Positions 1 to 64,000 of a stretch of DNA of 64,000 bases are shown here, in pieces (the first letter of the stretch is position 1; each line of letters begins with the position of its first letter). A program made the position numbers and the translations under genes. A model generated the notes under the pieces. The model ran no database searches, was not told where the DNA came from, and was given only the letters and a program-made list of their open reading frames with translations. This stretch comes from Clostridia bacterium (GTDB lineage: Bacteria > Bacillota > Clostridia > Oscillospirales > CAG-272), in the NCBI GenBank assembly GCA_017504405.1, contig JAFVRG010000011.1:62001-126000 (forward strand), in the 5' to 3' direction.

Positions 1-301
1 CAAGCTTTCTTACCTTTGCAAAGGGTTGCCAATAATTTTTATCGGTATCATAGCATTGAAGCCACAAATCGCTCGGCTGTTCAGTTTTGAGCAGTTCAAT
101 CAGCCTGTCATAATCCTCACGCTTGAGCATTATATCAAGGTCATCATCCCAAGGGATGAACCCCGCATGTCTGACAGCGCCGAGTGCTGTTCCAGCACAT
201 AGGTAGTAGGTTATTTCATTTTCTCTGCATATTCCATCAATAACCTTCATAATTTCAAGTTCAACGAGTTGAACCCTTCTTACAACCGATACCTCTGACA
301 T
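1..301 (-). CDS. LicD-family phosphotransferase, N-terminal part (cut by window edge)
   Basis: The reading frame starts at an ATG (299-301) and runs off the left edge, giving about 100 residues. It contains the LicD/fukutin-type stretch CAGTALGAVRHAGFIPWDDD followed by LDIML, the Asp-rich nucleotide/metal-binding motif of this nucleotidyltransferase fold. LicD-family proteins typically transfer phosphocholine or related phospho-groups to surface glycans. The substrate here cannot be told. It is the last visible gene of the minus-strand polysaccharide operon, about 20 bases downstream of a GT2 glycosyltransferase, which fits a decorating enzyme. The active-site part is present; the C-terminal half is outside the window. 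Confidence 0.85.
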   Translation of the reverse strand, partial: MSEVSVVRRVQLVELEIMKVIDGICRENEITYYLCAGTALGAVRHAGFIPWDDDLDIMLKREDYDRLIELLKTEQPSDLWLQCYDTDKNYWQPFAKVRKL

Positions 302-320
302 AATTAAATCTCACTAACAA

Positions 321-1325
321 TTATTTTTTTCTCAACAACCCAAATTTATCAAAAAACCAGAAAAACAGCCTGAATCTGATAAGAATCATGGCAATTCTTC
401 CTTTATTCATCTTACCCCTAAATAAGAATCCGATTGGATATGGGAATGCTCCGATTTGTTTCAGCTCTTTTCTAATCTGTTTAGCGTTGACTGTTTTGCA
501 TTGAAGGGCATATAAAAGCGATACTGCGGCTGATTTATAAAATTGCTCCTTGATGAAATCTCTTTGTGCTTTTTCCGTCTCTGTACGGCTCAAAAATTTC
601 TTCAATTCGCAAGTGGCATTTCGCCAGTCCTTCATTCTCTGGATTTTACTATCCTCGCTACTTAAATGCGACACAGAATTACTTCTTTGCCTATAACAAT
701 ACAACCTATTCTGTACATCCCACCTTTTGCCCAAGTTCACAACAGCGGAAAGCATTGAGGTGAACAATAAATCCTCACCATTCTTTATTTGTTCATCAAA
801 CCGAATATTGTTTTCATTGATAACGCTCTTTCTTATTATCAACCGCCACACAGAAGGAGACAACTGTATCCCGCCGCCAAAAGGGAAAATTTCAAAATTC
901 ATTTGCTCATTTACAACCAAAAATTTTGATTTCTCCTCAACGCTCTTAAATTTAAATCGTACAACATCAAAATCTATTGATTCCATCTTCCTAAGCAACT
1001 GTCCAAAGCTGTCCTTTACTAGATAGTCATCTGAATCAACAAATGCTATATATATCCCAAGAGAATTCTCAATCCCTTTATTCCTTGCAGCAGAAACTCC
1101 TGCGTTTGCCTGTGATATTAATCTGATACAGTGATGCTTTTTCATATATTTCTCAATCACCTGCACGGAGTTGTCGGTTGAGCCGTCATCCACGAATATT
1201 ATCTCGTATTCATCCTCAGGCAAGTCTTGATTAAGCAAGGATAAAATACAGTCATCAAGATATTTTTCTGCGTTGTAAACAGGGACTATTATGCTTAAAC
1301 GTATATTGTTTTCTTGAGCGTTCAT
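321..1325 (-). CDS. Family 2 glycosyltransferase
   Basis: A 334-residue cytoplasmic GT-A fold glycosyltransferase. The N-terminus has the GT2 signature SIIVPVYNAEKYLDDCI, then FVDDGSTDNS, AGVSAARNKGIENS and the metal-binding AFVDSDDYL at about residues 95-103. The C-terminal third is basic with no clear membrane span. Its ATG is preceded by GGGAG. It lies 19 bases downstream of another GT2 gene in the same operon, so it probably adds one sugar to a lipid-linked repeat unit. Donor and acceptor cannot be read from the sequence. Confidence 0.88.
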   Translation of the reverse strand: MNAQENNIRLSIIVPVYNAEKYLDDCILSLLNQDLPEDEYEIIFVDDGSTDNSVQVIEKYMKKHHCIRLISQANAGVSAARNKGIENSLGIYIAFVDSDDYLVKDSFGQLLRKMESIDFDVVRFKFKSVEEKSKFLVVNEQMNFEIFPFGGGIQLSPSVWRLIIRKSVINENNIRFDEQIKNGEDLLFTSMLSAVVNLGKRWDVQNRLYCYRQRSNSVSHLSSEDSKIQRMKDWRNATCELKKFLSRTETEKAQRDFIKEQFYKSAAVSLLYALQCKTVNAKQIRKELKQIGAFPYPIGFLFRGKMNKGRIAMILIRFRLFFWFFDKFGLLRKK

Positions 1326-1344
1326 TATTTCTCCCGCAACATTT

Positions 1345-2373
1345 TCAATATTTTTTGTTCTTGTAGAACCTTTTTATCACACGCCACATACGAAGCTTCA
1401 AAAGAATAAACAAAATTATTCTTTTAAGCTCGGGCTTGACCTTGAATTTTTGCCAGAAGCTATATACAGTCAAAAGCTTTCTGAACTCCTTTTCCTTTGT
1501 ATACTGCTTCATAATTTTTGGAGCATCGGGCTTAAACACATATTCCTCGTTGATTATCCAAAAATAGGTTTGACAGCTAAGATAAGCTATAAGCTGCTTC
1601 TTTCTTTTCCTTGAATAATAGTTATTAGCTTCAAGAATCTCCTTTTGGTATCTTAAGAGGTTCATATTATTTTCTTTGAGATTATGATATCCCCCAGGCT
1701 TTGTGTTTGCCCTATACCACAATAAATACTCCTCTACCCACTCTGCCTTTTTACAATATTGCAGGTATTTTAACATAAACACCATATCCTCGGCAAAGCG
1801 CATATCGGTTGGAAATCTTATATCGTTATTGGCAATAATATCTCTTCTGAAAATGCTGCGACATGCAGAGCCGTGAATATCATCGGTATAGAGAATGTTA
1901 TCCTTCACCTCGGATTCAGTATACAGAAAAAAATACTGAATATCTCCCGGATTTTTACAGAGGTGCTTTAAGCTGTTCTCTCTCATATAGAGAAACTTAC
2001 CACTCGGAAAGAAGCGAACAAAGGAGCAAAACGTTATATCTGCTCCGCACTCCTCATGCCTTTTGACGAGCTTCTCATAAGCATCAAGCTCAAGATAATC
2101 GTCAGCATCTATAAATGCTATGTAATCTCCCGTAGCATTTTCTATGCCAACATTTCTTGCGGAGCTTACACCGCCGTTTTCCTTACTGATTATTTTAATG
2201 CGTGAGTCCTTTTGCCTGTAACTCTCGGCAATTTTTAAGGAATCATCCTTTGATGCGTCGTCAACCACGATTATTTCAAGGTCCTTGTAGGTTTGGTTTA
2301 CAACGCTGTCAAGAGTCTCGGAAATCCATTTTTCGGCATTGTATACCGGAATAATAACAGATAACTTGCCCAC
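1345..2373 (-). CDS. Family 2 glycosyltransferase (GTG start)
   Basis: A 342-residue GT2 enzyme with SVIIPVYNAEKWISETLDS at the N-terminus, VVDDASKDDSL, GGVSSARNVGIENATG and AFIDADDYLELDAY. The DAD motif at about residues 92-94 is the expected divalent-metal site. The start is GTG at 2371-2373, with AAGGAG a few bases upstream and no better ATG in frame. It is closely related in layout to the next GT2 downstream, so the two may have arisen by duplication. Likely role: transfer of a nucleotide-activated sugar in assembly of the surface polysaccharide unit. Confidence 0.88.
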   Translation of the reverse strand: MGKLSVIIPVYNAEKWISETLDSVVNQTYKDLEIIVVDDASKDDSLKIAESYRQKDSRIKIISKENGGVSSARNVGIENATGDYIAFIDADDYLELDAYEKLVKRHEECGADITFCSFVRFFPSGKFLYMRENSLKHLCKNPGDIQYFFLYTESEVKDNILYTDDIHGSACRSIFRRDIIANNDIRFPTDMRFAEDMVFMLKYLQYCKKAEWVEEYLLWYRANTKPGGYHNLKENNMNLLRYQKEILEANNYYSRKRKKQLIAYLSCQTYFWIINEEYVFKPDAPKIMKQYTKEKEFRKLLTVYSFWQKFKVKPELKRIILFILLKLRMWRVIKRFYKNKKY

Positions 2374-2384
2374 GTCTTCTCTCC

Positions 2385-3125
2385 TTATATCCTGTTTTTC
2401 ATTATCTCATCGGGAAAGTCCGATAAAACATACGTTTCGCCCTCGCCGTATGCAAAACCGTCCTCATAATAATTGGGGTGCAGCATAATTTCGGTTATGC
2501 CATCCTCTCCTGTATGAAGCGAAAAGTCGGAGAATGCATCGCCAATGGATCCGAAATATTCAGTTGAGCGAAAGGTCTTCCTTATTTTTTTGTTAGTATG
2601 GCTCTTAAAAATATGCCGCAAGCCCGAGGAATGCACCGCAAGATTGCGTGAAATTCTCGTACTGACGAAGCCGTGCTTTTTCAAAGCCTTCATCACAAGT
2701 CGCCGAAGTGACGGAAACGTATGTACATGACCGTGACTGTCCGCATGCATAAGGGGGAATCCGTCTTTGATATATCTTTCTATCTGCGCCTCCACCTCGC
2801 ATCTCACCGCACGACGCTCACGCGGAGTCAGGAAAAATAGAAGCCTGCGTTTTTTGAATATCTGCGCATTGAATTCCTTGCCGTCTGAAAAGCTCGGCAC
2901 GCCGAGAATTTCCTTCGTAAGAGGCACGCCCTTCAAAAGATTGATATGCAAGCCAATTTTATCATAGAAGCCGTTTTCACGTGCAAGCCTCTTTGCCTCC
3001 TCATAGGGTGGCATATTTACCATAATCGAGGTTCGAGTTACCGAGCCCTCAGCAAAGCATTCTGTTATTGCTCTGTTAACCGTCTCGGTCTGACCGAAGT
3101 CATCGGCATTGAGTATGTATTTCAC
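2385..3125 (-). CDS. ChbG/YdjC-type carbohydrate deacetylase
   Basis: A 246-residue protein starting MKYILNADDFGQTETVNRAI, the hallmark of the YdjC/ChbG family: NADDFG carries the metal-binding Asp pair, and later GLHINLLKG and MHADSHGHVHTFP supply His ligands. Family members hydrolyse N-acetyl groups from oligosaccharides such as chitobiose. Inside a polysaccharide operon it more likely deacetylates an amino sugar of the repeat unit or a lipid-linked intermediate, which is inference. The start is GTG (3123-3125) with AAAAGGAG upstream. It lies 12 bases from the Stealth gene and 11 from the next GT2. Confidence 0.85.
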   Translation of the reverse strand: MKYILNADDFGQTETVNRAITECFAEGSVTRTSIMVNMPPYEEAKRLARENGFYDKIGLHINLLKGVPLTKEILGVPSFSDGKEFNAQIFKKRRLLFFLTPRERRAVRCEVEAQIERYIKDGFPLMHADSHGHVHTFPSLRRLVMKALKKHGFVSTRISRNLAVHSSGLRHIFKSHTNKKIRKTFRSTEYFGSIGDAFSDFSLHTGEDGITEIMLHPNYYEDGFAYGEGETYVLSDFPDEIMKNRI

Positions 3126-3137
3126 AGCGAACTCCTT

Positions 3138-4130
3138 TTACTTTTCAAACGAGCTTTTGTCCGGGAACAATTCCTCGAATACTGAAACGAGCCAATTCAT
3201 ATGACTGTCAATATCGCTCATTTGAGAGTTGTCATTGATACACAGCATTTTGTATTTTTTATTCTTCACCGCACTCTCAATTGCATCGTTATCGGCGCCG
3301 AGAGTGTAGCATTTTCCGATTTTAGGGCTGCGAGGTGAAAATTCACCCTTGGCAAGACGCCAATAGCGCATGAGATATTGGTTAACGTCCTCTTTCGTAC
3401 GAAAACGGTTTTTGCATACCTTGTCAAGATATTCGCCCTCCTTTTCCCATACCTCAGAGAAGGTGCTCCTTAAAAATGAGTTGGGCAGGTGCGGGTCAAT
3501 AAAACCGCTGAATTTGCCTATGAAGCTGTAATAGAGGTTGCGGAGCACCCCTTTGCCGTATTTGAGGCTGTACCATTTGCGCCTATTTTTTCTGATTGAT
3601 GCTTTTTTACTGAAATTTGAATTGAGAAGCATCAAATCGTTAAAGAGTATATATGTTATTACCTCATTTTTCACACTGGGCGTCAAAGCCGACATAATGG
3701 CGTTATCGCAAGGCAGATTGCCCTTGAAGAAGTCAGCGGGCTTTGTGGGCGCCGTCAGAAAGGTATCGTCGTTGAAATAAACGAATTTCTCCGATAGTCC
3801 CTCTATTCTGTGAAAATTAAGCTCAATAGGGTTTGCGCTGAACGTGGGAAGATAATCGGCTGGCATATAATCGCTGTGGCTTACAAGCCTCAGCTTCGGA
3901 TTTTCCTCGTTGAGCCACTCGGGCTTCTGCCCACAGGTAACAAAATGAATTTTATCAACCCAAGGGGCAAATTTCTCAACCGCACGGAACCAATATTTTA
4001 ATGTTCCGTAATCACGGTAATGCGATGCCTTGTTCCCCGGGGCGCTTTGCGTATCGTACTCCGCTCTTGTTTTCTGCCACTCCGGGTCGTTTCCGTCAAC
4101 CCACGTAAGAACAAAATCTATTCCGCTCAT
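3138..4130 (-). CDS. Stealth-family capsular polysaccharide phosphotransferase
   Basis: A 330-residue protein opening with IDFVLTWVDGNDPEW, the conserved region 1 of the Stealth family. FVYFNDDTFLTAPTKPADFF in the middle corresponds to conserved region 2. Later conserved regions are also recognisable (for example the Asn/His-containing SHMNWLVSVFEELFP near the end). Stealth proteins are hexose-1-phosphoryltransferases that join sugars through phosphodiester bonds in capsules and teichoic-like polymers. Its ATG overlaps the stop of the upstream GT4 gene (ATGA at 4127-4130), so translation is probably coupled. Its presence suggests a phosphodiester linkage in this polysaccharide. Confidence 0.88.
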   Translation of the reverse strand: MSGIDFVLTWVDGNDPEWQKTRAEYDTQSAPGNKASHYRDYGTLKYWFRAVEKFAPWVDKIHFVTCGQKPEWLNEENPKLRLVSHSDYMPADYLPTFSANPIELNFHRIEGLSEKFVYFNDDTFLTAPTKPADFFKGNLPCDNAIMSALTPSVKNEVITYILFNDLMLLNSNFSKKASIRKNRRKWYSLKYGKGVLRNLYYSFIGKFSGFIDPHLPNSFLRSTFSEVWEKEGEYLDKVCKNRFRTKEDVNQYLMRYWRLAKGEFSPRSPKIGKCYTLGADNDAIESAVKNKKYKMLCINDNSQMSDIDSHMNWLVSVFEELFPDKSSFEK

Positions 4131-5356
4131 TGCGTATCACCTGTGAGCTCGCTGTATATTTTTATATACGCATCACTCATTATCCTCTTTGAATATTTTT
4201 CAGATGCCATGCGTGATATTTCGCTCTTGTCGAATTTCCTCTCATACACAAAATCGGTTACAGCCGCAGCAAGTGCATCGGTATCTGCGTATTTGACAAA
4301 TGTACAAAAACCATCAATTGCTATGGTCTCGGGCGCTCCTGCCTCAAAGCCTACAACAGGTGTACCGCAGGCAAGGCTCTCTGCCGTAACCATAGAAAAG
4401 GTTTCCCTCTCACTCGTCAGAAGCGTTATATCTGCCATGGAATAAAGCCTCGCAAGCCGCTCCTGGTCGCTGACTCTGCCAAGCATTATCATATTTTCAG
4501 GGAGCGAAACCGATTTATCGTAATCGCCCGCAACAACGATTTTAACGTTGCTGTCGTGCAGACGGTTAGCGAGCGCAACTACGTGCCTTCCGCCCTTTAT
4601 ATTACTCTCGGACACATCAAAATAGGGAGTGGCATGGAATATCACCTTGCTGTCATCAAGGGAAAGCAATTTTCTCTCTTCCTGCGCGTCCTTATATCTG
4701 AAAACAGAATCGTCAAGTCCGTTCAAAACCACACGATGCCTTTTGTCACGCAAAATGGCTGACTGCTCTGCCCTCTCGCTAAGCCACGGAGAAACCGATG
4801 CAATTATGAGGTTATCGTTAAAGCCCGCAAAAGCATCACGCATTTTCTTCCACGCACGGCGTGTCCTGTTAAAAAACAACGAGCCTGTTTCCTCACGCCA
4901 TCTCGGGCAAGACTCACAGCCATTATCGCGCCAGCATTCACAATCAAGCGCATAACCGCAAGAACCCGTATACATGAACTCAGCATGAAGGGTAAGAACG
5001 GTTTTTACATGATTTCTTTTAAGCCATTTTATAAGGCGGTATATATTTACGAAATACCCGTTTATACAGTGAAGGTGTACTATATCGGGTTTTTCTCTTT
5101 TTATTATCCGTATCAGCTTTGCCGTTGAAATAAGGCAACCGCCGTACATAATTCCGCTGATTCGGGATTTAAAATTGTTGAATTTAGAATATAACTCGCC
5201 GCACGTTTTATATACGCCGTGTCCGTTAGGTTTTTGTCCTCTGCCGTAGCAGACAACAGATTCAATTTCTCTCTCAACAAGTCCGTTATGTATGTCCATA
5301 ACGATTTTTCCTGTGCTACCCTTGCCGTAGACACAGTTAACCTGCATTACCTTCAT
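4127..5356 (-). CDS. Family 4 glycosyltransferase
   Basis: A 409-residue GT-B fold enzyme. N-terminal part: MKVMQVNCVYGKGSTGKI with the Gly-rich acceptor-side loop, and DIVHLHCINGYFVNIY. C-terminal part: VVAGDYDKSVSLP and the EX7E-like nucleotide-sugar site TSERETFSMVTAESLACGTP followed by VVGFEAGAPE. The CGYALDCECWRDNGCESCPRW segment in the first half is a Cys-rich insertion often seen in this subgroup of polysaccharide glycosyltransferases. It overlaps the polymerase gene upstream and the Stealth gene downstream by four bases each, so it sits in a tightly coupled block. Confidence 0.9.
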   Translation of the reverse strand: MKVMQVNCVYGKGSTGKIVMDIHNGLVEREIESVVCYGRGQKPNGHGVYKTCGELYSKFNNFKSRISGIMYGGCLISTAKLIRIIKREKPDIVHLHCINGYFVNIYRLIKWLKRNHVKTVLTLHAEFMYTGSCGYALDCECWRDNGCESCPRWREETGSLFFNRTRRAWKKMRDAFAGFNDNLIIASVSPWLSERAEQSAILRDKRHRVVLNGLDDSVFRYKDAQEERKLLSLDDSKVIFHATPYFDVSESNIKGGRHVVALANRLHDSNVKIVVAGDYDKSVSLPENMIMLGRVSDQERLARLYSMADITLLTSERETFSMVTAESLACGTPVVGFEAGAPETIAIDGFCTFVKYADTDALAAAVTDFVYERKFDKSEISRMASEKYSKRIMSDAYIKIYSELTGDTQ

Positions 5357-6570
5357 AAGCGAGCACCTCCTACGCTATGGGCAAGGCGGTTATAGGTGTA
5401 TTGGGGTATCATTACGGTTATCATAGTGATGAAAAAGCTGTCCATAGAGGAGTAAAACAGTATAGGAGTCTGCGCCACCATGTAAAGAAGCGAGAATGTC
5501 TGAAAGGCAAGAAGAACACATCCTGTGCGCCTGTCGTATTTTATGGTGCGGCAGGCGTTGTATATGCTCCATGCTACGACAAGCGCAAAGAAAATCATCA
5601 TAACAATTCCGCCCGTCAGAAGAATCACAAGATAGGCATCGTGTCCGGGAAACTGTGATGCGCCCGAAAAGCCGTGGCCGAAAAGGATTCTGAACACGCC
5701 TGAGTCAAGGTACTCACCCCACATCTCGGAATACATCTCGGAACGGCTCGCATCCATAACGCTATCTCCGTCAAAGGTATCCTTCATCAGCTTATCAAAC
5801 ACGAAGGAATTGAGAAACGGCACTGCCACGATAACAGCCAACAAGCCAGCAAAGGCGATTGAGAACAAGGCGAAAATGCTCTTTCTGTAAAAGAACAGAA
5901 GGACAAATATAGCCCCTATAATACCGAAAATTGCGCTTCTCGAATAGGTTGACAAAAGATTTATGCTAAAAAACACGGTGATTACAGCAAAAAACAGTGG
6001 ATGCAACCTTTTCTTTATCAGAAGCCATAACGCAAGGATTATTCCAGTGGATATATATACGGCAAATTCGTGATTGCTGTAAAGAATACTCTTGCACTCA
6101 CTGCCGTACGCTCGACCTCCCGCAAAGAGCGAAAAAAATCTGTTCCAGTATGCAAAAATATTATATACGCACATAAACAGCACAACCAAGACCATAATAA
6201 CAGCAAATCTGACGAATTCCTTCTCCCCGATCTCCTCGTTGCCCAAAAGAACGATAAAAACGAGAATTTGAGCCATCATAAACGCAAAGGTTATAAATCC
6301 TCCCGCCGAAAAGCCGGACTCATCAAACAGAAAGGTGACTATCTGCGTGGATATACCGAGGGACAGAACTATCGCAAGTCGCCTGCTTGTATAGGGCTTT
6401 CCGAACATAATCGAATATAAAAAAACTATGAGAAATACGCCTATCTTTACAAGTGTATCAAGAAGGCTCCTGTTCGCAACCGGACGCACGAACTGCCACG
6501 CAATTATTGCCACCCAATAGATAAACATTATGAAAATTATATTCGGTTTCTTACGCGTTGGTCTATCCAT
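5353..6570 (-). CDS. O-antigen polymerase/ligase-like membrane protein (Wzy-type)
   Basis: A 405-residue polytopic membrane protein with about ten to twelve hydrophobic spans from residue 10 to the C-terminus. A longer outer loop near residues 265-315 contains MDASRSEMYSEMWGEYLD and LFGHGFSGASQFPGHDAY. Such a loop with a GHG..HD pattern before the last helices is typical of Wzy/WaaL-type proteins. Likely role: polymerising lipid-linked repeat units on the outer face of the membrane, or ligating them. The start ATG (6568-6570) has GAAGGG upstream. Its stop overlaps the next GT4 start (ATGA). Sequence alone does not separate polymerase from ligase. Confidence 0.8.
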   Translation of the reverse strand: MDRPTRKKPNIIFIMFIYWVAIIAWQFVRPVANRSLLDTLVKIGVFLIVFLYSIMFGKPYTSRRLAIVLSLGISTQIVTFLFDESGFSAGGFITFAFMMAQILVFIVLLGNEEIGEKEFVRFAVIMVLVVLFMCVYNIFAYWNRFFSLFAGGRAYGSECKSILYSNHEFAVYISTGIILALWLLIKKRLHPLFFAVITVFFSINLLSTYSRSAIFGIIGAIFVLLFFYRKSIFALFSIAFAGLLAVIVAVPFLNSFVFDKLMKDTFDGDSVMDASRSEMYSEMWGEYLDSGVFRILFGHGFSGASQFPGHDAYLVILLTGGIVMMIFFALVVAWSIYNACRTIKYDRRTGCVLLAFQTFSLLYMVAQTPILFYSSMDSFFITMITVMIPQYTYNRLAHSVGGARL

Positions 6571-6625
6571 GGCTTTTTCCCTTCATTGATTTTTTGTTCT
6601 GCAAGCGTTGCATGAGCTCATACGC

Positions 6626-7879
6626 TCAACGCTCTGCGCAGGAGATTATAATACTTTGAAAATGATTTGTGTTTTTTTTCGGATCATGGTTTTTCTTTAC
6701 AAGCTCAATTGCCGCTTGAATGTATTTCGTTCTGCTTGCCTCATCCCTGACGATTTCAGCAAGGGTGCTGGCGAGCGAATCTCTGTCCTTCGCTGTGTAT
6801 GCAGCTCCGTTTTGTTCAAGATATTTATAACATTCAAGGTTGCTTGGCGCATAGAGCAAAAAGCATACTCCGCTAGCAAGCGAATCGGCAATTTTGGTGG
6901 AAAACGCATATATCGAATCTTTCTTATAAAAATCCGAGAAATTCTCTACGTGAACGAGCAAGTCGCTTGAATACATTATCCGCTTAACATCCTCATAGGG
7001 GACGAGTCCGTGATAGCGTATTCCCGGACAGGACTCAAGCTCGAGTCTGACCGACTCATCCGCAGAGCCGTATACGTCAAGGTAAAGGTCGCAAGATATG
7101 CTTTGAAGTGTTTTTGCAATCTCAACGAGCTGAACCTGACGTCCTACTCCCAAATTTCCAAGATAAGATGTGACGAAGCCGTCGTGGCTCTCCGTCCTCT
7201 CGGGAGAAAGCTCGGTCACCGTGTATATAACGTCAGATGGCTTGCCGAATTTTTTGTCATACGCCGACTTCAATCCGTGATTTGCGTAAATTGAAAAATC
7301 AGCGCATTTTATGGCTCTCTTAAACCACCGCTTAAAATGAGCGTGATATATAGGGTAAAAAAGATGAGCCGCACCGTGTGAGCGGAAATAGTCAAAATTC
7401 TTAAAAAAGTACCCCTCACTGTTGAAAAGCACTAACGGCACATTAAACTGTTTCTTAATCTGCACGGCAAGCTTGTACATAAAAGCACTGTCACCCGCCT
7501 GCAGCAAAACCACCTCGGGTGAAAAGTCTGATAGCCATTTTTTGTATGCATAGCTTTTCCACCTGCCCGAATTCCATACGATATCCCTGGCATAAGATAT
7601 TATAGAATTGCGTTTTCTCGCCGTTGTGGCAGTATCGCTTTTTCGGGGTTCTTCGTTTGTTACAGCAGACCTTTTCCCCTTAAATGCGGCAAGTGCCTCG
7701 GCATCGGTGACACAAAAGTAGTTATCACATATTTCGTAATCCGGGTTGTGAAGTCTAAGGCAAAACTGCGCCAGACACTCCTTGTCCCAACCAATGAGAA
7801 AATTACGCATTGTTCTGCCGTTAGAGCCACCCTGCGATATACACTCATTAGATAAGATTAAAAGACGTGGATAATTCAT
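6626..7879 (-). CDS. Glycosyltransferase, GT4-like
   Basis: A 417-residue GT-B protein. RLLILSNECISQGGSNGRTM at the N-terminus, then VVLLQAGDSAFMYKLAVQIK, VTSYLGNLGVGRQVQLVEIA, LDVYGSADESVRLELE and YAFSTKIADSLASGVCFLLY, the last being the donor-binding region. The EX7E motif is less clear than in its neighbours (YKKDSIYAFSTKIAD), so it is a more distant GT4-type enzyme. Its start overlaps the GT2-like gene upstream by four bases; 55 bases separate it from the polymerase gene downstream. Substrate unknown. Confidence 0.78.
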   Translation of the reverse strand: MNYPRLLILSNECISQGGSNGRTMRNFLIGWDKECLAQFCLRLHNPDYEICDNYFCVTDAEALAAFKGKRSAVTNEEPRKSDTATTARKRNSIISYARDIVWNSGRWKSYAYKKWLSDFSPEVVLLQAGDSAFMYKLAVQIKKQFNVPLVLFNSEGYFFKNFDYFRSHGAAHLFYPIYHAHFKRWFKRAIKCADFSIYANHGLKSAYDKKFGKPSDVIYTVTELSPERTESHDGFVTSYLGNLGVGRQVQLVEIAKTLQSISCDLYLDVYGSADESVRLELESCPGIRYHGLVPYEDVKRIMYSSDLLVHVENFSDFYKKDSIYAFSTKIADSLASGVCFLLYAPSNLECYKYLEQNGAAYTAKDRDSLASTLAEIVRDEASRTKYIQAAIELVKKNHDPKKNTNHFQSIIISCAER

Positions 7880-8697
7880 ATTTTATCTCCCTGTTGCTTC
7901 GAGTCAGCGTAGGGTTCAAGCCTACGGTAGCCGCAAATTCCCTTGTTTATCTGCCGTCTGATCTGTCGGCGTGAGAGCTCACACAGCTTCGCAAACCTGA
8001 AAATGAAATACCATTTCATAAAATGCTTACCCTTCGGGAAGGAAGCAGCAAGCCAGGCACCCTTGTTGTAAAAATATTTCTCGTCATAGCCAAAAAAACA
8101 GGTTGATACGTCCATAGCGCACCTGCCGAGCACGTAATCGTATGAGTAAGCACGCATTCCGCTACGGATACAGTCAAGTATAAACTTCGAATCCTCTCCC
8201 GTAGCATAGATGCAACCGCCGCCAAAGAGCTGTGTGAAGAATATGCTGTGACGCAAAAGCGAGCTTCGCCTGACGGCAATTGAGTATGTGCCGTATTTCA
8301 TTGCCCCCCACCAGTGCAGACGTTTCGTCCTCTCGTGGAGCACGTGATATACCTCTCCATTCCTTGTCAGCTCTCCGCCAAACAAAATCATATCTGCATC
8401 AGGCAGCTCATCAAACGCCCTCAAAACTCTCTCGGCATATCCGTCGTTGTACGTAAAGTCATCATCGGAAAAAAGGAGAATGTCGGCAGAGGACATGAGA
8501 AGCGCTATATTTCGGTTGAGACCTACTCCACGTGTGTCCGTGCTTATCATTTTTGCTGTTATGCCGTCCTTATTAACAACCTCAATACCGTTTCTGTCGC
8601 ACTGATTTGCAAAAACAACGTCGCTTTGTATATTCATTTTGTCAACGAGAGAAAAATCGGTTTGATGCATTGTTGCAACTAACGTTTCCAGATTCAC
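7876..8697 (-). CDS. Glycosyltransferase family 2-like protein
   Basis: A protein of about 273 residues with a GT-A-like core: RGVGLNRNIALLMSSADILL followed by FSDDDFTYNDGYAERV. The DDD of SDDDF corresponds to the DXD metal site and RNIAL to the usual N-terminal half of the signature. The first 60 residues (NLETLVATMHQTDFSLV) are unlike a classic PVYN start, so this is a divergent subgroup. The frame can be read from a GTG at 8712, but AAGGAG lies inside that extension exactly six bases before the GTG at 8697, so 8697 is preferred. It overlaps the downstream GT4-like gene. Confidence 0.75.
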   Translation of the reverse strand: MNLETLVATMHQTDFSLVDKMNIQSDVVFANQCDRNGIEVVNKDGITAKMISTDTRGVGLNRNIALLMSSADILLFSDDDFTYNDGYAERVLRAFDELPDADMILFGGELTRNGEVYHVLHERTKRLHWWGAMKYGTYSIAVRRSSLLRHSIFFTQLFGGGCIYATGEDSKFILDCIRSGMRAYSYDYVLGRCAMDVSTCFFGYDEKYFYNKGAWLAASFPKGKHFMKWYFIFRFAKLCELSRRQIRRQINKGICGYRRLEPYADSKQQGDKI

Positions 8698-8715
8698 AGC
8701 CTTCTCCTTCACATA

Positions 8716-9798
8716 TCATTCACTCAATATTGATTTAAGATTTGCAATTTGCGTATCTATGTTATATTCAGAATCCCTGACGATTCTGTTCATATCGCTT
8801 CGACTGATGAGCATTTTTTTCTCCAGAACAGCATCCGCCCAGTGCTCAGCTCTTCTGTCAAGACCGATAAACTCCACGGTTTTTGTGACATCAAGATTTT
8901 TCGACAGTGTATCCGAGCAAAAGCACGGCAACCCGCAAGCCTGAGCCTCAAGTGCCGACATTCCAAATCCCTCAAAAACAGAAGGAAATACAAACACATC
9001 GAAGGCAGAATAATACTTCTCTGCGCAGTCGGTGACTCCTGCAAAAATAAGCTTTTCCGAAATGCCCAACCCGTCCGCCTTGTTCCTTATAAGGGCCTCA
9101 TATGCTCCACCACCAACAAGGAGCAGACGGGAGTCGTTGTTCTTTTTCAGTATCTCGTTGAAAACGTCAAGCAGAAACAGATGGTTTTTCTCCTCTGCAA
9201 AGCGTCCTATATGACCTATAACAAAGGTGTCATCCGCAATTTCAAACGTCCCTCTTACGTAACTCCTGCTATTAGCAGAAAACGAAAATCTGTCAACGTC
9301 TATTGAGTTCGGAACAACAATAAAATCATCATTATCGAATAACCACTGCCCTGCCTTGTCACTGCATGCCAGCTTCACCGTAGCCTTCTTCTTGCAATAC
9401 CTTTTGTTTTTCCAATGCAAAAATCTCCTCAAAGCGCCCTTAACCGTCGAGCTTGCGTGTGCGTGGACTGCGATTTTTTCCACACCGCATTTTGCGGCGC
9501 AGCGGATAGGAACAATATTAGCAGCGGATAGCATATTGACATATACACAGTCGTAATCTCCTTCTTTGAGAAGTTTCTTCACAGCACGCATATATGCAAA
9601 CGGCTTTTTCCTGAGATGAGGAACTCGCTTCACAGAATGCCCGAGAGCAATTATCCTGTCCTCATAGGCAAGGCTTCCGTCATAAGTTACAAAATCTATT
9701 TTAGTATCCCTTGAAAATTCCTCACACAAAAAATAATTCGCTATATAATTTTCTATTCCGCCGGGAAAGCTCGACATTCCAAACATCAAAATTCTCAT
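8716..9798 (-). CDS. Family 4 glycosyltransferase
   Basis: A 360-residue GT4 enzyme, complete by family length. MRILMFGMSSFPGGIENYIA (acceptor side), then ACSDKAGQWLF, VVPNSIDVDRFSF, VIGHIGRFAEEKNHLFLLDV, LLLVGGGAYEAL and the EX7E motif FPSVFEGFGMSALEAQACGL followed by PCFCSD. The pattern resembles EpsF/EpsD-like enzymes of exopolysaccharide clusters. It lies one base from the stop of the upstream GT2 gene and about 18 bases from the downstream one, so it is part of the operon read from 11,421. Confidence 0.9.
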   Translation of the reverse strand: MRILMFGMSSFPGGIENYIANYFLCEEFSRDTKIDFVTYDGSLAYEDRIIALGHSVKRVPHLRKKPFAYMRAVKKLLKEGDYDCVYVNMLSAANIVPIRCAAKCGVEKIAVHAHASSTVKGALRRFLHWKNKRYCKKKATVKLACSDKAGQWLFDNDDFIVVPNSIDVDRFSFSANSRSYVRGTFEIADDTFVIGHIGRFAEEKNHLFLLDVFNEILKKNNDSRLLLVGGGAYEALIRNKADGLGISEKLIFAGVTDCAEKYYSAFDVFVFPSVFEGFGMSALEAQACGLPCFCSDTLSKNLDVTKTVEFIGLDRRAEHWADAVLEKKMLISRSDMNRIVRDSEYNIDTQIANLKSILSE

Positions 9799-9799
9799 A

Positions 9800-10711
9800 T
9801 CAAACCTCTCCCGCTTTATCCCTGCGATTTTTCAGCATCATTGCACAAGCAATGGGGGAGGACAGCACAGAAAAGATCCCTTCCTTTATGAAAGCGAACG
9901 TTTTGCCACGGCGTTTCTGCGCAAAGGCAAGAACGGCGTGGTGACGCATTCTTATATATCTTTTTGCTTTCATATCCAATCGTCCGAAATACTGCTTTTT
10001 ATATTCGTAAAGCTTGTTTTCTCCCTTGATTTTCCCGTCTCCGCCGGAAAGTCCCGTTCCGTCTCTGTGAACAATTGCCCTGACGTCGCAGGTGGGAAGA
10101 TAACCGAATCTACCGCCGTTTTCTATACTCCTCAGCATAAGGTAAAACTCATCACCGATATCTATGGGGGGAAAGGCGCCGATAGATACAAGATAATCCC
10201 TTTTAAACATCATTGTATCGGTTCCCGTTATGTGATACATCAAATGATACGTCAAAAGACTCTGAGAATCGGTTCTCTGTATGTATTTTCTCGTTTTGTG
10301 CTCTGCTAAAGAGCCGTCATCATAGTATAAATCGAGGTCTGTAACGGCAAAATCAAGGTCGCCGTCAACCATAAATCTCACCTGATTTGAAATCTTATTC
10401 GGCAGATATACGTCATCGTCATCGAGAAAGGTCACGAATTGACCGTCGGAATTAAATATACCCTTATTCCTTGTTTCCGCAGAACCGAGATTCTCATCAT
10501 TAACAAGGAGTCTGAGCTCTATGTTAGGGAACGCTTTCCTGAATTTAGTGACGTTTTTCAAAACGGCAGCATTCCACTCAGCGTCCGCATTATCGTCAAC
10601 AAGCACTATTTCAAAATTTGAATAACTCTGCTCTCCGAGAGAAGACAGCGCAAGATCAAGTGACTCGTTCCTGCGAAAGGTGGCTATTACAACGCTAACC
10701 TTAGGATTCAT
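9800..10711 (-). CDS. Family 2 glycosyltransferase
   Basis: About 303 residues, starting MNPKVSVVIATFRRNESLDL, with VLVDDNADAEWN, NLGSAETRNKGIFNSDGQFV and TFLDDDDVYLPNKI (DXD-type metal site). The open frame continues 39 codons further upstream, but GGAGG sits ten bases before the ATG at 10,711 and the extension would overlap the sugar transferase gene heavily, so 10,711 is taken. The remaining overlap with that gene is 11 bases. Likely adds the second or third sugar of the repeat unit. Confidence 0.88.
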   Translation of the reverse strand: MNPKVSVVIATFRRNESLDLALSSLGEQSYSNFEIVLVDDNADAEWNAAVLKNVTKFRKAFPNIELRLLVNDENLGSAETRNKGIFNSDGQFVTFLDDDDVYLPNKISNQVRFMVDGDLDFAVTDLDLYYDDGSLAEHKTRKYIQRTDSQSLLTYHLMYHITGTDTMMFKRDYLVSIGAFPPIDIGDEFYLMLRSIENGGRFGYLPTCDVRAIVHRDGTGLSGGDGKIKGENKLYEYKKQYFGRLDMKAKRYIRMRHHAVLAFAQKRRGKTFAFIKEGIFSVLSSPIACAMMLKNRRDKAGEV

Positions 10712-11390
10712 TTTCACCGCTTCCTCCAACAACAGTCTCGCAGAGCTCTGAGCTCCGTTCGCCGTCTGCGTGGCTTTCATTTTGCTTTTGACGATCAAGC
10801 TCGCCTGTTCCGCCCTCAACAACCCCATCCGATTTCAGGACGCTCAGAAACGTACCGAAGAAGCACTTAAGATCAAACAAGAAACTCATTTTTTCAACGT
10901 ATTCACCGTCAAGCCTCGCCTTTACCGGAATCTCAAGCTCGTCTCTGCCGTTAATTTGCGCCCAACCCGTAAGTCCCGGCTTCACATCGTTTGCGCCGTA
11001 TTTATCCCTCTCTGCAACAAGGTCATCCTGATTCCAAAGCGCGGGGCGGGGACCGATCATCGACATTTGCATAGCGAATATGTTAAATATTTGGGGAAGC
11101 TCGTCCAGCGACGTCTTACGCAGGAACGCTCCCACCTTGGTTATGTATTTTTTAGGATCGGACAATTCGTGCGTTGGTGAATCGTGGGGCGCATCGATTC
11201 TCATTGTGCGGAATTTCAGTATTGTAAAATTCTTTTTATGTATACCCACTCTTCTCTGCTTGAAGAATACAGGCCCTTTACTGTCAAGCTTTATAGCAAG
11301 AGCAATTATAAGCATAGGTATAGCCAGAACGATAATCCCGATAAACGAAATCAACATATCAAGAAACGGCTTAAAGAAGTATTTATACAT
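10701..11390 (-). CDS. Polyprenyl-phosphate sugar-1-phosphate transferase (priming enzyme)
   Basis: About 229 residues in the bacterial sugar transferase family (WcaJ/WbaP C-terminal domain, short form). One N-terminal hydrophobic segment (FLDMLISFIGIIVLAIPMLI) anchors it. The catalytic region shows KGPVFFKQRRVGIHKKNF, ILKFRTM, FLRKTSLDELPQIFNIF, MSMIGPRP and PGLTGWAQINGRDE. It loads the first sugar-1-phosphate onto undecaprenyl phosphate and so starts the repeat unit. The ATG at 11,390 follows AGGAG by eight bases. An in-frame ATG at 11,429 lies inside the promoter -10 box and cannot be used. About 35 C-terminal residues are hydrophilic and extend past the usual family end. First gene of the polysaccharide operon. 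Confidence 0.92.
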   Translation of the reverse strand: MYKYFFKPFLDMLISFIGIIVLAIPMLIIALAIKLDSKGPVFFKQRRVGIHKKNFTILKFRTMRIDAPHDSPTHELSDPKKYITKVGAFLRKTSLDELPQIFNIFAMQMSMIGPRPALWNQDDLVAERDKYGANDVKPGLTGWAQINGRDELEIPVKARLDGEYVEKMSFLFDLKCFFGTFLSVLKSDGVVEGGTGELDRQKQNESHADGERSSELCETVVGGSGENES

Positions 11391-11427
11391 TGCACGCACT
11401 CCTGCAAATAAAATAATATACACGTAC

Positions 11428-11456
11428 ATTATATCATTTATATACTATTTTGTCAA
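11428..11456 (-). promoter_or_regulatory. Sigma-A promoter of the polysaccharide operon
   Basis: TTGACA (11451-11456), 17-base spacer ending in TGA, TATAAT (11428-11433). All twelve box positions match consensus. The expected start near 11,421 gives a leader of about 30 bases before the sugar transferase ATG. Confidence 0.85.
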
Positions 11457-11586
11457 CTATTAATTATTTTTTAAAAAAACGTACGCATTTTTTGTGCAAA
11501 ATGAAGAATTGCAGAGGGGAAAAAGGAAAAAGCGGTTTCTTTGAAAACCTCTTTTGAGTAAAGCTTTTTTGGCGGGAATTTATTAT

Positions 11587-11620
11587 AAAACAAAAGCCCG
11601 AGAGGCAGTTGCCTCTCGGG
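11587..11620 (-). terminator. Rho-independent terminator after tRNA-Lys
   Basis: Perfect 10-base arms CCCGAGAGGC and GCCTCTCGGG (11597-11620) around AACT, followed on the minus strand by CTTTTGTTTT. Confidence 0.85.
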
Positions 11621-11627
11621 TTGTTTT

Positions 11628-11703
11628 TGGTGCACCTTCAGGGACTCGAACCCGGGACCCACTGATTAAGAGTCAGTTGCTCTACCAGCTGAGCTAAAGG
11701 TGC
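11628..11703 (-). tRNA. tRNA-Lys (anticodon CTT)
   Basis: A 76-nucleotide cloverleaf: acceptor GCACCTT/AAGGTGC, D-arm beginning AGCTCAGC, anticodon loop CTCTTAA between ACTGA and TCAGT giving anticodon CTT (reads AAG), variable GGGTC, T-arm GGGTTCGAGTCC, discriminator A, and an encoded CCA. It has its own promoter and terminator, so it is a single-gene unit. Confidence 0.96.
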
Positions 11704-11734
11704 ATGTACCAAGCTATTGCTCGGAACATTTGAT

Positions 11735-11763
11735 ATTATACCACCTTGTTTTTCAATTGTCAA
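11735..11763 (-). promoter_or_regulatory. Sigma-A promoter of tRNA-Lys
   Basis: TTGACA (11758-11763), 17-base spacer ending TGG, TATAAT (11735-11740), about 30 bases upstream of the mature tRNA 5' end. Confidence 0.85.
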
Positions 11764-11885
11764 TACCTTTTTTTGTTTTTTTATTATTTTCAACAAATCA
11801 CCGAAAAATATGCACTTTTCAGCCGTTTTATATTGCACTTTTCTCAAAAACAAGGCGGTATTTATATCTACTGCAAATTCCGAGG

Positions 11886-12809
11886 TTACGGCAGAATATT
11901 GCCTGCGCTCAGATGGAGCGTGTACCACTCCTCACGGGTGAGGCGTACGTCGCTCGCAAGCGCAAGCTCACGTATTCTGTCCGCCCTCGACGTTCCGCTG
12001 ACAACCTGCATTTTCGCAGGATGTCTGAGTATCCACGCAAATGCAACCGCCGAGAGACTGATAGAATACTTCTTTGCAATCTCTGCCATTTTAACTCGAA
12101 GGGGGGCGAATTTTTCGTCTGTCAGTATGTTGCCCGCAAAGAATCCGTAAAGCAAGGGTGACCACGCCTGAAGTGTCATACCGTGTAGCCTTGAATAATC
12201 GAGGATGCCCCCCTCTCTTTCGAGCGAGAATTTATCGTCCATATTGGCGCACATACCCGAGCTGACCATAAAGGAATGTCCGAGCCCGAACTGCATCTGA
12301 TTTGCGCATAACTCATAGGGGATTGTCTTTTTCAACAATTCAATCTGATACGGCTTCTGATTGGAGACTCCGAAATTCTTTACCATTCCTCTATCGTGAA
12401 GATAGGTAAAAGCCTCTGCTACCTCCTCAGGCTCTACAAGCGCATCGGGACGGTGCAACAGCAAAACGTCAATATAATCCGTGCCAAGACGGCGTAGCGA
12501 GTTCTCCGCACTCTCTATGATATGCTCCTTTGAGAAATCAAACATAACCCCCGGAACTATTCCGCATTTGGTCTGAACGGTTATGCTCTCACGGTCAATG
12601 CCGAGTGATTTTACAGCCTTACCGAACTTTTCCTCACATACGCCTCCACCGTAAATATCTGCGTGGTCGAAGAAATTAAGTCCGCAATCAAGTGCCGTGG
12701 TTATAAACTCCTCGGTTTCCTTTTCCGTTTGTCCGGGTATTCTCATGCATCCTACTGCAATATTCGGGACGTATATGCCCGTATTTCCAAGCTCTACCTT
12801 TTTTATCAT
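11886..12809 (-). CDS. Aldo/keto reductase
   Basis: A 307-residue NADPH-dependent oxidoreductase of the AKR superfamily, YdhF-like subgroup. Tetrad residues are in place: Asp and Tyr in NFFDHADIYGGG, Lys in VQTKCGI, His in LLHRPD. YDYIDV-type spacing, GVSNQKPYQIELL and the C-terminal NADP site SGTSRADRI also match. The physiological carbonyl substrate is unknown. It is monocistronic: its own promoter lies upstream, and the next genes on either side are separated by terminators. ATG with GGAGG upstream. Confidence 0.9.
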   Translation of the reverse strand: MIKKVELGNTGIYVPNIAVGCMRIPGQTEKETEEFITTALDCGLNFFDHADIYGGGVCEEKFGKAVKSLGIDRESITVQTKCGIVPGVMFDFSKEHIIESAENSLRRLGTDYIDVLLLHRPDALVEPEEVAEAFTYLHDRGMVKNFGVSNQKPYQIELLKKTIPYELCANQMQFGLGHSFMVSSGMCANMDDKFSLEREGGILDYSRLHGMTLQAWSPLLYGFFAGNILTDEKFAPLRVKMAEIAKKYSISLSAVAFAWILRHPAKMQVVSGTSRADRIRELALASDVRLTREEWYTLHLSAGNILP

Positions 12810-12835
12810 GTTTTCTTCCTCCTATCTTTTTTTAT

Positions 12836-12864
12836 ATTGTAACACATTTTCTTCCTTTTGGCAA
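12836..12864 (-). promoter_or_regulatory. Sigma-A promoter of the aldo/keto reductase
   Basis: TTGCCA (12859-12864), 17-base spacer ending TGT, TACAAT (12836-12841). Confidence 0.7.
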
Positions 12865-12865
12865 T

Positions 12866-12913
12866 AAAAAAATGCCGAGATACACTCAACGCTTGGCGAG
12901 TGTATCCCGACGG
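12866..12913 (-). terminator. Terminator of the feo operon
   Basis: Hairpin with arms GATACACTC (12879-12887) and GAGTGTATC (12898-12906), extended by flanking partial pairs, followed on the minus strand by a run of seven T. It lies just after the small Cys-rich gene and overlaps the upstream edge of the reductase promoter. Confidence 0.75.
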
Positions 12914-12932
12914 TGTTTTTTTCCTGTCTATT

Positions 12933-13094
12933 TTACTTTTTTGACTTGGCAGGGTGGCAAAACTCCCTATTGGCGCAGCCTGTGCAGCCGCACGAGCAGG
13001 AGCTTTTACCCTTCTTCTTATTTACAACAGATACGGCAATGATAGCTATAAAGACTGCCGCAACTATTGATGCAACGATTACAGTAGCCACCAT
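12933..13094 (-). CDS. FeoB-associated Cys-rich small membrane protein
   Basis: A 53-residue protein: an N-terminal membrane span (residues 2-24, VATVIVASIVAAVFIAIIAV), a basic stop-transfer NKKKGK, and a Cys-rich tail CSCGCTGCANREFCHP. This is the layout of the FeoB_associated family found directly after feoB in Firmicutes, where it may help deliver or sense ferrous iron (role not settled). The start ATG (13092-13094) has AAGGTGA upstream and lies nine bases after the feoB stop. Confidence 0.85.
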   Translation of the reverse strand: MVATVIVASIVAAVFIAIIAVSVVNKKKGKSSCSCGCTGCANREFCHPAKSKK

Positions 13095-13103
13095 AATATC
13101 ACC

Positions 13104-15281
13104 TTACGCATCTAAAAGAGCGTCCTTTTTATTTGATTTAACAAGCTTATCGGGGCGGACAATCATGAACACGAATACTGCGAGCGTTATAAACGCAAAT
13201 ATTGAGCCAACCACGTTTCCGTTGCCCGTGAAGAGCATACCGAGCTGATAAATCATAAGCGATACGGCGTACGCAAACACACACATATAGGAAATTGCGA
13301 ATGCCGTCCATTTTGCATTGTTCATCTCACGTCTTATAGCTCCCATAGCCGCAAAGCAGGGTGCGCAAAGCAGATTGAACACGAGGAACGAAAAGCCCGA
13401 AAGCCTGCTTCCGCCAAAAAATTCAAGACCGATAATAGCAAAACCTGCCGAGTCTGCGGAACCAACAAGCTCCAAGGCAAGATCAGCATCTGCCATAGAG
13501 GAGAGCGAGCCGAACACGCCGACAACCTCTTCCTTTACAACGAGTCCGAGAACCGTTGCGACAGCCGCCTGCCAGCTGCCAAAGCCGAGAGGACGGAACA
13601 GAAAAGCTATACCCGTACCGATGATTTCGAGGATAGATGCTCCTGCTCTATCTTCGGTTATGTAGTGTAAGCCACCCTCAAACGAAAGGCTGTTGAGAAC
13701 CCATATAATAACGCTTGCCGCTAAAATTACAGTACCTGCACGCTTGATAAACGACCAACCACGCTCCCACGTCGTTCTGAGAATATTTGTTGCTACGGGG
13801 AGATGGTAAGAGGGAAGCTCCATTACGAACGGAGCAGGCTTACCCTCAAAGGGCTTTGTCTTTTTAAGTATCAAGCCTGACACAATAACTGCACCGATTC
13901 CGACAAAATATGCCGAGGTTGCTATCCACGCACTGCCGCCGAAGAGCGCACCTGCTATCATGCTGACAATAGGCATCTTCGCTCCGCAGGGAATGAAGCT
14001 CGTGGTCATTACCGTCATTCTGCGGTCACGCTCCTGCTCTATCGTACGGCTCGCCATAATTCCAGGCACACTACAACCCGTTCCTATGAGCAGCGGGATA
14101 AAGGACTTACCCGAAAGTCCAAGCTTACGGAACACTCTATCCATAATGAACGCAACACGTGACATATAGCCGCAATCCTCAAGGAGAGCGAGCAAAAGAA
14201 ACAGAATAAGCATCTGAGGAACAAAGCCAAGCACAGCTCCGACGCCGCCGACAATTCCGTCGGCAATCAGGCTGACGAGCCATTCAGCGCAGCCTATATT
14301 TTCAAGTCCTGCGGAAACGGCAGGAACTATCCATTCGCCAAACAGCGTATCGTTCATAAATCCGACAGTCCAGTCACCGATAGAGCCAATCGAAATGAAG
14401 TAAACGAACCACATTACAAACACAAATATGGGAAGCGCCAAAAAGCGGTTGGTTACTATTCTGTCAATCTTGTCGGTAACTGTCAGAGCGACTGACTTCT
14501 TCTTACAGGTTTTCTTCGCTACATCCGTGATATACTCATAGCGCTCGTTGGTTAGAACGGCAACCGAGTCGTCGCCGTAATTCTTTTCTATCGAGGCTAT
14601 AAGCGACTCAATCGAGGCGAGCTTTTCCTTGCTCAAGGAGAGCTGCGCAATTATTTTTTCATCCCGCTCAAAAAGCTTAACGGCGTAAAATCTTTTCTTT
14701 GCCTCATCCATTCCCGCAAGAGCTATGGCGGAAATTTTTGACAGTGCAACCTCTATATCCCGAGAAAACGAGAGGGGGTGCGATGTTTTTGCACCGCTCG
14801 CCGCAGAAATTGCGGCGTCGGCAATTGCATCCGTGCCCTTGCCACGCAGAGCCGATACCTCTATAACCTCGCATCCAAGCTCGGCAGAGAGCGCCTCTAT
14901 ATCAATTTTGTCGCCACGCTTCTCTACTATATCCATCATATTGATTGCGATAACCGTGGGGATATTCATCTCCAAAATCTGAGTGGTAAGGTAAAGGTTA
15001 CGCTCAAGGTTCGTGCCGTCAATGATGTTTATTATCGCATCGGGGCGCTCGTCAACTAGATAGCTGCGGGCTACAACCTCCTCCATAGAATACGGAGAGA
15101 GCGAATATATACCCGGAAGGTCTGTAAGGATTACGTCCTTGTTCTTCTTAATTTTTCCTTCCTTTTTTTCTACAGTGACGCCCGGCCAGTTACCGACGTA
15201 CTGATTTGCTCCTGTCAAGGAGTTGAAAAGCGTTGTTTTTCCGCTGTTGGGGTTACCCACAAGGGCAATTTTAATACTCAT
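13104..15281 (-). CDS. feoB: Ferrous iron transporter FeoB
   Basis: A 725-residue GTP-dependent Fe(II) permease, full length. The N-terminal G domain has G1 GNPNSGKT (residues 9-16), switch-like NWPGVTVEKKEG, G3 DLPG (54-57) and G4 NMMD (114-117). A GDI-like helical linker follows, then the membrane domain with the two Gate motifs. Visible pieces include ILFLLLALLEDCGYMSRVAF, FIPLLIGTGCSVPGIMASRT, SFIPCGAKMPI and NLLCAPCFAAMGAIRRE, all conserved in FeoB. It takes up Fe(II) across the cytoplasmic membrane. It is the middle gene of feoA-feoB-small Cys-rich protein, presumably repressed by the divergent DtxR-type regulator when iron is sufficient. Confidence 0.97.
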   Translation of the reverse strand: MSIKIALVGNPNSGKTTLFNSLTGANQYVGNWPGVTVEKKEGKIKKNKDVILTDLPGIYSLSPYSMEEVVARSYLVDERPDAIINIIDGTNLERNLYLTTQILEMNIPTVIAINMMDIVEKRGDKIDIEALSAELGCEVIEVSALRGKGTDAIADAAISAASGAKTSHPLSFSRDIEVALSKISAIALAGMDEAKKRFYAVKLFERDEKIIAQLSLSKEKLASIESLIASIEKNYGDDSVAVLTNERYEYITDVAKKTCKKKSVALTVTDKIDRIVTNRFLALPIFVFVMWFVYFISIGSIGDWTVGFMNDTLFGEWIVPAVSAGLENIGCAEWLVSLIADGIVGGVGAVLGFVPQMLILFLLLALLEDCGYMSRVAFIMDRVFRKLGLSGKSFIPLLIGTGCSVPGIMASRTIEQERDRRMTVMTTSFIPCGAKMPIVSMIAGALFGGSAWIATSAYFVGIGAVIVSGLILKKTKPFEGKPAPFVMELPSYHLPVATNILRTTWERGWSFIKRAGTVILAASVIIWVLNSLSFEGGLHYITEDRAGASILEIIGTGIAFLFRPLGFGSWQAAVATVLGLVVKEEVVGVFGSLSSMADADLALELVGSADSAGFAIIGLEFFGGSRLSGFSFLVFNLLCAPCFAAMGAIRREMNNAKWTAFAISYMCVFAYAVSLMIYQLGMLFTGNGNVVGSIFAFITLAVFVFMIVRPDKLVKSNKKDALLDA

Positions 15282-15295
15282 TTACAGCTCCCTTC

Positions 15296-15517
15296 TCATT
15301 CAACCTCTATGAATGCCGCATCTGCCTTTCTCAACGAAAGCTCATATCCACGTACATTCAATTCCATCGGATCACCGAATGGTGCAACCTTACGAACTGT
15401 AATGTTAACCCCTTTGGTTATCCCCATCTCCATAATCCTGCGCCTCACAGCGCCCTCACCGTGCACCCGAACCACACGGGCACTTTGCGTGGGCTTCACG
15501 CCCCTAAGTGTCTTCAT
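15296..15517 (-). CDS. feoA: Ferrous iron transport protein FeoA (SH3-like)
   Basis: A 73-residue cytoplasmic SH3-like protein. VRVHGEGAVRRRIMEMGITK followed by GVNITVRKVAPFGDP and NVRGYELSLRKADA is the typical FeoA core. It associates with FeoB and modulates its activity. The frame could open two codons earlier (15,523), but AGGAG abuts that ATG with no spacing and stands six bases before the ATG at 15,517, which is therefore the start. First gene of the feo operon, 14 bases upstream of feoB. Confidence 0.93.
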   Translation of the reverse strand: MKTLRGVKPTQSARVVRVHGEGAVRRRIMEMGITKGVNITVRKVAPFGDPMELNVRGYELSLRKADAAFIEVE

Positions 15518-15534
15518 AAGCATCTCCTATGTTG

Positions 15535-15554
15535 CGGTTAGCGTGTGCTAACCG
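15535..15554. promoter_or_regulatory. Candidate iron-regulator operator 1
   Basis: Perfect palindrome CGGTTAGC-GTGT-GCTAACCG, eight-base arms, in the feoA leader. The GTTAGC half-site recurs in operator 2. Confidence 0.7.
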
Positions 15555-15569
15555 ATGGACTAAAAGCCA

Positions 15570-15587
15570 AGTTAGCCTCTGCTAACT
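15570..15587. promoter_or_regulatory. Candidate iron-regulator operator 2
   Basis: Perfect palindrome AGTTAGC-CTCT-GCTAACT, seven-base arms, same GTTAGC half-site and same four-base centre length as operator 1. The two centres are 34 bases apart, and both lie just downstream of the predicted feoA transcription start, where a bound repressor would block elongation. Confidence 0.7.
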
Positions 15588-15595
15588 CTATGAGA

Positions 15596-15625
15596 ATTTT
15601 ACCATAAATATTACGGTTTTGTCAA
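15596..15625 (-). promoter_or_regulatory. Sigma-A promoter of feoAB
   Basis: TTGACA (15620-15625), 18-base spacer ending TGG, TAAAAT (15596-15601). Confidence 0.75.
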
Positions 15626-15771
15626 CAGTTTTTTCAAATTTTTCAGCATTTTGTTGAAATGCATAGGAATGCTACGTTTTGCCGGCAGTTGTTTTTGTGC
15701 ATTTTTCCCAATTTTTAATTGGTTTTTCCTTCTGCGACACTAAAAATATCCGTCTGTTTTTTTATTTTCTC

Positions 15772-15800
15772 TTGCATTATTTTAAAATGTATGGTAATAT
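15772..15800 (+). promoter_or_regulatory. Sigma-A promoter of the DtxR/MntR-type regulator
   Basis: TTGCAT (15772-15777), 17-base spacer ending TGG, TAATAT (15795-15800). No GTTAGC palindrome overlaps it, so autoregulation is not evident. Confidence 0.65.
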
Positions 15801-15827
15801 ATAATAAATTGTTTTAAGGAGGAGCTT

Positions 15828-16202
15828 ATGATATTGCAGGAATCGGGCGAGATGTATCTTGAATCAATACTTGTTCTGTCAAAGGAAAAGGCGTACGTGC
15901 GCTCCATTGACGTATGCGAGCATATGGGCTTCTCAAAGCCGAGTGTCAGCCGTGCAATCGGTCTGCTCAAAAACGGCGGATACGTAACCGTTGACGCAGA
16001 CGGATACCTCTCGCTTACCGAAAACGGACGGGAGGTTGCCGAAAAGATACTTGAAAGGCACACAATGCTCACAGATTTTCTCGTCAGCATCGGTGTTGAC
16101 AGAGAAATTGCCGCCGCTGACGCTTGTAAAATCGAGCATCATCTGAGCGACGAGTCATTTGAGGCTATGAAACGGCACGCAAGTGCTCAAAAAAACAAAT
16201 AA
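15828..16202 (+). CDS. DtxR/MntR-family metal-dependent transcriptional regulator
   Basis: A 124-residue regulator. An N-terminal winged helix (SGEMYLESILVL, VRSIDVCEHMGFSKPSVSRAIG, LSLTENGREVAEKI) is followed by the dimerisation/metal domain with RHTMLTDFLVSIGVD and CKIEHHLSDESFEAM, whose Glu/His residues match metal ligands of MntR/DtxR. It has no C-terminal SH3 domain, as in MntR. Divergent from feoAB, so it is probably the Fe(II)-responsive repressor acting at the two GTTAGC palindromes. A manganese role cannot be excluded from sequence. AAGGAGGAG stands six bases before the ATG. Confidence 0.9.
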   Translation: MILQESGEMYLESILVLSKEKAYVRSIDVCEHMGFSKPSVSRAIGLLKNGGYVTVDADGYLSLTENGREVAEKILERHTMLTDFLVSIGVDREIAAADACKIEHHLSDESFEAMKRHASAQKNK

Positions 16203-16205
16203 CTG

Positions 16206-16234
16206 TTGACAAATCGCTGATTAAATGCTACAAT
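16206..16234 (+). promoter_or_regulatory. Sigma-A promoter of thrS
   Basis: TTGACA (16206-16211), 17-base spacer ending TGC, TACAAT (16229-16234). Confidence 0.8.
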
Positions 16235-16241
16235 ATACATT

Positions 16242-16457
16242 GGCAATGACGGAAAGAGTAATCCGAATAACGGTATTCAGAGAGGGCGGTATTTTGCTGT
16301 GAATCGCCTTACCCGACACGGATGAAGACCGCTCCCGAGCCTTCCGCGCGGAAACTAAGTATGCGCGGACGCTGTCCCCGTTAAAGGATTTGAGTTAAAA
16401 TTCAAGGTGGAACCGTGCACCCTGCACCCTTGACCGTTTTTGCGGTCGGGGTTTTTT
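16242..16457 (+). ncRNA. T-box leader of thrS with terminator
   Basis: The leader between promoter and thrS carries T-box landmarks in order: an AGAGTAA-type loop E region (near 16254), an AGAG/GTGAA distal Stem I pair (16279-16302), Stem I closing strands ATCCG (16261) and CGGAT (16318), and the antiterminator element AAGGTGGAACCGTG (16404-16417). The terminator follows with arms CCTTGACCG and CGGTCGGGG (16428-16451) and a T6 tract. Candidate specifier codons on the 3' side of the Stem I loop are ACC (16311-16313) and ACA (16316-16318), both Thr codons. Uncharged tRNA-Thr would pair its NCCA end with the TGGA bulge and allow read-through into thrS. Confidence 0.88.
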
Positions 16458-16486
16458 ATTTTGTTATTTTTTTGGAGGATATAAAT

Positions 16487-18250
16487 ATGAAGGTAATTTA
16501 CAACGACGGAAGTGTCGGCGTATGCGAGGAGTCCGAGGAACTGTCGGTGCTCCGCCATTCTGCCGCACACATTATGGCAGAGGCAATCAAAAACATCTAT
16601 CCCGATGCAAAATTTGCGTACGGCCCCGCAACCGAAAAGGGCTTTTACTACGACGTAGACCTCGGCGAGCGCAAGCTCGGTGACGAGGATTTGCTCGCTA
16701 TCGAGAAGGAGATGCGTGCGATTGTCAAGGCAAACAAGCCGATAAAGGCATTTATTCTGCCCCGTGAGGAGGCAATAAAGCTCATGGAGGAGCGTGGCGA
16801 GATATACAAGGTTGAGCATATCGCCGACCTTGACGAGGATGCTCCCATAAGCTTCTATCAGCAGGGCGATTACATTGATATGTGCCGTGGTCCTCATATC
16901 ACCTATACGAAGGCGCTCAAGGCGTTCAAGATTACGGGACAGAGCGGCGCATACTGGAAAAACGACAGCAACAACAAGATGCTTACCCGTATAAACGGAA
17001 CTGCGTTTAAAACGCAGGAGGAGCTTGATAACTACCTCACAATGCTCGAAGAAGCTGCAAAGCGTGACCACCGCAGAATCGGCAAGGAAATGGGTCTGTT
17101 TATGCTCCAGGACGAGGCACCCGGATTTCCGTTCTTCCTGCCTAAGGGTATGGCACTGAAGAACGCACTCATCGACTACTGGCGTGAGATACACACCCGT
17201 GAGAACTACGTTGAGGTTGCAACCCCCCAGATAATGAACAGAAAGCTCTGGGAGACCAGCGGTCACTGGGACCACTACAAGGATAATATGTACTCTACCC
17301 TCATCGACGAGGAGACCTTCTGCGTTAAGCCGATGAATTGCCCCGGCGGCGTTCTCGTTTACCGCTCGAAGCCTCACAGCTACCGTGAGCTTCCTATGCG
17401 TGTAGGCGAGCTCGGTATCGTTCACCGTCACGAGCTCAGAGGCGCTCTGCACGGCTTGTTCCGTGTGCGTTGCTTCACTCAGGACGATGCGCATATATTT
17501 ATGCGCCGTGAGCAGATTGAGGATGAAATCACGAAGGTTGTTCACCTCATAAACGAGGTTTACACCAAGTTTGGATTCAAATATTTCGTTGAGCTTTCCA
17601 CCCGTCCCGAAAACAGCATGGGTAGTGACGAGGACTGGGAGGCAGCAACAAACGGCCTCATCGGTGCGCTGAACAAGCTCGGTATGCCCTACGTACTCAA
17701 CGAGGGTGACGGTGCATTCTACGGACCGAAGATTGACTTCCACCTCGAGGACTGCCTGGGCAGAACCTGGCAGTGCGGAACTATTCAGCTGGATTTCCAG
17801 ATGCCCCTCAACTTTGAGCTCGAATACACCGACGAGAAGGGTGAAAAGCAGCGTCCTATAATGATACACCGTGTATGCTTCGGCTCTATTGAGAGATTTA
17901 TCGGTATAATCACCGAGCATTTCGCAGGAAAGTTCCCCGTATGGCTCGCTCCCACGCAGGCACGTGTACTTCTTGTATCCGAGAAGAGCTCGGAGTATGC
18001 CGACAAGGTTTATGAGGCTCTGCGTGCGGCAAAGGTTCGCTGTGAGCTCGACAACCGAAACGAGAAAATCGGTTATATGATACGTGAGGCTCAGACGGTT
18101 GACCGTATTCCCTATATGGTTATTATCGGTCAAAAGGAAATGGAGGACGGAACAGTTTCCATCCGCAGCCGTGACACTGCTCAGACAGAAACGATGACTC
18201 TCGACGAGTTTCTCGCAAAAATCACAACCGAAATCAAGGACAGAGTATAA
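16487..18250 (+). CDS. thrS: Threonyl-tRNA synthetase, form without TGS domain
   Basis: A 587-residue class II synthetase. The editing domain is near the N-terminus, with HxxxH in LRHSAAHIMAEAI (about residues 24-28) and DMCRGPH (Cys/His of the editing site). Catalytic domain: motif 2 HRHELRGALHGLFRVRCFTQ, NCPGG, and WQCGTIQLDFQMP, then IMIHRVCFGSIERFIGI. The C-terminal anticodon-binding domain holds WLAPTQARVLLVS and ELDNRNEKIGYMIREAQ. The roughly 60-residue N-terminal TGS domain of E. coli/B. subtilis ThrRS is missing; the start at 16,487 is fixed by GGAGG eight bases upstream, and the longer frame begins inside the T-box. Confidence 0.96.
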   Translation: MKVIYNDGSVGVCEESEELSVLRHSAAHIMAEAIKNIYPDAKFAYGPATEKGFYYDVDLGERKLGDEDLLAIEKEMRAIVKANKPIKAFILPREEAIKLMEERGEIYKVEHIADLDEDAPISFYQQGDYIDMCRGPHITYTKALKAFKITGQSGAYWKNDSNNKMLTRINGTAFKTQEELDNYLTMLEEAAKRDHRRIGKEMGLFMLQDEAPGFPFFLPKGMALKNALIDYWREIHTRENYVEVATPQIMNRKLWETSGHWDHYKDNMYSTLIDEETFCVKPMNCPGGVLVYRSKPHSYRELPMRVGELGIVHRHELRGALHGLFRVRCFTQDDAHIFMRREQIEDEITKVVHLINEVYTKFGFKYFVELSTRPENSMGSDEDWEAATNGLIGALNKLGMPYVLNEGDGAFYGPKIDFHLEDCLGRTWQCGTIQLDFQMPLNFELEYTDEKGEKQRPIMIHRVCFGSIERFIGIITEHFAGKFPVWLAPTQARVLLVSEKSSEYADKVYEALRAAKVRCELDNRNEKIGYMIREAQTVDRIPYMVIIGQKEMEDGTVSIRSRDTAQTETMTLDEFLAKITTEIKDRV

Positions 18251-18280
18251 AAATCAATTTCTTTGTTTTCACATAACAAA

Positions 18281-18308
18281 AAAGCGAGGCGCAAAGCGCC
18301 TCGCTTTT
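18281..18308. terminator. Bidirectional terminator between thrS and the 91-residue gene
   Basis: Perfect arms AAAGCGAGGCGC and GCGCCTCGCTTT around AAA, flanked by A-rich and T-rich sides, so it can serve both converging transcripts. Confidence 0.8.
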
Positions 18309-18350
18309 CATTGTTTGCGAAAACTTTGATAGGTTTTTTAATCGTAGCAT

Positions 18351-18626
18351 TTACCGTCTTTTTTTATTTTTATGTCCTGCTTCTATGAGAAATTGCGTAG
18401 CAAAGCGCACTCCCTCAGAAAAGGCGATAGATTCTCTTTTTTGAATGTAGTCACTGCACACCTCCGTATATCTATTAAAAGCATCATATACGGCTCGATT
18501 TCCTTTCGCTCTCAATTCATCCTCTAACTCACTCATTTTATCAAGAAGCTCCCACTCTTCAGTATCAGCCTCCACCTCTACGTATTGATTGAAAATTTCC
18601 CACAGTTGTTCAAGCTTGCTTCTCAT
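18351..18626 (-). CDS. Hypothetical 91-residue helical protein
   Basis: Not recognised. The protein is predicted almost all helical and charged: LEQLWEIFNQYVEVEADTEE, LLDKMSELEDELRAKGNRAV and YDAFNRYTEVCSDYIQKRE could form a helical bundle or coiled coil. A basic tail (HKNKKRR) ends it. There is no signal peptide or membrane span. It has a near-perfect own promoter that overlaps the divergent promoter of a small XRE regulator, so the two may form a regulator/partner pair. Such short helical proteins next to XRE genes occur in mobile or accessory loci, but nothing else mobile is seen here. RBS GGTGGG upstream of the ATG. Confidence 0.65.
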   Translation of the reverse strand: MRSKLEQLWEIFNQYVEVEADTEEWELLDKMSELEDELRAKGNRAVYDAFNRYTEVCSDYIQKRESIAFSEGVRFATQFLIEAGHKNKKRR

Positions 18627-18654
18627 TTTTTCCCACCTTATGCTTTTTTAGTAT

Positions 18655-18683
18655 ATTATAGCCCTTTTACGGGCAATTGTCAA
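18655..18683 (-). promoter_or_regulatory. Sigma-A promoter of the 91-residue gene
   Basis: TTGACA (18678-18683), 17-base spacer, TATAAT (18655-18660). Unlike most promoters in the window it lacks a TGN extension before the -10. Confidence 0.8.
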
Positions 18684-18705
18684 TATGGTGACAGTTGTTT
18701 ATAAT
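18677..18705 (+). promoter_or_regulatory. Sigma-A promoter of the XRE regulator
   Basis: TTGTCA (18677-18682), 17-base spacer, TATAAT (18700-18705). Its -35 box shares five bases with the -35 box of the opposite promoter, so the two cannot be used at the same time. Confidence 0.75.
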
Positions 18706-18728
18706 CAAATTAGGTAGGAGGTGAGGTT

Positions 18729-18932
18729 ATGATAGTTTATGATAAGCTGTGGAAAACAATGAAGGAAAAGGGTATATCCCAATACAAGCTTATAAACGAG
18801 TTTGGCATAAGCAACGGTCAGCTTGACCGTCTCAGAAAAAACAGCAACATAAGCACATACACCCTCAACACCTTGTGTAAAATACTTGATTGCAGGCTTG
18901 AAGATATTGCAGAATACAAAAATGAAAATTGA
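18729..18932 (+). CDS. Small XRE-family helix-turn-helix regulator
   Basis: A 67-residue protein that is a single Cro/CI-type HTH: LWKTMKEKGISQYKLINEFG, SNGQLDRLRKNSNISTYTLN and TLCKILDCRLEDIAEY are the expected five helices of the YozG/SinR-like short class. There is no effector domain. It probably represses its own promoter and the overlapping divergent one. ATG preceded by AGGAGGTGAGG. Confidence 0.85.
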   Translation: MIVYDKLWKTMKEKGISQYKLINEFGISNGQLDRLRKNSNISTYTLNTLCKILDCRLEDIAEYKNEN

Positions 18933-18955
18933 GCTTTAAGAACAAAAGCTCGTTT
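18931..18955 (+). terminator. Possible weak terminator directly after the XRE gene
   Basis: GAGCTTT-AAGAACA-AAAGCTC hairpin followed by GTTTT; a second, stronger hairpin follows. Confidence 0.4.
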
Positions 18956-18967
18956 TCTACCAATAAG

Positions 18968-19000
18968 AAAAGGACAGAGATTGAAATTCTCTGTCCTTTT
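18968..19000. terminator. Bidirectional terminator after the XRE gene
   Basis: Perfect 13-base arms AAAAGGACAGAGA and TCTCTGTCCTTTT around TTGAAAT, A-rich on the left and T-rich on the right, so it works on both strands. Confidence 0.8.
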
Positions 19001-19037
19001 TATTGATAAGCTCTGTATTTGTAAGAAGTATTAAATT

Positions 19038-19240
19038 GTCGATATGCTCCGCTTCTCTCCGCTCGATATATTTGCCGTTGGCAAATTCGATATACCTCAC
19101 TATGCTCGGTTCGATATGATATTCGCCTGATTTTTTTCTCGTGAGAAGCACATATCGAGTCCGTAAGGACATATCGAGCACGGAGTGCATATCAATCGCC
19201 GTAGGCGAATATCGATGCGTTTCGTCCTCAAGGACGCAAC
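19038..19240. repeat. Cluster of small palindromes linked by TCGATAT/ATATCGA spacers
   Basis: About 200 bases without a convincing gene. The left half has four copies of (T)CGATAT and the right half four ATATCGA-like copies, framing small hairpins: TTTGCC-GTT-GGCAAA (19071-19085), GTCC-GTAA-GGAC (19159-19170), TCGCC-GTA-GGCGA (near 19196-19208) and CGTCC-TCAA-GGACG (near 19223-19236). The direct and inverted spacers would let the whole element fold as one multibranched structure. It lies between the XRE terminator and the stop of the AEC gene. A frame crosses it on the minus strand (18957-19190) but has no ribosome binding site and follows the hairpins, so it is not called. Confidence 0.65.
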
Positions 19241-19242
19241 GC

Positions 19243-20262
19243 TTACAGCTGGGCTATCATCACTATAAGCGGCATTGTCGCTATACACAAAATCGTGGAC
19301 ACGGCGACAAGGCGGCTGGCGTATAATGCGTCACAGTCGTACATCTCGGCAAACATCGTTGCGCTGGATGCCGCAGGGGTTGCCGCCAAAATTACGGTTA
19401 CAAGATATACCGTTTCGCTGACGGGAATACCGATTAGCGAAAGAAGCTTCACTATTCCCATAACAGCGAGAGGAAGCAACAGGTGTCTGAGCATAAGGAA
19501 GGCATACATGTACACGTCGTTGAAAAATCCACGAAGGTTTATATCAGCAAGGCGTATACCTATAACAACCATTGAAAGCGGTGCCACAAGATTTTTTATC
19601 ATCAATAGGCAATCGCTGATTAAATCAACACGGAATACGTATGTATTTGCGCCGCTGGCAAGGAGAATTAATCCAACAAACGAGGCGATAGTAACGGGGT
19701 GGAATGCAACCTTCAAAAGCGCACGCCACGCTCCTGTATGCTTTGCGGCGGATAAATACTCATCCTTAATATCCGAGTCCCCATCGCCGTCTATATCTCT
19801 GCCCCTCTCCCACGTGCATATATGCACGCCGAGAGTCCAGACAAACAGGTTAAAGGTTATATTGTAGATTGATGCATATATAGCCGCCTGTGCTCCGAGA
19901 AGAATCTCGATTAAGGGAATACCCATAAACGCGGCGTTTGAAAAAATCGTGGTAAGGCGCAGCATACGGCGGTGCGCATCGGGCGCTTTTCGGAAAACGA
20001 GCATTGCCACAACCGAAAACAGCACGTGCGCAACAAGAGAAAACGCAAGCACAAGCAGGGCGTCAAGCCAGATATCGGAAAATTTTCCGTTGTAGCTTAT
20101 ATAAGAATAAACTATGAGTATCGGCTGTGCTATATATAGGACGAGGTTGGAAAGTCCCTTGCCGAAGCCGTCAGGACAAAGCCTGCATTTTTTCATCACG
20201 ATTCCCGGTACCATCATAACAAAAAGGACGGCAACGGTTGAAATGAGGTCGTTAATTATCAT
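19243..20262 (-). CDS. AEC-family (auxin efflux carrier-like) transporter
   Basis: A 339-residue protein with about ten membrane spans in two halves, the usual AEC layout. IINDLISTVAVLFVMMVPGI at the N-terminus, SNLVLYIAQPILIVYSYISY, FSNAAFMGIPLIEILLGAQA and the C-terminal ILAATPAASSATMFAEMYDC (family motif with Pro and Asn/Ser-rich unwound helices) support the call. Bacterial homologues export or exchange carboxylates such as malate or malonate. Nothing nearby identifies the substrate. It ends 14 bases before the pyrophosphatase start region is reached from upstream, so it is probably co-transcribed behind ppa. Confidence 0.9.
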   Translation of the reverse strand: MIINDLISTVAVLFVMMVPGIVMKKCRLCPDGFGKGLSNLVLYIAQPILIVYSYISYNGKFSDIWLDALLVLAFSLVAHVLFSVVAMLVFRKAPDAHRRMLRLTTIFSNAAFMGIPLIEILLGAQAAIYASIYNITFNLFVWTLGVHICTWERGRDIDGDGDSDIKDEYLSAAKHTGAWRALLKVAFHPVTIASFVGLILLASGANTYVFRVDLISDCLLMIKNLVAPLSMVVIGIRLADINLRGFFNDVYMYAFLMLRHLLLPLAVMGIVKLLSLIGIPVSETVYLVTVILAATPAASSATMFAEMYDCDALYASRLVAVSTILCIATMPLIVMIAQL

Positions 20263-20276
20263 TATTATCTCCCGTT

Positions 20277-20810
20277 TTACTTACAGAACTTCTCAATATA
20301 GCTGTCTATTGCATCGGAAATGATGCGGACGGCGTCCTCGGGTCCGCTGACCTCTTTTACCGCCGTTTCCTTATTTTCAAGGGTTTTGTATACCGAGAAA
20401 AAGTGCTTCATTTCATCAAAAATGTGGGCGGGAAGCTGATTTATATCGGTATACTGATTATACGTGGGGTCATTAAACGGAATAGCGATAATCTTCTCAT
20501 CGTTTCTGCCGTTATCTATCATTGAGATAACTCCGATAGGATATGCACGCACAAGAGTCATAGGCTCGATGCACTCAGCGCACAAAAGCAAAACGTCGAG
20601 CGGATCCTCGTCGTCACCGAAGGTACGGGGGATAAAGCCGTAGTTTGCAGGATAATGCGTTGAGGTATAAAGTATCCTGTCGAGCATCATAAAGCCCGTT
20701 TCCTTATCAAGCTCATATTTTTTCTTGCTACCCTTACTGATTTCTATAACGCACATAAAATCGGTAGGGGTTATTCTCTTTGGCGATATGTCGTGCCAGA
20801 TATTTGACAT
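20277..20810 (-). CDS. ppa: Inorganic pyrophosphatase, family I
   Basis: About 177 residues, soluble. MSNIWHDISPKRITPTDFMC, KKKYELDKETG, STHYPANYGFIPRTFGDDEDP and LDVLLLC (the DXDPXD metal cluster as DDEDPLD), then YPIGVISMIDNGRNDEKIIA are family I signatures. It hydrolyses PPi to phosphate and so pulls biosynthetic reactions. The frame extends 23 codons further, but AAAAGGAGG lies just before the ATG at 20,810. The extension would run into the promoter, so 20,810 is the start. Confidence 0.95.
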   Translation of the reverse strand: MSNIWHDISPKRITPTDFMCVIEISKGSKKKYELDKETGFMMLDRILYTSTHYPANYGFIPRTFGDDEDPLDVLLLCAECIEPMTLVRAYPIGVISMIDNGRNDEKIIAIPFNDPTYNQYTDINQLPAHIFDEMKHFFSVYKTLENKETAVKEVSGPEDAVRIISDAIDSYIEKFCK

Positions 20811-20850
20811 AAAATCCTCCTTTTCGGCTTTATTGCCGACACTAAATGTT

Positions 20851-20879
20851 ATGATACCACAAATCCCTCTAAAATGCAA
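20851..20879 (-). promoter_or_regulatory. Sigma-A promoter of ppa
   Basis: TTGCAT (20874-20879), 17-base spacer ending TGG, TATCAT (20851-20856). Confidence 0.7.
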
Positions 20880-20936
20880 GTATTTAATTAAAAAGGGACT
20901 GATTTTTCAAAAAAAGCAAAAGTTGGGATATTTCTA

Positions 20937-20965
20937 TTGAAAAACGGCGTCTTATGTGGTAAAAT
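20937..20965 (+). promoter_or_regulatory. Sigma-A promoter of fumC
   Basis: TTGAAA (20937-20942), 17-base spacer ending TGG, TAAAAT (20960-20965), about 27 bases upstream of the ATG. Confidence 0.75.
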
Positions 20966-20992
20966 GATAAAAGATAAATTTCGGAGGTAATT

Positions 20993-22363
20993 ATGAAATA
21001 CCGTAAGGAAAAGGATTCTATGGGCGAAATTTTAGTCGAGGCGGACAAGTATTGGGGTGCGCAAACACAGCGCAGTCTTGAAAATTTCCGCATAGGCGTA
21101 GAAAAGATGCCCCTTGAAATAATACGTGCATTCGGAATAATGAAGCTGGCGGCGGCAAGGGTTAACGCAAAGCTTCTGCCGAAGAAAATGACAAAGGAAA
21201 AGCTATCTCTTATCGAAAAGGCGGCGGGCGAGGTTACGGACGGCACGCTCGATGCTCATTTCCCTCTCGCAGTATGGCAGACGGGTAGCGGCACACAGAG
21301 CAACATGAACGTAAACGAGGTTATTGCCAACCGTGCAAACGAGCTTGCGGGCGACAGGATATTGCATCCAAACGACGACGTAAATATGTCGCAATCCTCA
21401 AACGACACCTTCCCAACCGCTATGCACATATCTGCGGTTGTAGGGACGAGGACTACCCTGCTCCCTGCGCTTGATGCGCTGATAAACACGCTCTTTTCGC
21501 TTGAAAAGGAGAATATGGGGCTGATTAAGAGCGGCCGCACACACCTTGAGGACGCAACCCCGATAACATTCGGTCAGGAAATCAGCGGTTGGCGGGCATC
21601 TCTCGAAAAGGACAGAGAGCTGATTGAAAAATCGCTCGCCCCCCTCTGCGAATTAGCGCTCGGCGCTACCGCAGTGGGAACAGGGCTCAATGCGCCCAAG
21701 GGCTTTGACACACGGGTTGCAAAGGAAATTTCAAAGCTGACAGGTGTAGATTTCGTCACTGCAAAAAACAAATTCCACGCCCTCACCTCAAAGGACGAGC
21801 TGGTATTCGCACACGGAGCTCTGAAAGCGCTCGCCTGCGACCTTATGAAGATAGCAAACGATGTGCGCTGGCTGGCGAGCGGACCGAGATGCGGTCTTAA
21901 TGAAATTTTCATACCCGAAAACGAGCCCGGCTCGTCGATTATGCCCGGCAAGGTCAATCCCACTCAGTGCGAGGCTGTGACAATGGTTGCCGTACAGGTT
22001 ATGGCAAACGACACGGCAATAACCGTATCCGCATCGCAGGGAAATTTCGAGCTAAACGTATTTATGCCCGTATGTATTTACAACTACCTGCAATCGGTCC
22101 GCCTGCTCTCCGACGTTATGGTTTCTTTTGAGAAAAACTGTGTCAGGGGAATAACGCCCAACCGAGAAAAAATGACGGAAAATCTCAACAATTCCCTTAT
22201 GACCGCAACCGCTCTTTCACCGTATATCGGCTACGAAAACACGGCAAAGGCTGTTAAAAAGGCGCATACCGAGGGCATAACGCTAAAAGAGGCGTGCGTT
22301 TCACTGGGGCTTCTCACAGGTGAGCAGTTCGACGAGCATTTTCATCCCGAGGAAATGGTATAA
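20993..22363 (+). CDS. fumC: Fumarate hydratase, class II
   Basis: A 456-residue enzyme of the fumarase/aspartase superfamily. EADKYWGAQTQRSLENFRIG, WQTGSGTQSNMNVNEVIANR, NDDVNMSQSSNDTFPTAMHI, GRTHLEDATPITFGQEISGW and the signature GSSIMPGKVNPTQCEA. The PGKVNPTQ form (not PAKVNPV) favours fumarase over aspartate ammonia-lyase. It interconverts fumarate and (S)-malate without an iron-sulfur cluster. A single-gene unit with its own promoter and terminator, convergent with the pyrimidine operon. Possibly it recycles fumarate released by purine synthesis, which is inference. GGAGG stands seven bases before the ATG. Confidence 0.95.
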   Translation: MKYRKEKDSMGEILVEADKYWGAQTQRSLENFRIGVEKMPLEIIRAFGIMKLAAARVNAKLLPKKMTKEKLSLIEKAAGEVTDGTLDAHFPLAVWQTGSGTQSNMNVNEVIANRANELAGDRILHPNDDVNMSQSSNDTFPTAMHISAVVGTRTTLLPALDALINTLFSLEKENMGLIKSGRTHLEDATPITFGQEISGWRASLEKDRELIEKSLAPLCELALGATAVGTGLNAPKGFDTRVAKEISKLTGVDFVTAKNKFHALTSKDELVFAHGALKALACDLMKIANDVRWLASGPRCGLNEIFIPENEPGSSIMPGKVNPTQCEAVTMVAVQVMANDTAITVSASQGNFELNVFMPVCIYNYLQSVRLLSDVMVSFEKNCVRGITPNREKMTENLNNSLMTATALSPYIGYENTAKAVKKAHTEGITLKEACVSLGLLTGEQFDEHFHPEEMV

Positions 22364-22411
22364 TTCATAAAATTATACTATCGGTAAATTATTACATTGG
22401 CAAAATTAAAG

Positions 22412-22438
22412 GCGAGGTGCTTTTGCACCTCGCTTTTT
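22412..22438. terminator. Shared terminator of fumC and the pyr operon
   Basis: Perfect arms GCGAGGTGC and GCACCTCGC (22412-22433) around TTTT, then TTTTT for fumC; the opposite side gives TTTAATTTT for the pyr transcript. Confidence 0.85.
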
Positions 22439-22468
22439 GTTTACGGTTATGCCAAAAGGCGGAAGCCC

Positions 22469-23560
22469 TTACACCTTTGCTTTTGCTTCGCAATAGTGGC
22501 AACGGTATATGCCGTTTTCCACGTCACGTACCTCGAAAAGATGGTCAAGCTCCTGCTCGGTTGAGGTTATGCAACGGGGGTTTTTGCACTTATGCACGTT
22601 TTTCAGAAGCTCGTATTTCGAGCCTCTTTCCTCACGTGTTTTGTTTTCCGCCTCGGACAGAAGCTTCAGAATCAGAGCCATTCTCATATATTTGCCGTTG
22701 GCAACCTGCTTGAAATAGCAGGCACGGGGGTCCCCGTCAATTTTACAGCTTATCTCGTTTACACGGGGCAGGGGATGAAGAATTGCCATATCGCTCTTGG
22801 CGTTTTCAAGCTTATCAAGAGTTAAAATGTAGCTGTCCTTGAGCCTCTCATACTCCTCGGGGTCGGAAAAGCGCTCACGCTGAACACGAGTCATATAGAG
22901 AATATCGAGCTGTGACATACTGCCGAGAAGGTCGGTGGTTTCCACGTATTCCATTCCTGCGAGCTTCATAACCTCATTTTTGACGTAGCCGGGAACACGA
23001 AGCTCCTCTGGGGATATGAGGACTATTTTAATTCCCTCATACCTTGAAAGAGCGGAAATGAGAGAGTGAACTGTCCTGCCGTACTTCAAATCTCCGCAAA
23101 AGCCAACTGTGAGATTGTTAAGTCTGCCCTTTTCCCTATAAACAGTCAATAAATCGGCAAGCGTCTGCGTGGGGTGGCAATGACCGCCGTCACCTGCGTT
23201 TATTACGGGGACGGTTGCATTTTTCGATGCCACGTAGGGCGCACCCTCCTTCGGGTGGCGCATAGCTATTATATCAGCATAGCAGCTGATAACCTTCGCC
23301 GTGTCGGCAACGCTCTCGCCCTTTGCGGCAGATGAGCTCGATGCCTCGGAAAATCCGATAACACTGCCGCCAAGCTCAAGCATAGCCGCCTCAAAGCTGA
23401 GGCGTGTTCTGGTTGAGGGCTCAAAAAAGAGTGTTGCAAGCTTCTTGCCCTTACACTTTTGTGCGTATTTTTCGGGATTTTCTATAATATCGTTTGCCGT
23501 CGCCATAAGAGCGTCAAGCTCGGCTACGGTAAAATCGGCGATGTCTATAAGACTTCTCAT
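22469..23560 (-). CDS. pyrB: Aspartate carbamoyltransferase with fused PyrI-like zinc module
   Basis: A 363-residue protein that makes N-carbamoyl-aspartate. Catalytic part (1-310): [12 protein letters not shown] (carbamoyl phosphate loop, STRTR 49-53), [38 protein letters not shown] and [13 protein letters not shown]-terminal part (about 320-363): Cys325, Cys330, Cys354 and Cys357 in a CX4C-X23-CX2C arrangement with the order and spacing of the zinc domain of the E. coli regulatory chain PyrI. The nucleotide-binding allosteric domain of PyrI is absent. Last gene of the pyr operon, one base after pyrE. The fusion probably lets the catalytic trimers assemble through zinc modules without a separate regulatory chain (inference). 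Confidence 0.95.
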
Positions 23561-23561
23561 A

Positions 23562-24203
23562 TTATTTACCTATCCAGCTCTCGTCGGAGGGGTTGTTTCT
23601 GAATGCGATAAGGCGAGCGATGTCAGCCTCCTTGATATAGCCCTCCTCTGCCGCTGTTTCTGCTATAACGTCAAAGTTGGTGAGGGATATGTTCTTCACC
23701 TCTGCTGCTGCGAGGCGTTCAATTCCCTTCTTCATTCCGTAGGTGAAGATGCTGACGATACCGAGAACCTCAGCGCCTGCCTCACGCAGAACGTTTACTA
23801 CCTCGATAACCGAGCCGCCCGTAGAGATAAGGTCCTCGACAACGACAACCTTCTGTCCCTTTTCAAGCCTTCCCTCAATCTGATTCTGTCTGCCGTGGTC
23901 CTTTGCGCCCGAGCGTACGTAGCCCATAGGCATATCGAGGATATGAGCTGTTATAGCTGCGTGAGCAATACCTGCTGTTGACGTACCCATAAGCACCTCT
24001 GCATCGGGATAATTCTTCTTTATCGTTTCAGCCAGCGCATTCTCAACGTCGTTTCTCACTGCGGGTGCGGTGAGAGTCAAGCGATTGTCACAGTAAACAG
24101 GGCTCTTAATTCCGCTTGCCCAGGTAAAGGGCTCCTCGGGGCGGAAGAATACCGCCTTTATCGACAAAAGATCCTTTGCAATTACCTTTTCAATGTTCTG
24201 CAT
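23562..24203 (-). CDS. pyrE: Orotate phosphoribosyltransferase
   Basis: A 213-residue type I PRTase converting orotate and PRPP to [23 protein letters not shown] and CDNR are the typical orotate-binding N-terminal part. [20 protein letters not shown] and [20 protein letters not shown] form the flexible loop (usually KxHGxxxxIEG). [20 protein letters not shown] is the 13-residue PRPP motif. Full length for the family. It lies between pyrF (19 bases) and pyrB (1 base) in the operon. Confidence 0.96.
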
Positions 24204-24222
24204 TTTTATATCTCCTTAAATT

Positions 24223-24921
24223 TTAGTCAACAAATTCTCTTACGCATCTCTCATATGCGGCAACGGGGTCCTCTGCGGCGGTTATGGGCCTGCCTACAAC
24301 TATATAGTCGGAGCCGATTTCCTTCGCCTGTGCGGGGGTCATAACACGCTTCTGATCTCCTACGTCACCGTCAGCGAAGCGAACACCGGGGGTTACTGTC
24401 ATGAATTTCTCTCCGCAACGCTCGTGTACCTTACCTGCCTCAAGGGGCGAGCAAACAACGCCGTCAAGTCCTGCAATTTTTGCATTCTCTGCGTAGTGCA
24501 TTACAACGTCGGCAATAGGCTTTTCAATAAGAAGGTCACGGCGCATGCTCTCCTCGTCGGTTGAGGTGAGCTGCGTTACTGCTATAAGCAGAGGACGTGT
24601 GCCGTCCTCACGGGTGAGCCCCTCAATTGCCGCCTCCATCATTCTCGTCGTTCCTGCGGCGTGCAGGTTAGTCATATCTACGTCGAGGCGTGAGAGCACT
24701 GCCATCGACTTCTTAACAGTGTTGGGAATGTCGTGGAGCTTGAGATCAAGGAATATCTTGTGCCCACGGCGCTTTATCTCTCTAACTATCGAGGGTCCCT
24801 CAGCATAGTAAAGCTCCATTCCTATTTTTACAAAGGGCTTTCTGCCCGTGAACTTGTCAAGAAAAGCAAATGTCTTCTCTGCGCTGTCAAAATCGCACGC
24901 AATGATTACGTCCTTTCCCAT
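24223..24921 (-). CDS. pyrF: Orotidine 5'-phosphate decarboxylase
   Basis: A 232-residue TIM-barrel enzyme converting OMP to [23 protein letters not shown] has the first catalytic Asp region and [19 protein letters not shown] is the PyrF signature (DXKXXDI with the catalytic Lys/Asp network). [20 protein letters not shown] and [15 protein letters not shown] are the phosphate-binding strands. Its ATG overlaps the pyrD stop by one base, so translation is coupled. Confidence 0.96.
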
Positions 24922-25823
24922 TATCTTACACCTCCGATTATATCACTGAGTTTTTCTATTCCGTATTTTTTCATAACAGACGGAAGCTGTTCAATTATAT
25001 TCTTGCACGCATAGGGGTCGATAAGGTTTGCGGCTCCCACCTCGACGGCGGTTGCACCTGCAAGCATCATCTCGATTACGTCCTCGGCTGTGCTTACACC
25101 GCCCATACCGATTACGGGGATATTTACCGCCTGAGCTACCTGATATACCATCCGTACCGCTACGGGGAATATGGCGCTGCCCGAAAAGCCGCCCATTTTG
25201 TTTGCAATAACAGGCTTTCTCGTTTTGAGGTCTATTCTCATTCCGAGCATCGTGTTTATGAGGCTGATACCGTCAGCACCCGCCTCCTCGCACGCCTTCG
25301 CTATTGCGACTATGTCGGTGACGTTTGGCGAGAGCTTTATAAACACAGGCTTTGTAGTTACAGCCTTGACCGCACGGGTGACCTCTGCCGCCGCCTCAGG
25401 CGAGGTGCCGAAGCTCATTCCGCCGCCGTGTACGTTGGGACAGCTGACGTTTACCTCAAACCAGCCTATCTCGTCACACCCGTCAAGGCGCTGACAGGTA
25501 TATGCGTAGTCCTCGACGGAAAAGCCGCTGACGTTAGCCATAACCTTTTTGTGAAAGCATTTTTTCATCTTGGGTATTTCCTCGGAAATAACCCTCTCAA
25601 CGCCGGGATTCTGAAGTCCGACGGCGTTTATCATTCCTGCCGTACACTCGGCAATTCTCGGTGTGGGATTGCCGAATCGGGCGTCCCTCGTCGTTCCCTT
25701 GAACGAGAACGTGCCGAGGATATTTATATCGTATATTTCGGAAAACTCGTAGCCGTAGCCGAACGTTCCGCTGGCGGGTATTATCGGGTTGTCAAGCTCG
25801 ATGCCGCACAATTTTACCTTCAT
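24921..25823 (-). CDS. pyrD: Dihydroorotate dehydrogenase B, catalytic subunit
   Basis: About 300 residues, FMN-dependent class 1B enzyme. It begins [40 protein letters not shown] carries the active-site Cys base that marks class 1; [14 protein letters not shown] and [20 protein letters not shown] bind FMN. With PyrK it oxidises dihydroorotate using NAD. The open frame reaches 16 codons further upstream, but the ATG at 25,823 overlaps the pyrK stop as ATGA, the usual coupled pair, and is taken as the start. Confidence 0.95.
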
Positions 25824-26551
25824 TTCTGCCACAGTATTTCCTCCTTCTGAAGAACGGGGCCGTCCTTGCATATTCTCTTATAGCCCGTAACTGTCTTGCA
25901 CGAGCAGCCCATACAAGCGCCAAAGCCGCAGCCCATTCTCTCCTCAAAGCTGAACTGTCCCGAGGTTTTAGAGGTATTGTAAACTGCCCTGAGCATTGGC
26001 TCGGGTCCGCAGGTGTAGAAATAACTGTAATCTACATCCATTGCGTTTGTAACAAAGCCCTTGACACCGTACGAGCCGTCAACTGTTGTGACGGTCACGT
26101 CAGCGCCGAGCTCGGCAAATTCCTTTTCAAGGAACACCTCGCTTTTCGTATTAAAGCCGAGGATTACCGAAACACTCTTGCCCTCGCCTATCAGCCTTTT
26201 TGCAAGCATATAGAGAGGAGGTACGCCGACACCGCCGCCAATGAGAAGTACCTTATCTCCCGAAAGCGAGGTATCGTAGCCGTTTCCGAGCCCTGAGAGG
26301 ACGTCGAGTGCGCCCTCTCTCATTTTGCTCATCTGCTCTGTTCCCTTACCGACTACCTTGTATATAATTGTGAGAACTCCGTCCTCGCAGTCGCAAACCG
26401 ATATAGGGCGGCGCAGATACAGTCCGTCAAGCTTTATATTAACGAACTGTCCAGGGGCGGTTATATTAGAGGTATCGCCTGACAGGCGCATACGGAAAAC
26501 GTTATCGGTTAGGGGAGTATTTTCAATTATTCCAAAAAATCCCTGATTCAT
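25820..26551 (-). CDS. pyrK: Dihydroorotate dehydrogenase B, electron-transfer subunit
   Basis: A 243-residue iron-sulfur flavoprotein of the ferredoxin-reductase family. The FAD-binding barrel has LYLRRPISVCDCEDG (RXYS-like), VLLIGGGVGVPPLYMLAKRL binds NAD, and the C-terminus has four Cys in ERMGCGFGACMGCSCKTVTG and RICKDGP to hold a [2Fe-2S] cluster. It passes electrons from PyrD FMN to NAD. Coupled with pyrD by a four-base overlap; nine bases after carB. Confidence 0.96.
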   Translation of the reverse strand: MNQGFFGIIENTPLTDNVFRMRLSGDTSNITAPGQFVNIKLDGLYLRRPISVCDCEDGVLTIIYKVVGKGTEQMSKMREGALDVLSGLGNGYDTSLSGDKVLLIGGGVGVPPLYMLAKRLIGEGKSVSVILGFNTKSEVFLEKEFAELGADVTVTTVDGSYGVKGFVTNAMDVDYSYFYTCGPEPMLRAVYNTSKTSGQFSFEERMGCGFGACMGCSCKTVTGYKRICKDGPVLQKEEILWQK

Positions 26552-26560
26552 AATAACTCC

Positions 26561-29500
26561 TTACGCATCAATTGTGGAGATGCGGAGTGTCGTTTCGTCG
26601 AGGACGTCAAGCAGAACCTTAACAGTATCGAGAGAGGTGAACATAGTCACGTTGCTCTCAATTGCGTGCTTACGTATCTCATAGCCGTCGGCAACGTGGT
26701 CCTTCGAGGACGCATCGCTGGTGTTTATTACGTATGCAATATGTCCCTGACGGATAGAGTCTGCAATCTCCTCGCTGCCCTCGCTGATTTTCTTCAGCAC
26801 GTGGGTTCGTATGCCGTTCTCCTTCAGGAATTTCGCAGTTCCCTCGGTTGCCTCGATATTGAAGCCGAGGTCGTAGAAGCGGCGCATAAGAGGAAGCGCC
26901 TCATCCTTATCCTTATCCGCAATGGTTGCGAATACGGTTCCGTAATTTTGCAGGTGCATTCCCGATGCCTGAAGTGCCTTATAGAGCGCACGGTTGAGCT
27001 TATCGTCATAGCCTATCGCCTCGCCTGTCGATTTCATTTCGGGGGAGAGATATGCGTCAAGTCCGCGTATTTTGTTGAACGAGAACACGGGAACCTTTAC
27101 GTACCATCTGCTCTTTTCCTCGGGATAGAGAGCAAATATTCCCTGCTCCTTGAGCGACTTACCCATAATAACCTCGGTGGCTATATCGGCAAGGCTGTAA
27201 CCCGTTGCCTTTGAAAGGAACGGAACCGTTCTTGACGAGCGGGGGTTAACCTCGATTATGAAGACGTTTTCGTCCCTGTCAACTATGAACTGAATGTTGT
27301 AAAGCCCTACGATGCCGATGCCGAGTCCGAGCTTCTTCGCATACTGAAGAATAATGCCCTTGACCTTATCGGAAATACTGAACGAGGGGTAAACGCTGAT
27401 AGAGTCGCCCGAGTGAATACCCGTTCTCTCAACCAGCTCCATAATGCCGGGCACGAACACGTCGTGTCCGTCGCAGATTGCGTCAACCTCGACCTCTTTA
27501 CCAATTATATATTTATCAACCAGAACAGGCTTGTCCTCGTCGATTTCAACCGCAGTTTTGAGGTAGTGACGGAGCTGATTTTCGTTGGCAACTATCTGCA
27601 TTGCACGTCCGCCAAGGACAAAGCTCGGACGAACGAGAACAGGGTAGCCAATCTTTGCCGCAGCAGCGACACCGTCCTCTATCTTGGTAACCGCACGTCC
27701 CTCGGGCTGAGGAATGTTCAGCTCCTTCAGAACCTTTTCAAAGAGGTCACGGTTCTCCGCTCTGTCGATTGCCTCGCAGTCGGTTCCTATTATCTTGACA
27801 CCTCTCTGCATAAGCGGGTCGGCAAGATTTATTGCGGTCTGACCGCCGAGCGATGCAATAACACCCTCAGGCTGCTCGAAGTCAATTATATTCATAACGT
27901 CCTCGGGCGTGAGAGGCTCAAAATACAGCTTATCACTCGTGGTGTAGTCGGTGGAAACGGTTTCGGGGTTGTTGTTGATTATGATTGCCTCGTAGCCGCA
28001 TCTCTTTATCGTAGTAACGGCGTGAACCGTTGAATAGTCGAACTCAACACCCTGTCCGATACGGATAGGTCCTGCGCCGAGAACAACGCTCTTTTTGCGG
28101 TCTGTGAGAATCGACTCGTTCTCGCCCGTGTATGAGGAGTAGAAGTAGGGGATATATGCGCCTGTGTGGAGTGTATCAACCATCTTGAACACAGGAACTA
28201 TTCCGTTTGCCTTTCTCTGTTCGGTTACGGCTATCTCCTTTGTGTTCCAAAGGCGTGCGATGAACTTATCCGAAAAGCCCATAACCTTTGCCGCACGGAG
28301 CGTTTCGGTATCGCCCACGTTTGCCGAGAGCTTGCGCTCCATTTCTACAATTCTCTTGAACGCTTCAAGGAAATAGGGGGTGATTTTGGTTACCTCGTGG
28401 AGCTTTTCAACCGTTACGTCACGGCGCAAAAGCTCGGTTACCGCATATATATTGTCTGCCTTGAACTCGAGAAGATAGTCAAGCATCTCCTCTGTGGGCA
28501 TCTTATCAAACTTGGGAAGGTGGAAGTGGCACACACCCGTTTCGAGGGAGCGCACCGATTTGAGCATACATTCCTCGAGATTTGCACCGATACCCATAAC
28601 CTCTCCCGTCGCCTTCATCTGCGTGCCGAGCACGTTGGATGCGGAGGTGAATTTATCGAACGGGAAGCGGGGGAATTTTGCAACGATATAGTCAAGTCTT
28701 GGCTCAATTGCCGCAGTCGCGTTTGCAATCTGTATCTCGTCAAGGGTCATACCGACGGCGATTTTTGCCGTCACACGTGCGATGGGATAACCGCTCGCCT
28801 TTGATGCGAGGGCGGAGGATCTCGATACACGGGGGTTAACCTCGATAAGGTAGTATTCGCTGGTGTAGGGGTTGAGCGCAAACTGAACGTTACAGCCGCC
28901 CTCAATCTTAAGCTCTCTTATAATCTTAATTGCGCTGTCGTTGAGCATCTTGAGATCCTTATCGTTAAGGGAAAGAATAGGTGCTACAACGAGCGAGTCG
29001 CCCGTATGAACTCCAACAGGGTCGATGTTCTCCATACCGCAGATGGTTATTGCGTTATCGCTCGAATCACGCATAACCTCAAACTCGATTTCCTTATATC
29101 CGCGAACACTCTTTTCAATGAGAACCTGGTGAACGGGCGAGAGCTTGAAGGCATTCATGCCTATCTCGACGAGCTCCTCCTCGTTGTTGGCAAAGCCGCC
29201 ACCCGTACCGCCGAGCGTGAACGCAGGGCGCAGAACTACGGGGTATCCTATATTCTTCGCCGCAACCTTTGCCTCATCTATTGAGTAGGTTATTTCCGAG
29301 GGAATAGTAGGCTCGCCTATCGACTGGCACAGCTCCTTGAACAGCTCTCTGTCCTCTGCACGCTCAATGCTCTCGCTGCTCGTACCGAGAAGCTCGACGT
29401 GGCACTCCTTCAAAACGCCCTTCTTTTCGAGCTGCATAGCGAGGTTAAGTCCCGTCTGACCGCCAATACCCGGCACAATTGCGTCGGGGCGCTCGTAGCG

Positions 29501-29734
29501 CAGAATTTTTGCTATGTATTCAAGGGTGAGCGGCTCCATATAGACCTTGTCAGCAATCGTGGTGTCGGTCATAATAGTTGCCGGGTTGGAGTTAACGAGA
29601 ACTACCTGATAGCCCTCCTCCTTGAGCGCAAGGCAAGCCTGCGTTCCCGCATAGTCAAATTCAGCCGCCTGACCGATTACGATAGGTCCTGAGCCAATGA
29701 TAAGAATTTTTTTGAGATCGGATCTCTTTGCCAT
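26561..29734 (-). CDS. carB: Carbamoyl-phosphate synthase, large subunit
   Basis: A 1057-residue enzyme with the full duplicated architecture: ATP-grasp half 1 (KILIIGSGPIVIGQAAEFDY, GIGGQTGLNLAMQLEKKGVL, FALNPYTSEYYLIEVNPRVS), oligomerisation region, ATP-grasp half 2 (VVLGAGPIRIGQGVEFDYST, SLGGQTAINLADPLMQRGVK, DENVFIIEVNPRSSRTVP) and the C-terminal MGS-like regulatory domain from about residue 930 (LPLMRRFYDLGFNIEATEGT). It makes carbamoyl phosphate from bicarbonate, ATP and ammonia. The glutaminase partner carA is not in this operon or window, which is unusual for a pyr cluster. It must lie elsewhere, or free ammonia is used. Confidence 0.97.
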   Translation of the reverse strand: MAKRSDLKKILIIGSGPIVIGQAAEFDYAGTQACLALKEEGYQVVLVNSNPATIMTDTTIADKVYMEPLTLEYIAKILRYERPDAIVPGIGGQTGLNLAMQLEKKGVLKECHVELLGTSSESIERAEDRELFKELCQSIGEPTIPSEITYSIDEAKVAAKNIGYPVVLRPAFTLGGTGGGFANNEEELVEIGMNAFKLSPVHQVLIEKSVRGYKEIEFEVMRDSSDNAITICGMENIDPVGVHTGDSLVVAPILSLNDKDLKMLNDSAIKIIRELKIEGGCNVQFALNPYTSEYYLIEVNPRVSRSSALASKASGYPIARVTAKIAVGMTLDEIQIANATAAIEPRLDYIVAKFPRFPFDKFTSASNVLGTQMKATGEVMGIGANLEECMLKSVRSLETGVCHFHLPKFDKMPTEEMLDYLLEFKADNIYAVTELLRRDVTVEKLHEVTKITPYFLEAFKRIVEMERKLSANVGDTETLRAAKVMGFSDKFIARLWNTKEIAVTEQRKANGIVPVFKMVDTLHTGAYIPYFYSSYTGENESILTDRKKSVVLGAGPIRIGQGVEFDYSTVHAVTTIKRCGYEAIIINNNPETVSTDYTTSDKLYFEPLTPEDVMNIIDFEQPEGVIASLGGQTAINLADPLMQRGVKIIGTDCEAIDRAENRDLFEKVLKELNIPQPEGRAVTKIEDGVAAAAKIGYPVLVRPSFVLGGRAMQIVANENQLRHYLKTAVEIDEDKPVLVDKYIIGKEVEVDAICDGHDVFVPGIMELVERTGIHSGDSISVYPSFSISDKVKGIILQYAKKLGLGIGIVGLYNIQFIVDRDENVFIIEVNPRSSRTVPFLSKATGYSLADIATEVIMGKSLKEQGIFALYPEEKSRWYVKVPVFSFNKIRGLDAYLSPEMKSTGEAIGYDDKLNRALYKALQASGMHLQNYGTVFATIADKDKDEALPLMRRFYDLGFNIEATEGTAKFLKENGIRTHVLKKISEGSEEIADSIRQGHIAYVINTSDASSKDHVADGYEIRKHAIESNVTMFTSLDTVKVLLDVLDETTLRISTIDA

Positions 29735-29767
29735 ATATATTATCCTCCAAATTAATTACATACAAAT

Positions 29768-30955
29768 TTAGCGCTTGTACACGGTTTTTCCGTCGCAGAC
29801 GGTAAGATAATTTTGTGCGTACAGCGTATCACCCTCAAACGGGGTTGCTCTGCCCATAGAGAGAAACTCATCGGGATTTACAGTATATTTTTCGTCAAGC
29901 CGCCATACCGAATAGTCCTCGCCCATAGGGATATTAAATCTCTTTCTCGGATTTATTGCCATAAGCTCGACAAGGCGTTCAAGCGTCAGCACGCCTGAGC
30001 GGACAAAGTGTGTGTACATCAGCGAAAATGCGGTTTCAAGTCCTACTATGCCAAACGCACTCTTCTCAAGCCCACGTGACTTTTCCTCGGCGGAGTGCGG
30101 TGCGTGGTCGGTTGCTATCATATCAATAGTGCCGTCGAGTATTCCCTGTATCAAAGCTTCCCTATCCTCACGTGAGCGCAGAGGCGGATTCATCTTAAAT
30201 CTGCCGTGCTCCTGCAAATCGGAGTCGTCGAGAATGAGGTAGTGCGGTCCTGTTTCGCAGGTTATATCAACGCCCATAGCCTTTGCACGTCTGATTGCGT
30301 CAACGCTCTGTTTGGTCGAGATGTGGCACACGTGATATTTACACCCGATTTCCTTTACAAGCTCTATATCACGCTCTATCTGCAAATACTCGCTCTCCGA
30401 GCATATTCCTCGGTGTCCGTGCGCTCTCGCATACTCGCCGTCATGGATATATCCGCCTCGCAAAAGCTCGTTGACCTCGCAGTGGGCAACTATGATTTTA
30501 TCAAGCTCCTTCGCCCTTTTCATCGCCGAGCGCATCATTTCGTCATTCTGCACTCCACGTCCGTCGTCGGAAAAGGCTATCGCTTTTTTTGCAAGAGCGT
30601 CCATATCCGACAGTTCCTTGCCGTTCTGTCCTACCGTTATAGATGCGTAGGGATAGACGTGAATTACAGCATCACTCTCGATAATAGCCAACTGCTCGTC
30701 AATGTGCTCGGCGCTGTCGGGCACAGGATTAAGGTTCGGCATCGTGCATACCGCCGTGTAGCCGCCGTGCGCCGCCGCCATAGAGCCGCTCTTTACCGTT
30801 TCCTTATATGAAAAGCCCGGCTCACGAAAATGCACGTGCACGTCGCAAAAGCCGGGAAAAACAGAATATTCATCGGAATTGAAAAGGGAAAGGTTGCCCG
30901 CAAAAAGCTTCTCTGCCGCTGCCTTGATTTTTTCGTTTGCATATATCTTTGCCAT
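29768..30955 (-). CDS. pyrC: Dihydroorotase, type I
   Basis: About 395 residues, amidohydrolase fold. VFPGFCDVHVHFREPGFSYK has the HXH zinc ligands; IVAHCEVN and CHISTKQSVDAIRRAKAMG hold further His ligands; DMIATDHAPHSAEEK is the catalytic Asp region. The metal-bridging Lys is not obvious as in class II enzymes, fitting class I. It closes carbamoyl-aspartate to dihydroorotate. The frame opens at 30,985 inside pyrR, but GAGGAAA precedes the ATG at 30,955, 20 bases after the pyrR stop, which is preferred. Confidence 0.94.
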   Translation of the reverse strand: MAKIYANEKIKAAAEKLFAGNLSLFNSDEYSVFPGFCDVHVHFREPGFSYKETVKSGSMAAAHGGYTAVCTMPNLNPVPDSAEHIDEQLAIIESDAVIHVYPYASITVGQNGKELSDMDALAKKAIAFSDDGRGVQNDEMMRSAMKRAKELDKIIVAHCEVNELLRGGYIHDGEYARAHGHRGICSESEYLQIERDIELVKEIGCKYHVCHISTKQSVDAIRRAKAMGVDITCETGPHYLILDDSDLQEHGRFKMNPPLRSREDREALIQGILDGTIDMIATDHAPHSAEEKSRGLEKSAFGIVGLETAFSLMYTHFVRSGVLTLERLVELMAINPRKRFNIPMGEDYSVWRLDEKYTVNPDEFLSMGRATPFEGDTLYAQNYLTVCDGKTVYKR

Positions 30956-30975
30956 GACCGTTTCCTCTTTCCTTT

Positions 30976-31509
30976 TTATTCGCAAATATAAACTCCAACC
31001 TCGCCGTCAGTGTCGGGGAGCAAAACCGTTATCTTCTCACTCTTTGAGGTAGGGACGTTCTTGCCCACGTAGTCGGGGCGAATCGGAAGCTCCCTGTGTC
31101 CTCTGTCAATCAATGCCGCCAGCTGTACTGCCTTCGGCCTTGCGTGGTCGAAAACTGCGTCCAGCGCCGCACGTGACGTTCTGCCCGTGTAGAGCACGTC
31201 ATCAACTATAATCACCGTCTTCTCCCTCACGTCGCAGGGGAAATGGCACTCGGCGGTAATATTTTGCTTCTCGCTCTCCGAGAGGTCGTCACGGTGGAGC
31301 GTGATGTCAAGGTAGCCGAGAGGCACGTCAACACCCTCGAATTTCTGAATGTTGTCGTGAATTATTGATGCAAGTGGAACACCCCTCGTTTTAACTCCGA
31401 GCAGGCATATCTCGCCCGCACCGTCGTTGCGCTCGATTATCTCGTGAGTTATTCTCACCAGCGCACGTCTGACGGCAGGCTCGTCCATAATCTGCGTTTT
31501 GCGTACCAT
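30976..31509 (-). CDS. pyrR: PyrR bifunctional regulator/uracil phosphoribosyltransferase
   Basis: A 177-residue type I PRTase fold protein. LLGVKTRGVPLASII, VPLGYLDITLHRDDL and the PRPP motif VIIVDDVLYTGRTSRAALDA are the PyrR hallmarks, and RGHRELPIRPDYVGKNVPTS is its conserved C-terminal part. In Firmicutes it binds pyr leader RNA when UMP is high and favours termination. First gene of the operon and directly downstream of a matching attenuator, so it probably controls its own operon. GGAGG stands before the ATG. Confidence 0.96.
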   Translation of the reverse strand: MVRKTQIMDEPAVRRALVRITHEIIERNDGAGEICLLGVKTRGVPLASIIHDNIQKFEGVDVPLGYLDITLHRDDLSESEKQNITAECHFPCDVREKTVIIVDDVLYTGRTSRAALDAVFDHARPKAVQLAALIDRGHRELPIRPDYVGKNVPTSKSEKITVLLPDTDGEVGVYICE

Positions 31510-31526
31510 AAAAACCTCCGAGCAAG

Positions 31527-31660
31527 AAAAAAAGTCCTGTCAGCGACAAGACGTTACACGAGCCCACCCCACCCAAAGGGTGCGGCGAAATATGATAATC
31601 TTGTCGACATCTCTGTATCAACTTAAAGACTAATGTATACCAAGGCTAAACGCAAGCCCC
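31527..31660 (-). ncRNA. PyrR-type attenuator leader
   Basis: Between the promoter and pyrR. Terminator: GTCTTGTC-GCT-GACAGGAC (31534-31552) followed by seven T. Upstream GACAAGA (31599-31605) is complementary to the terminator 5' arm and can form an antiterminator. The segment before it, containing GATACAGAGATGTCGACAAG, is the likely PyrR-binding anti-antiterminator, with a partial match to the CAGAGAGG consensus. Low UMP would leave the antiterminator intact and allow pyr expression. Confidence 0.78.
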
Positions 31661-31674
31661 GGTCGGTTTTTATT

Positions 31675-31703
31675 AGTATAGCACAACAGGGGCATTTTGT
31701 CAA
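31675..31703 (-). promoter_or_regulatory. Sigma-A promoter of the pyr operon
   Basis: TTGACA (31698-31703), 17-base spacer ending TGC, TATACT (31675-31680). Confidence 0.85.
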
Positions 31704-31866
31704 TATAAAAGGCAAAAGTTTTTTATAATTTTAAGTAAAGAAAAGCGAAAAAAGAACAATGGCGCTTTTTGAAAAAAGCTTGGCAAAAACTTTTGTAAAG
31801 TGGGAAATGGGTAAAGGTGCCTTCAAAAAAGAGTGTAGCAAAAACTTTCACAAAAATGGGAAAGGA
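31704..31866. other. Intergenic spacer with a degenerate internal duplication
   Basis: Purine-rich, low-complexity stretch. Two imperfect copies of a segment containing GCAAAAACTTT are seen (near 31786 and 31846). No promoter, ribosome binding site or believable gene was found. Confidence 0.5.
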
Positions 31867-31890
31867 AAAAGGGCGGATTTCCGCCCTTTT
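31867..31890. terminator. Terminator of the purine operon
   Basis: Arms AAAAGGGCGGA and TCCGCCCTTTT around TT, about 20 bases after the fhs stop; A-rich and T-rich flanks allow use in the minus direction. Confidence 0.8.
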
Positions 31891-31909
31891 GTATTTAGTT
31901 TTCCTTTTA

Positions 31910-33586
31910 TCAGAAAAGTCCTGTTATCTTGCCGTTTTCGTCAACGTCGATTTTCTCGGCGGCGGGTACCTTGGGAAGTCCCGGCATAGTCATAATATCG
32001 CCTGTGAGGGCAACAACGAAGCCGGCTCCTGCCGAAACCTTTACGTTTCTGACCGTTACGGTGAAATTCTCGGGCGCTCCGAGCTTTGTCATATCATCCG
32101 AGAAGGAATACTGCGTTTTTGCCATACATACAGGGAGCTTGCCGTAGCCGTTCTTTTCAAGAGATGCAACCTGCTTTTTCGCCTGAGGTGTGAGGATTAC
32201 GCCGTTACCGCCGTAAATCTTTCTGACTATTGCGTCAATCTTTTCCTCAATAGTCGTATCGTCCTCATAGGAGAAGGTGAAATCGCCCTTCTCCTCCTCG
32301 CAAAGACGGACAACCTCACGTGCGAGAGCCTCGCCGCCTTTGCCGCCCTCTGCCCATACGGTAGAGAGAACAACGTTTACGCCGAGTGCCTTGCACTCAC
32401 TGATAATGAGGTCGATTTCGTCATCGGTATCCGTCGGGAAGCGGTTAACCGCAACGACTGAGGGGAGCTTATATACGTTTTTGATATTGGATACGTGTCG
32501 CAGAAGATTGGGAATACCCTTTTTGAGAGCATCGAGATTTTCGCCTGCAAGCTCGGTTTTCGGCACACCGCCGTGCATTTTGAGCGCACGAACGGTTGCA
32601 ACGACAACCACCGCAGAGGGCGTGAGATTTGCCATTCTGCACTTAATATCCAAGAATTTCTCTGCTCCGAGGTCAGCGCCAAAGCCTGCCTCGGTGATAG
32701 CATAATCACCGAGCTTCATTGCCATTTTGGTAGCAATAACAGAGTTACAGCCGTGAGCGATATTCGCAAACGGGCCTCCGTGAACGAAGGCGGGAGTGCC
32801 TTCAAGAGTCTGGACGAGGTTGGGCTTTATCGCATCCTTAAGAAGCGCTGCCGCAGCGCCCGTTGCGCCTATCTGACCGACGGTTACGGGCTCCTCGTTA
32901 TAGGTGTACGCTACGACAATTCTGGAAAGTCTTTCCTTTAAGTCGGTTATAGAGGTTGCAAGGCAGAATACAGCCATTACCTCGGACGCAACGGTTATAT
33001 CGTAGCCGTCCTCACGGGGAACGCCGTTCACCCTGCCGCCAAGACCGTCGGTTACAAAACGGAGCTGACGGTCATTCATATCAACGCATCTCTTCCAGGT
33101 AATTCTTCTGGGGTCGATATTCAGGGCATTTCCCTGATAGATATGGTTGTCAAGCATAGCGGCAATAAGGTTATTTGCCGCACCGATTGCGTGAAAATCA
33201 CCTGTAAAATGCAGGTTTATATCCTCCATAGGAACAACCTGTGCGTAGCCGCCACCTGCCGCTCCGCCCTTAACTCCGAAAACAGGTCCGAGCGAGGGCT
33301 CACGCAGAGCAACCGCAGTTTTCTTTCCTATCCTACGCATACCGTCGGCAAGACCTATTGTGGTCGTGGTCTTGCCCTCGCCTGCGGGAGTGGGGGTGAT
33401 TGCGGTTACGAGAATGAGCTTACCGTCCTCCTTTTTTGTGTCGCTCAGGAGCGAAAGGTCGAGCTTTGCCTTATATTTTCCGTACTGCTCGATATATTTT
33501 TCGTCTATACCGACGCTCTTTGCTATTTCGGTTATAGGCTTCATTTCAACGGACTGTGCTATTTCAATATCGGTTAAATAAGCCAT
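31910..33586 (-). CDS. fhs: Formate-tetrahydrofolate ligase
   Basis: A 558-residue enzyme, full length. [20 protein letters not shown] followed by [12 protein letters not shown] is the ATP P-loop region; [40 protein letters not shown] and [20 protein letters not shown] are signature blocks. It makes 10-formyl-THF from formate and ATP, the one-carbon donor for PurN and the AICAR transformylase in the same operon. As last gene of the pur operon (12 bases after purL) it would be switched together with them by the ZTP riboswitch. Confidence 0.97.
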
Positions 33587-33598
33587 AATTTTCTCCTC

Positions 33599-36500
33599 TT
33601 ATCCCTTAAAATATTTTACTGCGGATTCAAACATCTTCATATCGAACTCGCCGATAACGTTTTTGTAAAGACCGTTGCCGATACGCTCGCTATGTCCCAT
33701 TTTACCGAACACTCTGCCGTCGGGAGAGGTTATACCCTCAATCGCATAGACGGAGTTGTTGGGCGTAAAGCGAATATCGTCGGTAGGCTCTCCGCACAAA
33801 TCAACGTACTGAGTAGCAATTTGTCCGTTAGCGGCAAGCGCTCTCACAACCTCCTCGGATGCGAGGAAGCGTCCCTCACCGTGAGAAATCGGAACTGTAT
33901 AAACGTCACCGACGTTTGTTGCAGCCAACCAAGGTGACTTGTTGGATGCCACACGTACACGCACGAGCTTTGACTGGTGGCGTGCTATCGTATTGAACGT
34001 CAGGGTGGGGCAATTCTCATCTGTGTCGATTATCCTTCCGTAGGGGACAAGACCGAGCTTGATGAGCGCCTGGAAGCCGTTACAGATACCGCACATAAGA
34101 CCGTCACGGTTGTCAAGAAGCTGTGATACACCCTCTTTTACCGCCTCATTCTTGAAGAAAGCAAGAATGAATTTACCCGAGCCGTCGGGCTCGTCACCGC
34201 CGGAAAATCCGCCGGGAACGAATATCATCTGGCTCTGTTTGATTTTCTCGGCAAAGCTCTCAACGCTCCTCGAAATTCCGTCGGACGTCAGGTTGTTGAT
34301 TACGAATATCTCGGCATCAGCTCCTGCATCACGCATAACCTTTGCAGAGTCAAACTCGCAGTTTGTGCCCGGGAATACGGGGATAAGCACCTTCGGACGT
34401 GCAACCTTAACTGCGGGTACAACACGCTCCTTAGCCTCAAAGGAGAATTTCTCTACCTTATTATTATTTTTCTTTTCAAGCGTGGGGAATACGCCCTCGA
34501 GCTTTTTCTCATAAAGCTCGGAAAGCTCGCATCCGCAAACGCTCTCGCCATTGTACGAGAAGCAGCCGTCATCGGTAACCGTACCTACGCACTTACCGAA
34601 ATCGGCATCCGCATCTGCTTCGAGCAAGAATGAGCCGTAGCTGTAACCGAAGATGTCGTCGAGCGACATATTCTCATCATAAGCGAAGCCAAGACCGTTA
34701 CCGATACACATCTTGTAGACCGCCTCAGCGATACCGCCATAGGTGGGAGTGTATGCGGAATAAACCTTGCCCTCACGCATAAGTGCCGTAACCCTATTGA
34801 AAAGAGCTATCAGCGACTCTGCCTTGGGCAGACCGTTTTCGTCATATTCGGGGGCGAGCCAAACGAGCTTGTGCCCTGCCGCCTTCATATCGTTGGTTAT
34901 AACCTCGCCTACCTTGCCTGTCGTTACAGCAAAGGAAACGAGTGTGGGCGGAACGTCGAGATTTTCAAACGAGCCGCTCATCGAGTCCTTACCGCCTATC
35001 GAGGCGATGCCGAGGTCGAGCTGTGCCTTGAATGCTCCGAGGAGCGCCGAGAAGGGCTGTCCCCAACGCTTTGCATCCTTACCGAGCTTCTTGAAATACT
35101 CCTGGAAGGTCAGGTACACGTCCTCAAAGGATGCGCCTGCCGCAACGAGCCTCGCCACGCTCTCGACTACTGCGAGATATGCACCGTGATAGGGGCTCTT
35201 CTCGGTTATATAGGGGTTGTAGCCCCAGGACATAAAGGAGCAATCGTCGGTGTGCTTTTTCTCAACCGAGATTTTGTGAACCATTGCCTGAATAGGCGTT
35301 TTCTGATTCTTTCCGCCGAAGGGCATAAGAACCGTGCCTGCTCCGATAGTGGAGTCAAAGCGCTCGGAAAGCCCTCTCTTCGAGCATACGTTTAGGTCGG
35401 ACACGAGTGCCTTGTAGCCATCCGTAAAGTCGGAAACACTTGCCTTTTCAAAGGAAGAAAGCTGTTCTGCCTCAATATCTATATGCTTCTCTGCTCCGTT
35501 GGAGTTAAGAAATTCTCTCGATATATCAACGATGGTTTTGCCGTTCCAGTGCATACGCAGACGGGGCTCCTCGGTGACACGGGCAACAACCGTTGCCTCG
35601 AGGTTTTCCGAGAGTGCGAGCTCCATAAAGCGCTCTACGTCCTCCTTAGCCACTACAACAGCCATTCTCTCCTGAGATTCGCTGATTGCAAGCTCCGTGC
35701 CGTCAAGTCCGTCGTATTTCTTCGGCACTGCGTTGAGGTCGATGTCAAGACCGTCGGCAAGCTCGCCGACTGCAACAGAAACGCCGCCTGCACCGAAGTC
35801 GTTACAGCGCTTTATCATTCTGCAAGCCTCAGCGTTGCGGAAAAGGCGCTGGAGCTTACGCTCCTCGGGCGCATTACCCTTCTGCACCTCGGCACCGCAG
35901 GTTTCAAGGGATGAGAGCGTATGCTTCTTCGACGAGCCTGTTGCGCCGCCGCAGCCGTCACGTCCCGTTCTGCCGCCGAGCAGTATTACTATATCCGAAT
36001 CCATCGGTCTCTCACGGCGTACGTTAGCCTCGGGAGCGGCTGCAATGACTGCGCCTATCTCCATACGCTTCGCCGCATATCCGTCGTGGTAAAGCTCGTC
36101 TACCATTCCCGTAGCAAGACCTATCTGGTTGCCGTACGAGGAATAGCCTGCCGCCGCAGTCTGTACAATCTTACGCTGAGGAAGCTTACCTTGAATGGTT
36201 GCGGATACGGGAACGGTAGGATCTGCCGCACCTGTCACACGCATAGCCGCATAGACGTAGGATCTGCCCGACAGGGGGTCACGGATTGCTCCGCCGATAC
36301 AGGTTGCCGCACCGCCAAACGGCTCTATTTCCGTGGGGTGGTTGTGGGTTTCATTCTTGAAAAGAAGCAGCCAAGGCTCATTTTTGCCGTCAACCTCTAT
36401 CTCTATTTTTACTGTGCAGGCGTTGATTTCCTCGGACTCATCGAGCTTATCAAGCTTGCCCTGCTTTTTAAGATATTTAGCGGCGATAGTGCCGATATCC

Positions 36501-37291
36501 ATAAGGTTCTGGGGCTTTGTTCTGCCCAACTCCTTGCGGACTGCTATATACTCGTCATACGCCTTCTGCAACAGAGCGTCCTCAAACTTAACGCTGTCAA
36601 TGGTGGTGAGGAACGTCGTATGACGGCAATGGTCCGACCAGTATGTGTCTATCATACGGATTTCGGTAATGGTGGGGTCACGCTTCTCGGACGCAAAATA
36701 ATCACGGCAGAAGCGTATGTCGTCAATATCCATTGCAAGACCGTAGGTCTTTATGAAATTCGCAAGCTCGTCCTCGTTATACGAGATAAATCCGTCAAGG
36801 GTTGCAACCTCGGTGGGAATATCGTAATTTACTTTAAGAGTTTCGGGCTTATCAAGAGAAGCCTCACGTGCCTCAACGGGGTTGATTACGTATTTCTTTA
36901 TCTTCGCCACGTCCTCATCGGAAAGCTTACCTCCCAGAACGTACACACGTGCGGTACGGATAGTGGGACGCTCTCCGCAGGAGATAATCTGGATGCACTG
37001 CGCCGCAGAATCTGCACGCTGGTCAAACTGACCGGGCAGATACTCTACTGCGAATACCCTATCCCCCTCTGCGTTGAGGGTGTCGGTAACTATATCGAGC
37101 TGAGGCTCGGAGAAAACCGATTTCACGGCAACCGAGAACAAATCCTCGCCTATATTCTCAACGTCGTAGCGGTTGAGCATACGCACGTATTCGAGCGACT
37201 CTATTCCGAGCAGATTGCGGAGCTCGGCGCAGAGCGCCGTTGCCTCGTGAGCGAGCCCGTCCTTCTTTTCAACAAAAATTCTATATACCAT
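33599..37291 (-). CDS. purL: Phosphoribosylformylglycinamidine synthase, large single-chain form
   Basis: About 1230 residues, single-chain form with linker, synthetase and glutaminase parts. MVYRIFVEKKDGLAHEATAL at the N-terminus; DTYWSDHCRHTTF (active-site His), LLFKNETHNHPTEIEPFGGA, GGRTGRDGCGG and NDFGAGGVSVAVGELADGLD in the two AIRS-like halves. The class I glutaminase domain begins near residue 975 with RPKVLIPVFPGTNCEFDSA; nucleophile Cys near 1070 in CGICNGFQ; ISHGEGRF contains the His. It converts FGAR to FGAM. The frame opens nine codons earlier inside purD, but GGAGG six bases before the ATG at 37,291 decides the start. Confidence 0.96.
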   Translation of the reverse strand: MVYRIFVEKKDGLAHEATALCAELRNLLGIESLEYVRMLNRYDVENIGEDLFSVAVKSVFSEPQLDIVTDTLNAEGDRVFAVEYLPGQFDQRADSAAQCIQIISCGERPTIRTARVYVLGGKLSDEDVAKIKKYVINPVEAREASLDKPETLKVNYDIPTEVATLDGFISYNEDELANFIKTYGLAMDIDDIRFCRDYFASEKRDPTITEIRMIDTYWSDHCRHTTFLTTIDSVKFEDALLQKAYDEYIAVRKELGRTKPQNLMDIGTIAAKYLKKQGKLDKLDESEEINACTVKIEIEVDGKNEPWLLLFKNETHNHPTEIEPFGGAATCIGGAIRDPLSGRSYVYAAMRVTGAADPTVPVSATIQGKLPQRKIVQTAAAGYSSYGNQIGLATGMVDELYHDGYAAKRMEIGAVIAAAPEANVRRERPMDSDIVILLGGRTGRDGCGGATGSSKKHTLSSLETCGAEVQKGNAPEERKLQRLFRNAEACRMIKRCNDFGAGGVSVAVGELADGLDIDLNAVPKKYDGLDGTELAISESQERMAVVVAKEDVERFMELALSENLEATVVARVTEEPRLRMHWNGKTIVDISREFLNSNGAEKHIDIEAEQLSSFEKASVSDFTDGYKALVSDLNVCSKRGLSERFDSTIGAGTVLMPFGGKNQKTPIQAMVHKISVEKKHTDDCSFMSWGYNPYITEKSPYHGAYLAVVESVARLVAAGASFEDVYLTFQEYFKKLGKDAKRWGQPFSALLGAFKAQLDLGIASIGGKDSMSGSFENLDVPPTLVSFAVTTGKVGEVITNDMKAAGHKLVWLAPEYDENGLPKAESLIALFNRVTALMREGKVYSAYTPTYGGIAEAVYKMCIGNGLGFAYDENMSLDDIFGYSYGSFLLEADADADFGKCVGTVTDDGCFSYNGESVCGCELSELYEKKLEGVFPTLEKKNNNKVEKFSFEAKERVVPAVKVARPKVLIPVFPGTNCEFDSAKVMRDAGADAEIFVINNLTSDGISRSVESFAEKIKQSQMIFVPGGFSGGDEPDGSGKFILAFFKNEAVKEGVSQLLDNRDGLMCGICNGFQALIKLGLVPYGRIIDTDENCPTLTFNTIARHQSKLVRVRVASNKSPWLAATNVGDVYTVPISHGEGRFLASEEVVRALAANGQIATQYVDLCGEPTDDIRFTPNNSVYAIEGITSPDGRVFGKMGHSERIGNGLYKNVIGEFDMKMFESAVKYFKG

Positions 37292-37292
37292 A

Positions 37293-38561
37293 TCAGTCCT
37301 CCAGAGCCAGAAGCGCACGTGCGCCTATATCACGGCGGCAATAGGAATTGCCGAATTTAACCATATCAACCTTGCCGTACGCATCGGCAATTGCGCCCCT
37401 CAGCGTAGGGGCAACGGCGGTAACGCCCAAAACTCTGCCTCCGCTGTTAACGAGAACACCGTCCTTTATTTCTGCGCCCGCAACGTAAACGCTGTCGGCA
37501 ACTGTGTCGGGAATGGTTATCTCATAGCCCTTTTCATAGGCCGTGGGATATCCGTCGGATGCCATAATTACGCAGCAAGCGGCTCCGCCGTCAAATTCCA
37601 CCTCGGTATCGGCAAGCGTTTCATTGGTCGTTGCCTGCATAACCGTGAGAAGGTCGCTTTTGAGAAGCGGAAGAACAACCTGCGTTTCGGGGTCTCCGAA
37701 TCGGCAGTTGTACTCTATAACCTTGGGGCCCTTTTCGGTGAGCATAAGTCCGAAATAAAGACATCCCTTAAAGGTTCTTCCCTCTGCGTTCATAGCATTC
37801 ATTGTGGGAATGAATATCTTTTCCATACATTCTGCGGCAATTTCGGGGGTGTAGTAGGGATTGGGTGCAATTGTTCCCATTCCGCCCGTGTTGAGTCCCT
37901 CGTCGTTGTCCCTCGCTCTCTTATGGTCCATAGAGGAAACCATAGGAACAACCACCTTACCGTCAGTAAAGGACAGCACCGAAACCTCGGGGCCTGTCAG
38001 AAATTCCTCGATGACTATGCTGTCGCCGCTCTTGCCGAATACCTTATCAAGCATCATAGACCTGACGGCATCCATAGCCTCATCTCTCGTCATAGCGATG
38101 ATAACGCCCTTGCCGAGCGCAAGACCGTCAGCCTTTATAACCGTGGGAATAGGCGCTGTTTTGAGGTACTCGAGAGCCGACTCCACGTCGGTGAATACCT
38201 CGTACTGTGCGGTGGGGATGTTGTATTTTTTCATAAGGTTCTTCGAAAAAACCTTACTTCCTTCAATTATAGCCGCATTTGCACGGGGGCCGAAGCAGGG
38301 GATACCCACAGCCTCGAGCGCATCAACTGCGCCGAGCACCAGCGGGTCATCGGGCGCAACTATTGCGTAATCTATTTTATTTTCCTTTGCAAAGGCAACG
38401 ATGCCGTCTATATCCTTTGCTCCGATAGCGACGCACTCCGCATCACGTGCAATACCGCCGTTACCGGGGAGAGCGTAGATTTTCTCAACGCTTTTATTTT
38501 CCTTAATTTTCTTAATTATGGCGTGCTCTCTGCCTCCGCCGCCAACAACCATTATTCTCAT
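37293..38561 (-). CDS. purD: Phosphoribosylamine-glycine ligase
   Basis: A 422-residue ATP-grasp enzyme joining phosphoribosylamine and glycine to GAR. MRIMVVGGGGREHAIIKKIK at the N-terminus, DYAIVAPDDPLVLGAVDALE, PTVIKADGLALGKGVIIAMT (ATP-grasp), GMGTIAPNP and VIEYNCRFGDPETQVVLPLL (metal-binding Glu/Asn). Full length. Stop and the purL ATG are one base apart, so they are tightly coupled. Confidence 0.97.
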   Translation of the reverse strand: MRIMVVGGGGREHAIIKKIKENKSVEKIYALPGNGGIARDAECVAIGAKDIDGIVAFAKENKIDYAIVAPDDPLVLGAVDALEAVGIPCFGPRANAAIIEGSKVFSKNLMKKYNIPTAQYEVFTDVESALEYLKTAPIPTVIKADGLALGKGVIIAMTRDEAMDAVRSMMLDKVFGKSGDSIVIEEFLTGPEVSVLSFTDGKVVVPMVSSMDHKRARDNDEGLNTGGMGTIAPNPYYTPEIAAECMEKIFIPTMNAMNAEGRTFKGCLYFGLMLTEKGPKVIEYNCRFGDPETQVVLPLLKSDLLTVMQATTNETLADTEVEFDGGAACCVIMASDGYPTAYEKGYEITIPDTVADSVYVAGAEIKDGVLVNSGGRVLGVTAVAPTLRGAIADAYGKVDMVKFGNSYCRRDIGARALLALED

Positions 38562-38578
38562 AAAAGTCCTCCGTGTTA

Positions 38579-39763
38579 TCAGTGGTGGAACAGGCGCATA
38601 CCTGTAAATACCATAGTCATACCGTACTTATCCGCACACTCGATAACGAGGTCGTCACGGATAGAGCCTCCCGGCTGTGCTATATACTTAACTCCGCTTC
38701 TCTTTGCCCTCTCGATATTGTCCGAGAAGGGGAAGAATGCGTCGGAGCCGAGCGCAACGCCGTCCTTTGCTGCGAGGAATTCTTTTGCCTCATCAGCGGT
38801 GAGGGGTGAGGGCTGCTTTGTAAAATATTTCTGCCAGATGCCCTCGGCGCATACGTCCTCCTCATTTTTGTTGATATATCCGTCGATTACGTTATCACGG
38901 TCGGGGCGGGATATATCAGCCCTGAACGGCAGGCTCAGCACCTTTTCGTGCTGGCGCAGGAACCATGTGTCAGCCTTCGTTCCCGCAAGGCGGGTGCAGT
39001 GTATTCTCGACTGCTGACCTGCGCCTACGCCGATTGCCTGTCCGTCGTATGCAAAGCATACCGAGTTGGACTGGGTGTATTTGAGGGTTATGAGCGAGAT
39101 AATGAGGTCACGTGCCGCACTCTTTGGCATATCCTTATTTGCCGTTACTATATTTTTGAGCAGGTCGTTATCAATTTTAAATTCGTTTCTGCCCTGCTCG
39201 AAGGTTATTCCGAACACCTGCTTCTGCTCTATCGGTGCGGGAACGTAGCTTTCGTCTATCTTTATTATGTTGTAGTTGCCCTTTTTCTTGGTTTTGAGAA
39301 TTTCAAGAGCCTCGGGCTCATATCCGGGAGCGATAATTCCGTCGGAAATTTCACGCTTGAGCATTATTGCCGTTGTGACGTCGCAGACGTCGGAGAGGGC
39401 AACCCAGTCGCCAAAGGAGCTCATTCTGTCGGTGCCTCTCGCTCTCGCATACGCACACGCAAGAGGTGACTCATCCAAGCCCTCGATGTCGTCAACGAAA
39501 TACGCACGCTTTAAGGTATCGGAGAGCTTAACTCCGACTGCCGCACAGGTGGGGCTGACGTGCTTAAAGGATGCGGCGGCAGGCAAGCCGAGCGCAGCCT
39601 TCAGCTCTCGGACGAGCTGCCACGAGTTGAATGCGTCAAGAAAGTTAATATATCCGGGTCTGCCCGAAAGTATTTCAATCGGCAGGTCCGAGCCGTCGTT
39701 CATAAAAATCTTAGACGGCTTCTGATTGGGGTTACAGCCGTATTTGAGTTCAAATTCCTTCAT
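38579..39763 (-). CDS. purH: Stand-alone AICAR formyltransferase (PurH C-terminal half only)
   Basis: About 394 residues. It matches only the AICAR transformylase half of PurH: LKYGCNPNQKP, GRPGYINFLDAFNSWQLVRE, ASFKHVSPTCAAVG (catalytic Lys-His), RARGTDRMSSFGDWVALSDV, LKYTQSNSVCFAYDGQAIGV and GAGQQSRIHCTRLAG. The N-terminal IMP cyclohydrolase (MGS-like) half of normal PurH is absent. The neighbouring PurO-like gene supplies that step. The frame can be read from a GTG at 39,772, but AAGG stands eight bases before the ATG at 39,763. Confidence 0.93.
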   Translation of the reverse strand: MKEFELKYGCNPNQKPSKIFMNDGSDLPIEILSGRPGYINFLDAFNSWQLVRELKAALGLPAAASFKHVSPTCAAVGVKLSDTLKRAYFVDDIEGLDESPLACAYARARGTDRMSSFGDWVALSDVCDVTTAIMLKREISDGIIAPGYEPEALEILKTKKKGNYNIIKIDESYVPAPIEQKQVFGITFEQGRNEFKIDNDLLKNIVTANKDMPKSAARDLIISLITLKYTQSNSVCFAYDGQAIGVGAGQQSRIHCTRLAGTKADTWFLRQHEKVLSLPFRADISRPDRDNVIDGYINKNEEDVCAEGIWQKYFTKQPSPLTADEAKEFLAAKDGVALGSDAFFPFSDNIERAKRSGVKYIAQPGGSIRDDLVIECADKYGMTMVFTGMRLFHH

Positions 39764-39773
39764 ATTGCCCACC

Positions 39774-40505
39774 TTACTTATTCTTATTGATTATGATTTC
39801 CTTGGTATCCGTGCCGTCGAGCGCAACCTCACGCACGAAAAGCGATACCTTGTTATCCTCATTGAGAGATGCCCAGACAACGTCTGCCAGCTCCTCTGCG
39901 GTGTTGGGAAGCGATACCTCCTCAGGCTCGCCGTAGAACGAGGGAATGGGGTTTCCGTCACACTTATAGGTGTGAATAAAATGACCTATACCGCTCTCTG
40001 CTCCGTAGTTGTAGAAATAGCGGTTACAGACCTCAGGTCTGCCGTTTGCACTCTTGAGTATCGAGAGCTTATAGTAAAAATCGCCCTTATCAAAGTCATA
40101 TTTGCAGATACCCGATATACGGGGGGTGAAGTTCGGCGCATCAGGCTCAAATTCACGGGTAGCGAGCGCATCCTCAAACGCCGATTTGCTATTCGGCTCA
40201 GCGGTGACGAAATCGTACACGGTATTCGTCTGGTCGCCGTTAGTGATTATATCTATCTCCTTACCGACCGAGAGGTAGGGGTTGTAGATTATGAGCGAGG
40301 GGTCGCTGAGCTTCGACTCGTCAAAGGCTCTCGTCCTCATACCGCCGTCAAAGCGCTCGAACACACGGTTTCTGCTGTTCTCGCTCCTGCCCATAATGAA
40401 GTATGCAATCAATGCCTTCTTACCGTCAGCAGATTTTCCTATAACAATACCTCTGCCGGGATAGCTGTTCTCGGACAAGAGGGTTTTTAAATCAAAGAGT
40501 GCCAT
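39774..40505 (-). CDS. purO: IMP cyclohydrolase, archaeal PurO-like
   Basis: A 243-residue protein resembling the PurO-type IMP cyclohydrolase (NTN-hydrolase-like fold) and not the MGS-like half of PurH. SENSYPGRGIVIGKSADGKK at the N-terminus, AYFIMGRSENSRNRVF, LIIYNPYLSV, TNGDQTNTVYDF, RISGICKYDFDKGDFYYKLS and NYGAESGIGHFIHTYKCDG are the conserved blocks. It closes FAICAR to IMP. It sits 11 bases before the stand-alone AICAR transformylase; together they replace bifunctional PurH. Confidence 0.88.
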   Translation of the reverse strand: MALFDLKTLLSENSYPGRGIVIGKSADGKKALIAYFIMGRSENSRNRVFERFDGGMRTRAFDESKLSDPSLIIYNPYLSVGKEIDIITNGDQTNTVYDFVTAEPNSKSAFEDALATREFEPDAPNFTPRISGICKYDFDKGDFYYKLSILKSANGRPEVCNRYFYNYGAESGIGHFIHTYKCDGNPIPSFYGEPEEVSLPNTAEELADVVWASLNEDNKVSLFVREVALDGTDTKEIIINKNK

Positions 40506-40526
40506 TATATAATTCCTTTCGTTTTT

Positions 40527-41132
40527 TCAGAGTGCAATTATTTCCTTGGAAATCTTCTGCACCGCCTCGGGCAGAATTTTCCACTCTGCCTGCTCCATTA
40601 CCCTTCTTTGCAGCGTTTCGGGTGTATCGTTATCAAGAATATTCACCGCACGCTGAAGAATTATCTCTCCGCCGTCGGGAATTTCGTTGACAAAATGAAC
40701 GGTAGCGCCCGTGACCTTAACTCCGTAGGCAAGCGCCGCCTCGTGCACGTGAAGACCGTAAAAGCCCTTACCGCAAAATGACGGAATGAGCGAGGGGTGA
40801 ACGTTTATTATCCTTCTCGGATATTTAGAGGTGAAGCTCTCGGACAAAATTGACATAAAGCCCGCAAGAACTATCAAATCTATTTCGTATCTGTCGAGTG
40901 CCGCTATCAGGGCGTTTTCAAACGCCTGTTGAGAGCCAAGCTCCTTTTTAAGCACGGTTTCGGTGGGAATACCCGCTCTCGCCGCACGCTCGAGCGCATA
41001 CGCAGTTGCGCTGTTCGATATAACGAGCGAGATTTCTCCGTCGGTTATGATGCCGCTTGCAGAGGCATCAATGAGCGCCTGCAAATTTGTGCCACCGCCC
41101 GAAACGAATACCGCTATACGAGCCTTTCTCAT
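40527..41132 (-). CDS. purN: Phosphoribosylglycinamide formyltransferase (10-formyl-THF dependent)
   Basis: A 201-residue enzyme. [55 protein letters not shown] and the catalytic triad region [20 protein letters not shown] (Asn, His) followed by [19 protein letters not shown] (Asp). It formylates GAR to FGAR. Its ATG overlaps the purM stop (ATGA). It uses the 10-formyl-THF made by Fhs from the same operon. Confidence 0.96.
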
Positions 41133-42172
41133 ATCAGCGTTACCTTATCGTCGGACTCAATGATTTCTCCGACTATATATGCGTCCTCGCCGTTTGCTCT
41201 GAGAATTTCGAGCGCTGTGTCAGCGTCCTCTTTTGCAACGACAACGCTCATTCCGACACCCATATTGAAGGTGTTGAACATATCACGCTCGTCTATATTT
41301 CCAACCTTCTGCAACAGCTTGAAGATAGGAAGAATCTTTATATCGCTCTTCTTAATCTTAACGCCGAGTCCCTCAGGTATGGAACGGGGCATATTCTCAT
41401 AGAAGCCGCCGCCCGTGATGTGGGAAACACCCTTAACCTTTACCTTGTCAAAGAGGGCAACCATAGCCTTAACGTAAATTCTCGTGGGGGTGAGAAGCGT
41501 TTCGCCGAGTGACTTGCCGCCCAGCTCCTCAACGGGAGCCTTTAGGTCGCAGTTCTCTACGTCAAACACCTTTCTTACCAGCGAAAAGCCGTTGGAATGA
41601 ACGCCCGATGAGGGAAGTGCAATCATAACGTCGCCCGCCTTCATGCTCTTTTTATCAATTACCTTTTCTCTATCGACGATACCCACAGCAAAGCCTGCGA
41701 GGTCATATTCGTCAATAGGATAGAAGCCGGGCATCTCTGCGGTTTCACCGCCGATAAGCTCACAGCCCGACTGAACACAGCCCTCGGCGATTCCCGCAAC
41801 GATGTCGGCAATTTTCTCGGGTACGTTCTTTCCGCACGCTATGTAGTCAAGGAAAAACAGGGGCTTCGCTCCGCAGCAGATTACGTCGTTTACCGACATA
41901 GCAACGCAGTCGATACCGACAGTATCGTGCTTGTCCATAAGAAACGCCAGCTTCAGCTTCGTTCCCACTCCGTCGGTGCCCGATACGAGAACAGGATTTT
42001 TATAGCCTGTGAGGTCGAGGGCGAAAAGACCGCCGAAGCCGCCTATATCGGACGCACTGCCGTTAACCATTGTGCGTGCTATGTGCTTTTTCATAAGCTC
42101 AACAGCCTTATAGCCTGCGGTAATATCAACGCCTGCCGCTGCGTAGCTGTCAGATTTGGATTGCATATTCAT
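41129..42172 (-). CDS. purM: Phosphoribosylformylglycinamidine cyclo-ligase
   Basis: A 347-residue AIR synthetase. [75 protein letters not shown] and [20 protein letters not shown]-like [15 protein letters not shown] are all family blocks (ATP site and metal residues). Converts FGAM to AIR. Coupled to purN downstream; six bases after the PurF-like gene. Confidence 0.97.
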
Positions 42173-42178
42173 AAGTAA

Positions 42179-43603
42179 TTATTCCTTTCCGTTCCAGCAA
42201 TAGGTACAGAGCTTGCACGGCTCAATTCCTATCGCCTTAATTATACCTTCAAGTGACTGAAATTCAAGTGATGCGAAATTAAGCTTCTCGCATATCGCTT
42301 TTCTCAGCGCCCGTCCCCTCTCGGTTGAGGCATCGCTGTATTCCTCGATATGGTTATTTCCCTCCTCGCCCTCAAGCTCCATTATGACTCTTCTGGCGAT
42401 GAGCTCCATATCGCTTGTCGCTCTCGTGAAATTGAGATATTTACAGCCGTACATAATCGGCGGACACGCCGAGCGCATATGCACCGATTTTGCGCCGTTC
42501 TGATAGAGGAAATCTACCGTTTCCTTTAGCTGTGTTCCACGCACTATCGAATCGTCCACGAACAAAAGATTTTTGTCCTGAATGAGTCCGTGAATGGGTA
42601 TCTGCTTCATTTTCGCAATCTTGTTTCTGTCGGATTGCTTTGCAGGTGTAAAGCTCTTCGACCACGTGGGCGTGTACTTGATAAAGGGACGTGCGAACGG
42701 CACGTCGCTCTTCAACGCATAGCCGATAGCGTGGGGGGTACCCGAATCGGGAACACCTCCGACATAGTCAAGCTCTAAGTGCTTTCCCTCCTCCATATCA
42801 CGCTCAGCCATTATCTCGCCGTTTTTATAGCGCATAAGCTCTACGTTAACGCCCTCATAGGTTGAGGTCGGGTAGCCGTAGTAGGACCAGAGGAAGGCGC
42901 ACATTTTCATTTCCTTACCCGCCTCGGCGAGCACGGTGAGCGTGTCGTGCGACAGCTCAACTATTTCGCCCGGTCCGAGCTCTCGCTCGTCGGCAAACCC
43001 AAGCTTCTGATACGCAAAGGACTCAAAGGTTGCGGCATAGCCGTCCTCCCTCTTACCTATCAGAATAGGCATTCTGCCCAAGGCGTCACGTGCCGCAATA
43101 ATGTGACCGTCCTGCTTCAATATGAGAATTGATGCAGAGCCCTCTATCACCTCTTGCGCAAATTTTATTCCCTCGACGAAATTCTCCTTCTGATTTATCA
43201 GCGCCGCAACCAGCTCGACGGTATTTACCCTGCCGCCCGTCATTGCATCGAAATATCCGCCCTTTAGCATAAGATATTTATCTATCAGCTCATCGGCGTT
43301 ATTGACTGCACCAATCATACTGATAGCGTAGGTTCCGAGGTGCGAGCGTATCAGCATAGGCTGAGGGTCGCTGTCGCTGATACAGCCGATAGCGGACGTT
43401 CCCCTCATCTCCTCGAATATATGCTCGAATTTCGTCCTGAAGGGAGAGTTTTCTATACTGTGTATTTTTCTCTGCAAGCCGATTTCGCTGTCATAGGCAG
43501 CCATACCTGCCCTGCGTGTTCCGAGGTGTGAGTGATAATCGACACCGAAGAACACGTCAAGCATGCAATCGCTCTTAGAGGCTATTCCAAAGAATCCTCC
43601 CAT
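42179..43603 (-). CDS. purF: PurF-like amidophosphoribosyltransferase without the N-terminal catalytic Cys
   Basis: A 474-residue PurF homologue in the place of purF. The PRTase half is intact: GGVPDSGTPHAIGYA and the PRPP loop LLFVDDSIVRGTQLKETVDF (349-357). Probable iron-sulfur ligands remain at Cys235, Cys387 and the CX2CX2C tail (463, 466, 469). The glutaminase half begins MGGFFGIASKSDC; active PurF has Cys at or just after position 1 (CGIFGI type), here Gly encoded by GGA. The RYAT and AHNG glutamine-site motifs are also replaced (GCISDSD, MIGAVNNA). It may use ammonia, use another nucleophile, or depend on a partner glutaminase. AGGAG stands 12 bases from the ATG, slightly far. Confidence 0.85.
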   Translation of the reverse strand: MGGFFGIASKSDCMLDVFFGVDYHSHLGTRRAGMAAYDSEIGLQRKIHSIENSPFRTKFEHIFEEMRGTSAIGCISDSDPQPMLIRSHLGTYAISMIGAVNNADELIDKYLMLKGGYFDAMTGGRVNTVELVAALINQKENFVEGIKFAQEVIEGSASILILKQDGHIIAARDALGRMPILIGKREDGYAATFESFAYQKLGFADERELGPGEIVELSHDTLTVLAEAGKEMKMCAFLWSYYGYPTSTYEGVNVELMRYKNGEIMAERDMEEGKHLELDYVGGVPDSGTPHAIGYALKSDVPFARPFIKYTPTWSKSFTPAKQSDRNKIAKMKQIPIHGLIQDKNLLFVDDSIVRGTQLKETVDFLYQNGAKSVHMRSACPPIMYGCKYLNFTRATSDMELIARRVIMELEGEEGNNHIEEYSDASTERGRALRKAICEKLNFASLEFQSLEGIIKAIGIEPCKLCTYCWNGKE

Positions 43604-43621
43604 AGTTTGCCAAAACTCCTA

Positions 43622-44308
43622 TTAAGCGAAGAAAAGCTCGGAGAGAGTCATGGGATCTATGTACTCTCCGTCCTTGTAAACACGCATATTGCCCGATGCT
43701 ATCTCGTCGATAAGCATAACCTTGCCGTCCTTGTCATAGCCGAACTCAAACTTGATATCGTAAAGAACAAGTCCCTTTTCCTTGAGGTCGTCGGCAACAA
43801 TCTGCGTAATCTTCTGAGTCATAAGCTTCATATCGTCATACTGCTCTGCAGTCATAACGCCAAGGTCGATAAGTCCGTCCTTTGTTACCAGAGGATCGCC
43901 CTTTGCATCGTTTTTGAAGGTCATCTCAACGTATGCGGGGAGATCTGCGCCCTCCTCGATATAATCGCTGTATCTGCGGTAGAAGCTGCCAACCGCCTTA
44001 TGACGGCAGATAACCTCAAGTCCCTTACCGAATACCTTACCGGGGATAACCTCCATCGTGGTGTTAGCGAGGTCTGCGCTGACATAGTGAGTCTTTATGC
44101 CTGCCGCATTAACCTTCTCGAAGAAATATATCGACATACGAAGGTTTACGTCACCAACGCCGTCTATTGTAAGTCCAACCGAGTTTTCGCCCGGATCAAA
44201 CACTCCGTCCTTGCCCGTGCAATCGTCCTTGAACTTGAGAAGGTAATTGCCGTTGTCGAGTGCGAATACGTCCTTTGTTTTTCCTGTGTAAACGAGAGTC
44301 TTGTTCAT
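43622..44308 (-). CDS. purC: SAICAR synthetase
   Basis: A 228-residue single-domain enzyme. [20 protein letters not shown] (Gly-rich ATP loop), [46 protein letters not shown] and [14 protein letters not shown] (metal-binding). It joins CAIR and aspartate. It follows purE by 34 bases and precedes the PurF-like gene by 18. No PurK or PurB is seen in the window. Confidence 0.95.
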
Positions 44309-44342
44309 TTTTTTGCTCCTTGATATATAAAATTTTAATTAA

Positions 44343-44837
44343 TCACTTGTTAAATTCTGCGGCAATCTCCGCATCCTTGGCAAGAACGCCCTCGGCGTCC
44401 CTTGCTCTCTTCGCATCAAGCCTGTCTGCCAGCGCATCATCGGAAAGCGCAAGTATCTGTGCGGCGAGAATTGCCGCATTCGTTGCGCCGTCAATCGCAA
44501 CGGTTGCAACGGGAATGCCCGAGGGCATCTGCACTGTCGAGAGAAGCGCATCGAGTCCGTCAAGGTTTGTCGACTTGCAGGGAATTCCTATAACGGGCAG
44601 GGTTGTATTTGCCGCAACCGCACCTGCGAGGTGCGCAGCCATTCCTGCGGCGGCTATCATAACGCCAAAGCCGTTCTTGCGAGCATTGAGGGCAAAATCA
44701 CGTGCCTCAACAGGTGTCCTGTGAGCCGAGAAAACGTGAACCTCAAAGGGGATTTCAAATGCTGCGAGCGTATCAATTGCCTTTTTAACTACGGGCATAT
44801 CGCTCGCACTGCCCATAACTATTCCAACCTTTTTCAT
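44343..44837 (-). CDS. purE: N5-CAIR mutase / AIR carboxylase, catalytic subunit PurE
   Basis: About 164 residues. [40 protein letters not shown] and [20 protein letters not shown] followed by VIGIPCKS are class PurE motifs, with His in SAHRTP. It interconverts N5-CAIR (or AIR plus CO2) and CAIR. Without purK in the operon the direct AIR carboxylase mode is possible but not shown. The frame is open further upstream, but GGAGG six bases before the ATG at 44,837 fixes the start. First gene of the pur operon. Confidence 0.95.
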
Positions 44838-44857
44838 AACAAACCTCCAAACAAAAA

Positions 44858-44969
44858 TTAAAAAAGGGCGCACTTATCCAACTTCATAAGTGAGCCCAGA
44901 CGGTCGGCATAACGGTTTACCCGCAAATTCCTGCTCCCTCGTGGTAACCCACACATCCGTCAGTCGCAG
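44858..44969 (-). ncRNA. ZTP (pfl-motif) riboswitch with terminator, upstream of purE
   Basis: The leader reads ACTGACGGATGTG, GGGTTACCACGAGGGAGC, then GCCGACCGTCTGGGC (44894-44969). These are the conserved pieces of the pfl/ZTP motif: P1 strands GACGG/CCGTC, the CCACGAGGGAGC junction and the CUGGGC pseudoknot side. The terminator arms GGGCTCACTTAT (44886-44897) and ATAAGTGCGCCC (44866-44877), with a T6 tract after them, begin inside the CTGGGC of the aptamer. Ligand-stabilised pseudoknot would therefore prevent the terminator. ZTP/ZMP accumulates when 10-formyl-THF is short, fitting control of purN, purH and fhs. Confidence 0.88.
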
Positions 44970-44991
44970 AAACACCTTATCTACGATAAGA

Positions 44992-45020
44992 ATTATATCA
45001 TTGTTTCGACAAATTGTCAA
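44992..45020 (-). promoter_or_regulatory. Sigma-A promoter of the pur operon
   Basis: TTGACA (45015-45020), 17-base spacer ending TGA, TATAAT (44992-44997): full consensus. Confidence 0.88.
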
Positions 45021-45098
45021 TAGCTTTGCAAAATAAATGTGCGCATTTTTTGTATGCACGCCTTTTATTGTGGGAAGACAGTTGCGCTGCACAGAAAA

Positions 45099-45126
45099 GC
45101 CCTCGGTGCGTTTTGCATCGAGGGCT
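45099..45126. terminator. Terminator of the NSS transporter gene
   Basis: Arms AGCCCTCGGTGC and GCATCGAGGGCT (one G:T pair) around TTTTG-like loop, ten bases after the stop codon, with AAAA/TTTTT flanks. Confidence 0.75.
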
Positions 45127-45136
45127 GATTTTTGTT

Positions 45137-46525
45137 TTAGATTTTGATAACTCCGAATACGTCAAGGATTGAGGAGACGAGTATCGCTACGAGGAATACG
45201 GGAGCTACATAGCGAATAACTATCTCGAAAAGTCCCTTGAACTTAAATTTCGCACCCGTTCCGCCGTTCTCTGCGGGAAGCTCTATTTCGTCTACAACAA
45301 TCTTCGGCTTTGCAAAATAGCCGATAAAGATTGCGGTTGCGAGAGCCACGAGAGGCATAAGAACGCTATTGGTGATGAAATCGAAGAAATCGAGAATCGA
45401 AAGTCCGAGCACCGTGAAGGATTCCCAAACGCTGAATCCGAGAGATGAGGGAATACCGAGCAATGCGCAGATGCCGAGAACGATAAGAAGACAGAGCTTG
45501 CGGTCAATTTTGAGCTTATCATGGATTATAGAAACCACCGTTTCCATAAGCGAAATCGAGGATGTGAGTGCCGCAAAGAATACCATTATGAAGAATACGG
45601 CACCGATAACCGCACCGCCGGGCATAGTATCAAATATCTTCGGCAGGGTTATGAACATAAGTCCCGGGCCCTTCTGTGCGAGAGCCGCCTCGTCACCGCC
45701 CGAAAACGCATAGATTGCAGGGATAATCATAAGTCCTGCGAGGATTGCGATTACGGTATCAAAAATCTCTATCTGATGCGCAGAGCTCTCGATATTAACG
45801 TCCTTCTTCATATACGAGCCATAGGTTATCATAATACCCATAGCGAGCGACATTGAGTAGAAGAGCTGTCCCATTGCGCCGACAACCGTCATTACAGAGA
45901 ATTTGGAGAAATCGGGCTTGAGATAATATGCAACTCCTGCTCCTGCTCCGTCAAGAGTTGCCATAGAGTATATAGCAACGAACAGAATCAGCACAACGAG
46001 TGCGGGCATCATAAACTTGCTTACCTTCTCAATACCCTTGTCAACGCCGAGCAAAACGACAAGGGCGGTAAGACCTACAAAAAGTGCAAACCAGAGCAAG
46101 GGCTCGCCTGCCGAGCCGATAAAGCCCGTAAAGTAGGAATCGCCTGCCATCTCAACGGTATTGTTAGCAACGAAGCCAAACAGATATTTAAGCACCCAAC
46201 CGCCGATAACCGAATAATACGGTAAAATTATGATAGGCACAATTGAAGCGAGTATGCCAATGAAGGAAAAACGCTTATCAAGCTTTTTGAATGCGCCGAG
46301 GGCGCTGGTCTGTGTCTTTCTACCTATTGCAATCTCCGCAACCATCAGCGAAAATCCGAAGGTGACGGCGAGAACGATATAAACGAGCAGGAATATTCCT
46401 CCTCCGTATTTAGCCGCAAGGTAGGGAAATCTCCATATGTTTCCGAGACCTACCGCAGAGCCTGCTGCAGCGAGGACAAATCCGATTTTGCCCGTAAAGC
46501 TGCTCCTTTTCTTCTCTGTTTCCAT
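45137..46525 (-). CDS. Sodium-dependent NSS-family transporter
   Basis: A 462-residue neurotransmitter:sodium symporter homologue with about eleven membrane spans, as usual for bacterial members. GKIGFVLAAAGSAVGLGNIW and RFPYLAAKYGGGIFLLVYIV form TM1 and its unwound substrate/sodium site. Other blocks: ISLMETVVSIIHDKL, MGIMITYGSYMKKDVNIESS and LFYSMSLAMG (TM6-like). Bacterial homologues import amino acids with sodium; the substrate is unknown. Monocistronic, with its own promoter and terminator. Confidence 0.92.
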   Translation of the reverse strand: METEKKRSSFTGKIGFVLAAAGSAVGLGNIWRFPYLAAKYGGGIFLLVYIVLAVTFGFSLMVAEIAIGRKTQTSALGAFKKLDKRFSFIGILASIVPIIILPYYSVIGGWVLKYLFGFVANNTVEMAGDSYFTGFIGSAGEPLLWFALFVGLTALVVLLGVDKGIEKVSKFMMPALVVLILFVAIYSMATLDGAGAGVAYYLKPDFSKFSVMTVVGAMGQLFYSMSLAMGIMITYGSYMKKDVNIESSAHQIEIFDTVIAILAGLMIIPAIYAFSGGDEAALAQKGPGLMFITLPKIFDTMPGGAVIGAVFFIMVFFAALTSSISLMETVVSIIHDKLKIDRKLCLLIVLGICALLGIPSSLGFSVWESFTVLGLSILDFFDFITNSVLMPLVALATAIFIGYFAKPKIVVDEIELPAENGGTGAKFKFKGLFEIVIRYVAPVFLVAILVSSILDVFGVIKI

Positions 46526-46575
46526 AAAATCTCCTTTTCAGGCATAATTTTGCCATTATTTTTTATATTTTTTTA

Positions 46576-46604
46576 ATTATACCATATTATTCATATTTTG
46601 TCAA
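46576..46604 (-). promoter_or_regulatory. Sigma-A promoter of the NSS transporter
   Basis: TTGACA (46599-46604), 17-base spacer ending TGG, TATAAT (46576-46581): full consensus. Confidence 0.85.
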
Positions 46605-46632
46605 GAAAAAGCTAATTAATACAAAACAAACC

Positions 46633-46665
46633 GAGACCGCCTGCAAAAAAAGCAATGACGGTCTC
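46633..46665 (-). terminator. Terminator of the polysaccharide deacetylase gene
   Basis: Arms GAGACCG and CGGTCTC with a long loop, then GGTTTGTTTTG on the minus strand; moderate strength. Confidence 0.6.
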
Positions 46666-46684
46666 TCATTTTATTACCCGCGCT

Positions 46685-48262
46685 TTATCGACGTTTCCTT
46701 CTCCTTATGATAAGGAATGCGGTGGCGGATGCTACCGCAACAGCTCCCGCAACCGAAGCAGCGATTATTATACCGACGGAGATGTCGGAATTCTCAGTGC
46801 TGTCCGGATTGTCAGCATTGCCGGAATTTCCCGACCCGTCGGGACTGCTCTCGGACGGTTGCAGCCTCGGAATTGTTACGTTGCTCAGCTCCTCGCCCGA
46901 GGAATTGAATTTCTTATTGCATACCGAGCACTCCTTGTGCGCTAAAACACCCTCGGCTGTTTCGGTAGGCTCTACCCTCGCAACGTCAGAAAGCTTATGT
47001 GCTCCCGGTTCGCTTATCTTCACGCTTTCAAGCAAATTGCCGTCTGCATCAAAGGCGTCCCCGCAATTATTGCATTTATAATGCTCAATCTCTCCCTCGT
47101 TCATGCAATCGGGCTCTTTTCCGTCCATCTTAACAAGGTCATGCTCAGGAGTCAGTACAGCTGTGCTGTTGGGGATAACGTCAATCAGGACATATCTCTT
47201 TCCGCCCTCCTCAAAAACATCCGCTGTGCGAGATTGACCTCCGACAGAATAGGAAAAGCTGCTCTCTACCTGCTCGGTAACGTTAACTCTGACTGTCAGA
47301 GGGTGGTTGAAAACATCGGCTGTCAGCGGAAGGTTGTCAGCAGTTTTAGCCGCCATCTGTACGCTGACTTTTATCTCATCTCCGTCGAGCGTTGCGCTGA
47401 CGGTGGAGTTCTGACGCTCTCTTATGTACTTAGTTGCCTCAGATGCGGTGGCCACCCATATATCGCCTCTGTCACGCACCTGTTTTATGTATGCAAACCA
47501 AGCATCTGCCACGGCATAAGGTATTTCGGTGCTTGCTACATCTCCGACACGGTGTGCGTAAGGACAGTACCAATATCCCTGTGCGGCGGTATCTACCCAC
47601 CCCTTGAGGTATTCAAGCTGATCTACTCCCGATTTGGACGGGGCGGGAGAGTAAACATTGGACCAGCTTCCTTGCGCCCCTAAATTAAAGCCCGGATCAA
47701 GTGTCTGGTTTCCGCTGTAAACACCCCTCATCATATAGTATTTACTCATACCAACAGTACGGGCATCGGCAACACAGGTTCCGTACGGAACTGCAAAGGT
47801 TAAGATGTCGTGACCGGGAAATGCCGCAGACAGAGCATCCGCAGAATCGAGCATCTCCCTTTTATAAGTGGCTTGATTAAGATTGTCCGGATAACCGTCA
47901 CGCATCGCTACATGCGTCGTCGAATGGCTCTGCGGCTCAAGGTGTCCCTTAGCAAAAAGCTCATTCCACATATCAGCAGTTGCATAAGTGCCGTTATTTG
48001 TCATTCGTCCGGCAATTATCATCAAGGATGCTTTAAGGTCATATTTCTCGCACAGCTCCTCAAGGACCAACGCAGTAGGGTATATTCCGTCATCAAAGGT
48101 CATAGATACTATACCCTTTGCTCCGCCGTATACGTTCTCAATTTTAGCCTCAATTGAAGCCTCGTCACTTGCGCTCGCAGTAACAGGCGTGAGAAGGGTG
48201 GCAAGAATAGCAGCCATAATGATTACAGTTAAGCTCCTTTTGAATTTTCTAATACTCTTCAT
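46685..48262 (-). CDS. Secreted, membrane-anchored polysaccharide deacetylase
   Basis: A 525-residue cell-surface protein. A signal peptide (1-31, ending VTASAS) is followed by a NodB/CE4 domain with IVSMTFDDGIYPTALVLEEL (TFDDG 55-59) and HSTTH (113-117), the Asp and His metal ligands. Further on, two Cys modules CNNCGDAFDADGNLL and ECSVCNKKFNSSGEELS (about residues 390-460) resemble short zinc-ribbon-like surface repeats common in Clostridia. A Ser/Pro/Asn-rich spacer and a C-terminal membrane span with basic tail (VGIIIAASVAGAVAVASATA, then RRRKRR) end it. It probably deacetylates peptidoglycan or a surface glycan. Monocistronic. Confidence 0.9.
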   Translation of the reverse strand: MKSIRKFKRSLTVIIMAAILATLLTPVTASASDEASIEAKIENVYGGAKGIVSMTFDDGIYPTALVLEELCEKYDLKASLMIIAGRMTNNGTYATADMWNELFAKGHLEPQSHSTTHVAMRDGYPDNLNQATYKREMLDSADALSAAFPGHDILTFAVPYGTCVADARTVGMSKYYMMRGVYSGNQTLDPGFNLGAQGSWSNVYSPAPSKSGVDQLEYLKGWVDTAAQGYWYCPYAHRVGDVASTEIPYAVADAWFAYIKQVRDRGDIWVATASEATKYIRERQNSTVSATLDGDEIKVSVQMAAKTADNLPLTADVFNHPLTVRVNVTEQVESSFSYSVGGQSRTADVFEEGGKRYVLIDVIPNSTAVLTPEHDLVKMDGKEPDCMNEGEIEHYKCNNCGDAFDADGNLLESVKISEPGAHKLSDVARVEPTETAEGVLAHKECSVCNKKFNSSGEELSNVTIPRLQPSESSPDGSGNSGNADNPDSTENSDISVGIIIAASVAGAVAVASATAFLIIRRRKRR

Positions 48263-48311
48263 TTTTTCAACTCCTCTTTGTGATTTGAGTTACACATCGT
48301 AAATGCGCATG

Positions 48312-48329
48312 AACATTCCCACGAATGTT
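48312..48329. promoter_or_regulatory. Inverted repeat near the deacetylase transcription start
   Basis: Perfect palindrome AACATTC-CCAC-GAATGTT directly downstream of the predicted start; candidate operator for an unknown regulator. Confidence 0.45.
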
Positions 48330-48337
48330 ATGATGTA

Positions 48338-48366
48338 ATTATATCACAGTGTGCGAAAATATTGAA
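48338..48366 (-). promoter_or_regulatory. Probable extended -10 promoter of the deacetylase
   Basis: TGTGATATAAT gives TGN plus TATAAT (48338-48343). At 17 bases the -35 position holds TTCAAT, a poor match, so the extended -10 probably carries the activity. The rest of the gap up to 48,540 is AT-rich and shows nothing else. Confidence 0.5.
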
Positions 48367-48558
48367 TAGCGTTTGTTACACATTTGGTTTGCATTTATTG
48401 AACAGAATTGACCGATAATATTTTTTAAATCCATGCAAAATAAAGTAAAAATGTTTGAAAATACACTCATATTTGTCATTTTTTCACAACAGAAACGGAA
48501 TATAATCAAAAAAATCTGCTAAGGCCAAATTATCATCCGTCAGGCAAGGCGAAGCTCC

Positions 48559-48650
48559 CGTCCGTCGAGGAGAATTTCACGTCCGTCGAGGAGAATTTCA
48601 CGTCCGTTGAGAAGAATTTCACGTCCGTTGAGAAGAATTTCACGTCCGTT
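48559..48650. repeat. 21-bp tandem repeat, four copies plus a partial fifth
   Basis: Units begin at 48559, 48580, 48601, 48622 and 48643, with consensus CGTCCGTYGAGRAGAATTTCA. Copies 1-2 share CGAGG, copies 3-4 share TGAGA, so pairs duplicated stepwise. On the minus strand one frame reads repeated N/DGREILL, but its only start is a TTG inside lysA and it crosses the lysA terminator, so no gene is called. Confidence 0.9.
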
Positions 48651-48652
48651 CA

Positions 48653-48691
48653 CAAAAAAGACCGCAAGCTCACAGCAAATGAGCTTGCGGT
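48653..48691 (-). terminator. Terminator of the lysine operon
   Basis: Perfect 11-base arms ACCGCAAGCTC and GAGCTTGCGGT (48661-48691) followed on the minus strand by CTTTTTT, about 40 bases after the lysA stop. Confidence 0.88.
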
Positions 48692-48729
48692 CTGTCCGAT
48701 AGGGACGGTGTATTGTTATTTCTTTATAT

Positions 48730-50055
48730 TTATACGTCAAGCGCAGTTATATCCTCAACGCTCTCACGGCGTACCGCCACGTAGGAGTCGCCGCCCGACA
48801 GCATAACCACAGGGGGGCGGGGGATACGGTTGTAATTTGATGCCATCGAATAATGGTATGCGCCCGTTGTCAGGGTTGCGAGAATATCGCCTCTGCCTAT
48901 GTTTTCGGGTAAGTCTATATTTTCGGCGATTATATCGCCGCTCTCACAGCAACGGCCCACCACCGAGCAATTCATATCCCTGTCCTCATATACGTTTTTC
49001 GCAGAGAGAACGGTGTATTTAGAGCCGTAGAGGACATATCGGGGGCTGTCGGTCATTCCGCCGTCAACAGATACGTAATTTTTGTATCCCGTTATTTTCT
49101 TAACCGTTCCGACGGTATAGAGCGTCATTCCCGCATCGGCAACTATGCTCCTGCCCGGCTCAAAGCATATATCGGGCATGGGTATTGAAAGCTCCCTGAC
49201 AACGCTGTGCACCCTCTCGCCTACAAGGCGTATGTTGGCGGCAATATCAATCACGGGGTCGCTCGCAACGTAGCGGACGCCAAAGCCGCCGCCGAGATCA
49301 AGACGGCGTGCGGTATATCCGAGCGCATCCCGCATATCCCGTATAAATCCGAGCATTATATCAACGGTTGCAAGATAGACCGAGGCATCAAAAACCTGCG
49401 AGCCAACGTGACAGTGGAAGCCCTCAAGCGATACGTGCGGAAGAGAGAGCGCAAGCTCGGTCATCTCACGTGCCTGTCCCGTTTCTATTGCAGAACCGAA
49501 TTTCGAATCCACCTTACCCGTTGCAACCGCCTCGTAGGTGTGGGGGTCGATTCCCGGGGTTATACGCAGAAGAACCCTCTGCGATGTGCCCCTTTCACCT
49601 GCAATACGCTCGATAGCGTACAGCTCCTCGGCGTTATCCGCAACGAAAAAGCCTACGCCGTTATCCATTGCGTATTCGATATCGGCATCGGTTTTGTTAT
49701 TTGAATGAAAATATGCGTTTTCGAGGGGGAAGCCCGCCTTGACCGCCGTGCAAATTTCGCCCGACGATACGACGTCAATTCCCATACCCTCCTCACGCAT
49801 TATCTCATAAATGCGCTTGAACGAGCATGCCTTTGACGCATACATAACGTGACCCCTGTCACCGAAAACCTCGGCAACTGCATCAAGGTAGGTTCTGCAT
49901 CTCTCACGTATTCTGTCCTCATCCATAAGGTAGAGGGGAGTTTTATATTTTTCTGCGAGAGCGAGCGTGCTCTGCCCTGCGAAAAGGAGCTCGCCATCCT
50001 CGGCTACGCTGATATTTTCGCAGATAATATCACTTGCAATATCTGTTCGTGTCAC
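48730..50055 (-). CDS. lysA: Diaminopimelate decarboxylase
   Basis: A 441-residue fold III PLP enzyme. MYASKACSFKRIYEIMREEG has the PLP Lys; FHSNNKTDADIEYAMDNGVG, GFHCHVGSQVFDASVYL, RRLDLGGGFGVRYV, EPGRSIVADAG and GRCCESGDIIAENI (the CESGD active-site Cys across the dimer) match the family. It releases CO2 from meso-DAP to give L-lysine. Last gene of dapA-dapB-ddh-lysA. About 97 bases without clear signals separate it from ddh. RBS AAAGGAAAG upstream. Confidence 0.95.
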   Translation of the reverse strand: MTRTDIASDIICENISVAEDGELLFAGQSTLALAEKYKTPLYLMDEDRIRERCRTYLDAVAEVFGDRGHVMYASKACSFKRIYEIMREEGMGIDVVSSGEICTAVKAGFPLENAYFHSNNKTDADIEYAMDNGVGFFVADNAEELYAIERIAGERGTSQRVLLRITPGIDPHTYEAVATGKVDSKFGSAIETGQAREMTELALSLPHVSLEGFHCHVGSQVFDASVYLATVDIMLGFIRDMRDALGYTARRLDLGGGFGVRYVASDPVIDIAANIRLVGERVHSVVRELSIPMPDICFEPGRSIVADAGMTLYTVGTVKKITGYKNYVSVDGGMTDSPRYVLYGSKYTVLSAKNVYEDRDMNCSVVGRCCESGDIIAENIDLPENIGRGDILATLTTGAYHYSMASNYNRIPRPPVVMLSGGDSYVAVRRESVEDITALDV

Positions 50056-50152
50056 TTTTATCTTTCCTTTTAATCAAAGAATCGTTATGACCTTAACCGA
50101 GCTTTTTGCCCTCAATTGCCATCGGCTCAAAGGCAAATCGCATCGGCTCCAA

Positions 50153-51130
50153 TCAAAGCATTGTACGGCGCAGCTCGTCGGGTGTAAGGGGCGAGAGGTC
50201 GGAGGGCGCTACGTCAAACACGGTTTTGCAGCCACGCTCTCCCCGTCTGTACATTTTATCAACCGCACGGGCAAACGCCACCAAAACGCTGGCGGTAAAC
50301 TCGGGGTTGGAATCGAGCTTCAAGCTATATTCAATTATATGCTTGTTTTCACCGTTAACGCCCGTACTGCCCGAACGAATGACAAATCCGCCGTGAGGTA
50401 TCCCCTTATGCTTTTCGTCAAGCTCCTGTTGGGTTATAAAATTCACCGTGGTATCGTAATCGGCAAAGTATTTGGGCATCTCCTTAATTTCTCTCTCAAT
50501 GCGAGCTAAATCTGCGCCCTTCTCTGCCACCACGTAGCACTCGCGGGTATGCTTCTCCCTTGTGGAAAGGGTGGGGTTTTCACCTGCGCGCACCTTGTCG
50601 AGCGCCGTTTCAACGGGGACGGTATACTGACGTGCGTCAAGGACGCCATCAATGCGTCTGATTGCGTCGGAATGTCCCTGGCTGACGCCCTTGCCCCAGA
50701 AGGTATAATCCGAGCCGTTTGGCAGGATTGCCGAGGCATAAAGTCGGTTGAGGGAGAACATACCGGGGTCCCAGCCCGCTGATATGAGCGCAACGTGTCC
50801 GCCTGTCCTCGCCGCCGTGTCTGTTGCGGCGAAGTGCGTGGGTATATCTGCGTGGGTGTCAAAGCTGTCAACTATGTTGAAGCTCTCTGCCAATGCAGGC
50901 GACATTTTCGGCAAATCGGTTGCGCTGCCGCCGCAGATAATCAGAACGTCAATATCTTCCTTATATTTTTCAATATCGTTACAGTGAAAAACTCTCGTAT
51001 TGCAGGCGGTTTTCACGCTGTCGGGGCTTCTGCGTGTGAATACACCCAATACCTCGCAGTCGGGAGCGGCGGTTGCCGCTATTTCAACACCCCTGCCGAG
51101 ATTTCCGTAACCGTAAATTGCTATTTTCAT
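50153..51130 (-). CDS. ddh: meso-Diaminopimelate dehydrogenase
   Basis: A 325-residue NADPH-dependent enzyme. KIAIYGYGNLGRGVEIAATA (Rossmann), LGVFTRRSPDSV, ICGGSATDLPKMSPALAESF, VDSFDTHADIPTHFAATDTA, ISAGWDPGMFSLNRLYASAI and FWGKGVSQGHSDAIRRIDGV are conserved Ddh blocks. It aminates tetrahydrodipicolinate directly to meso-DAP, so no succinyl or acetyl branch genes are needed, and none are seen in the operon. Its leader is made of a 41-bp tandem repeat. Confidence 0.96.
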   Translation of the reverse strand: MKIAIYGYGNLGRGVEIAATAAPDCEVLGVFTRRSPDSVKTACNTRVFHCNDIEKYKEDIDVLIICGGSATDLPKMSPALAESFNIVDSFDTHADIPTHFAATDTAARTGGHVALISAGWDPGMFSLNRLYASAILPNGSDYTFWGKGVSQGHSDAIRRIDGVLDARQYTVPVETALDKVRAGENPTLSTREKHTRECYVVAEKGADLARIEREIKEMPKYFADYDTTVNFITQQELDEKHKGIPHGGFVIRSGSTGVNGENKHIIEYSLKLDSNPEFTASVLVAFARAVDKMYRRGERGCKTVFDVAPSDLSPLTPDELRRTML

Positions 51131-51141
51131 ATTATTACCTT

Positions 51142-51290
51142 CAAATTTTCGGATAAATTCAGTCGTTTAATGCGTAGCTGTGCAAATTTTCGGATAAATT
51201 CAGTCGCTTAGTGCACAGCTGTGCAAATTTTCGGTCGAATTCAGCCGTTTAATGCTTAACTGTGCAAATTCCCTGATAAATCAGTCCGCT
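51142..51290. repeat. 41-bp tandem repeat between dapB and ddh
   Basis: Units start at 51142, 51183, 51224 and 51265 (the last partial and diverged), with consensus CAAATTTTCGGATAAATTCAGTCG then YTTARTGCRYAGCTGTG. The right-hand end enters the last codons of dapB, so the array appears to have grown from the dapB 3' end. Copy junctions make short palindromes such as TGCACAGCTGTGCA (51212-51225). Confidence 0.9.
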
Positions 51291-52042
51291 ACTATATCGT
51301 GCATATTGTAGAGCCCTGCGCCCTTGCCGATGAGAAATTCAGCCGCCGCAAGCGCCCCTTCCGCAAAGAGCGCTCTGTCGTGCGCCTCGTGCTTTAAGGT
51401 TATTGTTTGCGTATCGGTGCCCAAAATCACCTCGTGCTCGCCTACTATGTTGCCCATACGGATGGCGTGAATGCCTATCTCCTCGGGCGTGCGCTTACCG
51501 TGTCCGCTTCTGCCAAGAACGGTATATGCGCTCGGGCGTACCGACTGTATCTCGTTTGCCAGCATTATTGCCGTGCCGCTGGGCGCATCGAGCTTTCTTA
51601 TATGATGCTTTTCTATTATTTCAATCTGCGCATCGGGCATTGCCGCCGCCGCCTTCTTAGCCAATTCAACGAGCAGCGCTACTCCGAGCGACATATTCGC
51701 CGAGAAGAACACGGGAATTTTCTTCGCCGCATCTGCGATGAGCGCCAATTCCTCCTCGGTCTGTCCTGTGGTTGCGAGGACTGCGGGCATCCCCTTAGCA
51801 ACTGCAAAGGAAAGAAGCTCTGCCGTGCAGGAATGATGTGAAAAGTCTATTATACAGTCGGCTTCCCCGACGCCAAAAATTTCCTTTGCCTCGGCAAAAC
51901 CGCCCGCAACGGGAATTTCTGCGCCCCTGTCGGAGCGAATGTCAACGCCGCCGACGGTCACAGCGCCCCTGTATCCGCGAAGCGATGCAGAAACGACCTC
52001 TTTTCCCATATGACCGCATATTCCGCTAACAATTATTCTCAT
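51281..52042 (-). CDS. dapB: 4-Hydroxy-tetrahydrodipicolinate reductase
   Basis: A 253-residue reductase. MRIIVSGICGHMGKEVVSAS (NADPH-binding GXXGXXG), IDFSHHSCTAELLSFA, ATTGQTEEELALI, SANMSLGVALLVELAKKA and the substrate site EIIEKHHIRKLDAPSGTAIM. It reduces the dapA product to tetrahydrodipicolinate. The extreme C-terminus (DIVAD) overlaps the edge of the 41-bp repeat array. Ten bases after dapA. Confidence 0.96.
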   Translation of the reverse strand: MRIIVSGICGHMGKEVVSASLRGYRGAVTVGGVDIRSDRGAEIPVAGGFAEAKEIFGVGEADCIIDFSHHSCTAELLSFAVAKGMPAVLATTGQTEEELALIADAAKKIPVFFSANMSLGVALLVELAKKAAAAMPDAQIEIIEKHHIRKLDAPSGTAIMLANEIQSVRPSAYTVLGRSGHGKRTPEEIGIHAIRMGNIVGEHEVILGTDTQTITLKHEAHDRALFAEGALAAAEFLIGKGAGLYNMHDIVAD

Positions 52043-52052
52043 AATTTTTGCC

Positions 52053-52940
52053 TCACACGTTTATTCCCGCAGCACGCATATTTGCGAGCAGGACGTCCTC
52101 ATTTTTCTTTTCCATAGGTGTGAGGGGCAGGCGCAGATAGTTGTCGCAATAGCCCATTGCGCTCATCGCCGCCTTCACGGGTATAGGGTTAACCTCGCAG
52201 AAGAGTGAATCAACGAGAGGTATGTACTTCAACTGCATTTCCCTTGCACCCTTAACGTCGCCGTTAAGGAATTTGTGACACATCTTTGACGTTTCCTTCG
52301 GCAAAAGGTTGGAAAGCACCGAGATAACGCCGATGCCGCCGAGCGACATAATGGGAACTATCTGGTCGTCGTTGCCCGAGTAAACGTCGATTTTGTCACC
52401 GCACAGCTCACAGAGCTTCGCTATCTGCGAGATGTTTCCGCTTGCTTCCTTAATAGCAACTATATTCTTATGGTCTGCAAGGCGTGCGCAGGTTTCGGGC
52501 AAAAGATTGCAGCCTGTTCTGCCGGGCACATTGTAAAGAATACAGGGCTTGGTGCTTGCATCCGCAATAGCGGTGAAGAACTGATAAAGTCCGTTCTGCG
52601 TAGCCTTGTTATAGTATGGAGTAACGAGGAGCATAGCGTCAGCGCCCACCTCGCACGCATATTTTGTCAGCTCGATAGCGTATGCCGCATCGTTTGAGCC
52701 TGTTCCTGCGATAACGGGAACTCTGCCTTTTACCTGCTCAACGCAGAAGCGGATAGCCTCCTTGTGCTCCTCGTCGGTGAGGGTTGAGCCCTCGCCTGTC
52801 GTTCCGACAGCGACTATCGCATCAATTCCCTCGGCAATCTGCCACTCAATGAGGCGAGCAAACTGCTCGTAGTCAATTCCGTTTTCGTTCAAGGGGGTTA
52901 CGATAGCCGTAGCCGCTCCCGTAAATACTGTGTTTTTCAT
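52053..52940 (-). CDS. dapA: 4-Hydroxy-tetrahydrodipicolinate synthase
   Basis: About 295 residues, class I aldolase. FTGAATAIVTPLNENGIDYE, IVAVGTTGEGSTLTDEEHKE (GTTGE), VTPYYNKATQNGLYQFFTAI, CILYNVPGRTGCNLLPET (catalytic Tyr) and NIVAIKEASGNISQI (Schiff-base Lys). It condenses pyruvate and aspartate semialdehyde. The open frame extends 74 codons upstream through the riboswitch, but the ATG at 52,940 is the only start consistent with the family length. First gene of the lysine operon. Confidence 0.96.
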   Translation of the reverse strand: MKNTVFTGAATAIVTPLNENGIDYEQFARLIEWQIAEGIDAIVAVGTTGEGSTLTDEEHKEAIRFCVEQVKGRVPVIAGTGSNDAAYAIELTKYACEVGADAMLLVTPYYNKATQNGLYQFFTAIADASTKPCILYNVPGRTGCNLLPETCARLADHKNIVAIKEASGNISQIAKLCELCGDKIDVYSGNDDQIVPIMSLGGIGVISVLSNLLPKETSKMCHKFLNGDVKGAREMQLKYIPLVDSLFCEVNPIPVKAAMSAMGYCDNYLRLPLTPMEKKNEDVLLANMRAAGINV

Positions 52941-52981
52941 TTTAAATAACCTCTTTTCTTCGATTTGTGACCTATCAAAAC

Positions 52982-53204
52982 AAAAAAGATAGCCAAACGG
53001 GGCTACCTCACGCATCGGCAAATCACAAAATACCGAAATAATGATGGGATAGCTCTCCGCAAGAATGCGACAGCAGGGCGGATATTCTCCGAACTGCCAG
53101 CAGAGCGCCTGCCACAGCGCCCAACTTCGGCACCCTCTCCTTTCCCACACGGCCTCGGCGGTCATTTATGTGCGGTACTGATAGACAGGTGCGCCTCTAC
53201 CTTT
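52982..53204 (-). ncRNA. Lysine riboswitch (L box) with terminator
   Basis: On the minus strand the leader begins GGTAGAGGCGCACC and later has GGAGAGGGTGCCGAAGTTGGGCG, two conserved L-box core blocks. Helical arms CTGTGGCAGGCGC, CTGCTGGCAG and CTGTCGCA follow, then GGAGAGCTATCCC. The terminator GGTAGCC-CCGTTT-GGCTATC (52988-53007) ends in TTTTTT. AGCTATC upstream resembles the terminator 3' arm and can serve the alternative fold. Lysine binding should favour termination and shut off dapA-dapB-ddh-lysA. Confidence 0.88.
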
Positions 53205-53216
53205 TTTTACGCTAAT

Positions 53217-53245
53217 AGTATAGCATAACGCACACGTGTTGTCAA
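53217..53245 (-). promoter_or_regulatory. Sigma-A promoter of the lysine operon
   Basis: TTGACA (53240-53245), 17-base spacer ending TGC, TATACT (53217-53222). Confidence 0.85.
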
Positions 53246-53363
53246 CACTTTTAATTCTTTTTTTGTTTTTTGCTGTATTTTGTGCGTTTTTTACGAATTT
53301 GACATAAAAACAGTTTTTTGCACTATTCGGATAAAATGAATTTTCATTTTACTTGAAAACACG

Positions 53364-53400
53364 AAAATTCCGTATAAACAAAGAATTTATACGGAATTTT
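53364..53400. terminator. Strong hairpin terminator after the D-lactate dehydrogenase gene
   Basis: Perfect 15-base arms AAAATTCCGTATAAA and TTTATACGGAATTTT around CAAAGAA. The rest of the 53,246-53,434 gap is AT-rich with a second small palindrome (AAAATGAA/TTCATTTT near 53334) and no gene. Confidence 0.8.
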
Positions 53401-53434
53401 ACATTTTTCGATATTTTTTGTCATAAACGGATAA

Positions 53435-54412
53435 TCAATTTATTACCACCTTATTGCAGCAGCCACAGCCCGCAATATAGCCCGATATATTTTCAACCGT
53501 TGTCTTTGCTATTGCGGTCAGCGCCTCATCGGTCAAAAATGCCTGATGCGAGGTAACGAGGACGTTTGGCATTGATATAAGCCTTGCGAGCACGTCGTCC
53601 GCAATTATATGCCCCGAATAGTCCTCAAAGAACAAATCGGTCTCCTCCTCGTAGACGTCGAGGCAGGCGGCGCCGATTTTGCGCTCCTTAATTCCCTCGA
53701 GAAGCGCCACAGCATCAACCAGCGCTCCACGTGATGTATTCACTATCACAACGCCTTTTTTCATCTTTGCAATAGAATTTTCATCAATGACGTGATAGGT
53801 TTCGCTATTGAGCGGGCAATGCAGAGAAATTATATCGCTCTCGGAGAATAGCGTATCAAGCGAGGTGTAGGTCACGTCCTCGCAGGCGGGGTATTTATCA
53901 TAGGCGAGAACTCTCATTCCAAAGCCCTTGCATATATCAATAAATGCTTTTCCTATTCTTCCTGTTCCTATGACGCCGACGGTTTTTCCGTAAAAGTCAA
54001 AGCCGGAAAGCCCCGAGAGGCTGAAATTGAAATCACGGGTTCTGTTATACGCCTTATGAATACGGCGCACCGACGTGAGCAGCATAGCCATAGCATGCTC
54101 CGCAACTGCGTGAGGGGAATATGCAGGAACGTGCATTACGCAGATTTTGCCCTCGGCGTGCCTTATATCCACGTTGTTATAGCCTGCGCACCTGAGCGCT
54201 ATAAATTTAACTCCCATACTGCAAAGTCCGTCAATGACCTCGGCATTCGCCGTATCGTTTACGAATATGCACACACCCTCGCAGCCCGCCGCAAGGGGCA
54301 AGGTATCAATGCTGAGCCTCGATTCTAAGAATTTAAATTCTATTCCGTCGTGCTCTACCCTCTCAAACGACTCCTTATCATACGGCTTTGTATCAAAAAA
54401 AGCTATTTTCAT
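53435..54412 (-). CDS. D-2-hydroxyacid dehydrogenase, D-lactate dehydrogenase-like
   Basis: A 325-residue NAD-dependent enzyme close to fermentative LdhA. MKIAFFDTKPYDKESFERV at the N-terminus, IALRCAGYNNVDI (catalytic Arg region), VPAYSPHAVAEHAMAMLLTS, GKTVGVIGTGRIGKAF (NAD site), ISLHCPLNSETYHVI, VIVNTSRGALVDAVALLEGI and VLVTSHQAFLTDEALTAIAK (catalytic His). The C-terminus has an unusual Cys-rich end, AGCGCCNKVVIN. It probably reduces pyruvate to D-lactate during fermentation. The promoter is not clear; 190 bases separate it from the upstream gene. Confidence 0.92.
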   Translation of the reverse strand: MKIAFFDTKPYDKESFERVEHDGIEFKFLESRLSIDTLPLAAGCEGVCIFVNDTANAEVIDGLCSMGVKFIALRCAGYNNVDIRHAEGKICVMHVPAYSPHAVAEHAMAMLLTSVRRIHKAYNRTRDFNFSLSGLSGFDFYGKTVGVIGTGRIGKAFIDICKGFGMRVLAYDKYPACEDVTYTSLDTLFSESDIISLHCPLNSETYHVIDENSIAKMKKGVVIVNTSRGALVDAVALLEGIKERKIGAACLDVYEEETDLFFEDYSGHIIADDVLARLISMPNVLVTSHQAFLTDEALTAIAKTTVENISGYIAGCGCCNKVVIN

Positions 54413-54548
54413 ATTCTACCTCGTTTTTGTATGTTTCTGTTGCTCCCGATTTTTTCTTCCGTCCAAGCACTGCTATCCGTCAATGGCATTACGCCAATGC
54501 CGGCTCTGCTGTTTATTTTACCCATAGCAGTGCAGTTTATAACAAAAA
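54413..54548. other. Leader region upstream of the D-lactate dehydrogenase
   Basis: Contains a long-range inverted repeat, GCACTGCTAT (from about 54467) and ATAGCAGTGC (from about 54525), with a second pair GGCATT/AATGCC inside. No good sigma-A promoter was recognised. A 38-codon frame is open here but has no ribosome binding site. Confidence 0.4.
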
Positions 54549-54586
54549 GTCGGTGCGTATAGCCATACGGCTGTAACGCACCCGAC
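54549..54586. terminator. Terminator of the solute-binding protein gene
   Basis: Long imperfect hairpin: outer arms GTCGG and CCGAC, inner TGCGT/ACGCA and AGCC/GGCT, followed on the minus strand by TTTTTG. Confidence 0.75.
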
Positions 54587-54602
54587 CTTTTAAGTTTTAG
54601 GA

Positions 54603-56180
54603 TTAATCCTTATTCAGATTATTGTACTTCTGAACTGCCGCACTAAGACCGTTTGTCTTATGAGTAACGGCGGTTTCCCATGCACTCGAAAGCTCCGATT
54701 CGCCGCTGGCAACATGCATAAGCAGGGTGAACATAGGTGTAGCCACCTCATCAACGCTGTTCTTTCTTATATGCACGTCAAGCACGTAATCGTCAACTGT
54801 CATATTGTTGTAGAGGATATCGAGCATTGACTTGGTATGAGAGCCGCTACCTGCGGTATCGTATTTAAGTCCGAGACCGTCATTGTAATACTTGATTCTC
54901 GTTGCCTCACTCTTTATCGTGCAGTACTGCCAGAAGGCGGAAAGCTCGGTAAATCTGTCAGAGGTGTTGAATATCGCACCGACGGATGCGTTGTCGTGAA
55001 TGTACGCCTTATATTTATCTGTTTCATTATCAAGCTTCGGGAAGGGAATTGCGTTCTTCGGTATAGAGTCAAATGCTACGTTCTCAAGGTCGTAAAGACG
55101 CATACCCGTAACGAAAAGCGTGTTACCGCCCGCAAATACCGTACGTGCATCAGTAGCAGCTTCAACTGCGAGTGTTCCTCTGTTCTCAACCAACAGCGTC
55201 GCCTTTTCGGCGAGAGTTGAGAATGACGTATTTACCGTCGAGTTGTTGAGGTATTTGAAGTTGCCGTTCTCAGCCGCTATGTAATCAATATCGGCAGAAT
55301 GTACCATTGCCATAGCAATTGCCGCCGCAAATACGTTATTGGTCTTGGAGCCGTAATATACAAGTCCCAGGTTGTCGTTCTCGTCGGTTTTAGAGGGGTC
55401 GCCTGTCGGTCCTGCAGAGAATGCGCTGTCAACAAGCGAATTGAAGTAGTCGTAATCCCACTCGCCACTCGTTATCAGCTCATAGAAGGAATCGGTAGAC
55501 CAGCCTATCGTGGAAAGACGGTTTTCGTTTACGATTATAACGTCGATGCAACGGATTATATCAATGAAATAATCTCCTGCAAGTATAAACTTCTTACCCT
55601 CTGCCATATCAGCTCCGAAGGAAAGCGACTGCATCGTGTCAGCATACCACGACTTATCGGTAAAATCAAAATAGTTTGTTTTTGCCGTCGTGCTGACGTT
55701 TCTGAAAATACCCATCATCATAAGCTCGTAAATAGAGCTGAGCTGATTCGCAACACCGTCGATGGGGTTATCTCTGTCGTGTGCGTCATACCTTGTCTTG
55801 ATAGCCGTCGCAAGGTCCTGCCAGCCCTCAGACATATAGTCGTAATTGATTTGAAGTCCGAGCTTACCCGTTACATAGTCGTTTCTGTTCTTTACCGACA
55901 TAAGGATAGTGTCCTCTGTGTCCACGTTACCCTTATCGTCTGCGCCTGCCATATACTTCGCAACCGAAGCGCCTATGCGCTCGGCGTCCTGACAGTTGGA
56001 CATCGTGATCGTAACGCTCTTGCCGCCGAAGTTAACGCCGTTGAAGCGTTCCTCGCCCGAGCCCGTAACTGCCTGAGGAGGTCCGTCGCCTTCATCCTCA
56101 TCCGAGCACGCCACGAGAGCGCCAAAGCAGAACATAAGAGCAAGCATCAGAGCTAAAAGTCTTAAAAGCTTGTTTTTCAT
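54603..56180 (-). CDS. Orphan extracellular solute-binding lipoprotein
   Basis: About 525 residues. A lipoprotein signal peptide KLLRLLALMLALMFCFGALV ends at the lipobox LVAC (Cys25), then a Ser/Asp/Glu-rich linker. The mature part is a large periplasmic-binding-type fold: SYKAYIHDNASVGAI-like KAYIHDNASVGAIFN, GWSTDSFYELITSGEWDYDY, FAGGNTLFVTGMRLYDLENV. This resembles family 1 (sugar) binding proteins of ABC importers. No permease or ATPase gene is nearby, so its transporter is elsewhere, or it acts alone as a sensor or scaffold. The start is the ATG at 56,180 with AAGGAG; the frame opens nine codons earlier without RBS. Confidence 0.85.
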   Translation of the reverse strand: MKNKLLRLLALMLALMFCFGALVACSDEDEGDGPPQAVTGSGEERFNGVNFGGKSVTITMSNCQDAERIGASVAKYMAGADDKGNVDTEDTILMSVKNRNDYVTGKLGLQINYDYMSEGWQDLATAIKTRYDAHDRDNPIDGVANQLSSIYELMMMGIFRNVSTTAKTNYFDFTDKSWYADTMQSLSFGADMAEGKKFILAGDYFIDIIRCIDVIIVNENRLSTIGWSTDSFYELITSGEWDYDYFNSLVDSAFSAGPTGDPSKTDENDNLGLVYYGSKTNNVFAAAIAMAMVHSADIDYIAAENGNFKYLNNSTVNTSFSTLAEKATLLVENRGTLAVEAATDARTVFAGGNTLFVTGMRLYDLENVAFDSIPKNAIPFPKLDNETDKYKAYIHDNASVGAIFNTSDRFTELSAFWQYCTIKSEATRIKYYNDGLGLKYDTAGSGSHTKSMLDILYNNMTVDDYVLDVHIRKNSVDEVATPMFTLLMHVASGESELSSAWETAVTHKTNGLSAAVQKYNNLNKD

Positions 56181-56211
56181 ATTTTTCTCCTTTTTTAAAT
56201 TTTTCAACTAT

Positions 56212-56240
56212 ATTATATTATATATTTTTTTAAAAGTCAA
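56212..56240 (-). promoter_or_regulatory. Sigma-A promoter of the solute-binding protein
   Basis: TTGACT (56235-56240), 17-base spacer, TATAAT (56212-56217); no TGN extension. Confidence 0.75.
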
Positions 56241-56273
56241 TAGTTAACAGTTATTTCGCATTATACGGATTAA

Positions 56274-56297
56274 AAAAGTCCCCGTGCGGGGACTTTT
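56274..56297. terminator. Terminator of the glmM-nagB operon
   Basis: Perfect arms AAAAGTCCCC and GGGGACTTTT around GTGC, about 25 bases after the nagB stop, with a T-rich minus-strand tail. Confidence 0.85.
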
Positions 56298-56322
56298 AAG
56301 ATTTTAAAGAGACAAAGAGCTA

Positions 56323-57033
56323 TCAGTTCTCGCTGTAAATAACCGTGAGGTCGGGATGAAGCTGAAGAATAGATGCGGGAACGGCGGGGGTTATAGGTCC
56401 GAAAAATGCCTTTTCAACTATATCACGCTTTCCTTTACCGTTGGCAATGAGGAGAACCTTCCTTGCCTTCATTATTGCTCCCATACCCATTGTTACTGCG
56501 GTTTTCGGAACGTCGTCTATCGAAGCAAAGAAGCGTGCGTTTGCCTCAATCGTGGACTCGTCGAGAACTACCTCGTGCGTTTCCTTAGTAAACACACTGT
56601 CGGGCTCGTTGAAGCCTATATGTCCGTCAAGTCCTATACCGAGAAGCTGTAAATCAATACCGCCGAGGCTCTCTATGAGGGCGTCGTATCTCTCGCACTC
56701 TGCCTTCAAATCCTTAGCACAGCCGTTGGGAACCGACGTGTTTTCGGGCTTGATATTTATTTTCGAGAAAAGGTTTGTGTCCATAAAGTAGCGATAGCTC
56801 TGGTCGTTTGTACCGTCAAGACCTACGTACTCGTCGAGATTTACCGAGATAACCTCGGAAAAATCAACGTCGCCGTCACTGCACATTTGGGCAAGACGGG
56901 CATACGCACCGAGAGGTGACGAGCCCGTGGCAAGACCGAGCACCGAGCAGGGCTTCACCGTTACCTGCGAGGCAATTATGCTTGCAGCAATTCTGCTGAG
57001 CTTTTCATAGTTTTCAACCTTAATGAATTTCAT
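56323..57033 (-). CDS. nagB: Glucosamine-6-phosphate deaminase
   Basis: A 236-residue enzyme. VLGLATGSSPLGAYARLAQM (phosphate loop), VISVNLDEYVGLDGTNDQSY (catalytic Asp), MDTNLFSKINI, LLGIGLDGHIGFNEPDSVFT (catalytic Asp-His-Glu) and AVTMGMGAIMKARKVLLIAN are NagB hallmarks. It interconverts glucosamine-6-phosphate and fructose-6-phosphate plus ammonia. Here it follows a GlmM and a GlmU-like gene instead of nagA, so it may run in the amino-sugar-forming direction or balance the pool (inference). It lies 21 bases after the acyltransferase-like gene. Confidence 0.95.
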   Translation of the reverse strand: MKFIKVENYEKLSRIAASIIASQVTVKPCSVLGLATGSSPLGAYARLAQMCSDGDVDFSEVISVNLDEYVGLDGTNDQSYRYFMDTNLFSKINIKPENTSVPNGCAKDLKAECERYDALIESLGGIDLQLLGIGLDGHIGFNEPDSVFTKETHEVVLDESTIEANARFFASIDDVPKTAVTMGMGAIMKARKVLLIANGKGKRDIVEKAFFGPITPAVPASILQLHPDLTVIYSEN

Positions 57034-57054
57034 AATGTTACCTTTCTTTATGAG

Positions 57055-57735
57055 TTATTTAGCGTCGCCGTCATTTTTGCGAACGACTATATTTTCAAGG
57101 GATTTTACGATACAGTCTGACGGGAATACTCCACGCAGAGCTGTCAGGGGGTATACCGACGTTCTCTTGCCTATAACCGTACCCGGATTTAGCACGCAGC
57201 CACAGCCAACGTCTGCGCCGTCGGCGAGTATTCCGCCGATTTTTCTCAGCCCTGTTACATAATTCTCCTCGCCGTGTATGACTACGGGCTTGCCGTCCGA
57301 TTTAAGGTTTGAGCAAATCGAGCCTGCGCCCATATGCGCACGGTTGCCGAGAACCGAATCACCCACGTAATTGTAGTGGGGAACCTGCACTCTGTCGAGC
57401 AGAACGCAGTTTTTCAGCTCGCTCGAATTTCCGATAACGCAATTCTCGCCCGTTATTACCGAGCCACGGATAAACGCACCCGGACGGATTTCGGTTCCGC
57501 TGCCTATTATTGCAGGCGATTCAATAGTTGCCGTTGGGTATATTTTTACGTTCTCGCCAACTAAAACGCCCTCGGATATTTCGGTGTAGCCATCAATTCC
57601 GTTTGCTATGAGAGCCTTGATGTATTCCTTTATTTTAGGGAGCATCTCCCAAGGGTATTCGGAGCCGTCAAAGAGCTCTTTAAGATATGAAACCCGGCAG
57701 TCAAACAGCTCTCGGGTTTTTACCGACTTTTTCAT
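57055..57735 (-). CDS. GlmU C-terminal-like left-handed beta-helix protein
   Basis: A 226-residue protein with an N-terminal helical part (1-55) and hexapeptide repeats from residue 56 (VLVGENVKIYPTATIESPAI, GSGTEIRPGAFIRGSVI, GENCVIGNSSELKNCVL), then GDSVLGNRAHMGAGSICSNL and TVIGKRTSVYPLTALRGVFP. The arrangement resembles the acetyltransferase half of GlmU and related sugar-phosphate acyltransferases. There is no nucleotidyltransferase domain. A possible role is acetylation of glucosamine-1-phosphate made by the adjacent GlmM; this is inference. Its start overlaps the glmM stop by four bases. Confidence 0.8.
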   Translation of the reverse strand: MKKSVKTRELFDCRVSYLKELFDGSEYPWEMLPKIKEYIKALIANGIDGYTEISEGVLVGENVKIYPTATIESPAIIGSGTEIRPGAFIRGSVITGENCVIGNSSELKNCVLLDRVQVPHYNYVGDSVLGNRAHMGAGSICSNLKSDGKPVVIHGEENYVTGLRKIGGILADGADVGCGCVLNPGTVIGKRTSVYPLTALRGVFPSDCIVKSLENIVVRKNDGDAK

Positions 57736-59345
57736 GCTCCGTGTCCCCTTTCGATAACGGTATTCGCTATCATATCGACGAGCTCCTCACAGCGCTCCTC
57801 GCTCTCTACCATAACCCTGATTACAGGCTCGGTACCGCTCTGGCGCAGAAGAACTCTGCCTCTGCCGTTTATGATGCTCTCGGCATCCTTTACAGCCCTC
57901 AGAACCTCGGGGTCGCTGACGGCTGCTGCCTTATCCTTAACTCTTACGCTCTTCATGTGCTGAGGATAGAGCTTTAAGGGCTCTGCGAGCTTCGACAGTG
58001 CGAGCTTCGAGTCGCAGACCTCCTCGGTCATCATAATGGCAGTGAGTATACCGTCGCCTGTGGTAGCGTACTTTTTGAGTATTATATGTCCCGACTGCTC
58101 GCCGCCGAGAGAGTAGTCGTTTTCCTGCATACATTCGTAAACGAAGCGGTCGCCAACCGTCGTTTCGGCGCATTTAATTCCAACCTTGGCAAGGCTATTG
58201 ACGAGTCCGCTGTTCGACATAACGGTTGCAACGACGGTGTCGGAATTGAGTATTCCTCTCGATTTAAGACGCTTGCCGAGTATATAAAGCATAGCGTCGC
58301 CGTCAACCACGTTTCCGTTCTCGTCTACCGCAATACACCTGTCGGCGTCACCGTCGAAGGCAAAGCCGAGGTCGAGGTGCTGCTCCTTGACGAGCTTACA
58401 GAGGTTTTCGATATGAGTTGAGCCGCAGCCCTTGTTAACGTTGAGTCCGTCGGGGTCTGCGCCGACAACGACAGTCTGTGCGCCGAGTGCGCCGAACACT
58501 GCCTTCGCAATCATCCAGGATGCGCCGTTAGCGCAGTCAAGACCTATGCGAAGATGCTTATATGAATGAGATGCAATTGAAATGAGATAGCCGACGTAGC
58601 GGTTTCTGCCCGAGGCATAGTCTACAATGCAGCCTATTCTCTCCCGCTGCGCCAGAGGTAAATCGTCGCCCACAACGCCGAGTGCGCCGAGATTTCCGTC
58701 GATATAGTCCTCAATATAGGCGGTGGTTGCATCATCGAGCTTCTCACCGTAACGGTTGATTACCTTAATTCCGTTATCCTGAAAGGGATTGTGCGATGCG
58801 GTTATCATAATACCGCAATCAAATTCGTCCTGACGTGTTACGTAGGAAACGCTGGGGGTTGTCGTTACGTGAAGCATATACGCATCAGCACCCGAAGCGG
58901 TTATTCCCGCAACTATCGAGTATTCGAGCATATAGCTTGAACGCCTGGTGTCCTTTCCTATAACTATACGGGGACGGTAGCCCGCCTTCGTACAGCCCGA
59001 GAGAGCCGAGGAATAATACCAGCCGAGAAACCTACCCACCTTATATGCGTGCATAGAGGTCAAATCAGCATTCGCCTCGCCACGGAAGCCGTCGGTACCG
59101 AAATACTTATTTCCCTTTTTCTCGCTCTCACCCGTACGGGCAAGCTCCACCTTATCCTTGAGCAAATCATCAGCGGAAACCGAAAACAGCTCGCACAGCA
59201 AAAGAACCTTATCAATCTGAGGAAGTGCCTGGTCCATCTCCCACTTTGACACGGACTGACGGGATACCGATATTTTATCCGCCAGCTCCTCCTGTGACAT
59301 ACCTGCCGCCGAGCGAAGGCTGTAAATCTTCTCACCTATGGTCAT
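57732..59345 (-). CDS. glmM: XRE helix-turn-helix domain fused to phosphoglucosamine mutase
   Basis: A continuous 537-residue frame. Residues 7-61 are a typical XRE HTH: IYSLRSAAGMSQEELADKIS, VSRQSVSKWEMDQALPQIDK and LCELFSVSADDLL. A charged linker (65-79) leads into a full GlmM: TDGFRG (84-89), the phosphoserine loop TASHNP (182-187, Ser184), metal loop DGDADR (331-336), GGEQSGH (414-420) and RQSGTEP (501-507). It interconverts GlcN-6-P and GlcN-1-P for UDP-GlcNAc. A DNA-binding domain on this enzyme is unusual and suggests the mutase also works as a regulator, perhaps of its own promoter. First gene of a three-gene amino-sugar operon. Confidence 0.94.
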   Translation of the reverse strand: MTIGEKIYSLRSAAGMSQEELADKISVSRQSVSKWEMDQALPQIDKVLLLCELFSVSADDLLKDKVELARTGESEKKGNKYFGTDGFRGEANADLTSMHAYKVGRFLGWYYSSALSGCTKAGYRPRIVIGKDTRRSSYMLEYSIVAGITASGADAYMLHVTTTPSVSYVTRQDEFDCGIMITASHNPFQDNGIKVINRYGEKLDDATTAYIEDYIDGNLGALGVVGDDLPLAQRERIGCIVDYASGRNRYVGYLISIASHSYKHLRIGLDCANGASWMIAKAVFGALGAQTVVVGADPDGLNVNKGCGSTHIENLCKLVKEQHLDLGFAFDGDADRCIAVDENGNVVDGDAMLYILGKRLKSRGILNSDTVVATVMSNSGLVNSLAKVGIKCAETTVGDRFVYECMQENDYSLGGEQSGHIILKKYATTGDGILTAIMMTEEVCDSKLALSKLAEPLKLYPQHMKSVRVKDKAAAVSDPEVLRAVKDAESIINGRGRVLLRQSGTEPVIRVMVESEERCEELVDMIANTVIERGHGA

Positions 59346-59363
59346 ACGCTATCTCCTTTTAAA

Positions 59364-59395
59364 GTTAATAATCGTGATACTATTATTATATTAAC
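59364..59395. promoter_or_regulatory. Candidate operator overlapping the glmM promoter
   Basis: GTTAATA (59364-59370) and TATTAAC (59389-59395) arms with AATAAT/ATTATT inside, covering the -10 box and the predicted start. Suitable place for autoregulation by the HTH-GlmM protein; AT-rich, so partly expected by chance. Confidence 0.45.
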
Positions 59396-59416
59396 ACACA
59401 CAAAAGAGAATATCAA
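59388..59416 (-). promoter_or_regulatory. Sigma-A promoter of the HTH-glmM operon
   Basis: TTGATA (59411-59416), 17-base spacer ending TGT, TAATAT (59388-59393). Confidence 0.7.
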
Positions 59417-59581
59417 GCAAGTTTGGTTGATTTTTTTGCAACCAGTAGTTGCTAAAAGGCGAAAAACGGCGTTTTTTCACTCTTTTTATCGGGTTTTTGC
59501 GTATTTTTTTGTAAATTTTTGTTTCCAAAAACTATTTTTTCGGCTGAGTGTCCAAAAAAACGAACGCAAGACAAATAATTG

Positions 59582-59610
59582 TTGACTTGTATCTTTTTGT
59601 GTGCTATACT
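59582..59610 (+). promoter_or_regulatory. Sigma-A promoter of the small membrane protein and DUF4886 pair
   Basis: TTGACT (59582-59587), 17-base spacer ending TGC, TATACT (59605-59610). Confidence 0.8.
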
Positions 59611-59641
59611 GTTTTCAAGGTTTTAAACAGCGAGGTTTGTT

Positions 59642-59944
59642 ATGGCGGAAATTTTAGAAATCACAATGCTCATTTGCTTCGGCTTTTCATGGCCGATGAA
59701 CGTAATCAAGTCCTACAAGGCACGCACCACCAAGGGAAAAAGCATTGTCTTCATAATTTTGATTTTAGTCGGATACGTAGCAGGGGTTGCATCAAAATTT
59801 ACAAACGAGGCGTATATGTCGGCAATCGGTGAGAAATGGTACGTTTTATTCTTCTATTTTCTCAATTTCTCAATGGTTTTCTGCGATTTACTGCTTTACG
59901 TGAGAAATTACCGACTTGACAGGAAGGAAACTCAGAATGCTTAA
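59642..59944 (+). CDS. Small PQ-loop/SemiSWEET-like membrane protein
   Basis: A 100-residue protein with three predicted membrane spans (about 5-24, 38-52 and 68-88). FGFSWPMNVIKSYKARTTKG has the shape of a PQ-loop repeat, with WP in place of PQ, and the Lys/Thr-rich loop after TM1 is typical of SemiSWEET-type half transporters. YFLNFSMVFCDLLLYVRN forms the last span. SemiSWEETs work as dimers that move sugars; the function here is not proved. Its stop overlaps the start of the next gene, so the two are coupled. Confidence 0.7.
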   Translation: MAEILEITMLICFGFSWPMNVIKSYKARTTKGKSIVFIILILVGYVAGVASKFTNEAYMSAIGEKWYVLFFYFLNFSMVFCDLLLYVRNYRLDRKETQNA

Positions 59945-60665
59945 AATTTTATCAATAGGAAACAGCTTTTCCGAGGATGCGCATAGGCATCTGTATAAGG
60001 CAGCGTGTGCATCGGGCGTTGAAATTTTCAATGAAAACCTGTACATAGGCGGTTGCCCACTGTCAAGGCATTACGAAAATCTGCAAAGCGATGCAGAGGC
60101 GTATGATTTACACTGCAAGGGACTCGGAAATCTCGGCAAAATTTCGATAGACAGGGCGCTGAAATCGAATGATTGGGACATTGTGACTCTCCAGCAGGTG
60201 TCGCACCTGTCGGTTGATTTTTCCACCTATGAGCCGTATTTGACTGCGCTCGCATCGCATATAAGAGAGGTGCTCCCGAATACGAAAATCGCAATTCATC
60301 AGACATGGAGCTACCGCCCCGATTCCGAAAAGCTCGCAAGCTTTGGCATATACGAAACGCACGGTGAAATGTTTGACGACATACGAAAGGCTTACGCAAG
60401 GGCAGTGGAGGCTGTAAACGCAGACTTAATTCTCCCCTCGGGTGAAACGCTCGAAGCGTTGAAAAATATGGGATACAACGTTCACCGTGACGATTTTCAC
60501 GCAAACCGCCTTGGCGATTATGCGGCGGCTATTACCTGGATTAAGATGCTGTTCGGCGAGGACACTCTACCGAAGGACTCTGCATCCATTGATTTTGAGC
60601 TGTCGGAAAAGGAGCTTTCCGACATAGATAAAGCCGCACGGGCTTCTGTTGAAAAATACAGATAA
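59937..60665 (+). CDS. DUF4886/SGNH-like hydrolase family protein
   Basis: About 242 residues, no signal peptide. MLKILSIGNSFSEDAHRHLY has the GNSFS block of DUF4886, similar to block I (GDS) of SGNH hydrolases. DIVTLQQVSHLSVDF and KIAIHQTWSYRPDSE are further conserved blocks, and VHRDDFHANRLGDYAAAITW near the C-terminus holds the DXXH-type Asp/His pair. Probably a hydrolase of carbohydrate or acyl esters; substrate unknown. The ATG at 59,937 overlaps the preceding gene by eight bases and has AGGAAGGA upstream; an in-frame start at 59,916 is less likely. Confidence 0.85.
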   Translation: MLKILSIGNSFSEDAHRHLYKAACASGVEIFNENLYIGGCPLSRHYENLQSDAEAYDLHCKGLGNLGKISIDRALKSNDWDIVTLQQVSHLSVDFSTYEPYLTALASHIREVLPNTKIAIHQTWSYRPDSEKLASFGIYETHGEMFDDIRKAYARAVEAVNADLILPSGETLEALKNMGYNVHRDDFHANRLGDYAAAITWIKMLFGEDTLPKDSASIDFELSEKELSDIDKAARASVEKYR

Positions 60666-60671
60666 AAATCA

Positions 60672-60718
60672 AAAAACGCATCAGCTACTCATCCTGAGTT
60701 GTTCGCTGATGCGTTTTT
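60672..60718. terminator. Bidirectional terminator between the DUF4886 gene and cysK
   Basis: Perfect 14-base arms AAAAACGCATCAGC and GCTGATGCGTTTTT with a 19-base loop, serving both converging transcripts. Confidence 0.85.
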
Positions 60719-60719
60719 A

Positions 60720-61649
60720 TTATTCAAACAAAGGAGTTGAGAAATAGCGCTCTGCGGTGTCGGGGAGCACCGTTACTACGGTTTTGCCCTTACCGAGCTT
60801 GCAAGCCAGCTTAATTGCGGCGGCAACGTTCGTGCCGCTGCTGATGCCGCACATTATTCCCTCCTTCGAGGCGAGCTCCTTCGACGCTCTTATCGCCTCG
60901 TCGTCCTTGATGATGCAAACATCGTCGTATATATTCTGATTGAGTATTTCGGGGATTATTCCGTCGCCTATACCCATCTGCACGTGCGTGCCGATTGAGC
61001 CGCCCGACAAAATTGCGGCGTTCTCGGGCTCAACTGCCCATATAGTCATATCGGGATTTGCCTTTTTGAGCGTTTCGCCAATACCGGTTATCGTACCGCC
61101 CGTGCCTATGCCTGAGCAGAAGCCGTGAATAGGGCCGTTAACCTGATTTAAAATCTCGACAGCGGTAACCGAGCGCTGAATTTCGGGATTTGCGGGGTTT
61201 TCAAACTGTTGAGGAACGAAAACGTTTTTATCCTCATCACGCATACGCAGAGCGAGTGCAAGGCACTCCTCAATGCAAAGTCCGATATTTCCGTCATCGT
61301 GCACCAAAATAACCTCGGCGCCGTAATGCTCCACGAGCTTGCGCCTCTCCTCACTCACCGAGTCGGGCATAATTATCTTTACCTTATACCCACGTACAGC
61401 GCCCACGAGCGCAAGACCTATGCCCTGATTTCCGCTGGTCGGCTCGACGATAACGGTGTCCTTGTTTATAAGTCCACGTGTCTCTGCATCGCAAATCATA
61501 TTATAGGCTGTGCGTGTTTTTATAGAGCCGCCGACGTTGAGTCCCTCGAATTTAACGAGGATTTCTGCCATATCACCGTCAACCATTCGGCTAAGCCTTA
61601 TTATCGGGGTGTTTCCCATTGCTTCAAGAATAGAATTGCAAATCATCAT
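60720..61649 (-). CDS. cysK: Cysteine synthase (O-acetylserine sulfhydrylase type)
   Basis: A 309-residue fold II PLP enzyme. GLNVGGSIKTRTAYNMI carries the PLP Lys (the usual KDR is KTR here), VEPTSGNQGIGLALVGAVRG (PTSGN substrate loop), CSGIGTGGTITGIGETLKKA (PLP phosphate loop) and EGIMCGISSGTNVAAAIKLA (Ser near the pyridine nitrogen). It makes cysteine from O-acetylserine and sulfide. Single-gene unit behind a structured leader. The start is ATGATG; codon 1 or 2 may be used, and the RBS (CAGGT) is weak, which fits control through the leader. Confidence 0.93.
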   Translation of the reverse strand: MMICNSILEAMGNTPIIRLSRMVDGDMAEILVKFEGLNVGGSIKTRTAYNMICDAETRGLINKDTVIVEPTSGNQGIGLALVGAVRGYKVKIIMPDSVSEERRKLVEHYGAEVILVHDDGNIGLCIEECLALALRMRDEDKNVFVPQQFENPANPEIQRSVTAVEILNQVNGPIHGFCSGIGTGGTITGIGETLKKANPDMTIWAVEPENAAILSGGSIGTHVQMGIGDGIIPEILNQNIYDDVCIIKDDEAIRASKELASKEGIMCGISSGTNVAAAIKLACKLGKGKTVVTVLPDTAERYFSTPLFE

Positions 61650-61675
61650 ATTACCTGTATGTAAAATTATATGCC

Positions 61676-61743
61676 AAACGGCGCTCGGATTTCAACCGAG
61701 GCTACGGCTACCACCGTGTACTCACCCTATACGACTGCCGTTT
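61676..61743 (-). ncRNA. Unidentified structured leader RNA upstream of cysK
   Basis: 68 nucleotides between a strong promoter and cysK. P1 AAACGGC/GCCGTTT (seven perfect pairs) closes the element. Inside are a weak 3-bp stem GTA/TAC with a nine-base loop, a hairpin ACGG-TGGTAG-CCGT and a hairpin CTCGG-TTGAAAT-CCGAG, giving a cloverleaf-like four-way junction. The last hairpin resembles a tRNA T-arm, but no anticodon arm fits and no discriminator or CCA follows, so it is not a tRNA. It starts about nine bases after the predicted transcription start. No known riboswitch class was recognised. Confidence 0.6.
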
Positions 61744-61758
61744 ATGCATACAATATGT

Positions 61759-61787
61759 ATAATAGCATATTTCTCTATATTTGTCAA
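61759..61787 (-). promoter_or_regulatory. Sigma-A promoter of cysK
   Basis: TTGACA (61782-61787), 17-base spacer ending TGC, TATTAT (61759-61764), directly after the upstream terminator. Confidence 0.82.
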
Positions 61788-61791
61788 CTAA

Positions 61792-61815
61792 AAAAGCGGT
61801 CGTGCGACCGCTTTT
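61792..61815. terminator. Terminator of the two-gene extracytoplasmic cassette
   Basis: Perfect arms AAAAGCGGTC and GACCGCTTTT around GTGC, with T-rich minus-strand end, seven bases after the stop codon. Confidence 0.85.
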
Positions 61816-61821
61816 GCTGTT

Positions 61822-62535
61822 TCAAGTTGTTTCCCGCCAAGATGTGGGGTCAAATGAAGGAATTTGCGTAATGTTGTTACGTCTGTTTTCGTCATACCAA
61901 CAGGATTTTGCCTCGCCCTTCTTGGTTTCTATAATGTTCCAATCCTCGTTTTTATTGCTTCTTGTGAGCTTGGTTCTGTAAATGGGGCTGATATACTGAC
62001 CGAGAGGTGTTGTCGGCTTACCGGGGGTTTTGTTTGAGGTATTGAGCCAGTTGGGCTCTCCTCGCTCACCGAGGTAAACGTCGGTTGTGAAGATGTAGTA
62101 TTCGGTTTCGCTGACTACGTAAATCATAAAGGTAAGATTTATCGCATCTGCGCCGAACAGCTCCTCCATATCCTGACCGCCCGTTACTGCCATACTACCG
62201 AAATAATCTCTCGCCGAATAGCCGAATCCACCGTCAAGGCGGTCGTTTACGTAATCGTTAATAGGGGAATCCGGATTGTTAAGTCCAATTTCCTCGCCGC
62301 TGTCATTCTTTCCTGCAACGAGATTGGTTACCAGCCACGCATGGTTCTCTCCCTCTACGTCATCAGGCAGCTCCTCTGAGCCCTGCCACTTGAACTCCGC
62401 CATTTGGAGAGCAAAGGAATTTTCAACAGGGTTAGCGTATTGAGCGCAGTAGCTCCACGTAGCTGATACTCCGACAGTTGTCATTATCATAATTATGGCA
62501 ACAAGGACTATTACAGATGCTTTGAAGCTTCTCAT
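61822..62535 (-). CDS. Exported protein of unknown function, SipW/TasA-like N-terminus
   Basis: A 237-residue protein, not recognised as a whole. The N-terminus is a long signal-type helix (residues 7-24, SVIVLVAIIMIMTTVGVSAT) followed by WSYCAQYANPVENSFALQM, reminiscent of SipW-dependent signal peptides of biofilm matrix proteins (TasA-like GTYA/F), though this is only a resemblance. The mature part is acidic with WLVTNLVAGKNDSG, FMIYVVSETEYYIFTTDVYL and TTPLGQYISPIYRTKLTRSN, suggesting a beta-rich extracellular domain. Its start overlaps the upstream repeat protein by four bases, so the two are made together. Confidence 0.75.
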   Translation of the reverse strand: MRSFKASVIVLVAIIMIMTTVGVSATWSYCAQYANPVENSFALQMAEFKWQGSEELPDDVEGENHAWLVTNLVAGKNDSGEEIGLNNPDSPINDYVNDRLDGGFGYSARDYFGSMAVTGGQDMEELFGADAINLTFMIYVVSETEYYIFTTDVYLGERGEPNWLNTSNKTPGKPTTPLGQYISPIYRTKLTRSNKNEDWNIIETKKGEAKSCWYDENRRNNITQIPSFDPTSWRETT

Positions 62536-63998
62536 TTCTCCACCTCCAAACGTTCAATGCTGTTGTCGGATACGAGCTTGTTTATAAGCTCTACCGTCCA
62601 ACGTCTTTGTCTTTCGGAGGTTACACGTATTCTCATAGGATAGCGGGCAAATTTCTTGCTCGCCGACATATCCTTGAATACGTATTTGGTGTTTTCATAC
62701 GCCTTGGGGTCGAGGGCGAGGTATGCGTTGAGAGTTTTACCTCTTATCGCAAGCCTTGCTATCGGCAGGTTTTTGTACTTGTAGGTCTGTTGCTTCTTGG
62801 CGCTGATGAGCCTCATTCCCTTTAAGGAATTGAGAAGCCCTGCTATGCTTTCATATCTCTGTTGCATCTCCTTTGAGGTGTGAGAGAGCATCTCGTCAAA
62901 GGTGCGGTTGTCCTCTCTGCCCTCAAGGTGGGCAAACGGTGAGAGCTTTTTCTCCGTCATTTCGGGCGCAAGCTCTACGGGAATAGGCATAGCCCTCTCG
63001 TTTACTGTTATACCGTTGCGATTTGCAAGCTCCATAAGAAGCTCAAGAGTCCAGCGAGTCTGACGCTCTGACGATACCTTTATCCTCATAGGATAGAGCG
63101 CAAAGCGTTTGCTGTGCGACGCATCTGTGAATATGTACTTGCTGTTCTCAAAATCAGCAGTCGGGAGCGCAAGGTAGACGTTGAGAGTCTTACCACGCAT
63201 CGTCAGTCGGGCTACGGGTGTGTTACCGCACTTGTAGGTCTCCTGCTTGCGTGCCTCGATAACTCTTATTCCCTCAAAACGGGACAGAAGCTCCTCTATC
63301 CTGTCGTGACGCTCCTTGACAATTCCGCCTGCAATATCGAGGCGTTCACGGAAGGTTTTATTGTTAACCCTGCCCTCAAGGTGGGCAAAGGGATTGAATT
63401 CATTCTTAATTTCGGCATTTTCCGACTCGACGGGAATTTCCGTCGCTTTCTCGTTTACGGTGATGCCGTTTTTCTCTGCAAGCTCCAAAAGAAGCTCAAG
63501 CGTCCAGCGTGTCTGGCGCTCCGAGGACTGCTTCATTCTCATAGGATAAAGCTTATAATCCTTACTCTTTGAGTAATCCTCGAATACGTATTTTGTATCC
63601 GCATAATCTGCGGGTGTCAGTGAAATAAAGGTGTTAAGCGTTTTACCCCTGAACGCAAGGCGAACTATCGGGGTATTGCCGCATTTATAGGTTCTGCGTG
63701 CTCTGCCCTCAATAACTCTTATTCCCTCAAAGCGTGAGAGAAGCTCGATTATTTGCTCATATCTTTGACGCATACTGTCACTTGACTGTGCGAGTGACTC
63801 GTCAAAGGTTTTGGAATTTGTTCTGCCCTTCAAATGCGCAAAGGGCGATGGCTCAAAGAGGGAGCCGTCGGGATTTAAAAATCCTATTTCGATAAGACGG
63901 CGCATCTTCTCACGGTTGATTTTTTTCTGCAATAAAGGCGAGCCTATGAGCGATGCCACTATGAGCATAACGCACAGCCAGCCTGCGGGGGACTGCAT
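62532..63998 (-). CDS. Membrane-anchored protein of three 151-residue repeats (N-terminus may be outside window)
   Basis: At least 488 residues. An N-terminal membrane span (WLCVMLIVASLIGSPLL) and a short linker lead to three repeats beginning FAHL at residues 53, 204 and 355, an exact 151-residue period. Each has KTF.E.L, RYE.I..LL, a TYKC/Y loop, the RGKTLN.Y.AL core, KY.F.D and a SERQ.RWT.EL helix. RGKTL-type repeats occur in uncharacterised Clostridia proteins; the fold and function are unknown to me. The first ATG is two bases from the window edge, so the real start may lie further upstream. Coupled to the next gene by ATGA. Confidence 0.8.
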   Translation of the reverse strand: MQSPAGWLCVMLIVASLIGSPLLQKKINREKMRRLIEIGFLNPDGSLFEPSPFAHLKGRTNSKTFDESLAQSSDSMRQRYEQIIELLSRFEGIRVIEGRARRTYKCGNTPIVRLAFRGKTLNTFISLTPADYADTKYVFEDYSKSKDYKLYPMRMKQSSERQTRWTLELLLELAEKNGITVNEKATEIPVESENAEIKNEFNPFAHLEGRVNNKTFRERLDIAGGIVKERHDRIEELLSRFEGIRVIEARKQETYKCGNTPVARLTMRGKTLNVYLALPTADFENSKYIFTDASHSKRFALYPMRIKVSSERQTRWTLELLMELANRNGITVNERAMPIPVELAPEMTEKKLSPFAHLEGREDNRTFDEMLSHTSKEMQQRYESIAGLLNSLKGMRLISAKKQQTYKYKNLPIARLAIRGKTLNAYLALDPKAYENTKYVFKDMSASKKFARYPMRIRVTSERQRRWTVELINKLVSDNSIERLEVEK

Positions 63999-64000
63999 AA

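Follow-up and report, generated by a model that had tools for sequence, protein, structure and literature searches.

Genomic context of the cysK leader

The window, a 64,000-nt stretch of a Clostridia bacterium contig (JAFVRG010000011.1), carries on its minus strand a gene for cysteine synthase A (cysK), which is preceded by a structured element and by two promoter-like sites, P1 and P2 (Table 1). The upstream gene is separated from P1 by a terminator-like hairpin, and transcription from P1 is expected to start at about 61752-61751. Much of this layout had been recognized in an original prediction made from the sequence alone. It described a near-consensus promoter, a 68-nt element consisting of a seven-base closing helix and three hairpins, of which one resembles a T-arm, and an end about 26 bases before a cysK start with a weak ribosome binding site. 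All of these are present: P1 has 11 of 12 consensus matches, the 7-bp closing helix is AAACGGC/GCCGUUU, the T-arm-like hairpin is CUCGG-UUGAAAU-CCGAG, and 26 nt separate the element from the ATG at 61649, with AGG as the only binding motif. The spacing had been underestimated, since the closing helix begins 15 nt after the -10 box and not within ten bases of the promoter.

The second promoter-like site, P2, lies between the T-loop and cysK and was absent from that prediction. Its -35 hexamer TTGAAA (61695) coincides with the T-loop, and its TATAAT ends at 61666, 16 nt before the cysK ATG. When 5000 sequences of this composition were simulated, one of them held a P2-like site with at least 11 of 12 consensus matches.

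No terminator was found between the element and cysK, the only terminator-like match being a weak 6-pair hairpin inside the element; with the terminator absent, P1 is coupled to cysK. Likewise, no terminator, antiterminator or helix sequestering the ribosome binding site is evident in the leader from the element to cysK. The 5' extension UGUAUGCAU is predicted to be able to pair with GCAUAUA (61673-61667) and thereby to lengthen the acceptor helix; it was not seen in the phage relatives examined. Two further candidates were rejected: a switch formed by pairing of the 5' UGUAUG with CAUACA beside the ribosome binding site leaves the AGG free and has no comparative support, and no Cys-rich leader peptide was seen in the leader. 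Elsewhere on the minus strand, the window contains a lysine riboswitch (53042-53207; RF00168, 89.8 bits), a ZMP/ZTP riboswitch (44887-44977; RF01750, 55.8 bits) and, at 62532-63998, a 488-aa open reading frame with three similar repeats of about 130 aa and marginal Pfam matches only.

Table 1 Features of the cysK leader region, in window coordinates; parts of the element follow our own mapping to tRNA numbering.
Feature	Position	Strand	Evidence or detail
Upstream ORF	ends 61822	-	ORF list
Intrinsic-terminator-like hairpin, AAAAGCGGTCG-CAC-GACCGCTTTTTT	61790..61815	-	read from sequence
Promoter P1, TTGACA-17 nt-TATTAT	61759..61787	-	11/12 consensus, TG before -10; TTGACA from 61787, TATTAT ends at 61759
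5' extension UGUAUGCAU	61744..61752	-	predicted from fold
tRNA-like element, SpF41 family, 68 nt	61676..61743	-	covariance model, RF02435 match, covariation
Acceptor strands	61743-61737 with 61682-61676	-	tRNA numbering
Bulged A	61736	-	tRNA numbering
Pair 7-66	61735-61683	-	tRNA numbering
U8	61734	-	tRNA numbering
D-stem	61732-61729 with 61721-61718	-	tRNA numbering
D-loop	61728-61722	-	tRNA numbering
Truncated anticodon-like hairpin	61717-61704	-	tRNA numbering
Variable region	61703-61701	-	tRNA numbering
T-stem	61700-61696 with 61688-61684	-	tRNA numbering
T-loop	61695-61689	-	tRNA numbering
Promoter P2, TTGAAA-18 nt-TATAAT	61666..61695	-	11/12 consensus
Weak ribosome binding site AGG	61654..61656	-	sequence
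cysK, cysteine synthase A, 309 aa	60720..61649	-	PF00291, 1.6e-69; TIGR01139, 358.6 bits, above cut-off

Assignment to the SpF41 family

An Rfam search at gathering thresholds gave no match at the element, and the riboswitch models found only two other sites in the window, a lysine and a ZTP riboswitch. In a permissive search, the element matched SpF41_sRNA (RF02435) with 40.3 bits (E 3e-5), which is below the gathering threshold of 52 bits. The alignment spans the acceptor-like helix, the short hairpin and the T-arm, so that the core of the family with its conserved bases is present; the positions of the model's 3' terminator hairpin remain unmatched, and it is apparently for this reason that the window copy misses the cut-off. 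Our own covariance model (R1), for which the window was among the building sequences, matches at 61674-61745 with 80.8 bits (E 8e-25), and ARAGORN calls no tRNA at the element. From these comparisons we assign the element to the SpF41 family, as a homologue without terminator, and not to a riboswitch class associated with cysK. The original prediction had allowed for a known class gone unrecognized; the family matched here is one of sRNAs and not of riboswitches.

The named relative, F41 (srn277) of Streptococcus pneumoniae, was detected by Northern blotting, and its deletion attenuates sepsis by strain TIGR4 in mice (PMC3395615). In the same species it was recovered together with both RNase Z and the exonuclease Cbf1 (PMC7196914). 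Few strains carry it (PMC12323649), which is what one expects of mobile DNA. The window copy shares with it the core sequence, the acceptor-like helix, the truncated hairpin and the T-arm, but differs in lacking the terminator hairpin of the Rfam model and in directly preceding cysK; in addition, the Rfam structure line contains neither the D-stem nor the tertiary pairs described below. Among open-licence papers, we found none describing SpF41-type RNAs as tRNA mimics or as phage late-region RNAs.

A tRNA-like fold established by covariation

Numbered as a tRNA, the element has a 4-bp stem capped by a tetraloop in place of the anticodon arm, and its acceptor pairs 6 and 7 are separated by a bulged purine. 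Its single-sequence minimum-energy fold is an elongated hairpin (-25.1 versus -20.8 kcal/mol for the cloverleaf), and for some relatives energy folding likewise favours another structure; the full 103-nt leader is more stable than its shuffles (z -3.5). We regard the cloverleaf as established by covariation and not by energy. The covariance model was built from 18 sequences, and the alignment was enlarged to 46. Across 42 distinct sequences, in an alignment that was fitted to the model's structure and leans towards it, 93.5% of cells are paired, both partners vary in 21 of the 23 pairs, and covariation scores 0.566 versus 0.182 in shuffles (0/500 as high) and 0.07-0.12 (maximum 0.115) when partner columns are slid. 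The same covariation result was obtained with the 18-sequence MAFFT alignment, which was not structure-fitted.

Mutual information among 34 non-redundant sequences revealed, beyond the helices, column pairs that match tRNA tertiary contacts, namely 7-66 (GC 27/AU 5), the Levitt pair 15-48 (GC 21/AU 3), 18-55 (GU 23/AG 5), 19-56 (GC 14/UG 13/UA 2) and 22-46 (GG 20/UA 9). The equivalents of U8 and A14 are invariant or nearly so across the family. All tRNA-like contacts and helices are retained in the window copy. Its acceptor strands are only 31% identical to those of the nearest relative and all pairs still form, which argues that the fold has been kept under selection, at least until recently.

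The likeness to tRNA (RF00005) comprises the acceptor, D and T arms, U8, A14 and the four tertiary contacts; the element differs in having no 7-nt anticodon loop and no encoded CCA, in its bulged acceptor purine, and in not being called by ARAGORN. By its sequence, it is best described as a tRNA body unable to decode. T-box leaders also bring tRNA-related RNA into the leaders of amino-acid genes, but they bind tRNA instead of mimicking it, and Rfam gave no T-box match in the window. Compared by description, tRNA-Other of B. cereus is likewise a non-decoding tRNA-like element tied to mobile DNA, for which recruitment into a regulatory RNA has been proposed; it is, however, a single pseudo-tRNA at a genomic island and no anticodon-truncated phage family (PMC3399842).

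Relatives in phages, satellites and chromosomes

A search pattern built from the D-like and T-like parts of the element matched about 20 contigs of IMG/VR and five of GTDB, which share its spaced core of 46 nt. BLAST detected this core in 28 phage records, most of them from Streptococcus phages and satellites and the others from Dorea and Roseburia phages. The approximately 40 distinct relatives reside in phage late regions, Streptococcus satellites, prophage remnants and some chromosomal sites; a plasmid collection gave no match.

In complete phages, the element lies just 3' of a gene of PHROG 9479 (127-136 aa) and just 5' of the terminase genes, an order common to Streptococcus, Dorea and Roseburia phages. 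In clostridial and streptococcal phages alike, an extended -10 box is formed by the W-Y-N codons at the 3' end of the PHROG 9479 gene. PHROG 9479 proteins of the form MGGRG...HTHHGY...WYN, with the -10 box over the last codons, occur at L101, L105, L108 and other phage loci. The protein had no match in Pfam or NCBIfam, and its predicted structure (pLDDT 72.7) showed no meaningful fold match in the PDB.

In its relatives, the element is usually followed by an intrinsic terminator; the usual unit comprises a promoter, the tRNA-like RNA and a terminator. The nearest relative (L073/L136), with 93% core identity to the window copy and 58.8 bits against RF02435 (above the cut-off), is a phage copy between a PHROG 9479-type gene and the genes for the small and large terminase subunits. 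Satellites carry the element after a different gene. A prophage remnant (L160), in which the promoter, the element and its terminator persist next to a disrupted terminase gene, illustrates how a unit of this type can stay behind. The window copy has no phage gene as neighbour, and PHROG 9479 had no match in this genome, in a search whose control likewise matched nowhere.

Several loci showed further arrangements. The satellite Javan160 (L170, 5000-5306) has three tRNA-like copies in a row, including a degenerate one, and then two genes; the homologues of this pair in another satellite encode a Gp49-family (PF05973) and an HTH protein. In a Veillonellaceae sequence (LT608311; L156, 2990-4560), the promoter/tRNA-like/terminator unit is duplicated with its flanks as direct repeats that are 82-88% identical and 1.31 kb apart; a different gene follows each copy, resembling a cassette array, beside a 23S rRNA methyltransferase-like gene. 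In Dorea phage DO134P1 (L164, 5108-5179), an annotated true tRNA-Met directly follows element and terminator. A related tRNA-like element between sigma-factor-like and small zinc-ribbon-type genes occurs in two families of the order (L215, 4085-4155; L217, 4004-4073; element strand) and is possibly a separate conserved tRNA-like leader. Finally, a tRNA-like match of 49.8 bits lies upstream of a valS-like (valyl-tRNA synthetase) gene (L212, 4031-4102).

Distribution among cysK loci and related genomes

We fetched 30 cysK-family loci from the genus and order, one of which is the window's own. According to the covariance model, the element is absent from all 29 others, including 10 orthologues that are 81-86% identical. 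A DNA search of 60 genus genomes found the region only here, with other matches being short and partial. Family matches occurred in 20/394 genomes of the order, 17/391 of the class, 1/398 of the phylum and 6/295 of the family, samples that were scored at differing thresholds and in which many of the weakest matches are ordinary tRNAs; most weak RF02435 matches in relatives were likewise ordinary tRNAs and were dropped. All identifiable relatives elsewhere lie in phages, satellites, prophage remnants or unrelated chromosomal sites. In the genomes sampled the family is rare and scattered, and this scatter fits mobile DNA.

As judged from these loci, the element is not a cysK leader class. The original prediction had proposed a small-molecule or tRNA-related regulator of cysteine synthesis and looked to homologous cysK leaders, Rfam and covariation for its confirmation. 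The tRNA-related part stands, with a tRNA body that holds every major tertiary contact and very strong covariation; regulation of cysteine synthesis is not supported, as related cysK genes are without the element and its relatives belong elsewhere.

Interpretation of the cysK-associated copy

The reading that we consider probable is that a phage-type tRNA-mimic unit was co-opted before cysK, lost its terminator and acts, if at all, via processing or stability. The family would consist of phage- and satellite-borne tRNA mimics without anticodon, whose usual unit would yield a free-standing small RNA, and we infer that the present unit originated from a phage or satellite. With promoter and tRNA-like RNA placed directly before cysK, P1 transcripts would begin with the tRNA-like fold and continue into cysK. 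P2, at the 3' edge of the element, would start a short cysK mRNA near 61660 from which the element is excluded; cysK may hence be transcribed with the element, without it, or both.

The strongest competitor, possible but clearly less probable, is that the unit is a neutral leftover with no cis effect on cysK, which would be driven by P2 and only incidentally by P1, while the RNA functions in trans or has already lost its function. We give this substantial weight because of P2, a strong promoter-like site right at the element's end. It also agrees with the restriction of the element to this species among the 60 genus genomes, with the similar unit in the prophage remnant of another genome and with the lack of a visible expression platform. 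However, intact helices and tertiary contacts and a diverged but fully paired acceptor point to selection until recently at least, and P1 became coupled to cysK once the terminator was lost.

A role as phage late-operon leader in antitermination or attenuation, with the window copy influencing RNA polymerase or offering a binding site while cysK is transcribed, seems improbable to us. The lambda 6S RNA before tR' and the HK022 put RNA are comparison cases, and the phage order of PHROG 9479 gene with an extended -10 box in its 3' end, tRNA-like RNA, terminator and terminase would suit such a leader, as would the clostridial phage copies without an obvious new -10 box between terminator and next gene. 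Yet Streptococcus phages, satellites and L156 do have -10-like boxes after the terminator, copies on chromosomes occur by themselves, antitermination would have no terminator to act on in the window, and the PHROG 9479 model matched no solved fold. In the phages themselves, the element may attenuate or antiterminate transcription ahead of the terminase genes.

A riboswitch sensing O-acetylserine, cysteine or a sulfur compound for cysK is very improbable: the 5' leader position, the compact conserved fold and the weak ribosome binding site would suit it, but all other cysK loci tested are without the element, its relatives precede terminase, toxin-antitoxin-like or unrelated genes and usually have their own terminator, the conserved bases are the tRNA tertiary set, and no switching platform was found. 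Decay of an ordinary tRNA gene is scarcely credible despite the tRNA-like body, since ARAGORN calls nothing and the truncated anticodon arm, the acceptor bulge and the U19-G56 contact are common to the phage relatives and covary, which indicates a separate, maintained family.

For the co-opted unit, the effect on cysK is the least certain part, with processing or stability seeming likelier than ligand sensing. The fold would serve as a 5' structural or processing module for elbow-binding tRNA enzymes (RNase P, RNase Z, exonucleases) and would thereby alter processing or stability of the cysK mRNA. We favour such a role because RNase P, RNase Z or a 3'-5' exonuclease could plausibly bind or process a tRNA elbow in which acceptor and T arm are stacked, and because F41 was recovered together with RNase Z and Cbf1 in a pull-down (PMC7196914). 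The bulged acceptor purine could, however, impede RNase P or RNase Z, and if P2 dominates, the element would hardly touch the cysK mRNA.

With this assignment, a cysK leader of no known class joins a family that Rfam lists solely as an uncharacterised sRNA of Streptococcus. For the family itself, the comparison provides a structure (a tRNA body without anticodon), a genomic home (satellites and the late regions of phages) and PHROG 9479 as a partner gene family. In its widest form, which we hold to be unlikely, SpF41-type RNAs would be mobile anticodon-less tRNA mimics of Gram-positive phages and satellites, serving as decoys for tRNA-handling enzymes or in late-operon control, and their fusion to cysK would here place a cysteine-synthesis mRNA under control of the tRNA-processing machinery. 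The fold predicts RNase P, RNase Z, CCA-adding and T-loop-modifying enzymes as partners, and it fits the reported pull-down with RNase Z (PMC7196914).
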